NCBI GenBank assembly: GCA_903970515.1
Contig: CAJCJA010000034.1
Span: forward strand, 1-64,000
DNA from: Candidatus Saccharibacteria bacterium CG_4_10_14_0_2_um_filter_52_9
Lineage (GTDB): Bacteria > Actinomycetota > Acidimicrobiia > Acidimicrobiales > RAAP-2
Reading direction: 5' to 3'
DNA: 64,000 nt
The first letter of the stretch is position 1, and the number at the start of each line of letters is the position of its first letter. Below the pieces are notes generated by a model. That model saw nothing but the letters and a program-made list of their open reading frames with translations. It was not told the DNA's origin and ran no database searches. Positions 1-64,000 of the stretch are shown here, piece after piece. A program made the position numbers and the translations under genes.

Positions 1-1075
1 ACGTCGAGCACAAGCCCGTCGTTGAGCTGGATGTCGCCGTGAAGGTCGCACTCGAAGGGCTCACCACGGTGAAGCTGCTTGGGGTGACCGTAAGACCGGT
101 GCAACCACCAGTGACCAGGGTCGCGCCAGGCTCAAAGCCAGTACCAGCAATCGTGAAGCTCGCCGCAGTTGCGGTGCTCGCCGGAATCTCCGACGGACTC
201 ACGCCCGTGATGCCCGAAGCGGTAACGGTAAATGAATTCGCAAGCGTTGCGCTCCCGAAGTCGGCATTGTTCACAATTACGTTGTACGTACCAGCCGTCG
301 CCGAGGCGTTATTAGCTTTGTTCGTACCGGTAACGCTGGCCAAAGTGAACGTTGTTGCGCTCGTTGGAGTCAACGTACCCGTAGTGAGGTCGGTTCCATT
401 GGAAGCGTTTTGGATGACGACCGAAGGCAACACACCCGAAGTTGCGTTACCACCGCTCGCGGTGTCAAAGCCCGTTCCGGTTACGGTCACAGTGCCAGGA
501 GTTGTCTGGCCAGCTGCAATCGATGTCGTCGAGATCGAAGTGATCGTCGGAGCCGCATCAATAGTCAATGAGTTCGCCGTTGCTGTCGAGGTTGCCGTTC
601 CATTGTCGTCGGTCAGAGTTACGGGGTAGGTACCAGGGGTTGACGCACCGGTCGTTACGATGCCGGAGAGCACCGCGTAGTCAGGGCCACCGAGAGCAAC
701 CTCTTTGGCCCCCAGGAACGTCACGCCTGGAGCAGTTGTCGTGAGCGAGAGATTGTTCGAACCATCGTCGGAGAAGCCCGTTCCAATGAGTTCGAACAGA
801 TAACTTCCTGGACCGCTTCCAACTGCCGAGGCGCCGGCGCCGATCGCGGCAGGTGTCGAGTAACCTGTGGCGCAAGCGCCAGGATTTCCGACGGTGTTTC
901 CCACAAGCGTAAAGCAAGTCTCCAAAAAGGCTGGCGTCGCTGCACCTGCTTCAGTAGCCAAGGCGAGTGGCAACGCTGCCGCTACAAGAACCGCGGCGGC
1001 GGCAAAGGCCTTCACCAAGTGGCGTGGAACCCAGCGCAAGTTGCTCGCCCCAATTCCGTTCTTCGTGGTTTTCAT
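1..1075 (-). CDS. Secreted IPT/TIG-like repeat surface protein, partial
   Basis: An open frame of 358 codons starts at ATG 1075 (GGAG about 9 nt upstream) and runs off the window edge, so the C-terminus is missing. Residues 1-22 are basic, 23-40 form a hydrophobic A/V/L-rich core, and cleavage is likely near residues 40-46, so this is a Sec signal peptide. The mature part is rich in T, S, G and A and shows repeated Ig-like strands such as VTVTGTGF and FTIAGTGF, plus VSPSEIPA, typical of IPT/TIG domains. No catalytic motif is visible. It is probably an extracellular adhesin or structural protein. The plus-strand frame at 39-629 is its antisense shadow. The repeat class is fairly sure; the function is unknown. 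Confidence 0.72.
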   Translation of the reverse strand, partial: MKTTKNGIGASNLRWVPRHLVKAFAAAAVLVAAALPLALATEAGAATPAFLETCFTLVGNTVGNPGACATGYSTPAAIGAGASAVGSGPGSYLFELIGTGFSDDGSNNLSLTTTAPGVTFLGAKEVALGGPDYAVLSGIVTTGASTPGTYPVTLTDDNGTATSTATANSLTIDAAPTITSISTTSIAAGQTTPGTVTVTGTGFDTASGGNATSGVLPSVVIQNASNGTDLTTGTLTPTSATTFTLASVTGTNKANNASATAGTYNVIVNNADFGSATLANSFTVTASGITGVSPSEIPASTATAASFTIAGTGFEPGATLVTGGCTGLTVTPSSFTVVSPSSATFTATSSSTTGLCST

Positions 1076-1151
1076 ATGTCATGACTCCGTCTAATGAGGG
1101 CCGTACAAGGACAGCCGCGCTGAGGTGATACGTACGTCGGTAATTCGTTGA

Positions 1152-1188
1152 TAGGTAAAGCCCCCCAAGAGGAAACTGCTCTTACCTA
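1152..1188 (-). promoter_or_regulatory. Bulged stem-loop in the leader of the surface-protein gene
   Basis: TAGGTAA at 1152-1158 pairs with TTACCTA at 1182-1188, and AGC 1159-1161 pairs with GCT 1178-1180, leaving C1181 bulged: 10 bp in all around a 16-nt loop. It lies 77 nt upstream of the start codon and just downstream of a -10-like box. It could be a 5' stabilising stem or part of a regulatory RNA; I could not match it to a riboswitch class. Confidence 0.4.
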
Positions 1189-1195
1189 AGAAGCG

Positions 1196-1201
1196 AGTAT
1201 A
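1196..1201 (-). promoter_or_regulatory. Candidate -10 box for the surface-protein gene
   Basis: The minus strand reads TATACT here, five of six matches to TATAAT. No good -35 box lies at 16-18 bp. If used, transcription would begin near 1189, immediately before the bulged hairpin, giving a leader of about 110 nt. Confidence 0.35.
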
Positions 1202-1497
1202 TGCATAGCGCCAATCGCAAATTGAGATGAGATTTGACGAAAAGTCAGCAAACGTCTAGGAGGATCAAAGTTTCCACAAGAATCCTGATCAGGCTCTTTT
1301 TCTTAGCGAGGTTCCGCCGAATGAGCCCTTGGTGCCCGGCTCAGGAAATGCGAAGGGGGTGACATTGTGCAATAGGGACGCAGTCGCGGTCTCTGTTGAG
1401 AGGACTTTCGTCTGGCCCCTCTCGTTTTTCTCGCTTCGCTCCGTCGAGTGGAGAACGGGCACCGTAGAAAGTCTCTCGAGAGCAAAAGTACATGTAC

Positions 1498-2604
1498 TTA
1501 GGAGGCGATCGCGCAGCGGTTTGGACCGATCTCTAGGTCAGGCGACGCAGTGCTTGGACTCGTACGCCCCGCGTTGATGCGAACGATCTCGCGATAGTTC
1601 GGTGGACGATCCTTCACTCGAGCAATCGCCCACGCAACAAATTCCTCTTCGCCCACAGCGAGTACCGCGAGCTTTCGTCGCAACTCGCCGAGTGGCGCAG
1701 CGACGTACTCCCCTGAGCGCACTTCAACGCTTGCGCCATAGTGCGCGGGAAAGACCATGATGTCGTCGGACAAATGCAGTACGCGATCGTGAAGGCTCTT
1801 GTAAAGATGGCGAGCGAACACTTCTGCGTCGTCGGCGAGATCGGGACGTCCCACACTTTCTAGAAACAATGTGTCGCCCGTGAAGATCGCACCTTCGCCT
1901 AGTTGGAACATCGTCGAACCCTCTGTGTGTCCCGGCACACTCACCGAGGCGACGTCGAGCTGGACGCCGCCGACAAATCCAATCGAGGCGTGGTCATACA
2001 ACTGGTCGAAGTCGAAGGTGAATCCGTCGGCAGGATTGAGCCACAACGTCGCGCCGGTGCGCTCACGAAGCGCTCGTGACCCACTTAGGTGATCGGCGTG
2101 AAGGTGCGTGTCGAGAATGTGGTCGATATGCCATCCGTGCAACCGCGCGACGTCCTCGTAGTTCTCGAGGTCCGATGAAGGGTCAATGACAATCGCCGTC
2201 GCACCGGAACCAATGACGTACGAGAGGCATCCCTTGCCTCGTCGTCTGATCTGCACGACGGTGGCGTCGCCGAACGTCGCTTCGACTCGGTCATAAGTCC
2301 TCGCCCACGCAGCCATTCCGCCGTCGAGCACCTGGCTCGCGACATTTTCTTTCGCCAAAATCTCGGCACCAAGTTGCGCACGCGATCCCAAAGCACAGAT
2401 GACGACGACGCGCGCGTCATGTGGCACCTCGGCGAAACGTGAAGGCAGCTCGCCTAAGGGAATGTTGTGTACCCCGGGAATTGACCAGTCGGCGACTTCG
2501 TCGGGTTCGCGAACGTCCAACAGATACGGCGGATCGTTGGCGTCGAGTAGTGGCGTAAGTTCAGTGGTGCTGATGGAGGAAATAAGGTCAGCCGGCACAG
2601 ACAA
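1498..2604 (-). CDS. Rhodanese-MBL fusion, persulfide dioxygenase-like
   Basis: The 368-aa protein has an N-terminal rhodanese domain (about 10-105, candidate catalytic Cys70 in CALGSRA) followed by a metallo-beta-lactamase domain (about 113-330). Metal-ligand motifs are THLHADH (166-172), GHTEGS (225-230), FTGDT (241-245) and FPAHYG. This matches ETHE1-type persulfide dioxygenases that oxidise glutathione or other persulfides to sulfite; the rhodanese part would move sulfane sulfur. The C-terminal PNRCAIAS tail is common in this family. A single-domain rhodanese starts divergently 53 bp away, which supports a sulfur-trafficking or sulfide-detoxifying pair. The substrate is inferred from family. 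Confidence 0.85.
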   Translation of the reverse strand: MSVPADLISSISTTELTPLLDANDPPYLLDVREPDEVADWSIPGVHNIPLGELPSRFAEVPHDARVVVICALGSRAQLGAEILAKENVASQVLDGGMAAWARTYDRVEATFGDATVVQIRRRGKGCLSYVIGSGATAIVIDPSSDLENYEDVARLHGWHIDHILDTHLHADHLSGSRALRERTGATLWLNPADGFTFDFDQLYDHASIGFVGGVQLDVASVSVPGHTEGSTMFQLGEGAIFTGDTLFLESVGRPDLADDAEVFARHLYKSLHDRVLHLSDDIMVFPAHYGASVEVRSGEYVAAPLGELRRKLAVLAVGEEEFVAWAIARVKDRPPNYREIVRINAGRTSPSTASPDLEIGPNRCAIAS

Positions 2605-2657
2605 AGTCTAGGGGTCGATGTTCTCGCACTTCCTAGTCACGACAGAGAGGTACGCCA

Positions 2658-2993
2658 ATGGCAGAACTGCAAAACGTGAACGTCGACGAGGCGCGTCAAC
2701 TCATCGCCAACGGAGCGTTCCTTCTCGACGTGCGAGAAGACGACGAGTTCGTTCTCGGTCACGCGCCCGAGGCGCACCACATTGCTTTGGGCGAAGTGCC
2801 CGACCGCGTTGAGGAGCTCCCAAAGGACGCGGTCATCGTGAACGTTTGTCGTTCCGGGGGTCGTTCGGCGCGCGCGGGCAAGTTCCTGCTCGAACAGGGT
2901 TTTGACGTTGTCAACCTCGAAGGCGGCATGACCGCGTGGGCGCAGTCCGGCGCACCATTGGTCGCCGACAGCGGCGACCCCGTCATTGGTTGA
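2658..2993 (+). CDS. Single-domain rhodanese-like sulfurtransferase
   Basis: A 111-aa protein consisting of one rhodanese domain. The active-site loop CRSGGRS starts at Cys64, and the CDC25-like DVRE motif is at residues 24-27. GlpE/PspE-type enzymes of this size move sulfane sulfur from thiosulfate or persulfides to cyanide, thioredoxin or other thiols. A GAGAGG ribosome site lies just before ATG 2658. It is divergent from the rhodanese-persulfide dioxygenase fusion, so the two probably share a 53-bp promoter region and act in the same sulfur pathway. The physiological acceptor cannot be told from sequence. Confidence 0.85.
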   Translation: MAELQNVNVDEARQLIANGAFLLDVREDDEFVLGHAPEAHHIALGEVPDRVEELPKDAVIVNVCRSGGRSARAGKFLLEQGFDVVNLEGGMTAWAQSGAPLVADSGDPVIG

Positions 2994-3024
2994 TGAAATA
3001 GCCTTTGACCAGGTACTACACACG

Positions 3025-3097
3025 CAGTCCCAACGGGATTCGAACCCGTGCCTCCACCTTGAGAGGGTGATGTCCTAGGCCACTAGACGATGGGACC
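3025..3097 (-). tRNA. tRNA-Glu (CTC anticodon)
   Basis: The minus strand folds as a 73-nt cloverleaf. The acceptor GGTCCCA pairs with TGGGACT (one G-U), the D arm is GTCT...GGAC, the anticodon stem TCACC/GGTGG closes loop CTCTCAA with anticodon CTC (reads GAG), and the T arm is ACGGG-TTCGAAT-CCCGT. CCA is not encoded. It lies downstream of tRNA-Gln on the same strand and in the downstream direction of gltX. Confidence 0.93.
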
Positions 3098-3129
3098 CTG
3101 ATCGTGCAGGGAAGAACCTCGCACGTTCG

Positions 3130-3201
3130 CTCGGGGGCAAGGACTCGAACCCTGAATAACTGGACCAGAACCAGTTGTGTTGCCAATTACACCACCCCCG
3201 A
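3130..3201 (-). tRNA. tRNA-Gln (CTG anticodon)
   Basis: The minus strand folds as a 72-nt cloverleaf. The acceptor TCGGGGG pairs with CCCCCGA, the D arm is GTGT/ACAC, the anticodon stem ACTGG/CCAGT closes loop TTCTGGT with anticodon CTG (reads CAG), and the T arm has TTCGAGT. CCA is not encoded. It is 32 bp from tRNA-Glu and probably co-transcribed with it. Confidence 0.93.
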
Positions 3202-3231
3202 AGGGCTTGACAATCCTATTACACAGCGAAA

Positions 3232-3882
3232 TCAAGTGCCAGATGAGTGGAAGATCCTCGCCGGTGCGCTCGTCCATGAACTCAAGCGACCGTAACCAAT
3301 GATCCGACCAACGCCCACGTCGAAGGTCTCCTTCAAGTAGTAGCGCCACAGCGAGTGTTTGATCGTCGGCGAGTCGGGCACGGGCGAGGGCACCGGACGC
3401 AATCCCTGCGCTGACGATATAGCCATGGCGCGGTATTCGTGAAAAGGATCGGTCACCGTGATGACGGTCGCGATATCGTGCTCCTTCATCAATGGCAGCG
3501 CGGTCGCCACGTTCTGCCACGTGTCGTTTCCGAATCCCTGGAGGATGCGCGCGCTGGGCACACCATGCTGTTCGAGAAACGTCTTGGAGACTTGCGATTC
3601 GGTGAAATCGTCGCCCGGTCGATTCCCTCCCGTCACGACGACCCACGGGGCTCGACCTTGGCGATACAACACCACCGCCTGATCGAGTCGCGCTTGTAGC
3701 TCCGGGGACGCGACACCGTTGTCCTCGGTCGTGCCAAAGACGAGAATCGCGTTCGCGTGCGCGTCGGAGTGCTCGTGACTGGTCAACCAGATCTGCACGA
3801 ACGTCACGGCGAAATAGAGAACGATGACACTCACGATCCCCGCGACGATGCGCAACGCGAGCTTGAACGGCCCAAAGATCAC
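3232..3882 (-). CDS. YdcF/SanA-like DUF218 membrane-anchored protein
   Basis: A 216-aa protein with one N-terminal transmembrane helix (about 9-33) and a DUF218 domain. Characteristic pieces are AILVFGTTEDNG, VVVTGGNRPGDD and TVTDPFHEYRA. DUF218 members (YdcF, SanA, ElyC) are linked to envelope integrity and peptidoglycan or undecaprenyl-lipid metabolism, with no settled reaction. It starts with GTG, which overlaps the gltX stop as GTGA, so it is translationally coupled to gltX. The function is inferred only at family level. Confidence 0.8.
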   Translation of the reverse strand: MIFGPFKLALRIVAGIVSVIVLYFAVTFVQIWLTSHEHSDAHANAILVFGTTEDNGVASPELQARLDQAVVLYRQGRAPWVVVTGGNRPGDDFTESQVSKTFLEQHGVPSARILQGFGNDTWQNVATALPLMKEHDIATVITVTDPFHEYRAMAISSAQGLRPVPSPVPDSPTIKHSLWRYYLKETFDVGVGRIIGYGRLSSWTSAPARIFHSSGT

Positions 3883-5327
3883 GCCGAGGCCCGCTCCAGG
3901 GCGTCGTGAAGTCGTGCGAGTGATCGCTCTCGACCAAGGAGTACGAGCGACTCAAAGAGCGGAGGTCCCACGAGCGATCCGGTCACCGCGCAACGGATCG
4001 GCGCTTGGGCTTTACGAAGGTTGAGGCCCATCGCGAGCCCGAGTTCGAGAATCGCGTCATGAAGCGCGGGTGCCTCCCACGGGGTGTCGGTGAGGCGCTC
4101 GAGCGCCACGGCGAGCAACGCCTGGCCCAGAGGATCGTTGCCTATTGACTTGTCGAAGTCGGTCTCGTTGTACGAGAGCGTTGTCACGAAGAAGAAGCCC
4201 ACCATCGCAGGCACCTCGCCCAAGGTGGCGACGCGCTCGTGCACGAGGGGGGCCACTCGGGCGAACAGGTCCGCATCGAACTCGTCGCTCGACCAGGGCG
4301 GTACTCGATCAGTGGGCGACCACGCGCCGTCCCCGGGACGCACCCACGGTCCGCAAGCATCGATGAACTCTTCGAGCGACAAGGCGCGAATGTACTCGCC
4401 GCTCATGTGGTGCAACTTCTTCGTGTCGAAGAACGCCGGTGAGTGCGAGACGTCCTCTAAGCGAAACTGTTCGATCATCGTCGTGAGTGGGACTATCTCC
4501 TCGTCGCCGCGAGGACTCCATCCGAGCAGGGCGAGGTAATTCACGAACGCCGACGCGAGGTAACCCTCGTCGCGATACGACTCGGTCGCGACGGGGTCGC
4601 GGCGCTTGGACAGTTTCTTTCGCTGTTCGTTCACGAGTAGCGGCAGATGCGCGTACGCGGGAAGCGCCAGGACGGTGCCTGAGGCGACGTTGAGTGCCTC
4701 CCAGAGCATCATCTGCTTGGGAGCGTTCGAGAGATGCTCCTCGCCGCGGATCACGTGCGTGATCGCGTCGTCGCGATCATCCACGACGTTCGCCAGTGCG
4801 TAGAGCACCGCACCCGAGGAACGCGCGACGACGAAGTCCTCAAAGGTGTCGTTGGCGAATTCGACGTCGCCTCGAATGAGGTCGTGAACGATGGTGCGAC
4901 CCTCGTGCGGGGTCATGAAACGAAGGGCGGTCGACGGTCCCTGGTCGAGTCCGCGGTGCCGGCAGAACCCGTCGTAGCCGGGCGTCTTGTTCGCGCCCTT
5001 GCGTATCGCGAGCGCCTCAGCGCTGCAGTCGCAGTAATAGAGGTACCCGGCGTCGCGCAATTGCTCGAGGGCAAGCGCGTGCGCGGGTGCGTTGTCGCTC
5101 TGTCGCGACGGTCCCTGGTCGACGTCGAGACCCAACCACGCCATCGCGTCGACGATGCCCTGCACCCATTCCTCGCGGTCACGACTCTCGTCGGTGTCCT
5201 CGATGCGCAAGATGAATGTGCCGTCGGGCGCGTGACGGGCGACAAACCAGTTGAAGAGGGCACTTCGCGCCGACCCCACGTGGAAGTAACCCGTGGGCGA
5301 CGGCGCGAAGCGGACCCGTGGTCCCAC
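3879..5327 (-). CDS. gltX: Glutamyl-tRNA synthetase
   Basis: A 482-aa class I aminoacyl-tRNA synthetase that charges tRNA-Glu. The HIGH-like signature is in FAPSPTGYFHVGSAR (8-21), and the KMSKS-equivalent is KLSKR at 238-242. C99-x-C101 and C122-x-H124 resemble the zinc site of the E. coli enzyme. Start GTG 5327 follows GAGGAG, which is also the end of the ferredoxin gene, so the two are in one operon. tRNA-Gln and tRNA-Glu lie just beyond the operon. In most actinobacteria this enzyme also mischarges tRNA-Gln for GatCAB; no glnS is seen here. Confidence 0.95.
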   Translation of the reverse strand: MGPRVRFAPSPTGYFHVGSARSALFNWFVARHAPDGTFILRIEDTDESRDREEWVQGIVDAMAWLGLDVDQGPSRQSDNAPAHALALEQLRDAGYLYYCDCSAEALAIRKGANKTPGYDGFCRHRGLDQGPSTALRFMTPHEGRTIVHDLIRGDVEFANDTFEDFVVARSSGAVLYALANVVDDRDDAITHVIRGEEHLSNAPKQMMLWEALNVASGTVLALPAYAHLPLLVNEQRKKLSKRRDPVATESYRDEGYLASAFVNYLALLGWSPRGDEEIVPLTTMIEQFRLEDVSHSPAFFDTKKLHHMSGEYIRALSLEEFIDACGPWVRPGDGAWSPTDRVPPWSSDEFDADLFARVAPLVHERVATLGEVPAMVGFFFVTTLSYNETDFDKSIGNDPLGQALLAVALERLTDTPWEAPALHDAILELGLAMGLNLRKAQAPIRCAVTGSLVGPPLFESLVLLGRERSLARLHDALERASA

Positions 5328-5330
5328 CCG

Positions 5331-5522
5331 CTACTCCTCGATGGAGATGGCGGCGTTGGGACAACTCGAGACCGCCTCGCGCACGCGCTCGTCGAACTCG
5401 GGTCCCGGATTCTCGTTCAACACGTACATGAAACCGTCGTCGCGCACCTCGAAGACCTCCGGAGCGATACCCATGCAGACCGCGTTGCTCGAGCAGAGGT
5501 CGTAGTCAACGTTGATTTTCAT
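5331..5522 (-). CDS. [3Fe-4S]-type ferredoxin
   Basis: A 63-aa acidic ferredoxin with Cys10, Cys16 and Cys54 (C-x5-C...CP). This matches the three-cysteine actinobacterial ferredoxins of the P450-partner type, in which the fourth cluster ligand is absent. It would carry single electrons in the cytosol. The neighbour gltX starts 3 nt after its stop. No cytochrome P450 is in the window, so the redox partner is unknown. AAGGAG lies 5 nt before ATG and is partly enclosed in a small hairpin. Confidence 0.9.
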   Translation of the reverse strand: MKINVDYDLCSSNAVCMGIAPEVFEVRDDGFMYVLNENPGPEFDERVREAVSSCPNAAISIEE

Positions 5523-5545
5523 GGGGACTCCTTCGGGTTGTCCCC
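5523..5545 (-). promoter_or_regulatory. Hairpin enclosing the ferredoxin ribosome site
   Basis: On the minus strand GGGGAC pairs with GTCCCC, which directly abuts the ferredoxin ATG. The Shine-Dalgarno AAGGAG sits in the loop and first stem base. A 6-bp GC stem here could slow initiation; whether it forms in vivo is unknown. Confidence 0.35.
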
Positions 5546-5596
5546 AATCGTAGTTCCCCTCGTGCGCGGCTTTCGTAGAGGACTCGCGTCCATGCC

Positions 5597-5602
5597 TATG
5601 AT
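5597..5602 (+). promoter_or_regulatory. Candidate -10 box for the aldo/keto reductase gene
   Basis: TATGAT matches five of six bases of TATAAT and lies 21 bp before the ATG, followed by AAGGGG as ribosome site. The -35 region is weak. Confidence 0.35.
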
Positions 5603-5623
5603 TTCTGCGAACAAGGGGACACG

Positions 5624-6544
5624 ATGGACAAGCGCGGCATTGGCACTCTTCAAGTATCGGTCGTGGGCATTGGCTGCAACAACTTCGGTGCTCGCATCGA
5701 CCAGGAGGCGACGAACGCCGTCGTCAATGCGGCACTCGAGGAGGACATCAACTTCTTTGACACGGCCGACATCTACGGAGCAACGAAGTCGGAGGAGATG
5801 CTGGGACGCGCACTTGGGCGCAAACGTGGCGACGTGATCATCGCGACGAAGTTCGGCATGCCCATCGACGACGAGCGCTTCGGCGCGAAGCCCGCCTACG
5901 TCAAGCGCGCGTGCGAGGACTCGCTGCGGCGACTCAACACGTCCTACATCGATCTGTACCAACTGCACTACCCCGACGAATCGGTCCCCATCGAGGACAC
6001 GCTCGGCGCGCTGCACGAATTGATCGACGAAGGAAAGGTCCGCGAAATCGGCTGTTCCAATCTCACCGAGGTGCAACTGCGCGACGCGCGGAAGGCGGCG
6101 GGGACGAAGGCTCACTTCGTCTCGGTGCAGAACCAGTACTCACTCCTCGCCCGCGATCCGGAGAACGACGGGGTGTTAGACGTCTGTGACGAGCTCGGTC
6201 TCGGATTCTTGCCCTTCTATCCCCTCGCCAACGGACTGCTCACCGGCAAGGTGACGCCCGGTGCCCCACTGCCCGAAGGCACGCGACTGGCGTCGATGCC
6301 CGCCGAGCGAAGTGCGCACTGGTTGAGCGAAGAGCTCCAGACGGCGACGCGACGACTGCTCGACTTCGCGACGGAGGTTGACATTCCCATTCTCACGCTC
6401 GCCTTCTCCTGGCTGTTGAGCCGTCACCAGGTCAGCTCGGTCATCGCGGGCGCCACCAAACCAGAACAAGTTCGCGCGAACGCGCACGCCGTCACCACCC
6501 TCGATGCGAAGGTGCTCACGCAACTCGACGCGTTGGGCGCCTGA
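5624..6544 (+). CDS. Aldo/keto reductase
   Basis: A 306-aa NADPH-dependent (beta/alpha)8-barrel oxidoreductase. The catalytic tetrad of the family is visible: Asp46 and Tyr51 in FDTADIYG, Lys76 in ATKFG, and His115 in YQLHYPD. The cofactor-binding C-terminal part contains SSVIAGATKPEQV. Such enzymes reduce aldehydes and ketones in the cytosol; the physiological substrate cannot be deduced. AAGGGG precedes ATG 5624. A dienelactone-hydrolase-family gene follows 26 bp later on the same strand, so the two may be co-transcribed. Confidence 0.9.
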   Translation: MDKRGIGTLQVSVVGIGCNNFGARIDQEATNAVVNAALEEDINFFDTADIYGATKSEEMLGRALGRKRGDVIIATKFGMPIDDERFGAKPAYVKRACEDSLRRLNTSYIDLYQLHYPDESVPIEDTLGALHELIDEGKVREIGCSNLTEVQLRDARKAAGTKAHFVSVQNQYSLLARDPENDGVLDVCDELGLGFLPFYPLANGLLTGKVTPGAPLPEGTRLASMPAERSAHWLSEELQTATRRLLDFATEVDIPILTLAFSWLLSRHQVSSVIAGATKPEQVRANAHAVTTLDAKVLTQLDALGA

Positions 6545-6570
6545 ATGATCCATCACCTGAACGGAGACGC

Positions 6571-7374
6571 ATGACCTCGATCGATCCGCACGCCCTGGAG
6601 GGTTTCGCAAGGAGCCAATTCGCCGCCAATGGCGAGAGCCACGAGTTGTTTCGAATCGGCTCGGGACCCGCAGTCATCGTCATCCACGAGGTGCCGGGCA
6701 TCACGCCGCTCGTCGCCAACTTCGCGCGCAAAGTCGCCGAGCGCGGCATGACCGCGGTGCTGCCGAACTTGTTGGGCACGCCGGGTCGAGCGATGACCCC
6801 GCGCTACGCGGTGCGCTCGGCGATCAGCGCCTGCGTCAGTCGCGAGTTCGCCACGTGGGCACTCAACAAGACGAGTCCCATCACCGTGTATCTGCGCGCA
6901 CTCGCCGCCCACGAACACGAACAGTGCGGAGGTCCCGGGGTCGGTGCGGTGGGCATGTGTCTGACGGGAGGGTTCGCGCTGGCGATGAGCGTCGATCCAG
7001 TCATGCTGGCGCCGGCGCTCAGCCAGCCGGCGATGCCTTTTCCCACCGACAAGAAGCGTCGCCGCGACCTCGGTATATCTGATGCGGACTTGGGCGTCGT
7101 GAAGCAGCGCGCGTTGGACGGTCTCTGCGTGATGGGACTTCGCTTCACCGGTGACAAGACGTCGCCATCCGAACGCTTCGAGCGACTTCGTGAAGAACTG
7201 GGGGCGAACTTCATCGGCGTCGAGATCGATTCGTCGCCCGGCAATCCGTGGGGCTATCGCAAGGGCGCACACTCGGTGTTGACCGAGGACTACTCCGATG
7301 CCCCTGACTCGCCCACGCGCGAGGCGCTCGATGACTTGCTCGAGTTCTTCGCGACTCGTCTCGGGGTCAGTTAA
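6571..7374 (+). CDS. Dienelactone hydrolase family protein
   Basis: A 267-aa alpha/beta hydrolase. The nucleophile elbow is GMCLTGG with Cys130, as in dienelactone hydrolases, rather than the usual Ser. A conserved Glu40 follows the first strand (VIHEVPG), and candidate Asp and His lie in RFTGDKTSP and GAHSVLT. DLH enzymes hydrolyse 4-carboxymethylenebutenolide, but most family members have other ester or lactone substrates. No aromatic-degradation genes are nearby, so the substrate stays open. It ends 4 bp from the convergent pntB. Confidence 0.85.
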   Translation: MTSIDPHALEGFARSQFAANGESHELFRIGSGPAVIVIHEVPGITPLVANFARKVAERGMTAVLPNLLGTPGRAMTPRYAVRSAISACVSREFATWALNKTSPITVYLRALAAHEHEQCGGPGVGAVGMCLTGGFALAMSVDPVMLAPALSQPAMPFPTDKKRRRDLGISDADLGVVKQRALDGLCVMGLRFTGDKTSPSERFERLREELGANFIGVEIDSSPGNPWGYRKGAHSVLTEDYSDAPDSPTREALDDLLEFFATRLGVS

Positions 7375-7378
7375 GTCC

Positions 7379-8776
7379 TCAGCCGGCCTTCACGGTCGCG
7401 AGGATCTTCGTGAGCGTGTCCTTCGCGTCACCGAAGACCAACGTGGTCTTGGGGTTATACAGCAGTTCATTCTCGATACCGGCGAAGCCCGGACGCATTG
7501 AACGTTTCAAGAACACGACGTTCTCCGCCAAGTCCGCGTGGATGATCGGCATGCCGTAGATCGGCGAGGTCTTGTCCTGCGTCGCCGCCGGATTCACGGT
7601 GTCGTTGGCGCCCACCACGAGTGCGACGTCCGCGGTCTGAAGTTCCGAGTTCGCTTCGTCCATCTCGAGCAGTTGCTCGTAGGGAACGTTCGCCTCAGCG
7701 AGCAGCACGTTCATGTGACCGGGCATGCGTCCGGCGACCGGGTGGATGGCGAAGAAGACCTCGATGCCCTTCTTCTCGAGTTCCTCGGCGAGTTCGCGCA
7801 CGACGTGCTGGGCCTGGGCGACGGCGAGTCCGTAGCCGGGGATGATCACGACGCGACTCGCGTAATTGAGCAGCACGCCCGCGTCCTCGGGCGAACCCGA
7901 TTTGACGCTGCGCCCGTCGGCGCGGTTCGCCTCACCCGACGCCGTCACGACCGATCCGAACGCGGAGAACAAGACGTTGGTCAAACTGCGACCCATCGCC
8001 TTGCTCATGAGTCGCGTGAGCAAGATGCCCGACGCGCCCACGAGGGTGCCCGCCACGATCAGCAAGTTCGATCCCAACGTGAAGCCCGACGCCGCGACCG
8101 CGAGTCCGGTGAAAGCGTTGAGGAGCGAGATCAGTACCGGCACGTCCGCGCCACCAATCGGCAAGACGAACGCCACGCCGAGCACGAAGGCGAGCGCGAG
8201 CAAGATCCAGAGCAATGACGAAGAACCCGTCACGAGGATCGTGATGATGAGCGCCAACGCGCCCAGACCGAAGAGGGCGTTCAAGAACTGCTGGCCGGGG
8301 TACGTCACGGGGCGACCCGTCATGAGCTCTTGGAGCTTCGCGAACGCAATCGCCGATCCCGCGAACGAGACGGTCCCGATCAGCACACCCAGCAGGACTT
8401 CGAGGATCACGTAGGTCGCGGGGTGCGTCGACTTTATGTGGATGTACTCGGTGATCGAGACCAGACTCGCGGCGCCACCGCCCACGCCGTTGAAGATCGC
8501 GACCAACTGTGGCATCGCCGTCATCTTGACGAAGCGCGCGACGGGCACTGCGACCAACACGCCGATCGCCATGGCGAGGAATATCAGGCCCACGTGGTGC
8601 AGCGAGTGGCCATCGACGTGTTTGTAGAACGTCGCGACGATCGCGACGAGCATCCCGAAGGCGGCGAGCATGTTGCCGTAGCGCGCGCGCTTGGGACTCC
8701 CGAGTCCCTTCAGCGCAAGCACGAACGTGGTCGCGGAGAACAGGTAGAGCAGATCAATGAGTGTCTCGCGACTCAC
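7379..8776 (-). CDS. pntB: NAD(P) transhydrogenase subunit beta
   Basis: A 465-aa membrane protein with about eight or nine transmembrane helices (domain II) and a C-terminal NADP(H)-binding domain III. Domain III shows PGYGLAVAQAQ, GANDTVNP, GFAGIENEL and VFGDAK. With the alpha subunits it uses the proton gradient to drive NADH + NADP+ to NAD+ + NADPH. Its ATG overlaps the stop of the small alpha subunit by 4 nt, and it is the last gene of the three-gene pnt operon. Length and motifs are normal. Confidence 0.96.
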   Translation of the reverse strand: MSRETLIDLLYLFSATTFVLALKGLGSPKRARYGNMLAAFGMLVAIVATFYKHVDGHSLHHVGLIFLAMAIGVLVAVPVARFVKMTAMPQLVAIFNGVGGGAASLVSITEYIHIKSTHPATYVILEVLLGVLIGTVSFAGSAIAFAKLQELMTGRPVTYPGQQFLNALFGLGALALIITILVTGSSSLLWILLALAFVLGVAFVLPIGGADVPVLISLLNAFTGLAVAASGFTLGSNLLIVAGTLVGASGILLTRLMSKAMGRSLTNVLFSAFGSVVTASGEANRADGRSVKSGSPEDAGVLLNYASRVVIIPGYGLAVAQAQHVVRELAEELEKKGIEVFFAIHPVAGRMPGHMNVLLAEANVPYEQLLEMDEANSELQTADVALVVGANDTVNPAATQDKTSPIYGMPIIHADLAENVVFLKRSMRPGFAGIENELLYNPKTTLVFGDAKDTLTKILATVKAG

Positions 8777-9090
8777 GGAGCCACCTCGTCAGTCTTCTTC
8801 TCGGTCTTGGGCTTCGCCTTGAACATCTCGAGCATGCGGTCGGTCACGACGAAACCACCCACGACGTTGAGCGTGGCGAGCAGGACCGCGAGGAACCCGA
8901 GTACCTCTTCGAGATTCGTGTTGGCGGCGCCGAGTACCAGCATCGAACCCACGAGGATCACGCCGTGAATGGCGTTGGACCCACTCATGAGCGGGGTGTG
9001 CAGGATGCTCGGGACCTTGGAGATGATCTCGATCCCTACGAAGATGCTCAGCATCAAGACGGTGGCGTACTGCAAGAGGGTGTTACCCAT
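8773..9090 (-). CDS. pntAB: NAD(P) transhydrogenase subunit alpha part 2 (membrane)
   Basis: A 105-aa protein with three hydrophobic helices. The conserved segment VGIEIISKVPSILHTPLMSG is followed by NAIHGVILVGS, typical of the membrane part of the alpha subunit when that subunit is split. It forms half of the proton channel with PntB. It starts in a TGATG junction with pntAA and ends in an ATGA junction with pntB, so the three proteins are translationally coupled. Confidence 0.95.
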   Translation of the reverse strand: MGNTLLQYATVLMLSIFVGIEIISKVPSILHTPLMSGSNAIHGVILVGSMLVLGAANTNLEEVLGFLAVLLATLNVVGGFVVTDRMLEMFKAKPKTEKKTDEVAP

Positions 9091-10238
9091 CAGGCGTTCT
9101 CCTTCACTTCAGAAGTGATCGGCACGTAGGCGACCTTCAAGGCCTGCGCCGTGGGCTCGTGATTGACCTTGCCGCCGCGCGCGACCGTCACGCCCACGAC
9201 GACTTCATCGCTCCAGTCCGGATTGAGTTGCCCCTTCGCGCCAAAGAGCGCGAGCAGTTTGACGACGTTGTTCGCGTACATGAAACTCGCGTGCGCGCCC
9301 ATCTGCGCGGGCGGATTGGACAAGCCCACGATGCGCACACCTTTGTGATCGATGACGGCACCGGCCTTGGTGAGTTCGCAGTTGCCCCCGCCGTCAGCCG
9401 CCATGTCGATGACGAGTGAACCCTCGCCCATCGCTTCGACCATGGACTTGGTGAGCAGAATCGGCGCCTTGCGACCCGGGACCGCGGCGGTCGTGATGAC
9501 GATGTCCGAGTTGGCGACTTCATTCAACAGGGCCTTTTGTTGTTCCTTGCGCTCGGCGGCGGTCAGTTCGCGCGCGTACCCACCGGCCGCGTCCGCGCTG
9601 AGATCGAGTTTGACGAACGTGGCGCCGGCGGACTCGGCTTCCTCCTTCGCGGCGGTGCGCACGTCGTAGGCGCGCACCTTGGCGCCGAGTCGCTTCGCGG
9701 TCGCGATGGCTTGAAGTCCCGCGACCCCCACGCCCATGACCAACACTTTGGCTGGACGGATCGTGCCCGCCGCGGTCGTCAGCAGGGGAAAGAAGCGGTC
9801 GAAGTACTCCGCGCCCGCGAGGGCCGCGCGGTAACCCGACACGGTCGCCTGACTCGAGAGTGCATCCATATATTGCGCGCGCGAGATGCGCGGCAACAAG
9901 TCAAAGGAAAGAATGGTGATCTTTCGCGCGTTGAGGGCTCGCACGATCGTGGGTGCGAGCAACGGCGAGAGGAAGGAGAGGTGCAGTGAACCAACGGGTA
10001 ATCGCTTCACCTCCGCGAGTGTCGGCGGATTCACGCGCAGGTTCACGTCGCCCGTCGGGGCCGGTGAAATGCTCGCGCCCGCTGCCTTGTACGCGGCGTC
10101 GGGGAAGTGCGCGAGCACTCCCGCGCCGCGCTGGACGACTACCTGCCAGCCGTCGCCCACCAGGGTCTTGACCGCGTCCGGGGTGAGCGCGACGCGAGTC
10201 TCTCCAGCACGCGACTCCTTATAGAGCGCAATTTTCAT
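9090..10238 (-). CDS. pntAA: NAD(P) transhydrogenase subunit alpha part 1 (NAD domain)
   Basis: A 382-aa soluble domain I that binds NAD(H). It has the AlaDh/PNT N-terminal start KESRAGETRVALTP and the Rossmann motif GVGVAGLQA, followed by GAKVRAYDVR. It transfers hydride to domain III of PntB. It is the first gene of the pnt operon; ATG 10238 is preceded by AAGG. The 182-bp gap to the divergent ogt gene must hold the promoter and contains a tandem 14-bp repeat. Confidence 0.95.
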   Translation of the reverse strand: MKIALYKESRAGETRVALTPDAVKTLVGDGWQVVVQRGAGVLAHFPDAAYKAAGASISPAPTGDVNLRVNPPTLAEVKRLPVGSLHLSFLSPLLAPTIVRALNARKITILSFDLLPRISRAQYMDALSSQATVSGYRAALAGAEYFDRFFPLLTTAAGTIRPAKVLVMGVGVAGLQAIATAKRLGAKVRAYDVRTAAKEEAESAGATFVKLDLSADAAGGYARELTAAERKEQQKALLNEVANSDIVITTAAVPGRKAPILLTKSMVEAMGEGSLVIDMAADGGGNCELTKAGAVIDHKGVRIVGLSNPPAQMGAHASFMYANNVVKLLALFGAKGQLNPDWSDEVVVGVTVARGGKVNHEPTAQALKVAYVPITSEVKENA

Positions 10239-10267
10239 ACCTTGTTTCTAGCAGGGACGTTTCGACG

Positions 10268-10296
10268 CCCCGGTTCGCACGGCCCCGGTTCGCACG
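10268..10296. repeat. Tandem 14-bp direct repeat between pntAA and ogt
   Basis: CCCCGGTTCGCACG occurs at 10268-10281 and again at 10283-10296, one base apart. It lies 30-58 bp before the pntAA start codon in a divergent promoter region and may be a regulator site. Confidence 0.45.
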
Positions 10297-10420
10297 ACCT
10301 CGGTGACGACCTCCACACGTCACGGCGGCGGAGCGCGTTCGTCACGCGACGAACGCGACGTGGAAAAGATCCGTCGCTTCCTAGCGTGCACTCGGCGTGC
10401 CCAGCGACTAGAAAGAGCGA

Positions 10421-10888
10421 ATGGAACTATTCCGTATCAACGTCGACTCACCCGTTGGTCTCTGGGGCGTCGAAGGAACGAACGAAGGCATCACCCATAT
10501 TCATTTGCCCCACGAACGGGGGCGCTCGTCGCTCGGTGTCGCGCCACGGCACGTGAAGGACGCCGCTCGTCAATTGGAGCAGTTCTTCGCAGGCAGGCGT
10601 CGCAGTTTTGACGTCGAGCTCGCCGAGATGCCCGCGACGAACTTCCAACACGACGTCTGGCGTGCGCTCCAGAGAATTCCTTACGGACAGGTGCGCACCT
10701 ACGCGGACGTCGCGGCGTCGCTCAAGCGACCGCGCGCAATGCGCGCCGTTGGTAACGCAAACCACGCGAACCCCTGGCCGGTGATCGTGCCGTGTCACCG
10801 CGTCGTCGCGAAGAGCGGTCTGGGCGGTTACGGCGGTGGCGAAGACGTCAAGCGCTTCTTGCTCGAACTCGAAGGCGTCGCGGTCTAG
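10421..10888 (+). CDS. ogt: Methylated-DNA-protein-cysteine methyltransferase
   Basis: A 155-aa suicide DNA-repair enzyme that transfers the alkyl group from O6-alkylguanine to its own Cys125 in the invariant PCHRVV motif. The helix-turn-helix region has RIPYGQVRTYADVA with the arginine-finger region around GNANHANP. There is no AdaA-type N-terminal zinc domain, so this is an Ogt-class enzyme. It is divergent from pntAA and its last 4 bases overlap a convergent membrane-protein gene. Confidence 0.94.
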   Translation: MELFRINVDSPVGLWGVEGTNEGITHIHLPHERGRSSLGVAPRHVKDAARQLEQFFAGRRRSFDVELAEMPATNFQHDVWRALQRIPYGQVRTYADVAASLKRPRAMRAVGNANHANPWPVIVPCHRVVAKSGLGGYGGGEDVKRFLLELEGVAV

Positions 10889-11349
10889 AGAAAGAACTTG
10901 TCGGTACTTTCGGGAATCGTCATCTTGGACATCGGGATATCGTCGTATCGCTCGTGACTGATTTGGCGAATCGTGCGGCGCGTCAACCAGAACAAGACAA
11001 ACGCCCACGGCAACTCCAGCAGGGCCGCGAAGAGGATGCTTTGCAGGATGTCACCGCGACGCGCGGTCGTGACGTCGAACCAGGCGTCGATGACGAGCAG
11101 CGTCGCCGCCGAGGTCGCGAAGAGCGAGAGGATCGCCCGTCGTTTCCACGCGGCCCACGCTGACGCCAGCAGCATGGTGATCTGGGCGACGTCGAGGCCC
11201 ACCCACGCGAGGTTCCAATGGTTCGCCACGTAGTGCGGCGGGAGGTCCAAGCCGATATAGATGGTCCACATCACCTCAAGGACGGCGGCGCCCGTGAGGA
11301 CGAGCAGGAGTCTTGAACGCGTCGAACGCGGAAGACCCCGGACGTTCAT
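10885..11349 (-). CDS. Small four-helix membrane protein, unknown
   Basis: A 154-aa protein with about four hydrophobic segments (near residues 13-33, 45-65, 70-90 and 102-123). There is a basic N-terminus and a hydrophilic C-terminal tail of about 25 residues. I do not recognise the family. It follows the SCO6745-like gene, whose stop codon ends next to its ATG, so these two genes and perhaps the two-component system upstream are one transcript. It overlaps the 3' end of ogt by 4 bp on the opposite strand. Confidence 0.65.
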   Translation of the reverse strand: MNVRGLPRSTRSRLLLVLTGAAVLEVMWTIYIGLDLPPHYVANHWNLAWVGLDVAQITMLLASAWAAWKRRAILSLFATSAATLLVIDAWFDVTTARRGDILQSILFAALLELPWAFVLFWLTRRTIRQISHERYDDIPMSKMTIPESTDKFFL

Positions 11350-12108
11350 CTAAGCGGTCACCGACACCGGGCTCTTGAGGGCGTCGTTCATCGCCATGGT
11401 GCCTTCGAAGAGCGCTTCGCGCTCCTCATCACTCAGCACCTCGAAGAACGTCGCGACCGCGGCGGTCGTCAATTCCTCGGCGTGCTTTTCCTTTCCTTCG
11501 AGCTCGAGGGTGACCGTGGGCACGTCGTCCTCGCCGTAGCCGTGCAGTTTGAAGATGAAGGGATCTTGTAGGTAGGCGGCCTGCGCCGCGCTGATACCCA
11601 CCTCGTGCACCGCGTCGATGTGCACGCCGCCTCGCAGTTCGCGCAGCAAGATCGAAGCGAGGTACGCCGCGTGCACGGGGTTGGAAGGAACGTCGAACTT
11701 GCGATAACCATCGAAGAGTGCGTGACGCCCCACAGGCACCGAATTGAGGACCTTGAAGGCGGCCTCGGCGAACGCAGAAAGGATCGAAGGATCAATTCCC
11801 CCGAACGTGTCGTCCGCGAAGACGTAGGCGGCGCGCAAGTGCGCGCTGGCGACCTGTGCCGGATCGGCCTTCTCTCGTGACTTCGCCCAGAGCATGTCCA
11901 TCGCCGAGGGCGAGAAGAAGGTGAACGCTTCAAAGACGCTGTCGAAGTCGGCGTCACCGAGCACGCCACCACGGCCGAGTCCGTAGAACTCGAAGACGTT
12001 GAGACCGTGCTCCTTCGCTCGTTCGGCCGTCGAGGGCACGAAGTAAAAGCTCATGCCGATCAACTGGATTGGATCGGCGGTTCGTTCGGAAAGTTCAGTG
12101 GAGTTCAT
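11350..12108 (-). CDS. SCO6745-family protein
   Basis: A 252-aa soluble protein from ATG 12108. It resembles the conserved actinobacterial SCO6745 family: an N-terminal region with EFYGLGRGGVLGDAD, helical segments, then HAAYLASILLRELRGG and DPFIFKLHGYGEDD. The molecular role of this family is not established. A longer reading from TTG 12150 would overlap the histidine-kinase stop as TTGA and add 14 residues; I prefer ATG because the extra residues look unstructured. It is downstream of the two-component genes and may belong to their operon. Confidence 0.7.
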   Translation of the reverse strand: MNSTELSERTADPIQLIGMSFYFVPSTAERAKEHGLNVFEFYGLGRGGVLGDADFDSVFEAFTFFSPSAMDMLWAKSREKADPAQVASAHLRAAYVFADDTFGGIDPSILSAFAEAAFKVLNSVPVGRHALFDGYRKFDVPSNPVHAAYLASILLRELRGGVHIDAVHEVGISAAQAAYLQDPFIFKLHGYGEDDVPTVTLELEGKEKHAEELTTAAVATFFEVLSDEEREALFEGTMAMNDALKSPVSVTA

Positions 12109-12146
12109 TGAAGCGACACTAGGTCGTTTGCGCGAACGCTGGAGCG

Positions 12147-13538
12147 TCAAACGAGACGTCCGTCGCGACGGATACGTAGTTCAATTGCCGTACCAGCCGG
12201 CACCTCGACGAAGCGGGCGCTGCCTCCGTGCTTGGCGGTGATTTCAGCGACGATCGCGAGCCCCAGCCCGGTGCCACCCGAATGACGACTTCGCGCGGGG
12301 TCGGCGCGGACAAATCGCCCGAAGAGGCGCCCACTCGCCTCCACGTCGATGCCTTCGCCGTCATCACCGACGCTCACGACGGCGCTGGCCCCGTCATAGA
12401 AGCACGCCAATTGCAATGAGCTCTGTGCGTAGCGCACCGCGTTGTCGATCACGTTTCGAATCATCCGCTTCAACATCGCGGGGTCCCCGCTCACTCGCGT
12501 GGGTGCGACCCGTGATGTGTCCACGCTCAACGAGCTCATCGCGCGCACGCGCTGCGCTTCTTCGAAGAGCAAGTCGTCGAGGTCGACGTCGACGCGACTC
12601 GACTCCATGCGGAATTCGTCGTTGCGCGCGAGCCAAAAGAGGTCGTCGATGAGGACGTCCAGCCGACGACCTTCACGCAGGATGGTCTCGGTGACCTCAC
12701 TCCAATTGGTCTTCTCGTGATCGTTGGCGGCGCGGTCCACGGTCGCGAGCAGCGTCGTGAGGGGACTGCGCAATTCGTGACTGACGTTGGAGACGAATTC
12801 CTGTTGGAACTTGGACGACGCCTCTAGGCGGTCGAGCATCTCGTTGACGGTCTTGGCCATTCGCGCGATCTCGTCGTCCCCGCCCGTCACCGGCACGCGT
12901 TGCGAGAGGTCTTGGGCGGCGATGGCGTCCACGCGACGTCGAATGGTTTCAACGGGCGCGAGCGCGAGTCCAATACCCAGCCAGATCAACGAGCCAGAAA
13001 GAAGGAGCAGGAGCGGGAACGACACGAACACGCTGAACAAGAGCACCGTCACGCTGTGATCAATGGGACCGCCGTAGACGAACCCAAACACGAGGCCCGT
13101 GCCGCGTGGCGTCGAGACGGTCTCGACCTGGCCGAGGCTTACTTCACCCACGAAGGGTGTCGTTTGCTCGTTGTGCTTCAACACGACGGCGAGCCCGTTC
13201 GTGGCGTCAGCGTCATAGTCCGACACGGCGAGCACCGGCGCGTTGATGATCGCCGAACTGGCAGCCCATACCTGAGTGCCCGCAGCGTTCGTCACCTGCA
13301 CGACGACGTCACCGTGCATGGGGATCGACATGCGGTGCGTCAACGACATATGGTCGTTCACGAGGCGCTCCTGGGCCTGGGTCATCGTCGCTTCGATCTG
13401 ATTGGACGCACTGGTTACCAGCGAGCGATGCACCAGGCTCACGAGCGCGAATCCGGTGAAGGCGAGGATGATGGCAATCGCGAGGACGAAGAAGAGTGTC
13501 AGTCGCGCGCGGATCGACAGCTCGCGCGCGAACCTCAT
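12147..13538 (-). CDS. Sensor histidine kinase
   Basis: A 463-aa membrane kinase. TM1 is about 12-36 and TM2 about 164-192, flanking a sensor loop of about 125 residues. A HAMP domain (about 193-240) is followed by the H-box FVSNVSHELRSPLTT with His254. The ATP-binding part has N-box RNVIDNAVRYA, G1 DDGEGID and G2 GGTGLGLAI. It should phosphorylate the OmpR-type regulator encoded immediately upstream, with which it overlaps by 1 nt (TAATG). The signal is unknown. Confidence 0.93.
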   Translation of the reverse strand: MRFARELSIRARLTLFFVLAIAIILAFTGFALVSLVHRSLVTSASNQIEATMTQAQERLVNDHMSLTHRMSIPMHGDVVVQVTNAAGTQVWAASSAIINAPVLAVSDYDADATNGLAVVLKHNEQTTPFVGEVSLGQVETVSTPRGTGLVFGFVYGGPIDHSVTVLLFSVFVSFPLLLLLSGSLIWLGIGLALAPVETIRRRVDAIAAQDLSQRVPVTGGDDEIARMAKTVNEMLDRLEASSKFQQEFVSNVSHELRSPLTTLLATVDRAANDHEKTNWSEVTETILREGRRLDVLIDDLFWLARNDEFRMESSRVDVDLDDLLFEEAQRVRAMSSLSVDTSRVAPTRVSGDPAMLKRMIRNVIDNAVRYAQSSLQLACFYDGASAVVSVGDDGEGIDVEASGRLFGRFVRADPARSRHSGGTGLGLAIVAEITAKHGGSARFVEVPAGTAIELRIRRDGRLV

Positions 13539-14224
13539 TAGACGGCAGAAACGCTGTAGCCGACGCCTCGCACAGTATGGATGATCGAGGGTTGTCCCGC
13601 GAGGTCGATCTTTCTTCGCAGGTAGCCAATGTAGACCTCGACGATGTTGGGGTCGCCCTCAAAGTCGCCACCCCACACCGACGCCAGAATCTCGCTCTTG
13701 GCGAGGGGCTTGTTGGCGTTGCTCATGAGGTATTCCAATAGCGCGAATTCGCGCGGCGTCAAGGTCACGTTGCGACCATGCGAGGTCGTCTTTCGACGCA
13801 ACGCGTCAATCGACACGGGACCCACGTTGAGACGAAGAGGCCGGTCGCGATCGTAGCGACGAAGCAGTGCGTTGATTCGTGCGATCAAGATGGAACGCTC
13901 AAATGGTTTACGCAAGAAGTCGTCGGCCCCCACCTCGAGTCCTTCGACCTCATCCATCTCACCGTCTTTGGCGGTGAGCATCAGCAGCGGGGTATTGACC
14001 CCGGCGTTGCGAAGGTCCAAGCAGACGCTAAAGCCGTTGCGACGAGGGAGCATCAAGTCGAGCACGATGACGTCGAAGTTGCCGTCGCGACCGCGGGCGA
14101 AACCGCTCTCGCCGTCGTGGCATTGCTCTACGACGAAGCCTTCGTCGCCTAGGAGATCGGCCACGGCTCGCGCCAAGTCATGATCGTCCTCGATCACGAG
14201 GACCCGTCGCTGCTGTTCTGCCAT
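13538..14224 (-). CDS. OmpR/PhoB-family response regulator
   Basis: A 228-aa regulator with a receiver domain (acidic pair in IEDD at 11-14, phospho-acceptor Asp56 in VLDLMLP, conserved Lys in RKPF) and a C-terminal winged helix (LTPREFALLEYL, VEVYIGYLRRKID, RGVGYSV). It is co-transcribed with the overlapping histidine kinase. The divergent dedA gene begins 66 bp away, so it is a candidate target or co-regulated neighbour. The targets cannot be read from sequence. Confidence 0.94.
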   Translation of the reverse strand: MAEQQRRVLVIEDDHDLARAVADLLGDEGFVVEQCHDGESGFARGRDGNFDVIVLDLMLPRRNGFSVCLDLRNAGVNTPLLMLTAKDGEMDEVEGLEVGADDFLRKPFERSILIARINALLRRYDRDRPLRLNVGPVSIDALRRKTTSHGRNVTLTPREFALLEYLMSNANKPLAKSEILASVWGGDFEGDPNIVEVYIGYLRRKIDLAGQPSIIHTVRGVGYSVSAV

Positions 14225-14289
14225 TTGAGATAGAGGTTACCGTCCGGCCTCGAACTCGCCCAGGGCGACGAAATCGACGTGCAGGGTCC

Positions 14290-14952
14290 ATGGACCACAA
14301 TGGAGACATGCTCGATGGATCGATTGCCTCCTTCTTTGTTGACAAGATCCAGTCGCTCTCGCCCGGCCTCGTGTACGTGGTCGTCGCGTTGCTCGTCTTC
14401 GGCGAGGCGGCCGTCTTCATTGGCTTCGTGCTTCCTGGAGAAACCGCCGTACTCGTCGCCGGTCTGGTCGCCAGCCAAGGCCGCGTGAGCGTCGTGGTGG
14501 TCTGTGTGATCGTCGTCGCGGCGGCGATTCTCGGCGACTCGGTTGGCTACTTCGTGGGTGAACGATACGGGCGGCGTCTCTTCAACCTGCCGATACTTCG
14601 CAAGCGGCACGGCGAACTCGATCGGGCCCTCGACGGACTTCGCGAGCGGGGTCCCTACTACGTGTTCGTGGGGCGCTTCACCGCGTTCCTGCGCGCGGTG
14701 ATGCCCGGTCTCGCGGGCATGAGCGACATGCGCTATCGCGTCTTTCTGATCGCGAACGCCTCGAGCGCGATTCTTTGGGGAGTGAGCTTCACGCTGCTGG
14801 GCTACTACGCCGGCTCCGCGCTCACGAGTATCGAGCGCTATTCGAACTGGATCGGCATCGCCGTGCTCGTGGTGGTACTCGCGGTGATCGCGGGCTTCTA
14901 CTTCCTACGTCGACGACGTGAAGCAACACGTCGCGGCACCGTCGAGCCTTAG
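14290..14952 (+). CDS. DedA-family membrane protein
   Basis: A 220-aa polytopic protein with the VTT/SNARE-associated signatures. EAAVFIGFVLPGET lies near residues 39-52 and GRFTAFLRAVMPGLAGM is in the middle, followed by two C-terminal helices and a basic tail RRRREATRR. DedA proteins are inner-membrane lipid scramblases or transporters, including undecaprenyl-phosphate carriers, needed for membrane homeostasis. Start could be ATG 14290 or ATG 14308. It overlaps the convergent GH1-like gene by 4 bp. Confidence 0.9.
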   Translation: MDHNGDMLDGSIASFFVDKIQSLSPGLVYVVVALLVFGEAAVFIGFVLPGETAVLVAGLVASQGRVSVVVVCVIVVAAAILGDSVGYFVGERYGRRLFNLPILRKRHGELDRALDGLRERGPYYVFVGRFTAFLRAVMPGLAGMSDMRYRVFLIANASSAILWGVSFTLLGYYAGSALTSIERYSNWIGIAVLVVVLAVIAGFYFLRRRREATRRGTVEP

Positions 14953-15755
14953 TGAAGCGAGTCGAGAACGTCGCTCGCCGGTGAGAGGCGCCACGTACCC
15001 GCGTGACGCACCAGCAGTCCCGTGCGTGCTGCGGTAGGACCGTTCCCCTTCACCAGGGCCCGCACGTAGATCTCCTTCACGTCCGTAGCCAAGCTTTCGC
15101 GAAGAGCGTCGCCATCAAGGTCGATCGTGCGCCAGTCGCGAACGAGCAACGCGGCAAAGGGTTCGAGTTGTGCGAGTTCGTGCACGACGCCCTCGATCTG
15201 TACGCGGGCGCTGTTCGCGTCCTCATTCGCTCGACGACGCCAGGGCGGGGCGCTCGCGTCGATGAACCCGCGCGTGACGAGTCGTTCGGCGTCCGCGAAG
15301 ACCACCACGCCATCGACGTCGCTCGCCAATACGTCGAGCACGCGGCGTGCGTAGCGCACGACGCGCGGCGCGACCCACGGCAACAACCACGCCTCGAGCC
15401 CGAGCCACAACGGCCACACCTCGCCCACGAGTGACACCGTCACGCGCAGTCCCTGCGAGCGCGCGTAGCGCGCGACCACCGCGTATCGCTCGAGTGCCTC
15501 GTCGTCGAACTGGTCGCTGTGAGGTTCCACCCGTGCCCACTCGACACCGAGACGTATCCCGTCGAGTGGCGTCGTCGCGGCGACGTCGAGCACCTCTTCG
15601 TACCCGCGCCAGAGGTCGTCGCTGACACCCGGTCCGCGGTGGCGCCCGAGAGCGATCGTGGGGGCGTAACACGTCGCGGGCTCGCGCACGGCGTCGAAGC
15701 CGCCCTCGACGGCGTAGCCCTCGAGGGTCGCGAGCACGGAGGGACGAGCGGTCAC
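14949..15755 (-). CDS. GH1-like barrel protein, apparently catalytically degenerate
   Basis: A 268-aa protein whose residues 66-160 follow family 1 glycosyl hydrolases: GIRLGVEWARVEP, then FDDEALERYAVVARYARSQG, then SLVGEVWPLWL. The usual acid/base NE(P) after the fourth strand is replaced by VVFADAE, and no ENG-type nucleophile is visible. It is also much shorter than active GH1 enzymes (about 450 aa). It may be a pseudoenzyme or a carbohydrate-binding relic. A C-terminal part carries KGNGPTAARTGLLVR. It overlaps the 3' end of dedA. The fold call is moderate; the function is unknown. Confidence 0.6.
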   Translation of the reverse strand: MTARPSVLATLEGYAVEGGFDAVREPATCYAPTIALGRHRGPGVSDDLWRGYEEVLDVAATTPLDGIRLGVEWARVEPHSDQFDDEALERYAVVARYARSQGLRVTVSLVGEVWPLWLGLEAWLLPWVAPRVVRYARRVLDVLASDVDGVVVFADAERLVTRGFIDASAPPWRRRANEDANSARVQIEGVVHELAQLEPFAALLVRDWRTIDLDGDALRESLATDVKEIYVRALVKGNGPTAARTGLLVRHAGTWRLSPASDVLDSLH

Positions 15756-15834
15756 GATTCAGTTTCGCATGGCGCCAGAGACAACAACTAGCGTTCCTTG
15801 CGGTGCCCCAGGGGCGACACGTGAAGGAGACGTC

Positions 15835-16599
15835 ATGGCAGATGAGCTAGTTCGAGAGCGACGCGGTCACGTCGAGATTCTGACGATCAATCGACCCGAA
15901 GCGCGCAACGCCATGAACCGCGCGGCGGCGCTCGCACTCAGCGACGCCCTCGACGCGTGCGAGAGCGACGAGGACGTCTGGGTCGTCGTCCTCACCGGCG
16001 CGGGCGATAAGGCCTTTTCGGCGGGCATGGACTTGAAGGCCTTCGCGACGGGCGAGTTCCCCATCACCGAGAAGGGCTTCGGCGGCATCACCAAGCGCGT
16101 CTTTCCCAAGCCGCTCATCGCCGCCGTGAACGGTTCGGCCCTCGCCGGTGGTTTCGAGATGATGCTCAGTTGCGACATGGTCGTCGCCGCGGACCACGCG
16201 AAGTTCGGCATCCCTGAAGCCCAACGCGGACTCATCGCGGGAGCGGGCGGACTCATTCGACTTCCCAAGCGAGTACCAATCGCGATTGCCTACGAACTCG
16301 CCCTCACCGCGGATCCGATCGACGCACAGCGCGCCTACGAGCTCGGACTGGTGAACAAGGTCGTGCCGGGCGACCAGGTGCTCGACGCCGCGATCGCGCT
16401 CGCCGAACGCATCGCGAAGAACGCGCCGCTCGCCGTGCGCGCGTCCAAGCACGTCATACGCTTGGCGGCGGAACTCAACGAGGACGACGCCTGGCCCGTC
16501 AACGACGAAGCCTTCGGCGCCATTGGTCGCAGCTCGGATGCGATTGAGGGCGCGGTCGCCTTCGCTGAGAAACGTCCCGCCAATTGGCAGGGCAAGTAG
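15835..16599 (+). CDS. Enoyl-CoA hydratase/isomerase family protein (crotonase)
   Basis: A 254-aa crotonase-fold protein from ATG 15835, chosen because GGAG lies 5 nt upstream; an upstream in-frame ATG at 15769 lacks a site. The oxyanion-hole regions are KAFSAGMDLKAF and ALAGGFEMMLSCD. The two acidic positions used by hydratases are present, one in GGFE and one in GIPEAQRGLIAG. It likely hydrates 2-enoyl-CoA or acts as a related isomerase in fatty-acid or amino-acid catabolism. No other beta-oxidation gene is adjacent. Confidence 0.9.
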   Translation: MADELVRERRGHVEILTINRPEARNAMNRAAALALSDALDACESDEDVWVVVLTGAGDKAFSAGMDLKAFATGEFPITEKGFGGITKRVFPKPLIAAVNGSALAGGFEMMLSCDMVVAADHAKFGIPEAQRGLIAGAGGLIRLPKRVPIAIAYELALTADPIDAQRAYELGLVNKVVPGDQVLDAAIALAERIAKNAPLAVRASKHVIRLAAELNEDDAWPVNDEAFGAIGRSSDAIEGAVAFAEKRPANWQGK

Positions 16600-16608
16600 T
16601 TCGTCGCG

Positions 16609-16663
16609 TTCGTCGCCGACGCGCCGCCACACCATTGCATCCAAGGTGTTCGTCGGCGACGAA
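16609..16663. repeat. 13-bp perfect inverted repeat after the crotonase gene
   Basis: TTCGTCGCCGACG at 16609-16621 is perfectly complementary to 16651-16663. Inside the 29-nt loop, ACACC and GGTGT can extend the structure. No T-run follows on either strand, so it is not a classic terminator, though it could end crotonase transcripts or protect them. Confidence 0.5.
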
Positions 16664-16763
16664 GAAGAAGTAAGTAGGGCTGAAATACCCCATTGTGGTG
16701 TCGCTTGTATGGCAATTGGCTGGGCGCAGTACTGTATTCATATCTGCGTCAAAGGAGAAGACA

Positions 16764-16973
16764 GTGTTCGTAGGCGAGATTTTTGGACCCGATCTCTTGA
16801 TCGTGGTCATCGTGGTAGCCGTGCTGGTCTTTGGCGGATCCGCTATTCCTAAATTGGCGCGAAACCTTGGTTCTGCCAAGAGTGAGTTCGAAAAGGGCAT
16901 AAAAGCCGCGAAGACGGACGACTCCGCCAAGGCGACGGACGTCGCCGATACGAAGCCCGAGGCCGACAAGTAG
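16764..16973 (+). CDS. tatA: Sec-independent translocase TatA
   Basis: A 69-aa protein from GTG 16764, which has an ideal AAGGAG site 6 nt upstream; a longer frame from 16695 lacks one. It has one N-terminal transmembrane helix (about 10-23), then the conserved FG motif in VFGGSAIPKLARNLGSA, an amphipathic helix and a charged, disordered tail. TatA forms the pore for twin-arginine export of folded proteins. tatC is not in the window. A metallohydrolase gene starts 7 nt after the stop. Confidence 0.92.
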   Translation: MFVGEIFGPDLLIVVIVVAVLVFGGSAIPKLARNLGSAKSEFEKGIKAAKTDDSAKATDVADTKPEADK

Positions 16974-16979
16974 CCCCAG

Positions 16980-18242
16980 GTGGACATCGTTGAACTGGCC
17001 GATCGCCTCTGGCGCGGCGAGGCCTCCGTTAAGGACCACCATCCGATTATTTTCGGGGGCGAACTCGCCGAGATAACTGACGGCGTCGCGTTCCTGCCCA
17101 CCTTCGGGAACTGCTCGGCGTTTTCTACCGACGACGGCCTCTTCATGGTCGACACGGGATCGGCGTTCACCGCGCCCAAGATGCACGAGGAACTTCGACA
17201 CTGGTCGGATGATCCACTCAACACCGCGGTGTTCTCACACGGTCACATTGATCACGTGTTCGGCGTTGGACTCTTCGAAGAAGAAGCGTCCACGAACGGA
17301 TGGCGTGCGCCCCACGTCATTGCCCACGAGCACATGCCTCGACGATTCGACCGCTACGTCATGACCGCGGGCTACAACCAAATCGTCAATCGACGCCAAT
17401 TCGGCATCGACAACTTGATGTGGCCCACGCAGTATCGATACCCCGACGAGACCTACGTGCACGAACACACCGTGCAGGTGGGCGGACTCGACGTGCACTT
17501 GCGCCACGAAAAAGGCGAGACCGACGACGCGACAGTCACGTGGATCCCTTCCAAGAAGGTGCTCTGCACCGGGGACCTCTTCGTGTGGTCGAGCCCCAAC
17601 GCGGGCAACCCCCAAAAGGTGCAACGATTCCCGCGCGAATGGGCCCAGGCGTTGCGACGCATGTCCCAACTCGACGCGGAGTTTCTGCTCCCGGGACACG
17701 GCATGCCCATCATCGGCGCCTCGCGCATCCAACAAGCGCTCACCGAGACGGCCGAGTTCCTCGAGATCATCGTTGACCAGACCCTCGAGATGATGAACGC
17801 GGGTGCGCGACTGAGTGACGTCATCAGTAGTGTCGTCGCTCCGTCGCATCTTTCGGATCGACCGTTCTTACAGCCGGTCTACGACGAGCCCGAATTCATC
17901 GTGCACAACATCTGGCGACTCTACGGTGGATGGTGGGACGGAAACCCCGCCACCTTGAAACCGGCGAACGACCGCCTCGTCGCGGCCGAGGTCGCCGAAC
18001 TCGCGGGCGGCGCCGGCCGTCTCGCCGAACGAGCCGAGGAGTTGATGGCCGAAGGTTCGAGCGACGCCGAACGCCTGGCGGGCCATCTCATTGAGATGGC
18101 GTGGCTCTCGGCGCCCAAGGATCGCGCGGTCGCCGAGGCGCGCCAGCGCATCTTCAGCGTCCGGGCCGAGCGTGCCACTTCCACCATGGCGAAGGGCGTC
18201 TTTAATTGGGCGGCACGCGAAAGTACCGGCGAGTCGTCGTAG
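16980..18242 (+). CDS. Alkylsulfatase-like metallo-beta-lactamase-fold hydrolase
   Basis: A 420-aa protein beginning with GTG. The metal site SHGHIDH has His87, His89, Asp91 and His92; further ligands lie in HEHMPRR, CTGDLF and LLPGHGMPI. The region IWRLYGGWWDGNPATLKP matches the dimerisation segment of SdsA-type alkylsulfatases. It lacks the C-terminal SCP2-like domain of the full enzymes. It likely hydrolyses an ester or sulfate. There is no signal peptide, so it is cytosolic. It follows tatA by 7 nt. Confidence 0.8.
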   Translation: MDIVELADRLWRGEASVKDHHPIIFGGELAEITDGVAFLPTFGNCSAFSTDDGLFMVDTGSAFTAPKMHEELRHWSDDPLNTAVFSHGHIDHVFGVGLFEEEASTNGWRAPHVIAHEHMPRRFDRYVMTAGYNQIVNRRQFGIDNLMWPTQYRYPDETYVHEHTVQVGGLDVHLRHEKGETDDATVTWIPSKKVLCTGDLFVWSSPNAGNPQKVQRFPREWAQALRRMSQLDAEFLLPGHGMPIIGASRIQQALTETAEFLEIIVDQTLEMMNAGARLSDVISSVVAPSHLSDRPFLQPVYDEPEFIVHNIWRLYGGWWDGNPATLKPANDRLVAAEVAELAGGAGRLAERAEELMAEGSSDAERLAGHLIEMAWLSAPKDRAVAEARQRIFSVRAERATSTMAKGVFNWAARESTGESS

Positions 18243-18320
18243 GGCTCAATTTCGGGCGGGGATAAGGCTTTCCACAATTTTGCGAAGGACCCGACCGTAA
18301 TTTCTGAGTAAGGTCATGGT

Positions 18321-19181
18321 GTGCAAACACCCGCCCTGCCCCCACAGGGTGCCACGGTCCGTGCGCGCCGGTGGCGCCATCTTCGACGTGCCGTTGCACT
18401 CCCCTTGGCTGCCCTGGCTCTGTCGGGGTGCACCATCCCGTCGTTCTACGCGAGCGAGGGCGCGACGTCGAGTTCGAAGTCCGTCTATCACCTCTGGCAG
18501 TGGTTCTCCATCGGCGCCGTGATCATCGGTGGATTCGTGTGCATCCTGGTCGCCTACGCGGTGCTTCGATACCGACGCAAGGGTGACCACATCCCTCGAC
18601 AGAGTCAGTACCAGTTGCCCCTCGAGCTCGCCTACACCATCGTGCCGATTCTTATTGTCTTCGGCTTGTTCGCAGCGACGCTCGTCGTCGAGAACAAGGA
18701 GACGGCCAATCCAGCGACCAAGGTGACGATCAACGTGAACGCATTCCAGTGGGGCTGGAAGTTCACGTACCCGGGCACCAACGCCTTTGTCTACGGACAG
18801 ACCACGCAGAACCCCGAGATGATCATGCCCGCCGGTGAGAACGTGCACTTCAACCTCACGTCCTCAGACGTCATTCACGGTTTCTACGTGCACGACTTCA
18901 ACTTCTCTCGCTACGCGCTCCCCGGAGTAAGGAACGAGTTCACGATCCTCGCCCAGAACGAGGGCACGTACTTCGGACAATGCACCCAACTCTGCGGGCT
19001 CTACCACTCGCTCATGTACTTTCGCGTGAAGGTCGTCTCACAGAGCCAGTACGCCGCGTGGATCGCCTCCTTCAACAACCCCGCCGACGAAGCGGCCGCG
19101 AAGGCCGCCGCGAAGACGACCTACCAGCAGACGTCCAGCGTCGTTCCGACGCATGGCTCAACGACGAAATTCGGGAGATAA
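18321..19181 (+). CDS. coxB: Cytochrome c oxidase subunit II
   Basis: A 286-aa aa3-type oxidase subunit with a lipobox-like ALALSGC (Cys37), two transmembrane helices (about 62-83 and 101-123) and a periplasmic cupredoxin CuA domain. CuA ligands are His186, Cys221, Cys225, His229 and Met232. Residue 223, usually Glu in the C-x-E-L-C motif, is Gln. It accepts electrons from cytochrome c. Start GTG 18321. coxA follows 4 nt later and ctaF overlaps coxA; subunit III is not here. Confidence 0.95.
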   Translation: MQTPALPPQGATVRARRWRHLRRAVALPLAALALSGCTIPSFYASEGATSSSKSVYHLWQWFSIGAVIIGGFVCILVAYAVLRYRRKGDHIPRQSQYQLPLELAYTIVPILIVFGLFAATLVVENKETANPATKVTINVNAFQWGWKFTYPGTNAFVYGQTTQNPEMIMPAGENVHFNLTSSDVIHGFYVHDFNFSRYALPGVRNEFTILAQNEGTYFGQCTQLCGLYHSLMYFRVKVVSQSQYAAWIASFNNPADEAAAKAAAKTTYQQTSSVVPTHGSTTKFGR

Positions 19182-19185
19182 GTAC

Positions 19186-20919
19186 ATGACTGACGTCCTC
19201 GATCCACCCGTCCAACTACCCCCGCCGCCACCCTCGCACGAGATGCTCGAAGAGCACGGCCACGACGAACACCACGGCCCCACCGGCATCCTCAAGTGGA
19301 TCACGACGACCGACCACAAGATCATCGGACTCTCCTACACGGTGACCTCGGTAATCATGATGATCATCGGTGGCGCGTTCGCCGAGATCATCCGAGCCCA
19401 ACTCGCTTCACCCAACGGCACGCTCGTCTCGCTCTCCCAGTACAACGAACTCTTCACGATGCACGGTTCGGTGATGATCTATCTGTTCGTCGGGCCCTTC
19501 GCCTTCGGTGGACTCGCGAACATCATGGTGCCGATCCAAATCGGTGCACCCGACATGGCCTACCCGCGACTCAACGCCTTGTCGTACTGGTTGTATCTGA
19601 CCGGGGCCATCACGATGTTGTCGGGCTTCTTCACCGCGGGCGGCGCCGCCAACTTCGGATGGGTCGCGTACGCGCCGTTGTCCAACTCTGTGAATACGCC
19701 GGGCTCGGGTGCGGACCTGTGGATAGGTGGCCTTTTGCTGACGGGATTCTCCGCAATCTTCACCGGCGTCAATATCTGTGCCACGGTCTTTTACCTGCGC
19801 GCGCCGGGCATGACCATGTTTCGAATGCCGATCTTCACGTGGAACATGTTGGTCACGGGCATCTTGATCCTCCTGGCGTTCCCGGTCCTGACGGCCGGTT
19901 TGATCATGCTCTACTGCGACCGGCACTTCGGCACCCATATCTTCTCGGTCCAGGGAGGTGGTGTGCCCGTGCTCTGGCAGCATATTTTCTGGTTCTGGGG
20001 TCATCCCGAGGTCTATATCCTCGCCCTGCCGTTCTTCGGCATGGCGACCGAGATCATCGCGGTCTTCTCGCGTAAGCCGGTCTTCGGTTATAAGGGCATG
20101 GTCTTTGCGACGTTGACGATCGCGGCGCTCTCATTGGGCGTGTGGGCGCACCACATGTTCACCACGGGCGTTGTCTTGTTACCGTTCTTCTCGATTATGA
20201 GTCTGTTGATCGCCGTACCGACGGGAATCAAGATATTCAACTGGATAGGAACGATGTGGCGAGGAGAGATATGGTTCTCGACCGCGATGTTGATGGCCAT
20301 AGGATTTCTCATCACGTTCCTCATTGGCGGCCTCACGGGCATCTACCTCGCGAGCCCGCCGCTCGACTTCTTCACGCACGACACGTATTTCGTCGTCGCT
20401 CACTTCCACTCGGTTGTCATGGCCCTGCTTATGGCCGCGATGGGTGGTCTCTACTACTGGGGACCGAAGATCACCGGGTACTTGCTCAATGAGCGAATCG
20501 GAAAGATGCAGTTCTGGTTCCTCTTCATCGGCACGCAGATCTTCACCTTCCCCCTCTACGTCTTGGGTCTCGAAGGGATGCCGCGACGAGTCGCGATCTA
20601 TCCGCACGACCCGCAGTGGAAGACGCTCAACGACTGGAGCACCTTCGGCGCGATACTGATCGGCATTTCGACCATATTGTTCGTCGTGAACGTCGCGGTG
20701 AGTTGGAAGAAGTATCCCTCCGGGGACAACCCGTGGGACGCTCAAACCCTTGAGTGGTTCACGACGTCACCTCCGCCACACCACAACTTCTATCGACTGC
20801 CCCAGATTCGCTCCGAGCGTCCGACGTGGGACCACAACCACCCCGAGCATCGCTCGCTCACGCACGGGAAACATCCTGAACTCACCGAGGACGGACTCGA
20901 GAAAGTGCACTCCTCATGA
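19186..20919 (+). CDS. coxA: Cytochrome c oxidase subunit I
   Basis: A 577-aa, 12-helix haem-copper oxidase subunit reducing O2 to water with proton pumping. The start ATG 19186 follows GGGAGA. His93 (MHGSV) is a haem a ligand. WGHPEVY gives CuB His273, Glu275 and the cross-linked Tyr277. HHMFTTG supplies the other CuB histidines, and HFHSVV the haem a3/a ligands. The N-terminus carries a Pro- and His-rich extension. This is a type A oxidase. It is coupled to ctaF by an ATGA overlap. Confidence 0.97.
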   Translation: MTDVLDPPVQLPPPPPSHEMLEEHGHDEHHGPTGILKWITTTDHKIIGLSYTVTSVIMMIIGGAFAEIIRAQLASPNGTLVSLSQYNELFTMHGSVMIYLFVGPFAFGGLANIMVPIQIGAPDMAYPRLNALSYWLYLTGAITMLSGFFTAGGAANFGWVAYAPLSNSVNTPGSGADLWIGGLLLTGFSAIFTGVNICATVFYLRAPGMTMFRMPIFTWNMLVTGILILLAFPVLTAGLIMLYCDRHFGTHIFSVQGGGVPVLWQHIFWFWGHPEVYILALPFFGMATEIIAVFSRKPVFGYKGMVFATLTIAALSLGVWAHHMFTTGVVLLPFFSIMSLLIAVPTGIKIFNWIGTMWRGEIWFSTAMLMAIGFLITFLIGGLTGIYLASPPLDFFTHDTYFVVAHFHSVVMALLMAAMGGLYYWGPKITGYLLNERIGKMQFWFLFIGTQIFTFPLYVLGLEGMPRRVAIYPHDPQWKTLNDWSTFGAILIGISTILFVVNVAVSWKKYPSGDNPWDAQTLEWFTTSPPPHHNFYRLPQIRSERPTWDHNHPEHRSLTHGKHPELTEDGLEKVHSS

Positions 20920-21308
20920 AAGTAGAAGCCAAGGTCCTGCTGTACCTCGGGCTCTTCTTCGGCATCATGAACGCCGTCTACTGGAACTGGAGTCTCGAGA
21001 ACGCGGGCGGCGTCATGATGTTCGCCGGCATGCTGCTGTGCTTCTTGCCCGGTTCCTACTACTACTTCTGGAGCCGACGCATGAAGGCGCGTCCCGAGGA
21101 CGACCCCAACGCGACCCAGACGTCGGGTGCAGGGTTCATCGGCACTTTCCCCGGGACGTCAATCTGGCCCTTCACCTTGGGCATGGGTGCGTTCTTCGTC
21201 GTGCTCGCCCTGGTCTTTGGCATTTGGTTCCTCATTCCCGGTCTGGGACTGGCGGTCTGGGCACTGTTCGGTGCGACCGCCGAAGGCCGTCGAGGCGGGA
21301 CCCACTAA
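20916..21308 (+). CDS. ctaF: Cytochrome c oxidase subunit IV, actinobacterial type
   Basis: A 130-aa protein with four hydrophobic helices, matching the actinobacterial CtaF family: MKVEAKVLLYLGLFF at the start, a conserved FLPGSYYYFWSRR, and a PEDDPNA linker. CtaF is a small structural subunit of actinobacterial aa3 oxidases within the bcc-aa3 supercomplex. It overlaps coxA by 4 nt (ATGA). Its presence is one of the better taxonomic markers in the window. Confidence 0.93.
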   Translation: MKVEAKVLLYLGLFFGIMNAVYWNWSLENAGGVMMFAGMLLCFLPGSYYYFWSRRMKARPEDDPNATQTSGAGFIGTFPGTSIWPFTLGMGAFFVVLALVFGIWFLIPGLGLAVWALFGATAEGRRGGTH

Positions 21309-21343
21309 ACAGATTTTCCCGGCGACCCCTGCATCGGACCTGA

Positions 21344-21368
21344 TCGAAGGGACGACGCATCCCTTCGA
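21344..21368 (+). terminator. Hairpin downstream of ctaF
   Basis: TCGAAGGGA pairs perfectly with TCCCTTCGA across a 7-nt loop, 36 nt after the ctaF stop. There is no T-run, so it may be a weak or factor-assisted terminator, or an mRNA 3' stabiliser. Confidence 0.45.
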
Positions 21369-21583
21369 ACTGGCTGACAATCCCTCGAGGTCCTTGCATC
21401 TCGGCGTAGGGCTACTTGTTCTAGTGAAATAGTAGATGATACCGACCGAGAAGCGACCATGACATTCACTTCCGTGAGCGCGTCAGCGAAGCGCCACTCC
21501 CACGAGCCGACGAGCTGCACGACTTCCTCGAGAGTCTGGACCTACCGGACGGACGTCTCCGCGCCGCCCAACTCGAGACAGTC

Positions 21584-22042
21584 GTGAACCCCATCGCCGC
21601 GCACCCCGAACTCTTCGAGGACTTGCTCGTCGAGGCCCCCGATCGTCAGTGGTGGTTGCTCCTCTATCGCACGCCTGCCTTTGAAGCGAGCTCCTCACGT
21701 GGGAGGGGCCAGGCTTCGAACTGGCACGACCACGGCGGCTCCTCGGGAGCACTTCGCGTGACGAGCGGATCACTTCTCGAACGTCACCGCGCCTCCGACA
21801 GCGTGAGCGTCGAGACCAGCGTGATTGGCCCGGGCGAGTTCACCTCTTTCTCGACCGACTACATGCACGACGTTCTACGAGAGTCGAGCGCACCCGTGGT
21901 GAGTATCCACGCCTACTCGCCACCCTCGAGCGGTTTTACGTTCTATGATCGCACGCGTTTTGGTTTCGTCGCTCGCGAGTTCATCGGGGAGGAACGCCGT
22001 TCGCGTTTCTCGACGACCCCACCACTCCCCGAGGACGCCTAG
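21584..22042 (+). CDS. Cysteine dioxygenase-like cupin protein
   Basis: A 152-aa cupin from GTG 21584. HDHGGSS (His48, His50) and YMHDV (His95) form the three-His iron site of cysteine dioxygenases, which oxidise cysteine to cysteine sulfinate. In-frame sequence continues upstream to 21440 and looks coding (ELHDFLESLDLPDGRL), yet contains no ATG, GTG or TTG. An ATG with good context at 21459 is in another frame. The true N-terminus may involve a rare start or a frameshift. A strong terminator follows. Confidence 0.78.
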   Translation: MNPIAAHPELFEDLLVEAPDRQWWLLLYRTPAFEASSSRGRGQASNWHDHGGSSGALRVTSGSLLERHRASDSVSVETSVIGPGEFTSFSTDYMHDVLRESSAPVVSIHAYSPPSSGFTFYDRTRFGFVAREFIGEERRSRFSTTPPLPEDA

Positions 22043-22090
22043 ACCTCGAGCGTTGCGTTCGCGGCACACCACGCCCTCGCGAACCGGTGC

Positions 22091-22130
22091 GAAAAACCAC
22101 CCCCGACCCTCGCTCCGAGGGTGGTTTTTC
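22091..22130 (+). terminator. Rho-independent terminator after the cysteine-dioxygenase-like gene
   Basis: GAAAAACCACCC pairs with GGGTGGTTTTTC across a 16-nt loop, and CCCTCG/CGAGGG inside gives an alternative stem. The A- and T-runs make it usable in both directions. It isolates the upstream gene from the sdh operon. Confidence 0.85.
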
Positions 22131-22297
22131 GTGGAGGCAGATACATCACTTCACGAAGTTCGATGGCCCAGAACCCTTGATAATGAAGGCAAAGAGGGGC
22201 TCGCGACGAACAACGGGTCAGAGCCTTTTGCCTAGTATGGAAAGCGTTGTCGTTGCCGATGAATGTGTTCACGTCAGCATCGAGCGAAGGAGACGCT

Positions 22298-23113
22298 GTG
22301 GCGGTCATGGAGAGTTCGACGAGTGTGGTCCTCGGTGGCACGAGGGGAGGACCCAGTGTCACGCACCTTCGAAAGGACCGCTGGTGGCTCCAGCCCGTCG
22401 TGACGATGTCCATCCTGACGGCCTTCGTGATCTACTCGACGTGGGCGGCTTTCCAGAACCGGTACTACTACGTCGGCGCGGGCGTCCACCGCGACCTGAT
22501 CAGCCCGTTCTACTCGCCGTGCATCGCGGACGACTGCGTCAGCGGATCCAAAGCGGGCTGGCACTTCAGCGGTTGGTCGCTGTCACCGGCGTTGCTGATA
22601 CTCATCTTCCCGCTCGGATTCCGCCTCACCTGCTACTACTACCGACGCAGTTACTACCGCGCCTTCTGGTGGTCCCCGCCGGCGTGCGCGGTCGCCGACG
22701 CCCACGGCACCTACACCGGCGAGACGCGATTCCCCCTCATCATGCAAAACGTCCACCGCTACTTCTTCTACGCGGGTCTGGTCTTTAACGTCCTGCTCAC
22801 CATCGACGCCGTCGAGGCGTTCCGCGAGCCCGGACTGGGTTGGGGCGTGAGCGTGGGCACGATCGTGCTGTGTGTCAACGCGGCGCTGCTCTGGTTGTAC
22901 TCGCTGAGTTGTCACGCGTGTCGTCACCTTTGTGGTGGACACGTGAAGAGTTTCTCCCAGCACAAGATCCGGCATCGCTTGTGGAAACTCGTGACCCCGC
23001 TCAACGCCAAGCACATGAACTTCGCCTGGGCCTCGCTCTTCGTCGTCGCCCTCACCGATGTCTACGTGCGCCTCGTCGCCTCGGGCGCACTCACCGACTA
23101 CAAACTCTTCTAG
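22298..23113 (+). CDS. sdhC: Succinate dehydrogenase membrane anchor, fused five-helix type
   Basis: A 271-aa membrane protein from GTG 22298 (GGAG 5 nt upstream; the longer frame from 22247 lacks a site). About five hydrophobic helices are seen (near 34-54, 88-113, 151-172, 181-204 and 235-257), as in single-subunit, B-type di-haem anchors. Candidate haem histidines are in GWHFSGW, NVHRYFF and near CHACRHLCGGH, an unusual Cys/His cluster. It would pass electrons from SdhB to quinone. It is 14 nt before sdhA. Assignment rests mainly on context and topology. Confidence 0.78.
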   Translation: MAVMESSTSVVLGGTRGGPSVTHLRKDRWWLQPVVTMSILTAFVIYSTWAAFQNRYYYVGAGVHRDLISPFYSPCIADDCVSGSKAGWHFSGWSLSPALLILIFPLGFRLTCYYYRRSYYRAFWWSPPACAVADAHGTYTGETRFPLIMQNVHRYFFYAGLVFNVLLTIDAVEAFREPGLGWGVSVGTIVLCVNAALLWLYSLSCHACRHLCGGHVKSFSQHKIRHRLWKLVTPLNAKHMNFAWASLFVVALTDVYVRLVASGALTDYKLF

Positions 23114-23127
23114 ATCAAGGAACATTT

Positions 23128-24942
23128 GTGAGCACCACCTACGAGCACCACGACTACGACGTCTTGATCATCGGCGCCGGCGGCGCGGGGCTGCGCGCCG
23201 CGATCGAAGCCAAACAACGCGGCTTGAAGGTCGGCATCGTCACCAAGTCATTGCTCGGCAAAGCGCACACCGTCATGGCCGAGGGCGGCATGGCGGCCGC
23301 CATGGGCAACGTCTATCCCGAGGACAACTGGATGGTGCACTTTCGCGACACCATGCGCGGGGGTAAGTACCTCAACAACTACCGCATGGCCGAGTTGCAC
23401 GCGAAGGAGGCACCCGACCGGGTCTGGGAACTCGAGCAGTGGGGGGCACTCTTCGACCGCACGAAGGAAGGCAAGATCCTCCAACGTGACTTCGGTGGTC
23501 ACCGCTACGCGCGTCTTGCGCACGTGGGCGACCGCACGGGTCTCGAGCTCATCCGTACGCTCCAGCAAAAGGTCGTCTCCATGGGCATCGACGTCTTCAT
23601 GGAGTTAAAGGTCCTCAAACTCGTCCACGACGAGAGTGGTCGCGTCGCGGGTTGCGTCGGGTACTGGCGAGCGAGCGGTGAGTTCGTCACCTTCGCTGCG
23701 AAGGCCGTCATCCTCGCGACGGGCGGGGCCGGTAAGTCCTGGAAGTTCACGTCGAACTCCTGGGAGGGTACCGGTGACGGGCACGCCATGGCCCTGTGGG
23801 CGGGCGCACAACTCATCGACATGGAATGCATCCAGTTCCACCCCACCGGCATGGTCTGGCCGCTCAGCGTACGAGGGCTCCTCGTCACCGAAGGCGTGCG
23901 CGGTGACGGCGGGGTGCTGCGTAACTCCAACGGCGAGCGCTTCATGTTCAACTACGTCGCCGACATGTTCCGCGCCGAAACCGCCGACTCCGAGGACGAA
24001 GCGGACAAGTGGTACGACGACCACGCCGCGGGACGGCGTCCCCCCGAACTGCTACCCCGCGACGAGGTGGCGCGGGCCATCAACTCTGAAGTCAAGGCCG
24101 GTCGCGGGAGCCCCCACGGTGGGGTCTTCCTCGACATCGCGTCGCGTCGAAGCCCAGAGTTCATCCGTCGACGCCTGCCGTCGATGTACCACCAGTTCAT
24201 GGAACTCGCCGGCGTCGATATCACGAGCGAACCAATGGAGATCGGCCCGACGTGTCACTACATCATGGGCGGCGTGAAGGTGGACGCCGAGACTGAAGCC
24301 ACCCTCGCCCCTGGTCTCTTCGCTGCGGGCGAGGTCGCCGGTGGGATGCACGGCGCGAACCGACTCGGCGGTAATTCTCTTAGTGACCTCATCGTTTTCG
24401 GGCGTCGCGCCGGCATGGGGGCCGCCGACTACATCGAATCGGGCCAAGCAGCGACGTCGCTCGACGAGGGTGAGGTCGAAGCAGCGGTCAAGGACGCGCT
24501 CGCGCCTTTCGATCGATCGAGCGGTGAGAATCCCTACGACATCCAGCGCGACCTCCAAGAGATGATGCAAGCCAACGTCGGCATCATCCGCACGCAGTCC
24601 GAACTCGAGTTCGCCGCGGGCGAACTCGACAAATTCACCGAGCGCGTCAAGAACATCGCCGTCAAGGGCGGGCGGGCCTATAACCCGGGCTGGAACCTGA
24701 CGACGGACTTGCCCGCGATGATCACCGTGTGCAAGTGCGTCACCAAGGGCGCGACACTTCGCAAGGAGTCACGCGGCGGACACACCCGCGAGGACTTCCC
24801 CAAGGCCGATCCCGAGTTCGCGAAGTTCAACTTCGCCCACTCGTCCAAGGGCGGCAACTGGGACAGCCCGATTGAAACGGTGGAGTCACCGTTGCTCACG
24901 ATGCCCGATGATCTCAAAGCTCTGCTCGAGGAGGACCACTGA
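23128..24942 (+). CDS. sdhA: Succinate dehydrogenase flavoprotein subunit
   Basis: A 604-aa flavoprotein from GTG 23128 with AAGGAACAT upstream. It has the FAD-binding GAGGAGLRAA (16-25), the flavinylated histidine His47 in GKAHTVMAEGG, the substrate-site HPTGM, and a later GGNSLSDLIVFG FAD segment. It oxidises succinate to fumarate in the TCA cycle at the inner face of the membrane. It overlaps sdhB as TGATG. The longer frame from 22840 is a read-through of sdhC in another frame. Confidence 0.96.
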   Translation: MSTTYEHHDYDVLIIGAGGAGLRAAIEAKQRGLKVGIVTKSLLGKAHTVMAEGGMAAAMGNVYPEDNWMVHFRDTMRGGKYLNNYRMAELHAKEAPDRVWELEQWGALFDRTKEGKILQRDFGGHRYARLAHVGDRTGLELIRTLQQKVVSMGIDVFMELKVLKLVHDESGRVAGCVGYWRASGEFVTFAAKAVILATGGAGKSWKFTSNSWEGTGDGHAMALWAGAQLIDMECIQFHPTGMVWPLSVRGLLVTEGVRGDGGVLRNSNGERFMFNYVADMFRAETADSEDEADKWYDDHAAGRRPPELLPRDEVARAINSEVKAGRGSPHGGVFLDIASRRSPEFIRRRLPSMYHQFMELAGVDITSEPMEIGPTCHYIMGGVKVDAETEATLAPGLFAAGEVAGGMHGANRLGGNSLSDLIVFGRRAGMGAADYIESGQAATSLDEGEVEAAVKDALAPFDRSSGENPYDIQRDLQEMMQANVGIIRTQSELEFAAGELDKFTERVKNIAVKGGRAYNPGWNLTTDLPAMITVCKCVTKGATLRKESRGGHTREDFPKADPEFAKFNFAHSSKGGNWDSPIETVESPLLTMPDDLKALLEEDH

Positions 24943-25721
24943 TGGCCGACGTGACGATGCGAATCTGGCGCGGCGACGCGAACGGGGGCAACTTCGAGAC
25001 GTTCACGCTGGCCCAGAACGAGGGTGAAGTCGTCCTCGACGTCATCCACCGCATCCAAGCGACCGAGGCACCCGACCTCGCCTGTCGCTGGAACTGCAAG
25101 GCGGGAAAGTGCGGTTCGTGCTCGGCGGAGATCAACGGTAAGCCGCGTCTCATGTGCATGACGCGCATGGACCAGTTGCCCGAGGGTGAGGTGACGGTCA
25201 CGCCGATGAAGACGTTCCCGATAATCCGCGACCTCGTCACGGACGTCTCATTCAACTACGTCCAAGCGCAGAAGGTTCCGGCGTTGTTGCCGCCTCCCAT
25301 GCCCGAACGAGGCTACGTGATGTTCCAGGAGGACGTCGAGCGAGGTCAAGAATTTCGCAAATGCATCGAGTGCTTCATGTGCCAAGACGTCTGTCACGTC
25401 ATCCGTGACCACGAGGAGAACAAGGAGCACTACAGCGGACCACGATTCTTCATTCGTTACGCCGAACTCGAGATGCACCCACTCGACACCAATGACCGGC
25501 GACACCTCCTGCGCGAAGAAATGGGCCTCGGTTATTGCAACATCACCAAGTGCTGCACCGAGGTGTGTCCCGAGCACATCCACATCACCGACAACGCCAT
25601 CATCCCGCTGAAGGAACGTGTCGTGGACGCGGCCTACGACCCCGTGGCGTGGCTCGGGCGAAAGATCCGCCGCAAGCACAACCGGACGGCCGACGAGGCT
25701 GCCGTCCAGCCAGCGCCCTAG
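24942..25721 (+). CDS. sdhB: Succinate dehydrogenase iron-sulfur subunit
   Basis: A 259-aa electron-transfer subunit. The [2Fe-2S] site is Cys52-x4-Cys57-x2-Cys60-x11-Cys72, the [4Fe-4S] site is in CIECFMCQDVC, and the [3Fe-4S] site is in CNITKCCTEVCP. The C-terminus is extended and basic (RKIRRKHNR). It links the SdhA flavin to the membrane anchor. It shares one base with the sdhA stop. An SCP2-domain gene starts 3 nt after its stop, so it is in the same transcript. Confidence 0.96.
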   Translation: MADVTMRIWRGDANGGNFETFTLAQNEGEVVLDVIHRIQATEAPDLACRWNCKAGKCGSCSAEINGKPRLMCMTRMDQLPEGEVTVTPMKTFPIIRDLVTDVSFNYVQAQKVPALLPPPMPERGYVMFQEDVERGQEFRKCIECFMCQDVCHVIRDHEENKEHYSGPRFFIRYAELEMHPLDTNDRRHLLREEMGLGYCNITKCCTEVCPEHIHITDNAIIPLKERVVDAAYDPVAWLGRKIRRKHNRTADEAAVQPAP

Positions 25722-25724
25722 AAC

Positions 25725-26135
25725 GTGGTCGACTTCCTCTCGGACGCGTGGTTTGAGAGCCTGAACGAAACACTGAAACACGCCAAACCAATCCCGGGGA
25801 GCAAGTCCGACGCGGTCTTTCGCATCGTGCTCGAGTTCGCGAACGCGCCCAAATCCGTGAACCACGCTCTCACCTTCACGATCGAAGGCAAGCGCGCCAC
25901 GGTGACGCCGGGCGACCACTTCTTCGCCGACACGCTCGTGCGCCTCTCCTACGCCGACGGCAACGCTCTGTTCAAGGGTGACTTCGATAGTGCCACCGCT
26001 CTTCGTGAAGGGCGGATCAAAGTACGAGGCGATATCAACGCCATGATCCCCATGCTCAACTGGTTCCAGTCCTCGCACCCGCACGCGAGCGAACGGCCAC
26101 CCGAACCCGAGGTCACGTCCGAGGATCAAACGTAG
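25725..26135 (+). CDS. SCP2 sterol-carrier-domain protein
   Basis: A 136-aa protein from GTG 25725, 3 nt after sdhB. It is a single SCP2-like domain (about 5-115), with VFRIVLEFANAPKS, FTIEGKRATVTPGD and the C-terminal KVRGDINAMIPML typical of lipid-binding SCP2 folds. Such proteins bind hydrophobic acyl or sterol-like ligands; the ligand here is unknown. Its place at the end of the sdh operon suggests co-expression, not necessarily a role in succinate oxidation. Confidence 0.82.
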   Translation: MVDFLSDAWFESLNETLKHAKPIPGSKSDAVFRIVLEFANAPKSVNHALTFTIEGKRATVTPGDHFFADTLVRLSYADGNALFKGDFDSATALREGRIKVRGDINAMIPMLNWFQSSHPHASERPPEPEVTSEDQT

Positions 26136-26243
26136 GCGACGACAAAACGAAAGGGTCCGAACACCAACGCGACACACCCGGTACTTCTTGCGTTTGAGCA
26201 GACGTCCGCTGCGGGCAGTGACGCAACGTCCGTCGTCGTCGCC
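26135..26243. repeat. Nested inverted repeats between convergent genes
   Basis: GGCGACGAC at 26135-26143 pairs with GTCGTCGCC at 26235-26243, and TTGCGT 26188-26193 pairs with ACGCAA 26221-26226 inside. It lies between the convergent SCP2 gene and mdh and may serve as a bidirectional transcription end. Confidence 0.35.
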
Positions 26244-26288
26244 ACGATGTCGAACGTTCCGACCGAAACCTGATCTCTCGAGAGGTTC

Positions 26289-27281
26289 CTAGACGAGCCC
26301 GAGACTCGTCACTTCCTCGCGTTCGCTGAGCAACTCTTCAGTCGTGACCTTGATGCGTGAAGCCGCGAACTCGTTCAACTCGAAACCTTGCTTTACGTGC
26401 CACGAGCCCTTCCCGTCGGCACTGACGGGCAGACCAAAAGTGAGTCCTTCCGGTGTCCCGTACTCGCCCTGGCTCGTGACGGCGACCGACACGCAGTCGT
26501 CGCCCGCGGTGGGCGTCGTGAGACTCACGACGGTGTCAATGGCTGCGTTCGCCGCCGACGCCGCAGAACTCAGTCCTCGCGCTTCGATGATGGCCGCGCC
26601 ACGCTTTTGCACGGTGGTGATGAAGTCACCCTCGAGCCAGGCGTGGTCACTCACGACGTCGGTCGCTTTCTTTCCCGCAATCGTTGCGTTGGCAAAATCG
26701 GGGAATTGCGTGGCGGAGTGGTTGCCCCAGATGGCGAGGTTCTTCACGTCCTCGACGGGGACACCCGCCTTCTTCGCGAGTTGGGTCTCGGCGCGATTCT
26801 GGTCGAGACGCGTCATGGCGAACCAGCGGTCCACGGGAACCTCCGGCGCGTTCGAACGCGCGATGAGACAGTTCGTGTTGCACGGGTTCCCGACGACGAG
26901 GATGCGAACGTCACTCGCCGCGTGCGCCGCGATCGCTTGGCCCTGGGGCTTGAAGATCCCACCGTTGACGTTGAGCAGATCGCCGCGCTCCATGCCCGCC
27001 TTTCGCGGGATCGATCCCACGAGTAGCGCCCAGTTCGTGCCGTTGAAGGCTTTGCTCAAGTCACTCGTCGCTTCGATTCCCGCGAGCAACGGGAAGGCGC
27101 AGTCGTCGAGTTCCATGACGACGCCTTCAAGGGACTTCATCGCGGGCTCAATCTCGAGCAGTTGCAAGACAACGGGCGTGTCGGCGCCAAACACTTGTCC
27201 TGACGCGATGCGAAACAGTAATTGGTAACCGATCTGACCGGCGGCGCCGGTCACGGTGACGTGGACGGGGGTAGTCATCAT
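26289..27281 (-). CDS. mdh: Malate dehydrogenase
   Basis: A 330-aa NAD-dependent enzyme of the LDH/MDH fold, group with cytosolic-type malate dehydrogenases. Rossmann GAAGQIGYQ lies near 12-20, the substrate arginine region is [19 protein letters not shown] is the NAD/substrate loop, and the catalytic His is in [12 protein letters not shown]. It converts malate and oxaloacetate in the TCA cycle. AAGGAG precedes tandem ATG codons at 27281. It follows icd by 19 nt, giving an icd-mdh operon. Confidence 0.96.
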
Positions 27282-27300
27282 GCTCCTTGTGGTGTTGTGG

Positions 27301-28497
27301 TTATAGACGATCGACGATGGCCGAGGCGAATTCCGAACACTTCACTTCGGTGGCGCCATCCATCAAGCGAGCAAAGTCGTAGGTGACGATCTTGTCCGAA
27401 ATGGTCGCTTCGAGGGCGCACACGATGTCGTCCGCCGCACCCTGCCAGCCCAAGTGCTCGAACATCAGCACTCCCGACAACAACACCGAACCGGGGTTCA
27501 CCTTGTCCTGGCCCGCGTACTTGGGCGCCGTTCCGTGCGTCGCCTCGAAGATACCGTGGCCGGTCACGTAGTTGATATTGGCCCCGGGAGCGATGCCGAT
27601 CCCACCGACCTGGGCGGCCAGCGCGTCAGACAAGTAGTCACCGTTCAAGTTCATGGTCGCAATCACCGAGAACTCCGAGGGACGAGTGAGGACTTGCTGG
27701 AGCGTGATGTCGGCGATCGAGTCCTTTACCAACAACTTCGAGCCCGGCTTGCCGTCGCAATCGGCCCAACCCACGGCGACGTCGGCGAATTCGTTGCGCA
27801 CGAGCTCATATCCCCACTTCATGAAGGCGCCTTCAGTGAACTTCTGGATGTTGCCCTTGTGCACGAGGTTGACCGACTCGCGCTTGTGCTCGAGCGCGTA
27901 CTTGATCGCGGCGCGGATGAGTCGCTCGGAGCCGAACTTGGAAATGGGCTTGATACCGATGCCGCTCATCTCGCGAATGTCCCAGCCGTAGGAGTCCTTC
28001 AAGAACGCGCGCAGCTTCTCCGCGTCGGGCGTTCCCGCTTCGAGCTCGAGGCCGGCGTAGACGTCCTCGGTGTTCTCTCGAAAGATCACCATGTCGACGA
28101 GCTCGGGTTGCTTCACCGGAGAGGGCACGCCCTTGAACCAACGAACCGGACGCAGGCAGACGTAGAGGTCGAGGATCTGGCGAAGTGCGACGTTGAGGGA
28201 GCGAAAGCCGCCACCAATGGGCGTCGTCAGGGGTCCCTTGATACCGATCAAGTACTCGCGAAAGTCGACGATCGTCTGCTCGGGGAGCCAGTCGCCCGTT
28301 TCGTTGAAGGCCTTCTCCCCCGCGAGGACTTCCTTCCACTCGATGGTCTTGCCGTACTTCTTCGCGGCGGCGTCGAGCACCAGTTTCGCGGCGGGCCAGA
28401 TGTCTACGCCGATGCCGTCGCCCTCGATGAAGGGGATGATGGGGTTGTCCGATACGTTGAGGACGCCCTCGGAATTCACAGTAATTTTTTCAGCCAT
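27301..28497 (-). CDS. icd: Isocitrate dehydrogenase, NADP-type
   Basis: A 398-aa homodimeric-type isocitrate dehydrogenase. [10 protein letters not shown] is at the N-terminus. The substrate loop [10 protein letters not shown] carries the serine that is phosphorylated in E. coli. [17 protein letters not shown] contains the Lys and Tyr associated with NADP preference. It makes 2-oxoglutarate and NADPH, complementing the transhydrogenase at 7-10 kb. It is transcribed with mdh. No kinase/phosphatase gene (aceK) is seen. Confidence 0.96.
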
Positions 28498-28561
28498 GAC
28501 GTCATCCTACGGCGAATTTCAAGCGTCAATTTTTGAGACCGAGCCCTATAGAACTTGTACG

Positions 28562-29413
28562 TCAGTGCGAAAGTGCCGCGTAGATCTCTCGGGTCGCCGT
28601 CGAACGATTGAGTGTATAGAAATGCAGACCTGGCGCACCGGCCTCGAGCAACTGCTCACACAACTCCACGGCGGCGGCGATGCCCGCGTCACGAACTGCT
28701 CGCTTCCCACCGTCTTGGTCGGCCTGCACCAAGCGGGTCACGAGTTCGCGAGGAACCCGCGCGCCCATCGACGCCATGTGCTCAATGCCCGACAGTGTCG
28801 TCACCGGCATAATCCCCGGCAACACCGGCTTCGTGACGCCGAGCTCGTCGAGCTCATCGACGAGGCGCGTCCACTCCTCGAGTTGAAACAGGAACTGCGT
28901 CACCGCAAAGTCCGCCAACGTGAGTTTCTCCGCGAGGAAGCGTCGATCCGACGTCATGTCCGGCGATCGAGGATGACCCTGAGGGTGCGCGGCGACGCCA
29001 ATGGCGAACTCGCCCACCTCGCGCGCGAGTTCCACCAGGTCGATCGCGTGTTGGAATTCCGACGCCACCAGCGCAGGGTCGTCGGGAATGTCCCCTCCGA
29101 GAGCCATTACGTTCTGCACGCCCGCGTCGACGTAGTTCTTCAAGATGTCGCGCATCTCCGCGCGGGTGTGGCCGACGCAAATCAAATGGGCCATCGCGGT
29201 GAGATGACCACCCCGCTGAATCTGGGTCACCAGGTCAAACGTGCGTTGTCGTGACGACCGTCCCCCTCGATACGTCACCGACACGAACGAGGGTCGCAAC
29301 GGTCCCAAATCGTCGAGGGTGCGCTCGAGTACGACGGTCTCCTCGTCGGACTTGGGCGGGAAGAACTCGAAGGAGTGCGTCGGGCCAGCGCGCAGTAGAT
29401 CGTCGATGCGCAC
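28562..29413 (-). CDS. metF: Methylenetetrahydrofolate reductase
   Basis: A 283-aa FAD-dependent barrel enzyme that makes 5-methyl-THF for methionine synthesis. GTG 29413 is chosen because it lies 4 nt after the upstream cupin stop; a longer frame reads back through that gene. The catalytic Glu16 is in HSFEFFPPK, and the FAD/folate region is NVMALGGDIPDD. It is the last gene of the sucC-to-metF series. A minor oddity is the very short, Glu-poor N-terminus. Confidence 0.93.
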   Translation of the reverse strand: MRIDDLLRAGPTHSFEFFPPKSDEETVVLERTLDDLGPLRPSFVSVTYRGGRSSRQRTFDLVTQIQRGGHLTAMAHLICVGHTRAEMRDILKNYVDAGVQNVMALGGDIPDDPALVASEFQHAIDLVELAREVGEFAIGVAAHPQGHPRSPDMTSDRRFLAEKLTLADFAVTQFLFQLEEWTRLVDELDELGVTKPVLPGIMPVTTLSGIEHMASMGARVPRELVTRLVQADQDGGKRAVRDAGIAAAVELCEQLLEAGAPGLHFYTLNRSTATREIYAALSH

Positions 29414-29417
29414 AGGT

Positions 29418-29789
29418 CTAGGGCACCCGACCGAAGTCGTCCTCGAGACGAACGATGTCGTCTTCACCGAAGTACGATCCGTGCTGGACTTCGATGAACA
29501 CGACGGGCACGGTCCCGTGATTCTCGCAACGATGCGCTTGTCCAATTGCGATGTCGATGCTCTCGCCTGGCGTGAGATGGTGTTCGACGCCGTCGAGCAC
29601 GACCGTCGCGTCGCCGTCGACGATAAACCAGTGCTCGGCTCGCTTGGCGTGAGTCTGATAACTCAGGCGTTTCCCCGGGAGCACGACGATGCGCTTGACC
29701 TTGTGGTCAAACATCTCGTCATCGAGCACTGTGAAATTGCCCCACGGACGCTCGTCGAATTCGCGTCCCTTCGTGTCGGTAGTCGTCAT
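29418..29789 (-). CDS. Mannose-6-phosphate isomerase-type cupin, single domain
   Basis: A 123-aa cupin from ATG 29789, which overlaps the folD stop as ATGA. It matches the C-terminal type II phosphomannose isomerase cupin: RPWGNF, then metal ligands in SYQTHAKRAEHW (Gln45, His47, Glu52) and His86 in GQAHRCEN. The nucleotidyltransferase domain of bifunctional ManC enzymes is absent. It may be a stand-alone sugar-phosphate isomerase, but its place between folD and metF is not explained by that role. Confidence 0.82.
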   Translation of the reverse strand: MTTTDTKGREFDERPWGNFTVLDDEMFDHKVKRIVVLPGKRLSYQTHAKRAEHWFIVDGDATVVLDGVEHHLTPGESIDIAIGQAHRCENHGTVPVVFIEVQHGSYFGEDDIVRLEDDFGRVP

Positions 29790-30640
29790 CGCACCTTCTC
29801 TGCGGCCAATACGGCGTTGCGCAACAGCATTGCACGAGTCATTGGACCAACGCCACCGAGACGCGGCGTGACCCATCCGGCGACGTCACCGACGTCATCG
29901 GCGACGTCACTGAGGAGTTTGCGTCCCTCGAAGGTCGTGCCGGCACCCACGACTGCGGCGCCCGGCTTCACGACGTCGCGCGTCACGATGCCGGCTCGAC
30001 CCGCCGCCGAGACGATGACGTCCGCGCTGCGGAGGATCTCCGCCATGTCCTCGACGCCCGTGTGCACGACACTCACCGCGGCGTTGCAATGTGCTCGACG
30101 CATCGCCATGAGGAGCGCGAGAGGCCGTCCAATCGTGATGCCTCGTCCAATGATGGCCACGTGTTTACCCTCGACCGGCACCTCGTAGTGCGCGAGCAAT
30201 TCGACGATGCCCGCCGGGGTGCACGGAAGGGGTCCGGGCACGCCCATCACGAGTCGACCGAGGTTGGTGGGGTGAAGACCGTCGACGTCCTTTTCGGGCA
30301 GGACGCGCATCAAGACTTCCTCTTCGTTGATGCCATCCGGTAACGGCAGCTGCACAAGTATGGCGTGCACGTTGGGGTCAGCGTTGAAGCGCTCGATCAC
30401 TGCCTCGATCTCGGACTGGGTCACGCTGGAAGAAAGGTGTTCGTCGAAGGACCGCACGCCGATTTCGGCGCACTCGGCGATCTTCATCTCGACGTAGCGC
30501 GCACTCGAGGGATCCTCGCCCACGAGGATCGTGCCGAGACCGGGAATGCGTCCACCCGAGCGAAGTCGCTGGGCTCGATCGGCGAGCTCCATCTTGATGC
30601 GAGCGGCCACGGGTTCGCCATCAAGTAGTAGTGCTGCCAT
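29786..30640 (-). CDS. folD: Methylene-THF dehydrogenase/cyclohydrolase
   Basis: A 284-aa bifunctional enzyme from ATG 30640 with AGGAG 4 nt upstream; a longer frame from 30670 has no site. The catalytic Tyr and Lys are in YVEMKIAEC, the family motif is QLPLPDGI, and the NADP site is GRGITIGRPLA with PGAAVVGAG after it. It interconverts 5,10-methylene- and 10-formyl-THF, the latter being used by PurN and PurH encoded just upstream. It starts 7 nt after the purH stop. Confidence 0.96.
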   Translation of the reverse strand: MAALLLDGEPVAARIKMELADRAQRLRSGGRIPGLGTILVGEDPSSARYVEMKIAECAEIGVRSFDEHLSSSVTQSEIEAVIERFNADPNVHAILVQLPLPDGINEEEVLMRVLPEKDVDGLHPTNLGRLVMGVPGPLPCTPAGIVELLAHYEVPVEGKHVAIIGRGITIGRPLALLMAMRRAHCNAAVSVVHTGVEDMAEILRSADVIVSAAGRAGIVTRDVVKPGAAVVGAGTTFEGRKLLSDVADDVGDVAGWVTPRLGGVGPMTRAMLLRNAVLAAEKVR

Positions 30641-30647
30641 GTTGCTC

Positions 30648-32189
30648 CTAATGACGAAAGTGACGCTCACCGGTGAGCATCATCACGATACCGGCGGCGT
30701 CGGCGGCGGCGATGACCTCGGCGTCACGCACGGACCCTCCGGGTTGAACGACGGACGTCGCCCCCGCTCCCGTGAGTGATTCGAGTCCATCAGCGAAGGG
30801 GAAGAACGCGTCGGACGCCGCCGCGCTGCCCTGGGCGAAGTCGCCCGCCTTCTCGCTCGCGATGTTCGCCGCCACGACACGCGACTGTTGGCCCGCGCCA
30901 ATACCCACCGCGACGCCGTCGCGAGCGAGCACGATGGCATTCGACGTCGTCCTCGCGCACACTCGCCACGCGACGACCAAGTCCTGGAGTTGCTGGGGCG
31001 TCGGTTGGCGCTTGGTGACGCAACGCCATTCGCTCACCGGCGCCAACAACTCGTCGGCGTTCTGCACGAGGGCGGTGTGTCCGAACGTGCGGATCGAACG
31101 ACCGAGTGGTTCGGGCGAAGGGGCGCTCAAGAGTCTCGTCGCCTTGCGCCGAGCGATGAGAATCGTGAGCGCCTCGTCGGTGAAGGACGACGCGATGATG
31201 ACGTCCGCCTGGGGACCCGCCGCGATCAACGTCGCGACCTCCTCGTCGAGTTCACCATGCACGGCGACGATGCCACCGAACGCGCTCTGGGGGTCGGCCC
31301 GCAAGGCCTTTTCGAACGCGTCGGCGAGGCTCGAGCCGAGGGCCGCTCCCGAGGCGTTCGCGTGCTTGATGATTGCGACCGCGCGTGTGCCCGGGGCATC
31401 GCTACTCAGTTCGTGGACGAGTCGCCAGGCCGCGTCGGCGTCAAAGAGATTGAGGTACGACAGTGCGCTGCCCGCGTGCTGGGTCACGCCATCCCACCAG
31501 GGGGTGGTGCCCGCCTCGCGGTAACGTGCGCCCGTCTGGTGAGGATTCTCGCCGTAGCGCGTAATCGACGCCCGCTCAAGGGTGAGGTGCAGTGTCGCGG
31601 GCACGATCGCGTCGACGTCACTCGGCTCCTCACCGATCTCGCCGCCTTCGTCGAACCAGCGAACGATCGAAGCGTCGTAGCTCGCCGTGTGGGCGAACGC
31701 GGCGCGCGCGAGCGCGTGGCGCGTCGCGTCGGACACTGAACCATTCGCCTTCAGCTCTTCGAGCACGTCGGCGTACTGCGCGGGGCTCGTGAGTACGGCG
31801 ACGTGCTGGTGATTCTTCGCGGCGCTGCGCACCATCGAGGGTCCGCCGATATCGATGAGTTCGATCGAAGGGTTCGACGAGAAGGGATAAAGATTGCTCA
31901 CGACGATATCGATGGGCGTGATCTCGTGGGCACTGAGCGCCGCCATGTGCTCGGGCTTCGAACGATCAGCGAGGATGCCGCCGTGGATTCTCGGGTGCAA
32001 CGTCTTCACGCGTCCGTTGAGCATCTCGGGAAACCCAGTGACGTCTTCGACCTCGAGGTGCGCAATACCCGCTGCCTCGAGTGCGGACGCCGTTCCACCA
32101 GAGGCGACCAACTCCACCCCCAATTGCGCGAGACCGCTCGCGAGCTCGATCAAGCCCGTCTTGTCATAGACACTCAGCAACGCGCGCAT
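30648..32189 (-). CDS. purH: Bifunctional AICAR transformylase/IMP cyclohydrolase
   Basis: A 513-aa protein of normal length. The N-terminal cyclohydrolase (MGS-like) starts LLSVYDKTGLIELA with ASGGTASALE and RVKTLHPRIHGG. The C-terminal transformylase has IKHANASGAALG and the late conserved SDAFFPFADG. It carries out the last two steps to IMP. The purN stop and this ATG are directly adjacent (TGAATG), and folD follows 7 nt later, so formyl-THF supply and use are in one transcript. Confidence 0.97.
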   Translation of the reverse strand: MRALLSVYDKTGLIELASGLAQLGVELVASGGTASALEAAGIAHLEVEDVTGFPEMLNGRVKTLHPRIHGGILADRSKPEHMAALSAHEITPIDIVVSNLYPFSSNPSIELIDIGGPSMVRSAAKNHQHVAVLTSPAQYADVLEELKANGSVSDATRHALARAAFAHTASYDASIVRWFDEGGEIGEEPSDVDAIVPATLHLTLERASITRYGENPHQTGARYREAGTTPWWDGVTQHAGSALSYLNLFDADAAWRLVHELSSDAPGTRAVAIIKHANASGAALGSSLADAFEKALRADPQSAFGGIVAVHGELDEEVATLIAAGPQADVIIASSFTDEALTILIARRKATRLLSAPSPEPLGRSIRTFGHTALVQNADELLAPVSEWRCVTKRQPTPQQLQDLVVAWRVCARTTSNAIVLARDGVAVGIGAGQQSRVVAANIASEKAGDFAQGSAAASDAFFPFADGLESLTGAGATSVVQPGGSVRDAEVIAAADAAGIVMMLTGERHFRH

Positions 32190-32810
32190 TCAGCCCTCTC
32201 CCATCGTGCCGGCGACGCTCTCTGGTTCGAGTCCTTCGTCGAGTGACGCCATTACCCTAGCGAGGACCATTGGATACAAGGACCGCTCAACGATCTTGAT
32301 TCGTTCGTGCAGGGTTGATTCGGTATCGTCGTCGTTGACCGCCACCTTGCGCTGGGCGAGGATGGGACCATCGTCGAGTGCCTCGGTCGCAATGTGCACC
32401 GTGCAACCCGTCTCCTTCACTCGCGCGTGCAGTGCGTCGGCGACGGCGTGCCAACCTTTGAAGTCGGGCAAAAGACTCGGGTGCGTGTTGAGCACACGAC
32501 CCGGGAAAGCTTCGTGAAACGACGGCGTCAGGATCGTCCCGAAACCAGCCATGGCGATGAGCTCGACGTCGTGTCCTTCGAGCACGCTCGCGAGGGTCTT
32601 CGAATATGCCTCGCGGTCAAAGGATTTGGCGAACCCACCGAAGTCGGCGCGATCGACGAGGGCGGTCTCGACGCCCGCATCGTGGGCGACGTCGCGCGCT
32701 CGACACACTCGATCCGACGCCACCAGGGTGACGTCGATACCGGCTTCGAGGATGGCTTCGAGGATGGTGCCCGAGCCCGACACCAGCACGCAGAGGCGGA
32801 CCCGGCTCAA
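32190..32810 (-). CDS. purN: Phosphoribosylglycinamide formyltransferase
   Basis: A 206-aa GAR transformylase using 10-formyl-THF. It has the P-loop-like VSGSGT near the N-terminus, and the catalytic Asn-His-Asp set in LNTHPSLLPDFKG and EALDDGPILAQ. The start appears to be TTG 32810, 4 nt after the sucD stop; no ATG or GTG gives the correct N-terminus. The weak start may keep expression below that of sucD. Confidence 0.94.
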   Translation of the reverse strand: MSRVRLCVLVSGSGTILEAILEAGIDVTLVASDRVCRARDVAHDAGVETALVDRADFGGFAKSFDREAYSKTLASVLEGHDVELIAMAGFGTILTPSFHEAFPGRVLNTHPSLLPDFKGWHAVADALHARVKETGCTVHIATEALDDGPILAQRKVAVNDDDTESTLHERIKIVERSLYPMVLARVMASLDEGLEPESVAGTMGEG

Positions 32811-32814
32811 CGCC

Positions 32815-33699
32815 CTACAGGGCCTTTACGATCTCGACCATCTTTTGACCCGCTTCGGTCGGATTGAGACAGACGTGGACTCCGGCGTCGGCGAGCGCGT
32901 CCATCTTGGCTTGCGCCGTACCCTTGGAACCCGAGATGATCGCACCTGCGTGACCCATCTTTCGACCCGGAGGGGCGGTGACGCCCGCGACGTAGGACAC
33001 GACGGGCTTGGTCATGTGCGCCTTGATCCACTCGGCCGCTCGTTCTTCCTCGGACCCGCCGATCTCGCCGATCATCATGACCGCCTTCGTCTCGGGATCG
33101 TCTTGGAACGCGCGCAGGCAATCGATGAAGTTCGTCCCCGGTACGGGGTCGCCACCAATACCCACGCACGTCGTTTGACCAATGCCCTGTTGACTGAGTT
33201 CGTGCAGCGCCTGGTAGGTGAGTGTGCCCGAGCGCGACACGATGCCGACCGGTCCACCGGCGAGGGCGATGTCACCCGACGTGATCCCGATGTTGCACTT
33301 TCCGGGACTGATGATGCCCGGACAGTTCGGCCCCAGGAGACGCACGCCCGGGAACTCCTCGACCAGACGGTTGTAGGTGACCGCCTCGTCGTGAGCGGGA
33401 ATACCCTCGGTGATGCAGACAATGAACGTGATCCCGCCCTCGGCCGCTTCGAGGATTGCCGCCGAGGCGAACTTGGGAGGCACGACGACGAATGACGCAC
33501 TCGCCCCCGTCGCGTCGACCGCTTCCTTCACGGTGTTGAACACGGGAATGCCCTCGACGTCGCTGCCGCCCTTGCCGGGCGTCACCCCACCGACGACCTT
33601 GGTGCCGTAGGCGCGATTGCGAAGTCCGTGGAACTTTCCCTGACCTCCGGTGAGGCCCTGAACGATTACCTTGGTGTTTTCATCAACAAAAATACTCAT
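32815..33699 (-). CDS. sucD: Succinyl-CoA synthetase subunit alpha
   Basis: A 294-aa CoA-binding subunit. The phospho-histidine is His250 in [10 protein letters not shown], CoA-binding is by [10 protein letters not shown], and GPNCPG and GEIGGSEEE are conserved. With SucC it forms succinate, CoA and NTP from succinyl-CoA in the TCA cycle. ATG 33699 has AAGGAAG upstream and lies 9 nt after the sucC stop. It is upstream of the purine and folate genes in the same orientation. Confidence 0.97.
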
Positions 33700-33708
33700 C
33701 GTTCTTCC

Positions 33709-34851
33709 TTAAGCGTTCGCGAAGGCGACGGCCCGACGGGCCGCGTCCAGCATGGTTGGTTCGGTAATCAGGGTGTCGCTCAGGTGCGGAGCGAGGATGG
33801 CTCGTCCTTCGACCGCGTTGGTACCGTCAAGGCGAAGCACGACGGGCGAGGTGATCGCCACTCGTTGCAACGCTTCGAGCACGCCCTTCGCGACTTCGTC
33901 GACGCGGGTGATGCCGCCAAAGATGTTGACGAAGATCACCTTCACCTTCGGGTCGGCGTTGATCACTTCCATCGCTGACGCCATGATGTCGGCGTTCGCC
34001 CCACCACCGATGTCGAGAAAGTTCGCCGCGGTCCCGCCCACTTGATTCACGACGTCGAGCGTCGACATCGCGAGACCGGCACCGTTGGCGATAATGCCCA
34101 CGGTGCCGTCGAGTCCGATGTAGTTGAGACCCTTTTCCTTGGCCATCTTCTCTCGAGGGTCCTCGGTCTCGGTGGCGCGAAACTCTTCCCATTCGGGGTG
34201 CCGGTACGAGGCGTTCTCGTCCAGGGTGACCTTGGCGTCCAGTGCGTGTACCTTCCCCGCCGGCGTGAGGATCAACGGATTGATCTCGGCGAGGTCACAG
34301 TCACCGGTCGTGTAGCAGTCATAGAGTTTCACGAGGAGTTCGGCCGCCTGCTCGCGCGCGGGCACGTCTAATTCGGCTTCGTCCACCCATCGACGCGCGG
34401 TCGCGAGGTCGAGACCGCGCACGGGGTCGATCGATAAGAACGCAATGGCGTCGGGGTTCTCCTCGGCGACGACCTCGATTTCCACGCCCCCTTGGGCGCT
34501 CAACATTCCCAAGTGCGTCTTGTTCGGACGATCAAGCGTGAACGATGCGTAGTACTCCTTCGCGATGTCACTGGAACGCTCCACCCACAGGCGGTGCACG
34601 ACGTGACCCTTGATGTCGAGTCCGAGGATGTTGCCCGCGTGTAGTCGCACCTCGTCGGCGTTGACGGCCAATTTGACACCGCCGGCCTTCCCTCGACCAC
34701 CGACCTTCACCTGGGCCTTCACGACGACGGGATAGCCCACTCGTTCGGCGACGGCGAGCGCCTCCTCGACGGTGTCGGCTATGTCGCCGGGTGAAATCGC
34801 GATGCCGAATCGCGCGAAGTACTGCTTGCCTTGGTACTCAAAGAGATCCAT
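33709..34851 (-). CDS. sucC: Succinyl-CoA synthetase subunit beta
   Basis: A 380-aa ATP-grasp subunit. MDLFEYQGKQYFARFG opens the ATP-grasp domain, KAQVKVGGRGKAGGVK binds nucleotide, and GAGLAMSTLD with GGGAN and the C-terminal VVRLDGTNAVEGR-type sequence complete the ligase part. It is the first gene of the sucC-sucD-purN-purH-folD-cupin-metF series. GGAAG precedes the ATG. The B12-binding mutase subunit gene lies 43 bp upstream and could feed succinyl-CoA into this step. Confidence 0.96.
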   Translation of the reverse strand: MDLFEYQGKQYFARFGIAISPGDIADTVEEALAVAERVGYPVVVKAQVKVGGRGKAGGVKLAVNADEVRLHAGNILGLDIKGHVVHRLWVERSSDIAKEYYASFTLDRPNKTHLGMLSAQGGVEIEVVAEENPDAIAFLSIDPVRGLDLATARRWVDEAELDVPAREQAAELLVKLYDCYTTGDCDLAEINPLILTPAGKVHALDAKVTLDENASYRHPEWEEFRATETEDPREKMAKEKGLNYIGLDGTVGIIANGAGLAMSTLDVVNQVGGTAANFLDIGGGANADIMASAMEVINADPKVKVIFVNIFGGITRVDEVAKGVLEALQRVAITSPVVLRLDGTNAVEGRAILAPHLSDTLITEPTMLDAARRAVAFANA

Positions 34852-34894
34852 TCACTTCCACTTTCATTGTTTTGTTGTCGAGCGACAACGATGA

Positions 34895-35305
34895 CTACGA
34901 CAGAACCTCGCGAGAATCGAGCGCTGATTCGAGCCACGCGCCAATCTCGGCGAGCGAGGCCCCGGGTGTGAACACTCGCGCGACACCCGCCGCCTCGAGC
35001 GACGCAATGTCGGTATCGGGGATGATGCCCCCGACGATCAACAACACGTCCTCGCGCCTGGCGTCCTTCAACAGATCGACGATCCGCGGAACCAACACGT
35101 TATGAGCGCCCGAGAGCAGCGAGAGACCGAGCGCGTCAGCGTCCTCTTGTATCACCGCTTGGACAATCTGTTCTGGCGTCTGGTGCAGTCCGGTGTAGAC
35201 GACTTCGAATCCTGCGTCGCGTAAGGCTCGGGCAATCACTTTCGCGCCCCTGTCGTGGCCGTCGAGACCGGGCTTGGCGACTACGACTCGGTACGTACGC
35301 TGCAT
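34895..35305 (-). CDS. B12-binding small subunit of methylmalonyl-CoA mutase type
   Basis: A 136-aa stand-alone cobalamin-binding domain from ATG 35305. The base-off/His-on signature is DGHDRG with His17, followed by LSLLSGAH and VGGIIPDTD. This equals the C-terminal domain of methylmalonyl-CoA mutase, used when the mutase is split or as part of related acyl-CoA mutases. No catalytic large subunit is in the window. A position just upstream of sucCD fits a propionate-to-succinyl-CoA route. Confidence 0.88.
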   Translation of the reverse strand: MQRTYRVVVAKPGLDGHDRGAKVIARALRDAGFEVVYTGLHQTPEQIVQAVIQEDADALGLSLLSGAHNVLVPRIVDLLKDARREDVLLIVGGIIPDTDIASLEAAGVARVFTPGASLAEIGAWLESALDSREVLS

Positions 35306-35328
35306 CGATTCCTCAGCATAGAGCCATT

Positions 35329-36294
35329 GTGATGACCACTCTTTCGAGGACTCGCGGGTACGCACGAGTAGCGTTAGAAGTCGTGAGCGCCACCTCAACT
35401 CCCGTGCGCGGTGCCGCTCGAGCGCTGCTCTCGGCGATGCGACCTCGCCAGTGGGTGAAGAATGTCCTCATATTGGTCGCGCCCGGCGCCGCCGGCGATC
35501 TCGGTCACGGCAGCATCATTGGCCACGTCATCGTCGCTCTCGTCGCCTTTTGCGCGGTCTCGTCAGGCAGCTACCTCTTAAATGATCTGCGCGACCGAGA
35601 AGCAGACCTGCGCCACCCGACCAAACGTCATCGCGCCATCGCCGCAGGTCAAGTCGCGACGCCGATCGTCGTCGCGGCGATGATTGCGCTGTTCGTCCTG
35701 GGCTTCGCCCTTCCGTTCGCCATCAGTCGCCCCGGGGGGCTTCTGCTGATCTTGGGCATCTATCTCGCCGTTTCGATCCTGTATTCGATCTGGGTCAAAG
35801 AGATCGCCGTCATCGAACTGGCGTCCGTCGCGAGCGGCTTCTTCCTACGTGCGTACGCCGGTGCCGTGGCGTGCCATATATATGTCTCGTCGTGGTTCTT
35901 GGTCGTCGTCTCCTTCGGCGCCTTCTTTATTGTCGTCGGCAAACGCTCGAGTGAACTCGCCCACGTCAGCGCGGACTCGGGGGGCACCCGCAAAGTGCTC
36001 TCGGAGTACACGCCCGAATTCCTGCATTCTGCCCTGACCTTGAGCGCGACGGTCGCGGTAACGGGTTATTGCCTCTGGGCTTTTGACACGTCCTCCTCGG
36101 GACTTTCCTCGGTGCGACACCACATCGTGCCCATCCGTCTCAGCGTCGTACCCGTGGTGCTCGCGATCCTCTTCGTGATGCGCACGTCGGAATCGACCGA
36201 AGGTCAAGCCCCCGAGGACCTCATTTTGAAGAACCACACCGTGCAACTCTTGCTCGTGGTCTGGGCGCTCCTGTTAGGGCTCGGGATCTACTGA
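35329..36294 (+). CDS. Decaprenyl-phosphate phosphoribosyltransferase (UbiA family)
   Basis: A 321-aa UbiA-superfamily membrane enzyme with about eight or nine helices. The Mg-diphosphate motif is N85-D86-x2-D89-x3-D93 in LLNDLRDREADLRHP, followed by KRHRAIAAG. The RPRQWVKN start matches actinobacterial DPPR synthases (Rv3806c type), which join decaprenyl phosphate to phosphoribosyl pyrophosphate. Start is uncertain: GTG 35329, ATG 35332 or GTG 35383. DprE1- and DprE2-like genes follow, with a TGATG overlap to the first. Confidence 0.9.
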   Translation: MMTTLSRTRGYARVALEVVSATSTPVRGAARALLSAMRPRQWVKNVLILVAPGAAGDLGHGSIIGHVIVALVAFCAVSSGSYLLNDLRDREADLRHPTKRHRAIAAGQVATPIVVAAMIALFVLGFALPFAISRPGGLLLILGIYLAVSILYSIWVKEIAVIELASVASGFFLRAYAGAVACHIYVSSWFLVVVSFGAFFIVVGKRSSELAHVSADSGGTRKVLSEYTPEFLHSALTLSATVAVTGYCLWAFDTSSSGLSSVRHHIVPIRLSVVPVVLAILFVMRTSESTEGQAPEDLILKNHTVQLLLVVWALLLGLGIY

Positions 36295-37625
36295 TGAGCA
36301 CCAAGCTCTACGGGTGGGGACGCACGGCGCCCAGTTTCTCGACCGTCGTCGAACCTGACTCGGACGCGCAGGTCGTCAACGAGTTCGCGACGGGATCCCC
36401 ACTCATTCCTCGCGGACTCGGTCGGAGTTACGGCGACGCCGCACAATTGAGCGGTGGCGTCGTGATGAGCAACCTCGCGCTTCGCTCAATGAGTCCCATC
36501 GACCACGATGGCGTCGTCACCCTCGGCGCCGGCGTCTCGATCGACGAGCTACTTCGAGTCGCGATCCCCCAAGGTTGGTTCGTGCCGGTGACGCCCGGTA
36601 CTCGCCAGGTCACCATGGGTGGCGCCGTCGCGGCGGACGTGCACGGCAAGAACCATCATGTCGACGGATCGTTCGCGAACCACGTTCGCTCGATGAACCT
36701 CGTCACACCGAGCGGTCCTCACGAAGTCTCGCCAAACGCGGACCCCGAACTCTTCTGGGCCACGGTGGGTGCGATGGGCCTCACCGGCATGATCACGAGC
36801 GTCACGCTGCAACTGATGCCTATCGAGACCGATCACGTCCTCGTCGACACCGAGCGATTCAACACCCTCGAAGGCGTCATGGCGTCGATGCGTGAACGTG
36901 ACGACGCCTACCAATATTCCGTCGCGTGGGTGGACTGCATGTCGCGCGGCGCCCACATGGGACGAGCAATCCTCACCCGGGCGACGCACGCGCGAGCACA
37001 CGAAGTGCAAGAACCGACCCTCGACGCCCCCAGGGCGAGCAAGGTCGTGGTCCCCTTCGACGCACCGAGCGGCCTGCTCAATCCGCTCAGCGTGCGCGCC
37101 TTCAACGAAGTGTGGTTCCGCTCGTCGCCCAAGTTCCAAGAAGGCGAAGCTCAATCGTTGTCGGCGTTCTTTCATCCCCTCGATGGCGTACGCGATTGGA
37201 ATCGTCTCTACGGCAAGAAGGGTTTCGTGCAATACCAGTTCTGCGTCCCCGATGACCAACCAGACGCCGTCGTCTCGTGCGTCGAGCGACTCTCCTCGTC
37301 GGGCGTGGCGAGTTTCCTCGCCGTGTTGAAACGGTTCGGGCCATCCAACCCCGGCCTGCTGTCGTTTCCGATGCCCGGCTGGACGCTCGCCCTCGACCTG
37401 CCGGTGGGTCCGAGCGCCCTACCGAGTGTGCTCGATGATCTTGACGAACTGGTCCTTAAGGCCGGGGGTCGCATCTACTTCGCCAAGGACGCACGACTCG
37501 CGCCGCAGAACGCTCGGCGCATGTACCCGCGGATCGATGAGTTCCTCGCCATCAAAGAACGCGTCGACCCCCGTCATCAGTTGACGAGTGACCTTGCTCG
37601 TCGTCTCCAACTAGTAGGAAAGTAA
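36294..37625 (+). CDS. dprE1: Decaprenylphosphoryl-ribose 2'-oxidase (DprE1-like)
   Basis: A 443-aa FAD-dependent oxidase of the VAO family. The FAD region has RGLGRSYGD and GGAVAADVHGKNHH, and the catalytic-side lysine is in IYFAKDA. It oxidises the 2'-OH of decaprenylphosphoryl-ribose, the first half of the epimerisation to decaprenylphosphoryl-arabinose. In PGWTLALDLP, residue 366 is Ala where, from memory, the M. tuberculosis enzyme has the benzothiazinone-reactive Cys387. It overlaps the UbiA gene by 1 nt and is 2 nt before the SDR gene. Confidence 0.92.
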   Translation: MSTKLYGWGRTAPSFSTVVEPDSDAQVVNEFATGSPLIPRGLGRSYGDAAQLSGGVVMSNLALRSMSPIDHDGVVTLGAGVSIDELLRVAIPQGWFVPVTPGTRQVTMGGAVAADVHGKNHHVDGSFANHVRSMNLVTPSGPHEVSPNADPELFWATVGAMGLTGMITSVTLQLMPIETDHVLVDTERFNTLEGVMASMRERDDAYQYSVAWVDCMSRGAHMGRAILTRATHARAHEVQEPTLDAPRASKVVVPFDAPSGLLNPLSVRAFNEVWFRSSPKFQEGEAQSLSAFFHPLDGVRDWNRLYGKKGFVQYQFCVPDDQPDAVVSCVERLSSSGVASFLAVLKRFGPSNPGLLSFPMPGWTLALDLPVGPSALPSVLDDLDELVLKAGGRIYFAKDARLAPQNARRMYPRIDEFLAIKERVDPRHQLTSDLARRLQLVGK

Positions 37626-37627
37626 CC

Positions 37628-38398
37628 ATGGATAACGCCTTTGGCCAACCGCAGAACGTCGTCGTGTTAGGCGGTAGCTCAGATATCGCCCGGGCCATCA
37701 CGAGAAAACTCTGCGCCGCGCGCGCACACACCGTCGTACTCGCGGGTCGCAACCAACAGCTTTTGGACAGTGCCGCCGCCGAAGCGCAAGAGTACGGCGC
37801 GACCAAGACCGACACGGTCATCTTCGAAGCGAGCCATACGACCAACGCGGGGCACATTGTGAGCGAATGCTTCGAGAAGGTCGGCGACCGCGTCGATCTC
37901 GTCATCGTGGCGATAGGCCTACTCAACAACCAATTCGAGATCGAAAACGACGCCAGCGAAGTGAACGAGATGGTCATGGCGAACTTCGCGTGGCCGGTCG
38001 TGGCACTCGCGGAGACTCGTCGGCGTCTCGTCGAACAGGGTAGCGGACGGATCCTCGTCATCTCCTCGGTCGCGTCGGTGCGCGTGCGTCGAAGTATGTA
38101 CCTCTACGCCGGAGCCAAGGCCGGACTCGATCGACTCTGCGTCGGTCTCGCCGACTCACTCGAAGGAACAGGCGTCACCTTGCAGCTACTGCGGCCCGGC
38201 GTCGTGCGCTCTCGCATGACCGAAGGTCAATCGCCAGTGCCCTTCACGACGGGCGTCAACGAGGTCGCCGAGAACGTCATGCGCGGACTCGCGAGCGGCG
38301 AACGCGTCATTTGGAGTCCACCGATACTGCGCTACGTCTTTGGCGTCCTACGCCATCTTCCCGCCCCGATCTTTCGAAGGATCACCGCCGATCGCTAA
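37628..38398 (+). CDS. dprE2: Decaprenylphosphoryl-2-keto-ribose reductase (DprE2-like SDR)
   Basis: A 256-aa short-chain dehydrogenase. The NAD(P) motif is LGGSSDIARA (14-23), and the catalytic residues are Ser147 in VISSVAS, Tyr160 and Lys164 in YAGAKAG. It should reduce the keto sugar made by the DprE1-like enzyme to decaprenylphosphoryl-arabinose, the arabinose donor for cell-wall arabinan. RPGVVRSRMTEG is typical of the DprE2 C-terminal half. Its last bases overlap the convergent glycosidase-domain gene by 4 bp. Confidence 0.92.
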   Translation: MDNAFGQPQNVVVLGGSSDIARAITRKLCAARAHTVVLAGRNQQLLDSAAAEAQEYGATKTDTVIFEASHTTNAGHIVSECFEKVGDRVDLVIVAIGLLNNQFEIENDASEVNEMVMANFAWPVVALAETRRRLVEQGSGRILVISSVASVRVRRSMYLYAGAKAGLDRLCVGLADSLEGTGVTLQLLRPGVVRSRMTEGQSPVPFTTGVNEVAENVMRGLASGERVIWSPPILRYVFGVLRHLPAPIFRRITADR

Positions 38399-39627
38399 GA
38401 CGTGGGCGACGTAGCTTTCGACTTGACCAACTCGCTCGCGCGCAAGCTCATCGTGAAGAAGTCGCGATTCCACCAGGTGGTGAAGTAACGCGAACCCGTC
38501 GACATGGAATTCAACAGGCTCGTCGCGTTGCCACCGTTTATCGACGTATTGAGTGGACCGTCGAAGGTGGAGAACTGCACCCAGCCGGTGTTGATGTCGA
38601 GTTGCATGGCGCGCACGGCCCCCGCGCGCTTGAGGATGTCGGCGAGGTCACTGATCGACATCGCGGGTCCCCCGACGTAGACGATCGCGCCATCGCGCGT
38701 GACGCCCAGTCCCGAGCGCCACACGTTGTAGCTACCGCTGATGGTGGCGCCCCAAATCGCCGAGTTCTGATCCTTGAGATCCTTGACCTCTTTGCCATTG
38801 TTGATGAGCAGCACCAAGTTCTGACGCACCGAGGCGACCTGGTTCGACATCCACACTTGCGTGCCCCACGAGCCGACCGTCATCGTGCCGTCTTTGTAGA
38901 TGACGATTGAGGCGGCGTTGTTGACCAGGGGCTTAACCGTTTCGCCGTCGGTGTAGTAGCCGCCGTGTGAATCTTGCACGCGAAAACCCGCGTTGAACGC
39001 GGCGACGAGCGACTTGGACGCGAGGGCGGAAATGGGAGCCGAGTACTTGTACGGTCCACCGCCAGGGATGTAGGAGCCCGAATACAACTGAGCGCGCAAC
39101 AACGTCGGGTCCATCCACGCGACGCCCACCACGTAACTGGTGTGAATCGCGTCGGGTCGCACGAAGGCCTCGTAGACCGTGGGCACGCCGTTGGCAGTTT
39201 CTCGTCCCACGACGTGCCACACTCCTTCACCCGGGAGTGGATGCTTCGCGGGCGAGACGATGTTCTTTGGCGCGGGGAGATGACCCGATGCGGGAACCTT
39301 GATCGTGGTGGGTCCCGAACCGAACGTCGCGGGCGGGGGTTGTCCGCCGACTTTCGGAGGATTGAGACGGTACGCTTCCTGCTCCGCCCAGTTGACGATG
39401 AGACTAAAACCGTGCGAGCGTCCCCATTCGGCCGCGCGGGCGGACATCGAGGTGCCGTAGCTCGGATTCAAGAGCGCGAAGCCGAGGGTGACGACGTAAT
39501 AAGCCAACAGGATGATGAGGATCAAGATGGCTGCGACGATCGCGCGTCGGATTATGTAGACCCTTTGAGGATGGCGGGGAATCGCCGGCGTTGCCGGCGG
39601 GCGGTAAGCGGTCCGGCGCGAATCCAT
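38395..39627 (-). CDS. Membrane-anchored phosphodiester glycosidase-domain protein
   Basis: A 410-aa protein with a Pro-rich cytosolic N-terminus, one transmembrane helix (about 27-50) and an extracellular domain like NAGPA/DUF2233 phosphodiester glycosidases. The typical pieces are FNAGFRV, GGYYTDGETV, LLINNGKEV, RSGLGVTRDGAIVYV and GRAGAVRAMQLD-like sequence. The family removes sugars from phosphodiester links or acts on wall polymers. It faces the arabinose-donor cluster tail to tail, so a cell-envelope role is reasonable but unproven. Confidence 0.82.
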   Translation of the reverse strand: MDSRRTAYRPPATPAIPRHPQRVYIIRRAIVAAILILIILLAYYVVTLGFALLNPSYGTSMSARAAEWGRSHGFSLIVNWAEQEAYRLNPPKVGGQPPPATFGSGPTTIKVPASGHLPAPKNIVSPAKHPLPGEGVWHVVGRETANGVPTVYEAFVRPDAIHTSYVVGVAWMDPTLLRAQLYSGSYIPGGGPYKYSAPISALASKSLVAAFNAGFRVQDSHGGYYTDGETVKPLVNNAASIVIYKDGTMTVGSWGTQVWMSNQVASVRQNLVLLINNGKEVKDLKDQNSAIWGATISGSYNVWRSGLGVTRDGAIVYVGGPAMSISDLADILKRAGAVRAMQLDINTGWVQFSTFDGPLNTSINGGNATSLLNSMSTGSRYFTTWWNRDFFTMSLRASELVKSKATSPTS

Positions 39628-39690
39628 GGTCTTTCATTCTGGCACTTCGATGAAGGCGCTCAAAATTGGCCGAAATCTCGCGGGTGACCC

Positions 39691-41970
39691 TCACGACCTG
39701 CGCAGTGGCGTCATCGCGAGCACCAGGTGCTTGGCCCCGTGTTCGTCGAACTGCACGACCGCTCGGGCGCGCGCACCCTCACCTTCGACACTGAGGACGA
39801 CTCCCTCGCCGAAACGATCGTGGACGACCCGCTCCCCCGTGTGAAGGCCTAGTTTCTCCGCGCCGGTGGAACGAACCGGTGGTGCGGCGCCGGTGCCGAA
39901 GGCGCGTCCTTGCGTGAAGTCAGTGTTGCGCCCGACGAAGCCCTCATCCATCTCGAAACTGGATCGACGCAGAGGGGCGCTCGAAGAAATATCGTGCACC
40001 AGTTCGGGCGGAATCTCCATCAAGAAACGGCTCGCGATGCTGTCGACGCGCTGGCCCCATTTTGTGCGACTCCACGCGTGCGTCAGGACGAGGTGGCGCA
40101 TAGCGCGCGTAATGCCCACGTAACACAGCCGACGCTCCTCTTCGAGTTCCGCTTCGTCGGCGAGGGCTCGCGAATGCGGGAACACCGTCTCTTCGAGTCC
40201 CGCGATCACGACGGCGGGGAACTCGAGACCCTTCGCGACGTGCAAGGTCATCATCGAGATTGCGCCCGCACCTCCGTCCAATTGGTCCGAATCGGCGACC
40301 AGTGACATTCGTTCGACGAAATCGAGCAGCGTGTCGTACTGCGCCGCAGCGCTCGCGAGCTCACCGAGGTTTTCGAGACGTGAGTATGCCTCATCGGTGT
40401 TCTCCGCTCGCAGGGCGTCACCCATCAGCGACTCGCGCACGATGGCGTCAATCATCTCGCGCGGCGTGAGGTCGTTCGCGAGAGCGCGCAGTTCATCGAG
40501 CATGAAGGAGAACTTCTCCGCACCCGAAAGGGCCTTCGCACTCAGCCCGGCGGCCTTGGCGAAGTGTGCGGCTTCGGCGAAGGACAGTCCGTGCTCGGCC
40601 GCGTAGGCGCCGAGCTTCGCCTGGGCCGATTCGCCCACGCCACGCTTAGGTTCGTTAATCACCCGGCGCGCGGATGCCTCGTCGCGAGGATTCACGACCA
40701 GTCGCGCGTACGCGAGCGCGTTCTTAATTTCTTTTCGGTCGTAGAAACGCATCCCCGAGATGACGCGATAAGGAATGTTGGCGCGCAGCATCTCTTCTTC
40801 CAGGACGCGACTTTGAGCGTTGGTGCGGTAGAACACCGCCATCTGATTCCATCCGAGCGACGATTCGGTGTGCAATCGACGCAACTCGCTCGCGATCCAG
40901 CGCCCCTCGTCGTATTCGTCACCGGCCCGATAGAGACGGATCTTCTCGCCCTGGTCGCCTTCGGTGAAGAGGTTCTTCGCGTGGCGACTCGCGTTTTTCG
41001 CGATGACGGCGTTCGCCGCGTCCAAGATGACCTGGGTCGATCGGAAGTTCTGCTCGAGCAAGATGACCACCGCGTCGGGGAAACGCTGCTCGAACTGGAG
41101 GATATTGCGCACGTCGGCCGCGCGAAAGCGGTAGATGGACTGGTCGGAGTCGCCGACAACGCAGAGGTTCCGATGTTTCTGCGCGAGCATCAGCACAAGT
41201 TCGTTCTGCACGCCATTGGTGTCTTGGAATTCGTCGACGAGTAGATACTTGAAGCGTTGCTGGTAGCTCGCCAACACCTCGGGGTCCTGACGCAACACCT
41301 CGACGGCGTTCAACAAGAGATCGTCGAAGTCCATCGCGTTGGAAATCTTCAGTCGCTCGGCGTACAGTTTGTAGATCTCCGCGACGCGTCGATGATGGGG
41401 ATCGTCGCCGTAGCCTGATGCTTCATACGCGCTCGGCGAGAGAATCTCGTTCTTGGCGGCGGAGATCTGCGCGTACACGCTGCGCGGTGACAGCCGCTTG
41501 GTGTCGAGATTGAGTTCCTTCATGATGCGCTCGACGGCGGTCTCGGCGTCCCCGGCGTCATAGATCGTGAAACCTCGTTGGTACCCGAGGACGTGCGCGT
41601 TCGCTCGAAGGATACGCAGGCACGCGGAGTGAAACGTGGAGACCCACATGTGTTGCGCGTCCTCGCCCACGAGTTCGACGACTCGACGTCGCATCTCGTC
41701 GGCCGCCTTGTTGGTGAAGGTGATCGCCATGATCTCAAAGGGGCGCGCGTCTCCGGAGGCGAGAATGTGCGCGATCCTTCGAGTCAGCACTCGGGTCTTT
41801 CCCGAACCCGCACCCGCGATGACGAGCAGCGGCCCTCCTCGTTGCAGCACTGCTTGTCGTTGGGGTTCGGTGAGTCCCTCGAGCAATTGCGTCGGGTCGA
41901 GGTCGCCCGAGTCCTGGGAATCGTTACTCCACAGTGACTCATCCGAGAATGAGGACCGGTTCACTCCCAC
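39691..41970 (-). CDS. pcrA: ATP-dependent DNA helicase PcrA/UvrD
   Basis: A 759-aa superfamily 1A helicase. Walker A GAGSGKT is at 53-59, and motif II is [15 protein letters not shown], a later [13 protein letters not shown]-like segment, and LTHAWSR in the C-terminal core follow. The last 50 residues ([18 protein letters not shown]) form the Tudor-like domain that contacts RNA polymerase. It acts in repair and transcription-replication conflict. It overlaps guaA by 10 nt from GTG 41970, or by 4 nt (GTGA) if GTG 41964 is used. Confidence 0.96.
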
Positions 41971-43502
41971 TCAATGGTGCCGGGTGGTTTGCTCGTCACG
42001 TCGAGCGCCACCCTGTTCACACCGTCGACCTCTCGAATCAATCGATTGGCGATTGACTCAATGACCTCGTAGGGCAGACGTGCCCAGTCGGCAGTCATCG
42101 CGTCATCGCTCGTCACGGCGCGAATGATGATCGGGTAGGCGTAGGTGCGTCCATCTCCCATGACGCCCACCGTACGCACCGCGGGTAACACCGCGAAACT
42201 CTGCCAGAGTTCGCGATAGAGGCCCGCCTTCTTGATCTCGTCAACGACCACGTAGTCGGCGTTGCGAAGTATCTCGGCGCGCTCGCGCGTCACCTCGCCC
42301 ACGATACGCACGCCCAGTCCCGGGCCCGGGAAGGGTTGGCGCCACACGATCTCGGCGGGAAGTCCGAGTTCTTCGCCCACGTGTCGCACCTCGTCCTTGA
42401 ACAGACTGCGAAGCGGCTCGACCAACTCGAAGGAGAGGTCCTCGGGAAGACCACCGACGTTGTGGTGACTCTTGATGTTCGCCGCGTGACCCGAGCCCGA
42501 CTCGATGACGTCGGGATAGAGGGTGCCCTGGACGAGGAAACGCGGACCGTCACCGCCGCGACCCACGTCGCGCGCCACCGTTTCGAATTCACGTATGAAG
42601 AGTTCGCCGATGATCTTTCGCTTCTGCTCGGGATCCGTCACGCCCGCGAGCGCGTCGAAGAACCGGTCCTCAGCCTTCACGTGGATGAGCTCGACGCCGA
42701 ATTGTCGAGTGAACGTCTCTTCGATCTGTTCACCCTCGTTCTTTCGCATCAGACCCGTGTCGACGAACACACATGTCAATTGCTTGCCGACCGCCTTGGT
42801 GACGAGCGCGGCCGCGACCGCGGAGTCGACGCCCCCCGAGAGCGCGCAGAGTACCCTCTCGTCGCCGACTTGGGCTCGTATGAGAGCGACTTGATCCTCG
42901 ATGATCGAGGTGTTGGTCCAGGTCGCGGGGATCTGTGCCACGTGATGCAAGAACGTGGCGAGCAGTTCTTGTCCACGCTCGGTGTGCGCGACTTCGGGAT
43001 GGAACTGCACGGCGTAGAACCCACGTTCGACGTCCTCCATCGCGGCGACCGGTGCTTCGCCGCTCGTCGCCGTGATGCGAAAACCTTTTGGCGCGACGGC
43101 GATCGCGTCACCGTGACTCATCCAACATTCGCTCTTCGCCGCCCAATCGCCCATGAGTCGCGAGGAGCCTTGACGGGTGAGCATCGTGCGCCCGTATTCA
43201 CCGGTTCCCGTGCTCGCGACCTCGCCGCCTAGTTGGAGCGCCATGAGCTGGGCGCCGTAACAGATGCCGAGTATCGGGATGCCGAGTTCGTAGATCGCGG
43301 GATCGAGCGACGGCGCGGGTACCTCGTAGACGGATTTTGGACCACCCGAAAGAATGATCGCCGCGGGCGCCTTCTCGCGCACGTGCTCGGCAGTGATCGA
43401 GTTCGGCACGATCTCTGAATACACGTGCGCCTCGCGCACGCGCCTCGCGATGAGTTGGGCGTACTGGGCGCCGAAGTCAACGACGAGGACGTTAAAACTC
43501 AA
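41961..43502 (-). CDS. guaA: GMP synthase (glutamine-hydrolysing)
   Basis: A 513-aa bifunctional enzyme. The glutaminase domain has nucleophile Cys81 in GICYGAQ, with His and Glu in [10 protein letters not shown]. The ATP-pyrophosphatase domain has the P-loop SGGVDSA, and the dimerisation domain ends KPPGTIEWE. It converts XMP to GMP. Its ATG overlaps the stop of the IMP-dehydrogenase-like gene as ATGA, so the two successive steps to GMP are translationally coupled. Confidence 0.97.
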
Positions 43503-44662
43503 TGGCCCATGCCTACGCCCTGGGAGCGTTGCAGTTGCTTGCCTTCAGTTTGCAATGAGGGGGCGAGCATGATCTCGGCCTTTTGGAATTCCTTCAAGGT
43601 CTCGTACCCGCACGTCGCCATCGACGTGCGTAGCGCGCCAAAAAGGTTGAGTCGTCCGTCGTTCTCGTGGGCGGGACCGAGCAGCACTTCCTTCAACGTG
43701 CCACGCACTTGGGTGCGCACGCGAGTTCCTCGAGGAAGCGTCGGGTGAAAGGTCGCCATCCCCCAGTGGAATCCTCGCGCTGGCGCTTCGACGGCACTGG
43801 TGAGCGGCGAGCCGATCATCACCGCGTCCGCGCCACAGGCGAAAGCCTTAGCGATGTCGCCACCCTTGCTCATGCCACCGTCGGCGATGACGTGGACGTA
43901 GACGCCCGTCTCGTCGAGGTGACGCATGCGCGCACCCGCGACGTCGGCAATCGCCGTCGCTTGGGGCACGCCAATGCCGAGTACCGCGCGCGACGTGCAC
44001 GCGTTACCTGGACCGACCCCGACGAGGACGCCCGCCGCGCCCGTGCGCATGAGGTGCAGCGCCGCTTGATAACTCGCGCAGCCACCCACGATGATGGGCA
44101 ACTCGAAGTCGCGGATGAACTTCTTGAGATTGAGTGGCTCGACGGTCTTGGACACGTGTTCGGCGGAGACGACCGTTCCTTGAATAACCAGGATGTCGAG
44201 TCCCGCGTCGAGGATGGTCTTCGCCATCCACTCGGTTCGTGCGGGCGTCACCGACGCCGACGTGGTGATTCCCGCCGCCTTCATCTCCTTAATGCGCTGG
44301 GCGACGAGTTCTAACTTGATGGGCTCTAGATACATCTGTTGCATACGTGACGTCGCCTTGTCGTCGTCGAGTTCGCGAATCTCTTCGAACAACGGCATCG
44401 GGTCCTCGTAACGAGTCCAGAGTCCTTCGAGATTGAGCACGCCGAGTCCGCCGAGACGACCGAGTTCAATCGCGGTCGTGGGCGACATCGCGCCATCCAT
44501 CGCAGAACCGAGTACCGGCAGTTCGAACTTGTACGCATCAATCTGCCAAGAGATGTCGACATCCTCTGGGTCTCGCGTGCGCCGTGATGGCACGATCGCG
44601 ATGTCGTCAAACCCGAAGGCCTGACGAGCCGACTTATAGATGCCGATCTCTACTTCTGCCAT
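43499..44662 (-). CDS. guaB3: GuaB3-family IMP dehydrogenase
   Basis: A 387-aa protein with an IMPDH barrel and no CBS domains. The catalytic loop is GPGNACTSR with Cys222, flanked by [14 protein letters not shown] and MIGSPL. It differs from canonical GuaB in length and loop sequence (GPGS-x-CTTR in GuaB) and belongs to the GuaB3 group common in actinobacteria. It probably oxidises IMP to XMP, given its coupling to guaA. GGAGGA precedes ATG 44662. A canonical guaB may exist elsewhere. Confidence 0.9.
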
Positions 44663-44734
44663 CGTGAATGTCCTCCGCTAAGGAAATGTCGCTCCAAAAT
44701 CGAACGGGCTGTACGTCCAATCTACTGGAAGGAC

Positions 44735-45535
44735 TTATCCCCACACCCGCTCTAGGTCGGGCCATTTGACTTGTGCGACGGCACAGAGCAGTTCGGTGAG
44801 AATGCGCGCGGTCGCCCCCCAGATCACGTCGCCGGGGACTCGATAGAAGTAGATCGGAAAGAATCCATCACCGTCGACGCCCGGTCGCGGTTGGGCTCGT
44901 CGCCAACGTTCCTCGAGGAAGGCGTCATCATCCAAGAGGTCGCGAAGTGCGACACTGAAAGCCCGATCGACTTCGACGGGGTCCACCATCAGGGTCGGGC
45001 TCTCGCCAAGGGTGCCCACGACGGGCCAAATGGCTGATCCGGAGGCGAAGGTGACGATGGGCGAGAGCCAGCCAACGGGCGTGACCAGCGACGAAGGAAT
45101 GCCGACCTCTTCGTTCGCCTCGCGCAACGCGGTCTGCACCGGCGTCTCACCATCGTCGCTGCGACCGCCAGGAAAGGCAATCTCTCCTCGGTGGTGACGA
45201 AGTGACTGCGAACGTCGCGTGAGCACGACCCGAGTTTCCCCCTCTTCTTCGAAGAGAGCGACCAGCACCGCCGACGTCCGGGTGACTTCTCGTGCCACGT
45301 CGTCGTGCACGCGGGTCATTTCCATTGGTCGCTCCGGCATCGGCTGCTCCGCGAAGGTCCTTTTGGCTTCGTGCAATCGCTCGAGAACGAGATCGAGACG
45401 AAGCCCTTGACGTTCGTCGGGACTCAGTGCGGCCCACGGCGATCTGCCTCCCGCGCGAATTTCGTCCGGTTCGGGGATGACTTGGGGATACTCGTGACCC
45501 ACGAAACGCCCTGGCGACGCCGAGTTTTGGGCCAT
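44735..45535 (-). CDS. Nudix hydrolase, CoA pyrophosphatase-like
   Basis: A 266-aa protein from ATG 45535 (GAGG 8 nt upstream; a TTG directly before it is less likely). The Nudix box is at 124-146, from GGRSDDGETP to REANEEVGI. The preceding LRHHRGEIAFPGG matches the CoA-pyrophosphatase (NudL/PCD1) signature. It likely cleaves CoA or acyl-CoA to 4'-phosphopantetheine and ADP. It has an N-terminal extension of about 85 residues. It is divergent from the MmpL gene. Confidence 0.86.
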   Translation of the reverse strand: MAQNSASPGRFVGHEYPQVIPEPDEIRAGGRSPWAALSPDERQGLRLDLVLERLHEAKRTFAEQPMPERPMEMTRVHDDVAREVTRTSAVLVALFEEEGETRVVLTRRSQSLRHHRGEIAFPGGRSDDGETPVQTALREANEEVGIPSSLVTPVGWLSPIVTFASGSAIWPVVGTLGESPTLMVDPVEVDRAFSVALRDLLDDDAFLEERWRRAQPRPGVDGDGFFPIYFYRVPGDVIWGATARILTELLCAVAQVKWPDLERVWG

Positions 45536-45618
45536 CAAATGTCCTCTAAAGTAGAAACGCGATTCACGCGCTCATCTGATTTTATCCCCTCCCGCCAAAA
45601 CCACATCGGAGCACCTTT

Positions 45619-47784
45619 ATGAAATCCCTCGCTCGCATGAGCGTTCGACGCCGATGGTTGGTGCTGGTCGCATGGATCGCTCTCTTCATCGGGATCAACA
45701 TCGCTTCGTTCAACATTGGCTCGTCGTATTCAAACTCCTTCAGCCTTCCGGGCACGAACTCCACGCACGCGCTGCAGTTGCTCCAAAAGGGCTTCAAGTC
45801 CAAGTCGGGCGACGCTGACGACATCGTCTTTTCCGTCTCGAAGGGCAACATCGAGTCGCACGAAGCGACGATCGACGCAATGCTCGCGAAGGTAGCGAAA
45901 CTCAAGAGCGTCGCGAGCGTGGTCTCACCATTCTGCACCGCGAGCAGCGCGTCGTGTCCCGGGGCACTGCAGTTAAGTCCCGGCCACAAGATCGCCTACG
46001 CCGTCGTGGACTTCACCAAGCAGGCGAATCTCCTGAAGAAGGCGAACGTCAGGGCCGTGCAGAACACGGGCGAAACCATCCGCTCCTCGAGTCTCTCCGT
46101 CAACTTCGGTGGCAACGCCTTCGAGCAAGTTGACTCACCCGCCGGAAGTCCGGGTGAGGGACTGGGTCTGATCGCGACCGCGATCGTGCTCTTCCTCGCC
46201 TTCGGATCCCTTTGGGCCATGATCTTGCCGCTCGGTGTCGCTCTCTTCGCCATTGGTATCGCGTCGGCGGCGACGACGCTGCTCAGTCACGGACTCTCCA
46301 TCGCGCAATTCGCGCCCATCCTGGGATCACTCATTGGCTTGGGGGTCGGCATTGACTACGCCCTCTTCATCGTCACGAGAAGTAGACAGAACCTGCGCCA
46401 AGGCATGAGCGTGGAAGAGGCGATCGTCACGTCGGTGAACACCTCTGGTCGCGCCGTGATGTTCGCCGGCCTCACGGTGTGCATCGCGCTACTGGGCATG
46501 TTGCTGTTGGGCTTCTCCTTCCTTGACGGGCTCGGCATCGCCGCCGCACTGACGGTCTTCATCACGATGCTCGCGGCGTTGACCTTGCTACCGGCGTTAC
46601 TCGCCTTCCAAAAACACCACGTCTTGAGTCGCCGTGAGCGTCGCAAGCTCGCCGCGCAAGGACCTGAGCCGCTCGTCGTCCAAGGCGGTTGGCAGCGATG
46701 GGCGAACTTCGTCGCCAAGCACCCTCGACGACTGTCCGTCATCGCCGTCATTCTCATCGTCACGCTCGGTCTGCCTCTCTTCTCACTGCACCTGGGAATC
46801 TCTGACGCGGGCTCGGATCCGTCCAGTTCGACCACGCGCATGGCCTACGATCTGCTCGCGAAGGGCTTCACCCCCGGATTCAACGGACCACTCGAGGTCG
46901 TTGGTTCCATCCACAACAGCGCCGACAAGACCGCCATGGAGAATCTCGACGCGTCGCTCTCGGGAAAGCCCGACATCATTTTCGTGACGCCACTGAAGAT
47001 CAACCCACAGGGCACGACCGGTCTCATTACCGTGGTCGCAAAGACGAGTCCCCAATCCACACAGACCTCGGACCTCATCACGGCACTTCGTGATCGCTAT
47101 ATCCCCGACGCGACATCGACCTCGCACACGGAGATCTACGTCGGCGGTGAAACTGCACTTTCGAACGACTTCTCGGGCGTACTCGACGGCAAGATCCCGT
47201 TGTTCGTCGCGATTATCGTTATCCTCGGCTGCCTCTTGCTCATGGTCGCGTTCCGTAGCATCCTCATCCCACTGACCGCCGCACTCATGAACCTGCTCGC
47301 CGTCGCGGCGTCGTTCGGACTCGTGGTGGCGGTCTTCCAGTGGGGTTGGGGCAACGCCTTGATAGGTTCGGGTACCGGACCGATCGAGTCCTATCTACCA
47401 ATCGTCATGATCGCGATCCTCTTCGGCCTTTCGATGGACTACCAGGTGTTCCTCGTTTCGCGCATGCACGAAGAGTGGGTCAACACCAACGACAACGAGA
47501 AGGCGATCATCCACGGCCAAGCGAACACCGGACGCGTCATCACGGCGGCGGCTCTGATCATGGTGTGCGTGTTCTTCTCCTTCGCGGTGGGCGGGGAGCG
47601 TATTATCGCCGAGTTCGGCATCGGGCTCGGTGGCGCCGTCTTGATGGACGCGTTCATCTTGCGTACGGTGCTCGTGCCATCGTTGATGCACTTCTTCGGT
47701 AAGGCCAACTGGTGGATGCCCAAGTGGCTCGACCGCGTGGTTCCCCACGTCGCGGTCGAAGCGAACGAGGCGCCCCAGCCTTAG
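45619..47784 (+). CDS. MmpL-family RND transporter
   Basis: A 721-aa inner-membrane protein with 12 predicted helices in two halves, each with a large extracytoplasmic loop. The proton-relay helices carry the MMPL signatures GLGVGIDYALFIVTR and FGLSMDYQVFLVSR. MmpL proteins export lipids or hydrophobic compounds; the substrate is unknown. An LPGTNS segment near residues 48-53 lies in the first loop. It is divergent from the Nudix gene with an 83-bp gap and has no MmpS partner nearby. Confidence 0.92.
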   Translation: MKSLARMSVRRRWLVLVAWIALFIGINIASFNIGSSYSNSFSLPGTNSTHALQLLQKGFKSKSGDADDIVFSVSKGNIESHEATIDAMLAKVAKLKSVASVVSPFCTASSASCPGALQLSPGHKIAYAVVDFTKQANLLKKANVRAVQNTGETIRSSSLSVNFGGNAFEQVDSPAGSPGEGLGLIATAIVLFLAFGSLWAMILPLGVALFAIGIASAATTLLSHGLSIAQFAPILGSLIGLGVGIDYALFIVTRSRQNLRQGMSVEEAIVTSVNTSGRAVMFAGLTVCIALLGMLLLGFSFLDGLGIAAALTVFITMLAALTLLPALLAFQKHHVLSRRERRKLAAQGPEPLVVQGGWQRWANFVAKHPRRLSVIAVILIVTLGLPLFSLHLGISDAGSDPSSSTTRMAYDLLAKGFTPGFNGPLEVVGSIHNSADKTAMENLDASLSGKPDIIFVTPLKINPQGTTGLITVVAKTSPQSTQTSDLITALRDRYIPDATSTSHTEIYVGGETALSNDFSGVLDGKIPLFVAIIVILGCLLLMVAFRSILIPLTAALMNLLAVAASFGLVVAVFQWGWGNALIGSGTGPIESYLPIVMIAILFGLSMDYQVFLVSRMHEEWVNTNDNEKAIIHGQANTGRVITAAALIMVCVFFSFAVGGERIIAEFGIGLGGAVLMDAFILRTVLVPSLMHFFGKANWWMPKWLDRVVPHVAVEANEAPQP

Positions 47785-47861
47785 CCCTTGAGCAGGGACA
47801 CCGCGTCAGCGCACGGCGTCGCTCGCCACCCCAAGAAGAACCCGGCGACAGCGACGACTGC

Positions 47862-48170
47862 TCAGAGAACGGTGCGCTCTGCGGGCTCCCCCACCGTCAG
47901 AGCGAGTGCCACCTCGTCGTCGTCGCTCAACCCCTCGGCGTCACGGATCGACGCTTTGATGGGTACGAGATACCCGCCGTCTTTTGGAACGAGCGACGTC
48001 GACCAACTGGAGCGGCCAATCTGTGCGCGCACCGGAATCACGCCCCATCCGTAGCTCACGAGCGAGGAGAGCGCGCGTAGTTCTTCGCTTTCCTCCCTAG
48101 GGACGCGTACGAAGTGGAAGGGTGACGGACCACGCCAATAGAAGATCTCGCCACGAAATTGAAGACGCAC
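47862..48170 (-). CDS. DUF1905-domain protein
   Basis: A 102-aa protein from GTG 48170. It matches DUF1905: MRLQFRGEIFYWRGPSPFHF at the N-terminus, then GWGVIPVRAQIGRSSW and LVPIKASIRDAEGL. The domain is a small beta-barrel often paired with a YdeI/OmpD-like part, which is absent here. No activity is known. It is alone between convergent and divergent genes. Confidence 0.8.
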   Translation of the reverse strand: MRLQFRGEIFYWRGPSPFHFVRVPREESEELRALSSLVSYGWGVIPVRAQIGRSSWSTSLVPKDGGYLVPIKASIRDAEGLSDDDEVALALTVGEPAERTVL

Positions 48171-48231
48171 GTGGGCACATTAGCAATTCAACGAATTCGC
48201 TTTCGTGCCACTTCGTCCGACGACGTCAACG

Positions 48232-48251
48232 CGCGATCAAGCCTGATCGCG
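48232..48251. repeat. 8-bp hairpin between divergent small genes
   Basis: CGCGATCA and TGATCGCG flank an AGCC loop, a perfect palindrome 62 bp upstream of the DUF1905 start and 82 bp upstream of the plus-strand gene at 48334. It could be an operator; no T-run follows. Confidence 0.35.
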
Positions 48252-48333
48252 TCGCGGCGCGGACAGGAGACGCTCTAAGGTGTCGATGACGTCGCCGCGG
48301 GGGCGACAGTCATCGTGACGTGAGGACGAGACT

Positions 48334-48741
48334 GTGTGGTTGTTTCGACCCAACAGAGTGGTGTCGGATCTAGGAACCATGTCAGCCGACGCCCCGCACT
48401 TTCGCGGTGGCATCCGACGAGGGAATTTCACCTCAGGGGTGAACGATACGTGGCCCCTCGCACGCCTTGACGTCTTCTCCAACGGACTGCGCATCGGACC
48501 TAGCACTCGTTTCGTTCGCCCCTTGGTGCCAACGTGGGAAGTCCAACTCGACGAACTCACGGAGTCCCAAGTCATCACGTGCATGGGGAGCAAGGGCGTG
48601 CGCTTCCGTGCGAGCGATCCCGCTGATTGGATTGTGTTTTGGACGTTTCGCCCGAGCGAGGTCATTTCGTACCTGAGCGGCCACGGCGTGAATGTCAATG
48701 AACAGGTCCGACGAGTGCCTTTCCGCCACCCCGACCGGTGA
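48334..48741 (+). CDS. Hypothetical protein, 135 aa
   Basis: A small soluble protein from GTG 48334, or ATG 48379 giving 120 aa. It has no signal peptide or membrane helix. An alternating beta-rich pattern (ARLDVFSNGLRIGPS, VPTWEVQLDELTE, VRFRASDPADWIVFW) is reminiscent of PH-like stress-response domains, but I cannot name a family. The coding call rests on the regular codon use and the absence of a better frame; the opposite-strand frame at 48237-48830 is judged its shadow. Confidence 0.6.
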   Translation: MWLFRPNRVVSDLGTMSADAPHFRGGIRRGNFTSGVNDTWPLARLDVFSNGLRIGPSTRFVRPLVPTWEVQLDELTESQVITCMGSKGVRFRASDPADWIVFWTFRPSEVISYLSGHGVNVNEQVRRVPFRHPDR

Positions 48742-48759
48742 GCCACCAAACGCGTTGAT

Positions 48760-49401
48760 CTACTCCGTCGAGCATTTCCACGCTTCGAGCCCTTCGTGAA
48801 ACGCGAAATAGACGACCGCCGCACTGGCAATGGGGTCCGCCCACCACCAACGAAGCAACGCGGTCAACGCAATGCCGAGCAACGTGCTCGCGCTGAGTAA
48901 GGCGCACAGCGCGGTCTCCTTCGCGTCCAGCATCACGAGTCGCGCCAACGCTCCTTCACCGCGACGCAACAAATCGGCGGCGGTGCGAGCTTTCAGCGCG
49001 GCGAGCCCCGGCATCAGCACGCACGACGCGATACAGACGACGAAGCCGAGTGCGTTCTCGCTCGCTCGCAGATGAACACTGAGGGCGTAGATCGCGCTCG
49101 CGAGCACGTAACCGACGAGGGCGAAGAAGAGTAACGCGACGAGGCGGTGCGAACGGTGCCTCGCTTGGGGCGTCGCTCGATCACCGCTCAACATCGAGCG
49201 AAGTTGACTGAGGACGACCGCCGCACTCAACACCTCGATCACCGAGTCCGACCCAAACGAAAGCAGCGCCACCGACGACGCCAGGGCGCCACTTATGAGC
49301 GCGGCGAGCGCTTCCGCGACGGCGGCGAAGACCGTGGCGTACTCGAGCGCTACAGCGCGCGTCGCACTGGCGTCGGTGCGTGCTCGCGTCTCTTCCATCA
49401 T
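48760..49401 (-). CDS. Cation-diffusion-facilitator-like membrane protein
   Basis: A 213-aa protein with about six helices, from ATG 49401 (tandem ATG with AGGGTG upstream). It has a CDF layout: ALLSFGSDSVIEVLSA in helix 2 and LDAKETALCALLSAS in helix 5, then a conserved WWWADPIAS. The zinc ligands of helix 5 (HxxxD) are replaced by ETALC, and the cytosolic domain is nearly absent. It may move another cation or not transport. The longer frame to 50040 is antisense to the globin gene. Confidence 0.8.
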   Translation of the reverse strand: MMEETRARTDASATRAVALEYATVFAAVAEALAALISGALASSVALLSFGSDSVIEVLSAAVVLSQLRSMLSGDRATPQARHRSHRLVALLFFALVGYVLASAIYALSVHLRASENALGFVVCIASCVLMPGLAALKARTAADLLRRGEGALARLVMLDAKETALCALLSASTLLGIALTALLRWWWADPIASAAVVYFAFHEGLEAWKCSTE

Positions 49402-49452
49402 CGTCACCCTACGTCTGGCGCACGATTGTCCACCCTCCGTACACTTGGCGAC

Positions 49453-49908
49453 ATGACCCAAAGTATCTACGAGGTGGCGGGCGGTGACGACGCGTTCCTC
49501 CAACTCGCTCATGCGTGGCACGTACGATGTCTTGACGACCCGGTCGTCAGTCACGCCTTCTCCCACGGATTTCATGCGGAACACACCCAACGCCTCGCCG
49601 CGTACTGGATCCAAGCACTCGGTGGTCCGACGCACTACGGCGATTCGATGAGCAATGAGTCCGAGGTCGTGCGAATGCATTCGGGCAACGGCGAGCACGT
49701 CGAGATGGACGAGCGGGCGATTGACTGTTTCGCCCAGGCGCTCGACGACGTGGGCTTGAGCCGTGACCCACGTCTGGCGTCGACGCTCATGGAGTACTTC
49801 CGATGGTCGACCCAGACCATGGCGTCGTATCCTCATTCGAAGGACGACGTCCCTTCGGACCTCGCCTTCGCCTACTGGTCCTGGGAGGGCCCGGTCACCC
49901 ACGACTGA
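49453..49908 (+). CDS. Truncated haemoglobin, group II-like
   Basis: A 151-aa globin from ATG 49453. The sequence YEVAGGDDAF starts the fold, RCLDDPVVSHAF and YWIQALGGPTHYGD follow trHb helices, and the candidate proximal His76 is in RMHSGNG. The C-terminus WSTQTMASYPHSKDD is typical of this actinobacterial trHb branch. It would bind O2 or NO and may serve in NO defence. It is divergent from the CDF-like gene with 51 bp between the two starts. Confidence 0.88.
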   Translation: MTQSIYEVAGGDDAFLQLAHAWHVRCLDDPVVSHAFSHGFHAEHTQRLAAYWIQALGGPTHYGDSMSNESEVVRMHSGNGEHVEMDERAIDCFAQALDDVGLSRDPRLASTLMEYFRWSTQTMASYPHSKDDVPSDLAFAYWSWEGPVTHD

Positions 49909-49936
49909 GCTGCCGGGGGAAGGATCGCGAAGACTC

Positions 49937-51643
49937 TCAGTCCTGGAGCGCCAACCAGCGTTCTTCGGCGGCGCTGAGCGCCATCTGCACGCTGTGCAGT
50001 TCCTCGGCGAGCTTTGCTTGTTCGCGATAGTCGCTGACACTGAGAATCTTGTCGCCGATCGTGCGCTTCTTTCGCTCGAGGCGCGTCATCTCCTTTTCGG
50101 CGTCGCGAAGCTGACGACCACGAGGCGCCGAGGCCGAGGAGTTGGCATCGGTGAATGCATCTTCCCGCGATGGCGATGAGCCGCTCGAGTTCGCGTTCGT
50201 ACGAAGGATCCACGCGTCGATGCCCCCGGGAACCTCGGCGATTGTGCCGTCGGCGTGAATCTCAAGCAGCCGTTCCGTCGTGCGGCTGAGGAAGGTCCGA
50301 TCGTGGGACACGACGACGACCGTACCCGACCACTGACGAAGGAACTCCTCGATGAGTCGAATGGTCTCGAGGTCGAGGTCGTTCGTTGGTTCGTCGAGGA
50401 ACAACACGTTGGGGCGACGCGCCAGGGCGAGGAGCAGTTGCAGGCGTCGTCGTTCGCCGCCGGACAAGTCTTTCGCCTTCGTCAACGTCAGCGCGCCCGT
50501 GAACCAGAACCGCTTCATTAGAGCAACGTCTTCGAGTGAGCCAGGTTTGCCTCCTGGCCCCGCGACCAGTTCTTGCACACTCAAGTTGAGGTCGTAGCCC
50601 TCGTTGCCTTGCTCGAAGTACGACGTCACGACGGTAGGTCCCCGCTTTACGGTCCCGCTCGTAGGAACGAGACGCTGATCGAGTAGGTCGATCAAGGTTG
50701 ATTTTCCAGCCCCGTTCGCTCCGACGACGCCCACTCGTTCGCCGGGTCCGAGCTCAAGATTCACGTCGACGAGGACCCTTCGATCATTCGTATAAGAGAA
50801 CGAGACGTTATGAGCCTTGATTACCGTAGTACCGAGTCGCGGCATCGTGATGTTGAGATCAAGTGTGCCCTCGCGAGCGAGTGCCTCGGGTCGACGCGCC
50901 AGAAGTCGCTCCGCAGCATCAATGCGCGCTTGAGGTTTCGTGGAGCGAGCCTTCACCCCTCGTCGCAGCCACGCCAACTCGGTGCGCGCGAGGTTGCGTC
51001 GTACCTGTTCGCTCGCCAGCGCCTGCTCCTCGCGAATCGCTTGTGCCTCCAGCAACTTGGCGTACCCACCCGCGTGCACGAAGACCTTGCCACGATCGAT
51101 CTCGAGCATGCGCGTCGTCACCTGGTCGAGAAGAAATCGGTCGTGGCTCACGAGGACGACCGCGCCCCGAAACTCTAAAATTTGCTGTTCGAGCCATTGA
51201 ATGGCACCCAGGTCCAGATGGTTCGTCGGTTCGTCAAGGACCAGCACGTCGAGGGAAAGTGCGAAGATCCTCGCCAGCGCCACTCGTTTCAGCTGCCCTC
51301 CGGACAGATGCTCGACCTGGGTGTCCACCTCATCGAACATGCCGAGTCGATCGAGCGCGGCGTCCACCTGCCAGCCGTCACCGAGTGCTTCACGCACGGT
51401 CCCACTCGGCAGTGTTGGCACCTGTTCGAGGAAACCAATCTGGACGCCCTTCGCGCGACGTAGCGCGCCAGCGTCGGGTTCTTGGAGACCACTGATCACC
51501 CGCAACAGGGTCGACTTGCCGGCACCATTGATGCCCACCACACCGATTCGATCGCCCGTTTGAATCGTCAACGAGAGGTCGTCGAAGAGCGGACGATCAA
51601 AACCCTGAAGCGACACGTTCTGCAGATCGATGAGTATTGGCAC
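49937..51643 (-). CDS. ABC-F family ATPase
   Basis: A 568-aa protein with two ABC cassettes and no membrane part. The first Walker A is GINGAGKST, with signature LSGGQLKR and LDEPTNHLDL. The second is GANGAGKST, with signature LSGGERRRL and LDEPTNDLDL. An interdomain linker rich in Arg follows cassette 1, and a C-terminal coiled coil (about 505-565) resembles Uup. ABC-F proteins act on ribosomes or on DNA/RNA structures. It starts with GTG 51643. The next plus-strand gene begins 52 bp away. Confidence 0.93.
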   Translation of the reverse strand: MPILIDLQNVSLQGFDRPLFDDLSLTIQTGDRIGVVGINGAGKSTLLRVISGLQEPDAGALRRAKGVQIGFLEQVPTLPSGTVREALGDGWQVDAALDRLGMFDEVDTQVEHLSGGQLKRVALARIFALSLDVLVLDEPTNHLDLGAIQWLEQQILEFRGAVVLVSHDRFLLDQVTTRMLEIDRGKVFVHAGGYAKLLEAQAIREEQALASEQVRRNLARTELAWLRRGVKARSTKPQARIDAAERLLARRPEALAREGTLDLNITMPRLGTTVIKAHNVSFSYTNDRRVLVDVNLELGPGERVGVVGANGAGKSTLIDLLDQRLVPTSGTVKRGPTVVTSYFEQGNEGYDLNLSVQELVAGPGGKPGSLEDVALMKRFWFTGALTLTKAKDLSGGERRRLQLLLALARRPNVLFLDEPTNDLDLETIRLIEEFLRQWSGTVVVVSHDRTFLSRTTERLLEIHADGTIAEVPGGIDAWILRTNANSSGSSPSREDAFTDANSSASAPRGRQLRDAEKEMTRLERKKRTIGDKILSVSDYREQAKLAEELHSVQMALSAAEERWLALQD

Positions 51644-51694
51644 GAGACTCAGGTTAATGACGAGGTCTCTTCGAACCCACCGAGTAGTGAAGGT

Positions 51695-51844
51695 ATGAAC
51701 AGTGGTCCCATTCCCTTTCAGCTCACGTTGGTAATGGTCACAGCGGCGTTGTTCTCAACGTTTGACGATGCCGAGAAATTCAGCCACTACATCGTAGAAT
51801 TGACGCAACGTCCGATTCATCAATCGGCCTGGGGAGTATCGTGA
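51695..51844 (+). CDS. Very small protein (49 aa), first of a three-gene cassette
   Basis: A 49-aa frame with a hydrophobic stretch near residues 8-24 and a polar tail. I cannot name a family. Its stop codon overlaps the GTG start of the next gene as GTGA, and AAGG lies close to its ATG. The tight overlap and the matching overlap of the following pair are the main support for it being real. It could also be read-through of a longer non-coding frame. Confidence 0.4.
   Translation: MNSGPIPFQLTLVMVTAALFSTFDDAEKFSHYIVELTQRPIHQSAWGVS
51812..51827 (+). repeat. 6-bp hairpin before the 51841 gene
   Basis: CCGATT and AATCGG flank a CATC loop, ending 3 bp before the GGGGAG ribosome site of the next gene. 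It could affect that gene's translation. Confidence 0.3.
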
Positions 51845-52167
51845 TCGCAATTTGGCATTGGTTCTTGCAGGTCACCGGCACCGACAACGAAGCGAGCCGA
51901 TGGTACGCGTTCTGGAGCGGATTCGGTGCTGACTTCACTGAAGGCGCCGTCTTCTTAAGCATCGTGGCGTTTTATCGTCGTCACAAGTGTCAGAGTTGCT
52001 GGCGACCCGCGTTGAAGGGTGGTCTCGGGCGTGTTGAGGGGACGCATTACGAAACCTGTCACAAACACACCAACAACAAGGACCATCAAGCGTTGCAAGA
52101 GCAACACAAGATTCGCCATCCCGAGATGCACGAACATCTCGCCAAGGGAACGAGTTCGCTCCCATGA
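51841..52167 (+). CDS. Small phage-like membrane protein with Cys/His motif
   Basis: A 108-aa protein from GTG 51841 with GGGGAG upstream. A hydrophobic helix (about 22-44, WYAFWSGFGADFTEGAVF) is followed by HKCQSCWRPALKGG and GTHYETCHKH, a Cys/His pattern that could bind zinc. It then has a charged tail. The layout recalls small membrane proteins frequent in actinobacteria and actinophages, whose function is unknown. It overlaps the next gene as ATGA. Confidence 0.65.
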   Translation: MIAIWHWFLQVTGTDNEASRWYAFWSGFGADFTEGAVFLSIVAFYRRHKCQSCWRPALKGGLGRVEGTHYETCHKHTNNKDHQALQEQHKIRHPEMHEHLAKGTSSLP

Positions 52168-52430
52168 CGTTCTTTGATCGATGGATATGGCCCGCGGGCG
52201 GTTCGGGCGGCATTCCCGGCGACGTGGTCGCGACGCTGATCTGGGTCATCATCGCGGGTATCGCCACGACAATCCTTTATCCCCCCTTACGCAGGGCCAT
52301 TGAAAGAACCATCAAACGCCACTTTGAAGAAGGAACAGCCGAATTACACGCGAAGCTCGACCACATCATCGAACATCACCCCGATATCCCGCCTTTTATA
52401 TCCAAGGAGAAGAAGAGTTCGACTCCCTGA
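52164..52430 (+). CDS. Small membrane protein (88 aa)
   Basis: One transmembrane helix (about 20-43, VATLIWVIIAGIATTIL) followed by an amphipathic, His- and charge-rich tail (AIERTIKRHFEEGTAELHAKLDHIIEHH). There is no enzyme motif. It is coupled to the preceding gene by a 4-nt overlap, so the two proteins probably work together. It is similar in size and layout to small actinophage proteins, but that relation is inferred from pattern only. Confidence 0.62.
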   Translation: MTFFDRWIWPAGGSGGIPGDVVATLIWVIIAGIATTILYPPLRRAIERTIKRHFEEGTAELHAKLDHIIEHHPDIPPFISKEKKSSTP

Positions 52431-52488
52431 GCCACTTCGCCGCGCACGTTCTAGAGTCAGGTCGTCTGAATGCGTGCGCCACGAGCCA

Positions 52489-52555
52489 CTCGACCTGAGC
52501 TCATCTGCGCGTCGTTGCCTTGATTGAGAAAGGCAACGACGCGGTGACGGTCGAG
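52489..52555. repeat. Two-tier inverted repeat downstream of the small-protein cassette
   Basis: A 14-bp perfect stem (CGCGTCGTTGCCTT with its complement; 52508-52521 and 52530-52543, 8-nt loop) is enclosed by CTCGACC 52489-52495 pairing with GGTCGAG 52549-52555. No T-run follows. It lies 59 bp after the cassette and 59 bp before the Ddn-like gene. Confidence 0.5.
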
Positions 52556-52613
52556 GATGTCTAGCATCGAGGCATGACGCAGCGTTACGCAACACACGCG
52601 ATGATGACGCCCG

Positions 52614-53033
52614 ATGCGTGAGGAACTGCTCGTCGCGCTATCCAAAGGGAACTCGGGTGACATGGCCGAGAGAACGATTGACATCACCACGATCGGGCGA
52701 CGATCGGGCCAACCTCGACGAATCGAGATCTGCTTCTATCGAGTCGGCGAGACGACGTACCTCAGTGGTATTCCACGAACTCGCCCACGCGATTGGTTGT
52801 TGAATCTCGCGGAGAATCCCGACTTCGTTTTCCACTTCAAACACGGCGTGACCGCCGACGTGCCGGCCATCGCGAGCGTCGTCACCGAAGTTGGGGAACG
52901 TCGAGCGGTGCTCGCGAGCATCGTCGACGAATTCAATGCGCATCATGGTCCCGCGAACAATCAGCCGCCCGCGGTACTCGACGAGTGGGTGCAGTACAGT
53001 CCCCTCGCCAGGGTGTCGTTTCTCGATGCATGA
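52614..53033 (+). CDS. Deazaflavin-dependent nitroreductase-family protein
   Basis: A 139-aa protein of the Ddn/FDOR split-beta-barrel family: ITTIGRRSGQPRRIEI near residues 24-39, YLSGIPRTRPRDWLLNLAENPD in the middle, and HVTADVPA-like strand. Related actinobacterial proteins bind coenzyme F420 and reduce quinones or nitro compounds; some bind other cofactors. No F420 biosynthesis gene is in the window. ATG 52614 has no strong ribosome site. It is isolated from other genes. Confidence 0.8.
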   Translation: MREELLVALSKGNSGDMAERTIDITTIGRRSGQPRRIEICFYRVGETTYLSGIPRTRPRDWLLNLAENPDFVFHFKHGVTADVPAIASVVTEVGERRAVLASIVDEFNAHHGPANNQPPAVLDEWVQYSPLARVSFLDA

Positions 53034-53184
53034 CGACAAAATGACACCGCGCATCGAAACGCGCTGGTTCCGGGAATAGTGTCACGAGCGTCCCTCACGT
53101 CACTCGACCTACTCACCAAGAATCAATTTCGACCGTCAGTTTGAGCTACACGTCAGTGGCAACGCTGTGCTGCGTGTTGGCTTC

Positions 53185-54789
53185 TTAGACACTCGGAAGG
53201 GAGTACGCGACGATCTGCGAAATGCCGACTTTTCCGGCGGCCTTCGGACCACCCGCCAAAACGATGATCGTGTTGCCGGCGATCGCGAGGGAGGAATTCG
53301 TGGTGTTGGGCAATTTAATCGAGGCGACGAGTGCGCCGTTGGCTCGATTGAACGCCTCGAGGGTTCCTTCAAAGAGTGTCGTAACGACGAGGTTGTTCGA
53401 CACCGTCGCTGCACCGGCCAGAAATCCCTTCACCTTGGTGTCCCACTCGACGGCGCCAGTCGTGAGATTGAGCGCTTCCACCTCGCCGCTCAACTTCCCG
53501 GCCTTCGTGCCGGTCACGTCATTCAAACTGTCAGCGGTGAGAGAGAGGTCGATCGTTGTCACGTAAATGGTGCCGTCATCGAGGGCCATGTTCGTGAGAA
53601 TGCCACCGAAGGACCCTGGGAGAATCGTGTACGGCGCCTTCAACGTGAGCTTGTGCTCGAGAGCCTTGAGCGAATCGTTGTCGTGACCATTGTGTACGCC
53701 TACCGGCGTCTTCCATAACAGCGCGCCAGTCGTGGCGTTCATCTCGTACACGTAGCCCATTTTTCCTCCACCGATCACGACCGGCGTACCGTGCACGTTC
53801 CCCGAAATCGGCGACGCTTGCATGTCGTAGTCCTTGAAGTCATTGGGCACACCTTGGTAGTACCAGTTCAGCTTTCCCGTCGCGGCGTTCAAGTTGACAT
53901 CACTATCGGTGTAGAGCAATTTGGACGGCTGCGCGATCGCCCCCGCCGCCGTCTGGTACGGATTGCCAATACCAAAGGTCACCGAACCATCAACCCCGAC
54001 GAGAGGAGTCTCCCAGGCGCCTCCCGCGCCCACTCCCACCGAGGTCACACTGGCGTCCGCGTGCGCGACGGTGTTGAATTTCCAAAGCAAGGCACCGTTG
54101 GATGCTCGCAGCGCGATCAAGACGCCACCACCGACACCCGAGCCATACTGACTCGCGAGATACACGCGTCCGTTCGCGACGACTGGTTGGATGCCGAACG
54201 TGCCTTGTCCCATCGAAAGGATGCTCTTGTTCTGCCAGAGTCTCTTGCCCGTCGTGGCGCTCAGAGCGAATACCGCGGCGGGCGACGCCGCGAAGACGGC
54301 GCCATTAGCGACGGCCACACCATTGGGCCCGGGACCACTCTTCTCGGGCTTGTTCACCACATACTCCCAGAGGAGCTTTCCCGTCGCCAACGACAACGCG
54401 TAGACGTTCGAGTGGAGATCTTGGACATAGACAACGCCATTGACCACGATGGGATTGGCCGCCAAGGTGCCGTAGCCGCCCACGTTCTTCGCCGCTTTGC
54501 CCGTCAACCTAAATGACCAACGTTGCTTCAACGAGGACACATTCGCCAAGGAAATCGTCGATCCGGCGGCCACTCGCGTGTTCGCGATATCACCGTTGGG
54601 ATAGGGCCACGAGCCTGCACCACTCGGCGCACTCTGCGCACTCGACGCGCCCGATGTAACAACCACCGCGACGATCCCGAGGACCGACGCTACGCAACTT
54701 CGTCGCGCAAACGATGCTTTCAATGGATGCCTTCTAACTTCTTCGAGGAAGGAACGTTGGTAAGCGCTCTCGGAAATTTTGAGATTCAT
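53185..54789 (-). CDS. Secreted PQQ-type beta-propeller protein
   Basis: A 534-aa protein from ATG 54789 (a TTG two codons upstream is an alternative). There is a basic region followed by a hydrophobic helix (about 33-50) and an A-x-A-like site, so it is exported. The mature part shows propeller repeats of the quinoprotein type: WPYPNGDIANTRVA, SLATGKLLWEY, NATTGALLWKT and NLTTGAVEWDT. It resembles PQQ-dependent dehydrogenases, but I could not confirm the catalytic Asp/Glu or the vicinal Cys pair. It may be an enzyme or a scaffold. Confidence 0.8.
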   Translation of the reverse strand: MNLKISESAYQRSFLEEVRRHPLKASFARRSCVASVLGIVAVVVTSGASSAQSAPSGAGSWPYPNGDIANTRVAAGSTISLANVSSLKQRWSFRLTGKAAKNVGGYGTLAANPIVVNGVVYVQDLHSNVYALSLATGKLLWEYVVNKPEKSGPGPNGVAVANGAVFAASPAAVFALSATTGKRLWQNKSILSMGQGTFGIQPVVANGRVYLASQYGSGVGGGVLIALRASNGALLWKFNTVAHADASVTSVGVGAGGAWETPLVGVDGSVTFGIGNPYQTAAGAIAQPSKLLYTDSDVNLNAATGKLNWYYQGVPNDFKDYDMQASPISGNVHGTPVVIGGGKMGYVYEMNATTGALLWKTPVGVHNGHDNDSLKALEHKLTLKAPYTILPGSFGGILTNMALDDGTIYVTTIDLSLTADSLNDVTGTKAGKLSGEVEALNLTTGAVEWDTKVKGFLAGAATVSNNLVVTTLFEGTLEAFNRANGALVASIKLPNTTNSSLAIAGNTIIVLAGGPKAAGKVGISQIVAYSLPSV

Positions 54790-54888
54790 CTTCAACGATC
54801 AATCGTCACACCAACGACGTAATCCCCCATGAATCTAAACCAATTTCCAATCCTTGTCGTTGCAACGGCGACGCAATTGCCATCACAA

Positions 54889-54920
54889 CAAAAAAACCGG
54901 GCCCGATGCGGGCCCGGTTT
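54889..54920 (-). terminator. Rho-independent terminator after groEL
   Basis: On the minus strand ACCGGGCCCG pairs perfectly with CGGGCCCGGT around a 3-nt loop and is followed by a run of T. It ends the groES-groEL transcript 22 nt after the groEL stop. Confidence 0.93.
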
Positions 54921-54941
54921 CCTTCGTGGTGTTGACACCAA

Positions 54942-56579
<1,638 letters not shown>

Positions 56580-56873
56580 CTACTTCGAAATCGTGGCGAG
56601 CACGTCACGGCCGGAGAGGATCAACAGGTCCTCGCCGTCGACGGTAATCTCCGTGCCGCCGTACTTCGAGTAGACGACGGTGTCGCCCACGCTCACGCCG
56701 GTGGGAATCACTTCGCCGGTGCTCTCGGCGCGACGCCCGGGACCCGTCGCCAGGACTTCACCCTGCTGGGGCTTCTCCTTCGCGGTGTCGGGGATGACGA
56801 GACCTGAGGCGGTCGTCGCTTCGGCGCTGTCGGGACGGACCACAATGCGGTCTTCTAGTGGGTGTAACTTCAT
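56580..56873 (-). CDS. groES: 10-kDa co-chaperonin GroES
   Basis: A 97-aa cap subunit. The N-terminal [15 protein letters not shown] and the mobile loop [18 protein letters not shown] that contacts GroEL are intact, with the [14 protein letters not shown] core after them. A strong AGGAGG lies 8 nt before ATG 56873. The promoter and two CIRCE operators lie in the 81-bp gap to pdxH, so HrcA repression and heat-shock induction are expected. Confidence 0.98.
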
Positions 56874-56894
56874 TTTTTGTTGCCTCCTGTGCGA

Positions 56895-56921
56895 TTAGCA
56901 CTCGAAACCTGTGACTGCCAA
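56895..56921. promoter_or_regulatory. CIRCE operator 1 (proximal to groES)
   Basis: TTAGCACTC-N9-GACTGCCAA: one arm is a perfect CIRCE arm and the other has 7 of 9 matches to GAGTGCTAA, with the exact 9-bp spacer. HrcA should bind here. It begins 21 bp upstream of the groES ATG. Confidence 0.88.
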
Positions 56922-56949
56922 TTTAGCAGCCTCAGGCGCCGAGTGCCAA
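56920..56949 (-). promoter_or_regulatory. Candidate groES promoter overlapping both CIRCE elements
   Basis: On the minus strand TTGGCA (56949-56944) is a five-of-six -35 box, followed after 18 bp by TAAATT (56925-56920), a four-of-six -10 box. The start site would fall inside CIRCE 1, a layout that suits repression by HrcA. Confidence 0.55.
56923..56949. promoter_or_regulatory. CIRCE operator 2 (distal, tandem)
   Basis: TTAGCAGCC-N9-GAGTGCCAA: 7 of 9 and 8 of 9 matches to the CIRCE arms with a 9-bp spacer. It starts 1 bp after CIRCE 1 and ends 5 bp before the pdxH stop codon. Both arms are imperfect, so binding may be weaker. Confidence 0.65.
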
Positions 56950-56954
56950 CGCGA

Positions 56955-57566
56955 TTATGGCGCATGGCGCTCGCGCACCCAGGTCGAGCCCACGAGCCGG
57001 TAGAACACCCGGTCGTGGAGACGGTCCTCGCGGTGCTGCCAGAATTCGAAGAAATTTGGCGTCAAGCGAAACCCTCCCCAATAGGGAGGTCGGGGCACGT
57101 CGCGACCCTCGTAGCGCAGCTCCTCGTCGTGCATCGCCGTCTCCAGGTACTGGCGGCTCTCGAGGAACGCGCTCTGGTGGCTCGCGTGCGCGCCCAATTG
57201 GTGGCCTCGGGGTCGCGCCGAGAAGTACTCGTCGGACTCCTCGGCGCTCATGTGTTCGACGCTTCCCTCGATACGGATCTGGCGCCCGAGACCTTCGCAG
57301 TACCACAAGAGGGCGGCGTAGGGATTCTGTTCCAACTCCACGCCCTTGCGCGATTCGTAGTTCGAATACCATCCGAAGGAAGTCGCGTCGACGTGGCGCA
57401 GCAGCACCATGCGCGCGCTCGGTTTGGCGTCACTCGATGCCGTGACGAGCGCGATCGCTTCGCGGTCGCGCATCACCTCGCTCGCGTCGTGGAACCACGC
57501 GTGGAACTGCACGAAGGGACTCGGGTCACAATCCTTCGCGTCGAGTGGAATCCAACGCTCACTCAC
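56955..57566 (-). CDS. pdxH: Pyridoxamine 5'-phosphate oxidase
   Basis: A 203-aa FMN enzyme from GTG 57566, which overlaps the tsaD stop as GTGA; a longer frame reads into tsaD. SARMVLLRHVDATSFGWYSN holds the FMN site, and the C-terminal WGGFRL and HDRVFYRL are typical of PdxH. It makes pyridoxal phosphate, the cofactor of Alr encoded in the same chain. It is the last gene of the nine-gene series. Confidence 0.94.
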   Translation of the reverse strand: MSERWIPLDAKDCDPSPFVQFHAWFHDASEVMRDREAIALVTASSDAKPSARMVLLRHVDATSFGWYSNYESRKGVELEQNPYAALLWYCEGLGRQIRIEGSVEHMSAEESDEYFSARPRGHQLGAHASHQSAFLESRQYLETAMHDEELRYEGRDVPRPPYWGGFRLTPNFFEFWQHREDRLHDRVFYRLVGSTWVRERHAP

Positions 57567-58567
57567 GCGACGTCGACCAGTTGCCAGTTCGCACGTGCGC
57601 TGAGCGACAGCGCGCTCGCGCCGTCGTGGGCGAAGCGATACAGCCCGGCGGCGCCGATCATGGCGGCGTTGTCCGTGCACATCGACAATGACGGCAAGTG
57701 CGACACGACGCCGAACTCGTCGGCGAGGGAGCGCACGAGGACGCGAAGGTGCGAGTTCGCGGCGACTCCTCCGGCGAGGGCGACGCCCTTCACGTCGTAG
57801 CGCTCGAGCGCGCGTCGAAGTTTGCGCAGTAACTGCTCGCCGACGGCCGATTGGAAGGATGCGGCGACGTCACCAATCGCGACGTCGGGGTTCTTTTGGG
57901 TCGCGCGCACGACCGCTGTCTTGAGACCCGAGAAGGAGAAGTCGAAGTCGTCACCGATCATCGAGACCGGCAACGCCAGCGCGCCGGGGTTACCGCCTTG
58001 GGCGAGTCGGTCGATCTCGGGTCCGCCGGGATAACCCAGTCCGAGCCAGCGAGCGACCTTGTCGTAGGCCTCGCCCGCCGCGTCGTCAATGGTCTCGCCG
58101 AGAACCTCGTGTTGACCGAGTCCCTCTTGCAGGACGATCAGACTGTGGCCCCCCGAGACGAGCAACGTGAGCAGCGGCCACTCGAGGTCTCGTTGTTCGA
58201 GCAACGGGGCAAAGAGATGCCCCTCGAGGTGATTGACCCCGACGAAGGGGACGCCCCACGCGAGGGCGTAGGTCTTGGCGGCCGAGAGCCCCACGAGCAA
58301 CGAGCCAATCAATCCCGGTCCACTCGTCACCGCCACCGCGTCAATGGCCGGGTTCGTCGGATCGAGCCCGGCTTGGAGCAGCGCCTCGCGCACGACCGGT
58401 CCGATGGTCGTGATGTGGGCGCGTCCGGCGAGCTCGGGCACGACGCCGCCGAAAGCCCGGTGCTGGTCAATGGAGGATTCGATGACCGAGGAGTGCACGT
58501 GCAGCGTGTCGTCGACGACGGCCGCCGCCGTCTCATCACAACTCGTCTCGATGCCAAGTACCTTCAC
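57563..58567 (-). CDS. tsaD: tRNA t6A synthesis protein TsaD
   Basis: A 334-aa Kae1/TsaD ATPase from GTG 58567 (GTGA overlap with rimI); the longer frame is antisense-free but reads back through rimI. KVLGIETSCDET opens the protein, the metal site is NHLEGH with His113 and His117, and GGVVPELAGRAH is the N-terminal family motif. With TsaB and TsaE, encoded upstream, it attaches threonylcarbamoyl to A37 of ANN-decoding tRNAs. TsaC (Sua5) is not in the window. Confidence 0.97.
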   Translation of the reverse strand: MKVLGIETSCDETAAAVVDDTLHVHSSVIESSIDQHRAFGGVVPELAGRAHITTIGPVVREALLQAGLDPTNPAIDAVAVTSGPGLIGSLLVGLSAAKTYALAWGVPFVGVNHLEGHLFAPLLEQRDLEWPLLTLLVSGGHSLIVLQEGLGQHEVLGETIDDAAGEAYDKVARWLGLGYPGGPEIDRLAQGGNPGALALPVSMIGDDFDFSFSGLKTAVVRATQKNPDVAIGDVAASFQSAVGEQLLRKLRRALERYDVKGVALAGGVAANSHLRVLVRSLADEFGVVSHLPSLSMCTDNAAMIGAAGLYRFAHDGASALSLSARANWQLVDVA

Positions 58568-59049
58568 GTGCCAAGCGTAGGACCCGGTGACGCACCCTCG
58601 TCCACCAGGTCCGCCCAAAGAATGAGGGCGTCCTCCTTGATCCGTTCGTAGTAGTTCTTGCGCACGCCCACGGGTTTGAAGCCGTAGCGATAGTAGAGAC
58701 GTTGCGCGCGCAGGTTCGATGCCGCCACTTCGAGGGTCGCGCGCTTGATACCGCGCTCCTTCGCGTCTCGCCACGCGTCATCCATCAGCGACGTCGCGAC
58801 GCCGCGACCCTCGAAGTCCGGCAAGGTACCAATCGTGTTGATGTGCAGCTCGTCCAGCACGAACATCACGCCGAGATACCCCACGATCCGTCCCTCGAGC
58901 GCGGCGACCGTGTAACGACGCGTCGCGACGTTGGCGATCTCGTCGAGCAACATGTTCTTCGTCCACGGTTCGGGGAATTGGACGTTCTCGATGGCGAGCA
59001 GGTCGGGCACGTCGCGACGCTGGGCGAGACGAAGCGTCCAGTCGCTCAT
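58564..59049 (-). CDS. rimI: Ribosomal-protein-alanine N-acetyltransferase RimI
   Basis: A 161-aa GNAT acetyltransferase from ATG 59049 (ATGA overlap with tsaB). The acetyl-CoA motif is LPDFEGRGVATSLM, followed by LEVAASNLRAQRLYYRYGF, both typical of RimI. It would acetylate the N-terminus of ribosomal protein S18 or other targets. The location between tsaB and tsaD is the common tsaB-rimI-tsaD order; in some bacteria the two are fused. Confidence 0.94.
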   Translation of the reverse strand: MSDWTLRLAQRRDVPDLLAIENVQFPEPWTKNMLLDEIANVATRRYTVAALEGRIVGYLGVMFVLDELHINTIGTLPDFEGRGVATSLMDDAWRDAKERGIKRATLEVAASNLRAQRLYYRYGFKPVGVRKNYYERIKEDALILWADLVDEGASPGPTLGT

Positions 59050-59720
59050 TGACGTATGCGCGTGTCGAAGTTCGCGACCGCGTCCGCTTCGCGCAGATAG
59101 AGCGGCACGACGTGCGAACTGGGTTCGCGGGTCTCGGCGAGCCGCAGCGCCTCGTCGACCGGCGGGACGTTCTGCTCGAACACTTCGCCATTGGGCACGG
59201 CGTTGAAGTCGCGAAAGTACCGCGTGACCCCGTCGCCACTGAACGTGACGGGTGCGCCACTCGTCGCCCATTCGATGACCACGCTGCGAGGGGCGAGCAC
59301 CTCGGGCGCGCCCACCGGCGTGACGTCGTCGTCGAGCGTGAAGCGTTGCACGAAGACCTCGCCGCGACGCCCGTCGACACAACACAGCAGTGTCCCGTGC
59401 ACGTGGGCACGGTGCGCGCCGTGGGCCAGGAGTTCGAGCGAACTGACGGTGACGAGAGGACATCCGAGTCCTTCGGCGAGTCCAATCGCACTCGCGATGC
59501 CCACGCGCAGTCCGGTGAAGAGCCCCGGGCCCACGTCGACGACGACGCGCTCCAAGTCCCTCGCTGCCAAGGCGCATTCGGCGAGCATGGCTTCGATGCC
59601 CGGCGCGAGCACCTCGGTGTGGCGCCGCGAGTCATCGAGCACTCGCGAGAGATAATGGCCGTTCGTCACAATACCTAGCGCGCAGTAGGGCGTCGCGGTC
59701 TCGATCGCGAGGATGTTCAC
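59046..59720 (-). CDS. tsaB: tRNA t6A synthesis protein TsaB
   Basis: A 224-aa protein from GTG 59720 (GTGA overlap with tsaE). It is a partial ASKHA-fold relative of Tsa[17 protein letters not shown] at the start and DVGPGLFTGLRVGIASA in the middle. It lacks the HxxxH metal site, as is normal. It forms the heterodimer core with TsaD. It ends with an ATGA overlap to rimI. Confidence 0.95.
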   Translation of the reverse strand: MNILAIETATPYCALGIVTNGHYLSRVLDDSRRHTEVLAPGIEAMLAECALAARDLERVVVDVGPGLFTGLRVGIASAIGLAEGLGCPLVTVSSLELLAHGAHRAHVHGTLLCCVDGRRGEVFVQRFTLDDDVTPVGAPEVLAPRSVVIEWATSGAPVTFSGDGVTRYFRDFNAVPNGEVFEQNVPPVDEALRLAETREPSSHVVPLYLREADAVANFDTRIRQ

Positions 59721-60196
59721 GACGCCGCCCACGTCGCGAGCGCGACCGCTCTGTCTTCGTCGATCGCCCCGTCGACATCGAGCACACGAACCTCGTCGCT
59801 CTCGACCTCGAAGTTGACCCGCAACACGTCGCGCCCGAAGACCGACGCCGCGATGTCGCCCCACTCGACGAGCGCGACCGCCGACTCCTCGACGAGTTCG
59901 CCGAGCGCGAGGTCCAGTACCTCATCCAGGCTCCCCACTCGATAGACGTCGCAGTGCTGCAACGTCGCAATGCCCCACTCGTTATGACACTCGTGCTCTC
60001 GCACCACGGTGAAGGTGGGGCTCGTCACACGCTCACTGACCCCGAGTCCGCGAGCGACGCCCTTGACGAACGTGGTCTTACCCGCACCCAAGGGACCAAC
60101 GAGCAACACGATGTCACCACTGCGCAGCACGCGCGAGAAGTCCTCGCCGGCGTCGCTCGTGCGCACGTCACTCGTGCAACGTCGCACGTAGCTCAC
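59717..60196 (-). CDS. tsaE: tRNA t6A synthesis ATPase TsaE
   Basis: A 159-aa P-loop ATPase from GTG 60196 (GTGA overlap with udg). Walker A is [10 protein letters not shown] with Lys40, and SPTFTVV follows as the switch-like region, with [16 protein letters not shown] and LVEWGD near the end, all TsaE signatures. It regulates turnover by the TsaB-TsaD complex. Confidence 0.95.
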
Positions 60197-60738
60197 GTCG
60201 ACTCCAGAAGTGCGCGCACGATTCGTAAGTCACTTCTCATCACCTCGACCACGCTAGGTCCGCCGCGCAGCGCCGCCGCGGGATGAAACGTCGCGACGCC
60301 CTTCGCACCACCCAGTTGCACCACGCGGCCATGGGTCACGCCGATCCCCTCGTCAAATCCGAACAGCGACTTCGCCGCGGTGTTGCCGAGGGCGAGCACC
60401 ACGGACGGTTGGCATCGACGAAGTTGTTCGTCCAGCCAGGGTCGACACGTCGCAATCTCGCTGCCCGTGGGCGTCCGGTTGGCGGGGGGGCGGCACTTGA
60501 CGACGTTGGTGACGAAACACTGCTCACGGGTTCGTCCCAGTTCTTCACCGATGAGCTCGAACAAGAGACGCCCACTACGACCAATGAACGGCGCGCCCCC
60601 TTCGTCTTCGCTGCGACCCGGTGCCTCACCCAACACCATCAGCGCAGCACCTTCGGGGCCCGAACCAATGACCACGCGTTGACGATGCTCACTCAACGCG
60701 CACCTCGTGCACGTCGAAAGCTGGCTCAGGTCGAGCAT
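60193..60738 (-). CDS. Uracil-DNA glycosylase, family 4 type
   Basis: A 181-aa protein from ATG 60738. Four cysteines (Cys10, Cys13, Cys82, Cys98) match the [4Fe-4S] cluster of family 4 enzymes. The active site is GEAPGRSEDEGGAPFIGRSG, and the C-terminal motif is TFHPAAALRG. It removes uracil from DNA. It overlaps alr by 1 nt (TGATG) and tsaE by 4 nt. It is shorter at the N-terminus than many homologues, which begin near the same cysteine pair. Confidence 0.94.
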   Translation of the reverse strand: MLDLSQLSTCTRCALSEHRQRVVIGSGPEGAALMVLGEAPGRSEDEGGAPFIGRSGRLLFELIGEELGRTREQCFVTNVVKCRPPANRTPTGSEIATCRPWLDEQLRRCQPSVVLALGNTAAKSLFGFDEGIGVTHGRVVQLGGAKGVATFHPAAALRGGPSVVEVMRSDLRIVRALLEST

Positions 60739-61883
60739 CAGTCCACGAGCACACGTGGCACGCGCGCGCCCACGGCACAGAGGATCTCCCACGTGATCGT
60801 GCCCGCGTGCTGCGCCCATTCGTCCGCGCTGATCTCCTCGTCGCCCTGGCGTCCGAGCAACACGACGTCGTCGCCGATCTTCACGTCGTCGTCGCCGACA
60901 TCGACCACCAATTGATCCATCGTCACGACTCCCGCCAACGGATAACGCCGTCCGTTGATCAACACCTGTGCGCCCGCGTCGAAGAGCCGTCGCGCGAAAC
61001 CGTCGGCGTACCCGAAGGGCACGGTGACGATGTTCGAATCTCGAAGGAGCGCCCGACGACGTCCGTAACTGGGACGTTCGCCCGCGCGTACGCGTCGCAC
61101 GGCGACGACACGAGCTCGCAAGGTCATCGCGGGCGACAGCGCGACGCCTCGCTCGTCGAGCGCACTTTCGAGCCACGGCTCGGGCAAGTACCCGTAGAGC
61201 GCGAGTCCGACGCGGGCGAGTTCGCGTCGCGCGCTCGGATACGCGAGCGCGCCCGCGGAATTAGCAAGGTGGCGTAAGCGCGGGCACTGCGCACCCAGTT
61301 CCTCGACGACCGCGTCGAAACGTTCGATCTGTCCGCGAGTGAAGGAACGCTGCTCGGGACTCGACGAGTCCGCGACGCTCAAGTGCGTCCAGAGACCCTC
61401 GACGTCGACGGCGCTCGACGAATTCAAGAGCGCGACGACCTCAGTGACGTGTTGAGGGTCGACCCCCATGCGGTGCATGCCGGTATCGACCTTGACGTGC
61501 ACGCGATGCACGCCGCCGCGCTCTTCACACTGGGCCCGCGCCGCGCGAGCGCCCTCGAGTGATCCCACCGTCAAGGTCAGAGAATTCGCCAGGGCTTCGC
61601 GCATCGATTCCTCGGGGATCTCCGCGAGCAGGAGGATCGGCACGCCGACGCCCGCCTCGCGCAGTTCGATTCCCTCCTCGACCGTGGCGACCGCGAGCCA
61701 TTCGGCACCCGCGTCAAGGATCGTTCGTGCGACAAGCGTCGTCCCGTGTCCGTACGCGTTGGCTTTCACGACGCCACAGAGCATCGTGGGCGCGATGACC
61801 GCCTTGATCGCGGCGACGTTGTTCGCGAGGGCTGACGCGGAAATCTCGGCCCACGAGGGTCGATGACCGAGGCCCGAGTTCAT
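60738..61883 (-). CDS. alr: Alanine racemase
   Basis: A 381-aa PLP enzyme making D-alanine for peptidoglycan. The PLP lysine is Lys40 in VVKANAYGHG, the second catalytic residue is the Tyr in RPSYGRRRALL, and VDTGMHRMGV is the barrel motif. ATG 61883 overlaps the acpS stop (ATGA). It shares the chain with glmS, another precursor enzyme for peptidoglycan, and with pdxH, which makes its cofactor. Confidence 0.96.
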   Translation of the reverse strand: MNSGLGHRPSWAEISASALANNVAAIKAVIAPTMLCGVVKANAYGHGTTLVARTILDAGAEWLAVATVEEGIELREAGVGVPILLLAEIPEESMREALANSLTLTVGSLEGARAARAQCEERGGVHRVHVKVDTGMHRMGVDPQHVTEVVALLNSSSAVDVEGLWTHLSVADSSSPEQRSFTRGQIERFDAVVEELGAQCPRLRHLANSAGALAYPSARRELARVGLALYGYLPEPWLESALDERGVALSPAMTLRARVVAVRRVRAGERPSYGRRRALLRDSNIVTVPFGYADGFARRLFDAGAQVLINGRRYPLAGVVTMDQLVVDVGDDDVKIGDDVVLLGRQGDEEISADEWAQHAGTITWEILCAVGARVPRVLVD

Positions 61884-62254
61884 GAGCCGGTTGCTTCGTC
61901 ACCCACGACAAAGGCCACGGCGGTCAGCGAGGTGTGCGACATCGAAAGGTGCAGGGCACCTACACCGCGCTGCGTCGCGAGGTCGAGGGCCGTGCCGTAG
62001 AGGTGCACGCTCGGCACTCCCTCCCGGGAGCGATGGATCTCGATCGAGTGCCACGGTGTCGCGCCGAGTCCTACGTGCAAGGTCTTGAGTACCGCCTCCT
62101 TCGCGGCGAAACGGGCGGCCAATCGCTCGGGTCTCGCCCGGGCGTCGCGCTGTTCTCGTTCGGTGAAGAGGCGCTGGACTAGTCGAGGGTGTCGAGTGAT
62201 GGCGGAGGCGAAACGTGGCACGTCCACGACGTCCACCCCCACGCTGCGCGTCAC
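61880..62254 (-). CDS. acpS: Holo-[acyl-carrier-protein] synthase
   Basis: A 124-aa phosphopantetheinyl transferase from GTG 62254, sharing one base with the glmS stop (TAGTG). The Mg-binding residues are Asp8 in GVDVVDVPRF and Glu53 in RFAAKEAVLK. It loads CoA-derived phosphopantetheine on ACP for fatty-acid synthesis. The length is normal. Confidence 0.94.
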   Translation of the reverse strand: MTRSVGVDVVDVPRFASAITRHPRLVQRLFTEREQRDARARPERLAARFAAKEAVLKTLHVGLGATPWHSIEIHRSREGVPSVHLYGTALDLATQRGVGALHLSMSHTSLTAVAFVVGDEATGS

Positions 62255-64000
62255 TACTCGACCGTGACCGTCTTGGCGAGGTTGCGGGGACGATCCACGT
62301 TGCGATTGAGTCCAATCGCCATGTAGTAGGCGAAGAGTTGAAGAGGCACGACGTCGACCATGGGCGTGAACATCGGTTCGGTGGCGGGGACGCGAAGTAC
62401 GAAGTCCGCGACCGCCTCGATCGCCTCGTCGTCATCGGTCGCGACCGCGACGACGCTCGCCCCTCTCGCCTTCACTTCGGCGAGATTGGACAATATCTTC
62501 TCGTGCATCGCGGGATCGGTCGCCACCGCGACCACGACGACCCCGGGTTCGATCAAGGCGAGGGGGCCGTGCTTGAGTTCACCCGCCGGATATCCTTCTG
62601 CGTGCAGGTACGTCAATTCCTTCAACTTGAGCGCACCCTCCATCGCCGTCGGGTAGCCGACGTGGCGTCCCAGAAAGAAGAAATCGTGACTGCCGAGTAG
62701 TTGCTTCGCGACGTCGCGAACGTGCTCGCGACGATCCAGACACGTCGCCACTTGGGAGCTGACGGCGTTGAGTCCAAGGAACAGCGCGTCGATGTCCTCG
62801 GGGGGCATCGTGTTGCGCAGTTGCGCGAGGCGAAGCGCGAGCAACTCGAGCGCGGCCACCTGGGCGACGAACGCCTTCGTGGATGCGACCGACACCTCCA
62901 AGCCCGCGCGTGTGTAGATGACGGCGTCGGCTTCGCGCGCGAGGGACGAATCGACGATGTTCGACACCGCGACCACCCGTGCGCCTCGACGTTGCGCTTC
63001 GCGCGCCGCTTGAATCGTATCGATCGTCTCGCCGCTCTGGGACACGCCGATCACCAGCGTGCCGATCTCGACGATCGGGTCGCGATAGCGGTACTCACTG
63101 GAGATGTCCACTTCGACGCTCACCCTCGCCCAACGCTCAATGGCGTACTTCGCGACCAGTGCGGCGTGATGCGAAGTGCCCGCGGCGACGAGTACGACGC
63201 GCTTGACGTTGCGCAATTCTTCGTCGCTAACGCGCAACTCGTCAAAGACGATGCTGCCATCACGTCGTCGTCGATCGAGCAGCGTCGCGTGGATCGCCTC
63301 GGGCTGCTCGTTGATCTCCTTAGACATGAAGTCGTCGTTGCCGCCCTTCTCGGCGGTCTCGAGGTCCCAGTCGATCTGGAGTTGACGGAGGCGAACGGGG
63401 GAACCCTCGAGGTCGATCGCGCGAAAGCCTTCCGGGCCCAGACGAACGATCTCGTCGTCATTTACGGCGTAGAAGGCCGTCGCCCGGTCGAGGATCGCGG
63501 GCACGTCACTCGCGAGATACGTCACCCCGGGTGCGGTCCCCACCACGAGGGGTGAGATCCGTCGGGCCGCCACGATCACGTCGGGCTCGGTGCAGTCCAT
63601 CGCTGCGAGCGCGAAGGCGCCGCGCACCGTGTGCAGGCTCTGTCGCACCGCTTCGATGAGTTCGAGACCCTGGGCACGAAATTCCTCGATGAGATGGGCG
63701 AGCACCTCGGAGTCAGTGACCGAGGTGAAGACGTGACCCCGTGATTCGAGCTGTTCTTGGATCTCGCCATGGTTCTCGATGATGCCGTTGTGGATGATCG
63801 CGATGTTGCCCGAACAGTCGAGGTGCGGGTGCGCGTTCATTGCTTCGGGGGCGCCGTGGGTCGCCCAGCGGGTGTGCCCGATGCCCGAGTGAAAGACTCC
63901 CGGGGCGTGCTTGCATTCTTCTCGCAGGGCGGCGACCGATTCGGTGCCGGTCGCGATGCGCGCACGCCAGGTCTCGCCTTGGCGCACCAGGGCGACGCCC
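62254..64000 (-). CDS. glmS: Glucosamine-fructose-6-phosphate aminotransferase, partial
   Basis: 582 codons of the GlmS frame are present; the N-terminal end with the catalytic Cys1 lies beyond the window. The glutaminase domain has GIGHTRWATHG, HPHLD, HNGIIEN and TDSEVLAHLI. Two SIS domains follow, with AAGTSHHAA and SQSGETIDT in the first and KELTYLHAEGYPAGELKHGP in the second, and a C-terminus LAKTVTVE. It makes glucosamine-6-phosphate for UDP-GlcNAc and peptidoglycan. It is the first visible gene of the nine-gene overlapping chain. Confidence 0.96.
   Translation of the reverse strand, partial: GVALVRQGETWRARIATGTESVAALREECKHAPGVFHSGIGHTRWATHGAPEAMNAHPHLDCSGNIAIIHNGIIENHGEIQEQLESRGHVFTSVTDSEVLAHLIEEFRAQGLELIEAVRQSLHTVRGAFALAAMDCTEPDVIVAARRISPLVVGTAPGVTYLASDVPAILDRATAFYAVNDDEIVRLGPEGFRAIDLEGSPVRLRQLQIDWDLETAEKGGNDDFMSKEINEQPEAIHATLLDRRRRDGSIVFDELRVSDEELRNVKRVVLVAAGTSHHAALVAKYAIERWARVSVEVDISSEYRYRDPIVEIGTLVIGVSQSGETIDTIQAAREAQRRGARVVAVSNIVDSSLAREADAVIYTRAGLEVSVASTKAFVAQVAALELLALRLAQLRNTMPPEDIDALFLGLNAVSSQVATCLDRREHVRDVAKQLLGSHDFFFLGRHVGYPTAMEGALKLKELTYLHAEGYPAGELKHGPLALIEPGVVVVAVATDPAMHEKILSNLAEVKARGASVVAVATDDDEAIEAVADFVLRVPATEPMFTPMVDVVPLQLFAYYMAIGLNRNVDRPRNLAKTVTVE

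Follow-up and report, generated by a model that had tools for sequence, protein, structure and literature searches.

The groES-groEL locus and its two CIRCE elements

The window, by which we mean the whole 64 kb stretch of DNA that was analyzed, carries a groES-groEL pair on its minus strand, with pdxH as the upstream neighbour (Table 1). pdxH is the last member of a nine-gene same-strand chain, glmS-acpS-alr-UDG-tsaE-tsaB-rimI-tsaD-pdxH, a reading consistent with the annotation; the chain genes were assigned by Pfam, except glmS, which was identified from its ORF translation alone.

Table 1. Features of the groES-groEL locus (positions in the window; arms are written on the coding strand)
Feature	Positions	Strand	Basis and description
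groEL	54942..56573	(-)	Pfam Cpn60_TCP1, E 5e-76
groES	56580..56873	(-)	Pfam Cpn10, E 4e-30
Ribosome-binding site	56883..56888	(-)	AGGAGG; from sequence, conserved in the genus alignment
Proximal CIRCE	56895..56921	(-)	TTGGCAGTC-N9-GAGTGCTAA; 2 mismatches
Predicted -10	56920..56925	(-)	TAAATT; consensus match, preceded by TG (56927-56928)
Distal CIRCE	56923..56949	(-)	TTGGCACTC-N9-GGCTGCTAA; 3 mismatches
Predicted -35	56944..56949	(-)	TTGGCA; identical with bases 1-6 of the distal CIRCE upstream arm
pdxH	56955..57566	(-)	Pfam PNPOx_N and PNP_phzG_C; GTG start from sequence

A scan of the window with the CIRCE pattern TTAGCACTC-N9-GAGTGCTAA, allowing up to 3 mismatches of 18, returned these two elements and no others. 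Dinucleotide shuffles (n = 100) yielded a mean of 0.01 matches and none yielded two, which excludes chance as the origin of the pair. In the direction of transcription the arrangement reads TTGGCACTC-N9-GGCTGCTAA-A-TTGGCAGTC-N9-GAGTGCTAA. The first-pass annotation had described tandem CIRCE operators before groES-groEL, and the pattern scan and Pfam assignments confirm this in its details: the proximal arms TTAGCACTC and GACTGCCAA match at 9/9 and 7/9 positions, the distal arms TTAGCAGCC and GAGTGCCAA at 7/9 and 8/9, both spacers are 9 bp, a single base (56922) separates the two elements, and the distal CIRCE ends five bases (56950-56954) from the pdxH stop codon. Both sites thus combine the arm pattern and exact spacer of a CIRCE with a position before groESL, a cognate HrcA in the same genome and conservation in relatives (see below).

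The -35 and -10 hexamers were derived from consensus prediction. TTGGCA-N18-TAAATT (minus strand, 56949-56920) is the sole sigma-70-like match in positions 56500-57600, with a score of 9/12 plus the upstream TG (shuffles, mean 0.1). The TAA of the -10 ends the downstream arm of the distal CIRCE and its last two T open the proximal one, so that the predicted promoter overlaps the proximal CIRCE by two bases only (56920-56921). Since -35 and -10 both start inside distal arms, promoter and distal CIRCE cover nearly the same stretch. The promoter had been described as lying across both CIRCEs; its presence is upheld and its placement is corrected, as it lies almost wholly within the distal element. 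The distal CIRCE is therefore superimposed on the predicted core promoter, and the proximal CIRCE sits just 3' of the -10, where transcription is expected to start.

HrcA and other CIRCEs in the genome

HrcA is encoded by one copy in the genome (PF01628, E 8.1e-40). The only PDB entry matching it by sequence is 1stz, and no HrcA-DNA complex was found there by the same search. Single CIRCEs also precede hrcA and groEL2. In a genome-wide scan that accepted R/Y at arm position 3, the sites with at most 2 mismatches were those of hrcA (0), groES proximal (1), groEL2 (1) and groES distal (2), while a reversed control pattern gave two matches per strand at up to 3 mismatches. A fifth CIRCE-like site (C36:100029, 3 mismatches) lies inside an ORF that we take, from its translation, to encode a potassium-transporting ATPase subunit; given this location and the matches of the reversed control, we dismissed it as a chance match.

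The groES proximal and groEL2 (G000:C35:4816-4842) CIRCEs each pair one canonical arm with one that has G for C at arm position 7 (TTRGCAGTC), changes that the hrcA CIRCE does not share. The position-7 G of the groES CIRCE is kept in most of the genus. The groESL CIRCE of S. thermophilus, as given in PMC3192767, has the same change plus one more, and 7/9 arms are thus not disqualifying.

Conservation within the genus

The genus set comprised 37 groES upstreams from 36 genomes; G001, G014, G018 and G167, also of the genus, gave no usable groES. Two further genomes, G046 and G060 (partial or weak groES matches), were left out of the comparison. The proximal CIRCE is present in 37/37 loci. Conservation of the distal CIRCE had been proposed as a check on the pair, and the element, called at a distance of exactly 28 bp with at least 13/18 arm matches, is kept in 34 of the 37. 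It is absent from L037 and L038 (genomes of ~1.5 Mb), and in L064 the left arm is off by one base; all three genomes encode HrcA. The distal CIRCE of L028 is a marginal case, with arm matches of 6/9 and 7/9.

Mean information in the genus alignment is 1.89 and 1.85 bits for the near-invariant proximal arms, and 1.45 (left) and 1.52 bits (right) for the distal arms, compared with 0.36 bits for the distal spacer and 0.23 bits for the 30 bp upstream flank. Its retention in 34/37 loci, and arms that are conserved where spacer and flank are not, show that the distal CIRCE is no mere remnant. The CTC just after the -35 hexamer (kept in 32/37) and the C at the third base of the distal right arm (36/37) both lie outside the sigma-70 hexamers. 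No genus locus has a perfect distal downstream arm, most of them carrying GGC or GTC for GAG, and the affinity of the site may accordingly be low.

It had also been suggested that read-through from the nine-gene chain would pass through both sites. Only 10/32 genus loci have PdxH within 233 nt of groES; the tandem is thus not tied to an upstream pdxH, and pdxH read-through was rejected as the cause of the two sites.

Tandem CIRCEs outside the genus

The order sample consisted of 146 groES upstreams from outside the genus, 300 nt each (duplicate loci L157, L167 and L174, as well as G077, G151 and unlisted rows, were omitted). One CIRCE was found in 103 of these, two in 37 and none in 6, whereas shuffled upstreams averaged 0.014 sites. 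Of 57 families outside the genus, 17 have tandems, at distances of 23/24 (6 loci), 28/29 (7), 41-43 (14), 48/49 (9) and 52 bp (1), with no tandem distance above 52 bp within the 300 nt. When each of 15 families with upstream classes, including that of the window, was represented by one distance, 32/105 pairs fell within 1 bp of each other; uniform nulls gave 9.1 pairs (27-60 bp, p ~1e-5) and 11.8 pairs (27-52 bp, p ~2e-4), p-values that are only indicative because the families share ancestry and some values, in families with several, were chosen by hand (f3, 42; f7, 49).

The 28-bp layout recurs in a genome from another order of the class (G238, L322), with an identical GGCTGCTAA arm, and the sister genus within the family of the window (G061, L177) has a single CIRCE. 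The layout in G238 is either convergent or an old one that was lost elsewhere.

In the 23/24-bp class (L183, L187, L200, L222 (family f52), L201 and L268) adjacent arms share 3-4 bases and the additional CIRCE lies downstream of the main one; promoter overlap does not explain these six loci. Additional CIRCE pairs were seen away from the examined groES loci, possibly at groEL2, at G045:C79:18446/18485 and G043:C77:39253/39292 (39 bp each), G046:C223:2643/2684 (41 bp), G040:C111:53050/53099 (49 bp) and G038:C1:767735/767785 (50 bp).

A phylum sample of 65 further groES loci, with same-order and remaining rows left out, contained one CIRCE in 43, two in 19, three in 1 and none in 2. Ilumatobacter nonamiensis YM16-303 has a tandem at 48 bp and Nocardioides ferulae one at 35 bp. 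By the phylum counts, tandem CIRCEs are common in Actinomycetota and the pair in the window is not unusual in kind.

Register of the second CIRCE to the predicted -35

In coordinates counted from the CIRCE, 92 of 101 single-CIRCE promoters have a TANNNT that begins at -5; the TTG of the -35 begins at -28 in 60 promoters and one base further upstream, at -29, in 24. In the tandems, the -35 falls within the distal CIRCE, at offset 14 for 13/14 members of the 41-43-bp class and at offset 20 for 9/9 members of the 48/49-bp class, so that in these two large upstream classes combined the distal CIRCE is locked to the -35 in 22/23. Exceptions are L209 (41 bp, offset 13) and L273 (52 bp, offset 24). 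The right arm of the 48/49-bp class is mostly GGTTGCYAA, a CIRCE arm with two bases altered that contains TTGCYA. The 28-bp class of the window adds another register, the left arm here being the -35 itself (an offset of 0, by construction).

When the -35 shifts from -28 to -29, the CIRCE-CIRCE distance becomes 43 instead of 42 bp, or 49 instead of 48 bp. Because the distance tracks the shift, the distal CIRCE keeps step with the -35, not with its sister operator. A fixed register to the -35 and -10, such as an operator overlapping a promoter should have, is thus found, while neither a constant distance nor a constant helical phase is found across relatives; within the genus itself the distance is constant at 28 bp. 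This lock to the -35 at shifting CIRCE-CIRCE distances favours promoter occlusion over a fixed HrcA-HrcA contact.

A family in which HrcA was not found

Five of the six CIRCE-less groES upstreams in the order sample are those of all five sampled genomes of one family, f26 (L236, L239, L240, L245 and L246, in G169, G107, G062, G193 and G141). HrcA was not found in any of these five genomes (completeness 85-94%) and was found in all seven other genomes searched. The f26 upstreams contain promoter-like sequence (e.g., TTGGAAA and TATCGT, read by eye), and no CIRCE arms were found in them, the best half-site matching at most 6/9 positions. Judged by gene content and upstream sequence, f26 is a natural loss of the regulon. 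The sixth CIRCE-less locus (G050) is in a genome with HrcA; a CIRCE lies ~1.7 kb upstream, and groES seems, by eye, to stand behind groEL.

Proposed control of groES-groEL

Taken together, the data make it quite probable that the region is a two-operator HrcA control region whose outer CIRCE is built from the promoter itself. Two-site control by HrcA is likely, given that both CIRCEs lie before groES-groEL, that the distal one is conserved and that it overlaps the promoter. From these sequence comparisons we infer HrcA binding at the outer site, use of the predicted promoter and the order of release. The upstream arm of the outer site, TTGGCACTC, would hold the -35, and the downstream arm, GGCTGCTAA, followed by ATT, would hold the extended -10, so that an HrcA dimer bound there would directly exclude the sigma factor from both hexamers. 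As in most relatives, the inner CIRCE spans the expected start and the beginning of the leader, and HrcA bound there would prevent open-complex formation or promoter escape. Once GroEL is engaged by unfolded proteins, HrcA activity would be lost and both sites would clear, in line with the GroEL titration model proposed for HrcA (as outlined in PMC1676014). In L. lactis, a one-base change in a CIRCE arm raised groESL expression more than two-fold (reported in PMC4585701); by extension, and speculatively, the imperfect distal arm may make the outer site the weaker one and the first to be released.

The first-pass annotation saw in the back-to-back sites a sign of cooperative or graded control. 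In a cooperative pair, two HrcA dimers would touch on abutting operators and give steeper or tighter regulation. The exact 1-bp separation in 34/37 genus loci and the recurrence of tandems in 17/57 other families speak for such a pair. The fixed 28 bp within the genus is, however, equally explained by fixed promoter geometry, and distances of 28, 42 and 48 bp correspond to ~2.7, 4.0 and 4.6 helical turns, which place the sites on different faces of the helix. Since several helical phases occur, conservation does not extend to a fixed HrcA-HrcA contact; in relatives the CIRCE-CIRCE distance varies with the -35 while the register of CIRCE to -35 stays. As a general account, cooperation between touching dimers is therefore not borne out and we consider it unlikely, although cooperativity in this one promoter is possible. 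A second operator registered to the promoter appears, on the comparative sequence data, to be the better supported reading.

A different objection is that the distal "CIRCE" is a mere promoter that happens to resemble the arms (TTGGCA is close to TTAGCA, and TGCTAA to an extended -10) and is not used by HrcA. Both distal arms do share bases with the hexamers, two positions of the downstream arm are mismatched, and the TTGCCA-type -35s of single-CIRCE promoters resemble half an arm. This reading leaves unexplained the conserved CTC and right-arm C outside the hexamers, as well as the arm outside the -35 in the 42/43- and 48/49-bp classes, which matches at 7-9 of 9 positions; the f26 genomes, without detectable HrcA, keep promoter-like hexamers and no arms. 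We judge it improbable. Still less credit is due to the idea that the inner arms (CTGCTAA-A-TTGGCAG) form one palindrome for another regulator: this 15-bp stretch is among the most constant of the genus alignment, but it arises by itself from head-to-tail inverted repeats and is absent from single-CIRCE relatives. It is equally hard to credit that CIRCE acts here in the mRNA leader, on stability, instead of as a DNA operator. PMC3207917 cites such a role for B. subtilis and R. capsulatus; the distal site, however, is upstream of the predicted start, and the minimum-energy leader fold lacks a CIRCE hairpin (z -1.33), so that a role for an RNA hairpin was rejected as unsupported by the leader fold.

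With a second operator registered to the promoter as the preferred reading, we lean, with some reserve, towards a wider proposal: that second HrcA operators arose repeatedly in Acidimicrobiales, and probably in the wider Actinomycetota, through promoter hexamers of groES becoming CIRCE half-sites, or vice versa, in a few registers (offsets 0, 14 and 20), with sigma-factor geometry, and not repressor contact, setting the distance. Registration of the second site to the promoter would offer a simple rule for why tandem CIRCEs show few distances. The order also supplies natural comparisons, with one-site relatives, two-site relatives in differing registers, and a family in which neither HrcA nor CIRCE arms were found and which retains promoter-like sequence.

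Comparison with known HrcA/CIRCE systems

Tandem CIRCEs may already have been described in Streptomyces or mycobacteria. Our literature search found no paper combining CIRCE, HrcA and Acidimicrobi-, and found no promoter-registered second CIRCE in titles or the beginnings of abstracts, a search that most subscription papers fell outside.

The locus shares with class I groESL operators of the HrcA/CIRCE type the 9-9-9 inverted repeat, the groES-groEL order, a single HrcA with its own CIRCE and a proximal site by the start; it differs in adding a second CIRCE that coincides with the -35 and extended -10. The closest parallel by description is the dnaK operon of Lactococcus lactis, where two CIRCEs overlap the promoter (PMC1676014); both cases place two CIRCEs on one promoter, in a different operon and phylum. 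The hrcA operon of Lactobacillus plantarum likewise has two predicted CIRCEs in tandem (according to PMC3842655), in this case at hrcA and together with a CtsR site. Among the other Actinomycetota, groES loci with at least two CIRCEs (20/65) resemble the window in that their second CIRCE sits a short way upstream and often covers the likely promoter, and differ in spacing, with several (46-47 bp) having the likely -35 in the distal spacer. As tandem CIRCEs are known in Lactococcus and Lactobacillus, the pair described here is a variant, not new in kind, and it refines a well-known system without constituting a new one.
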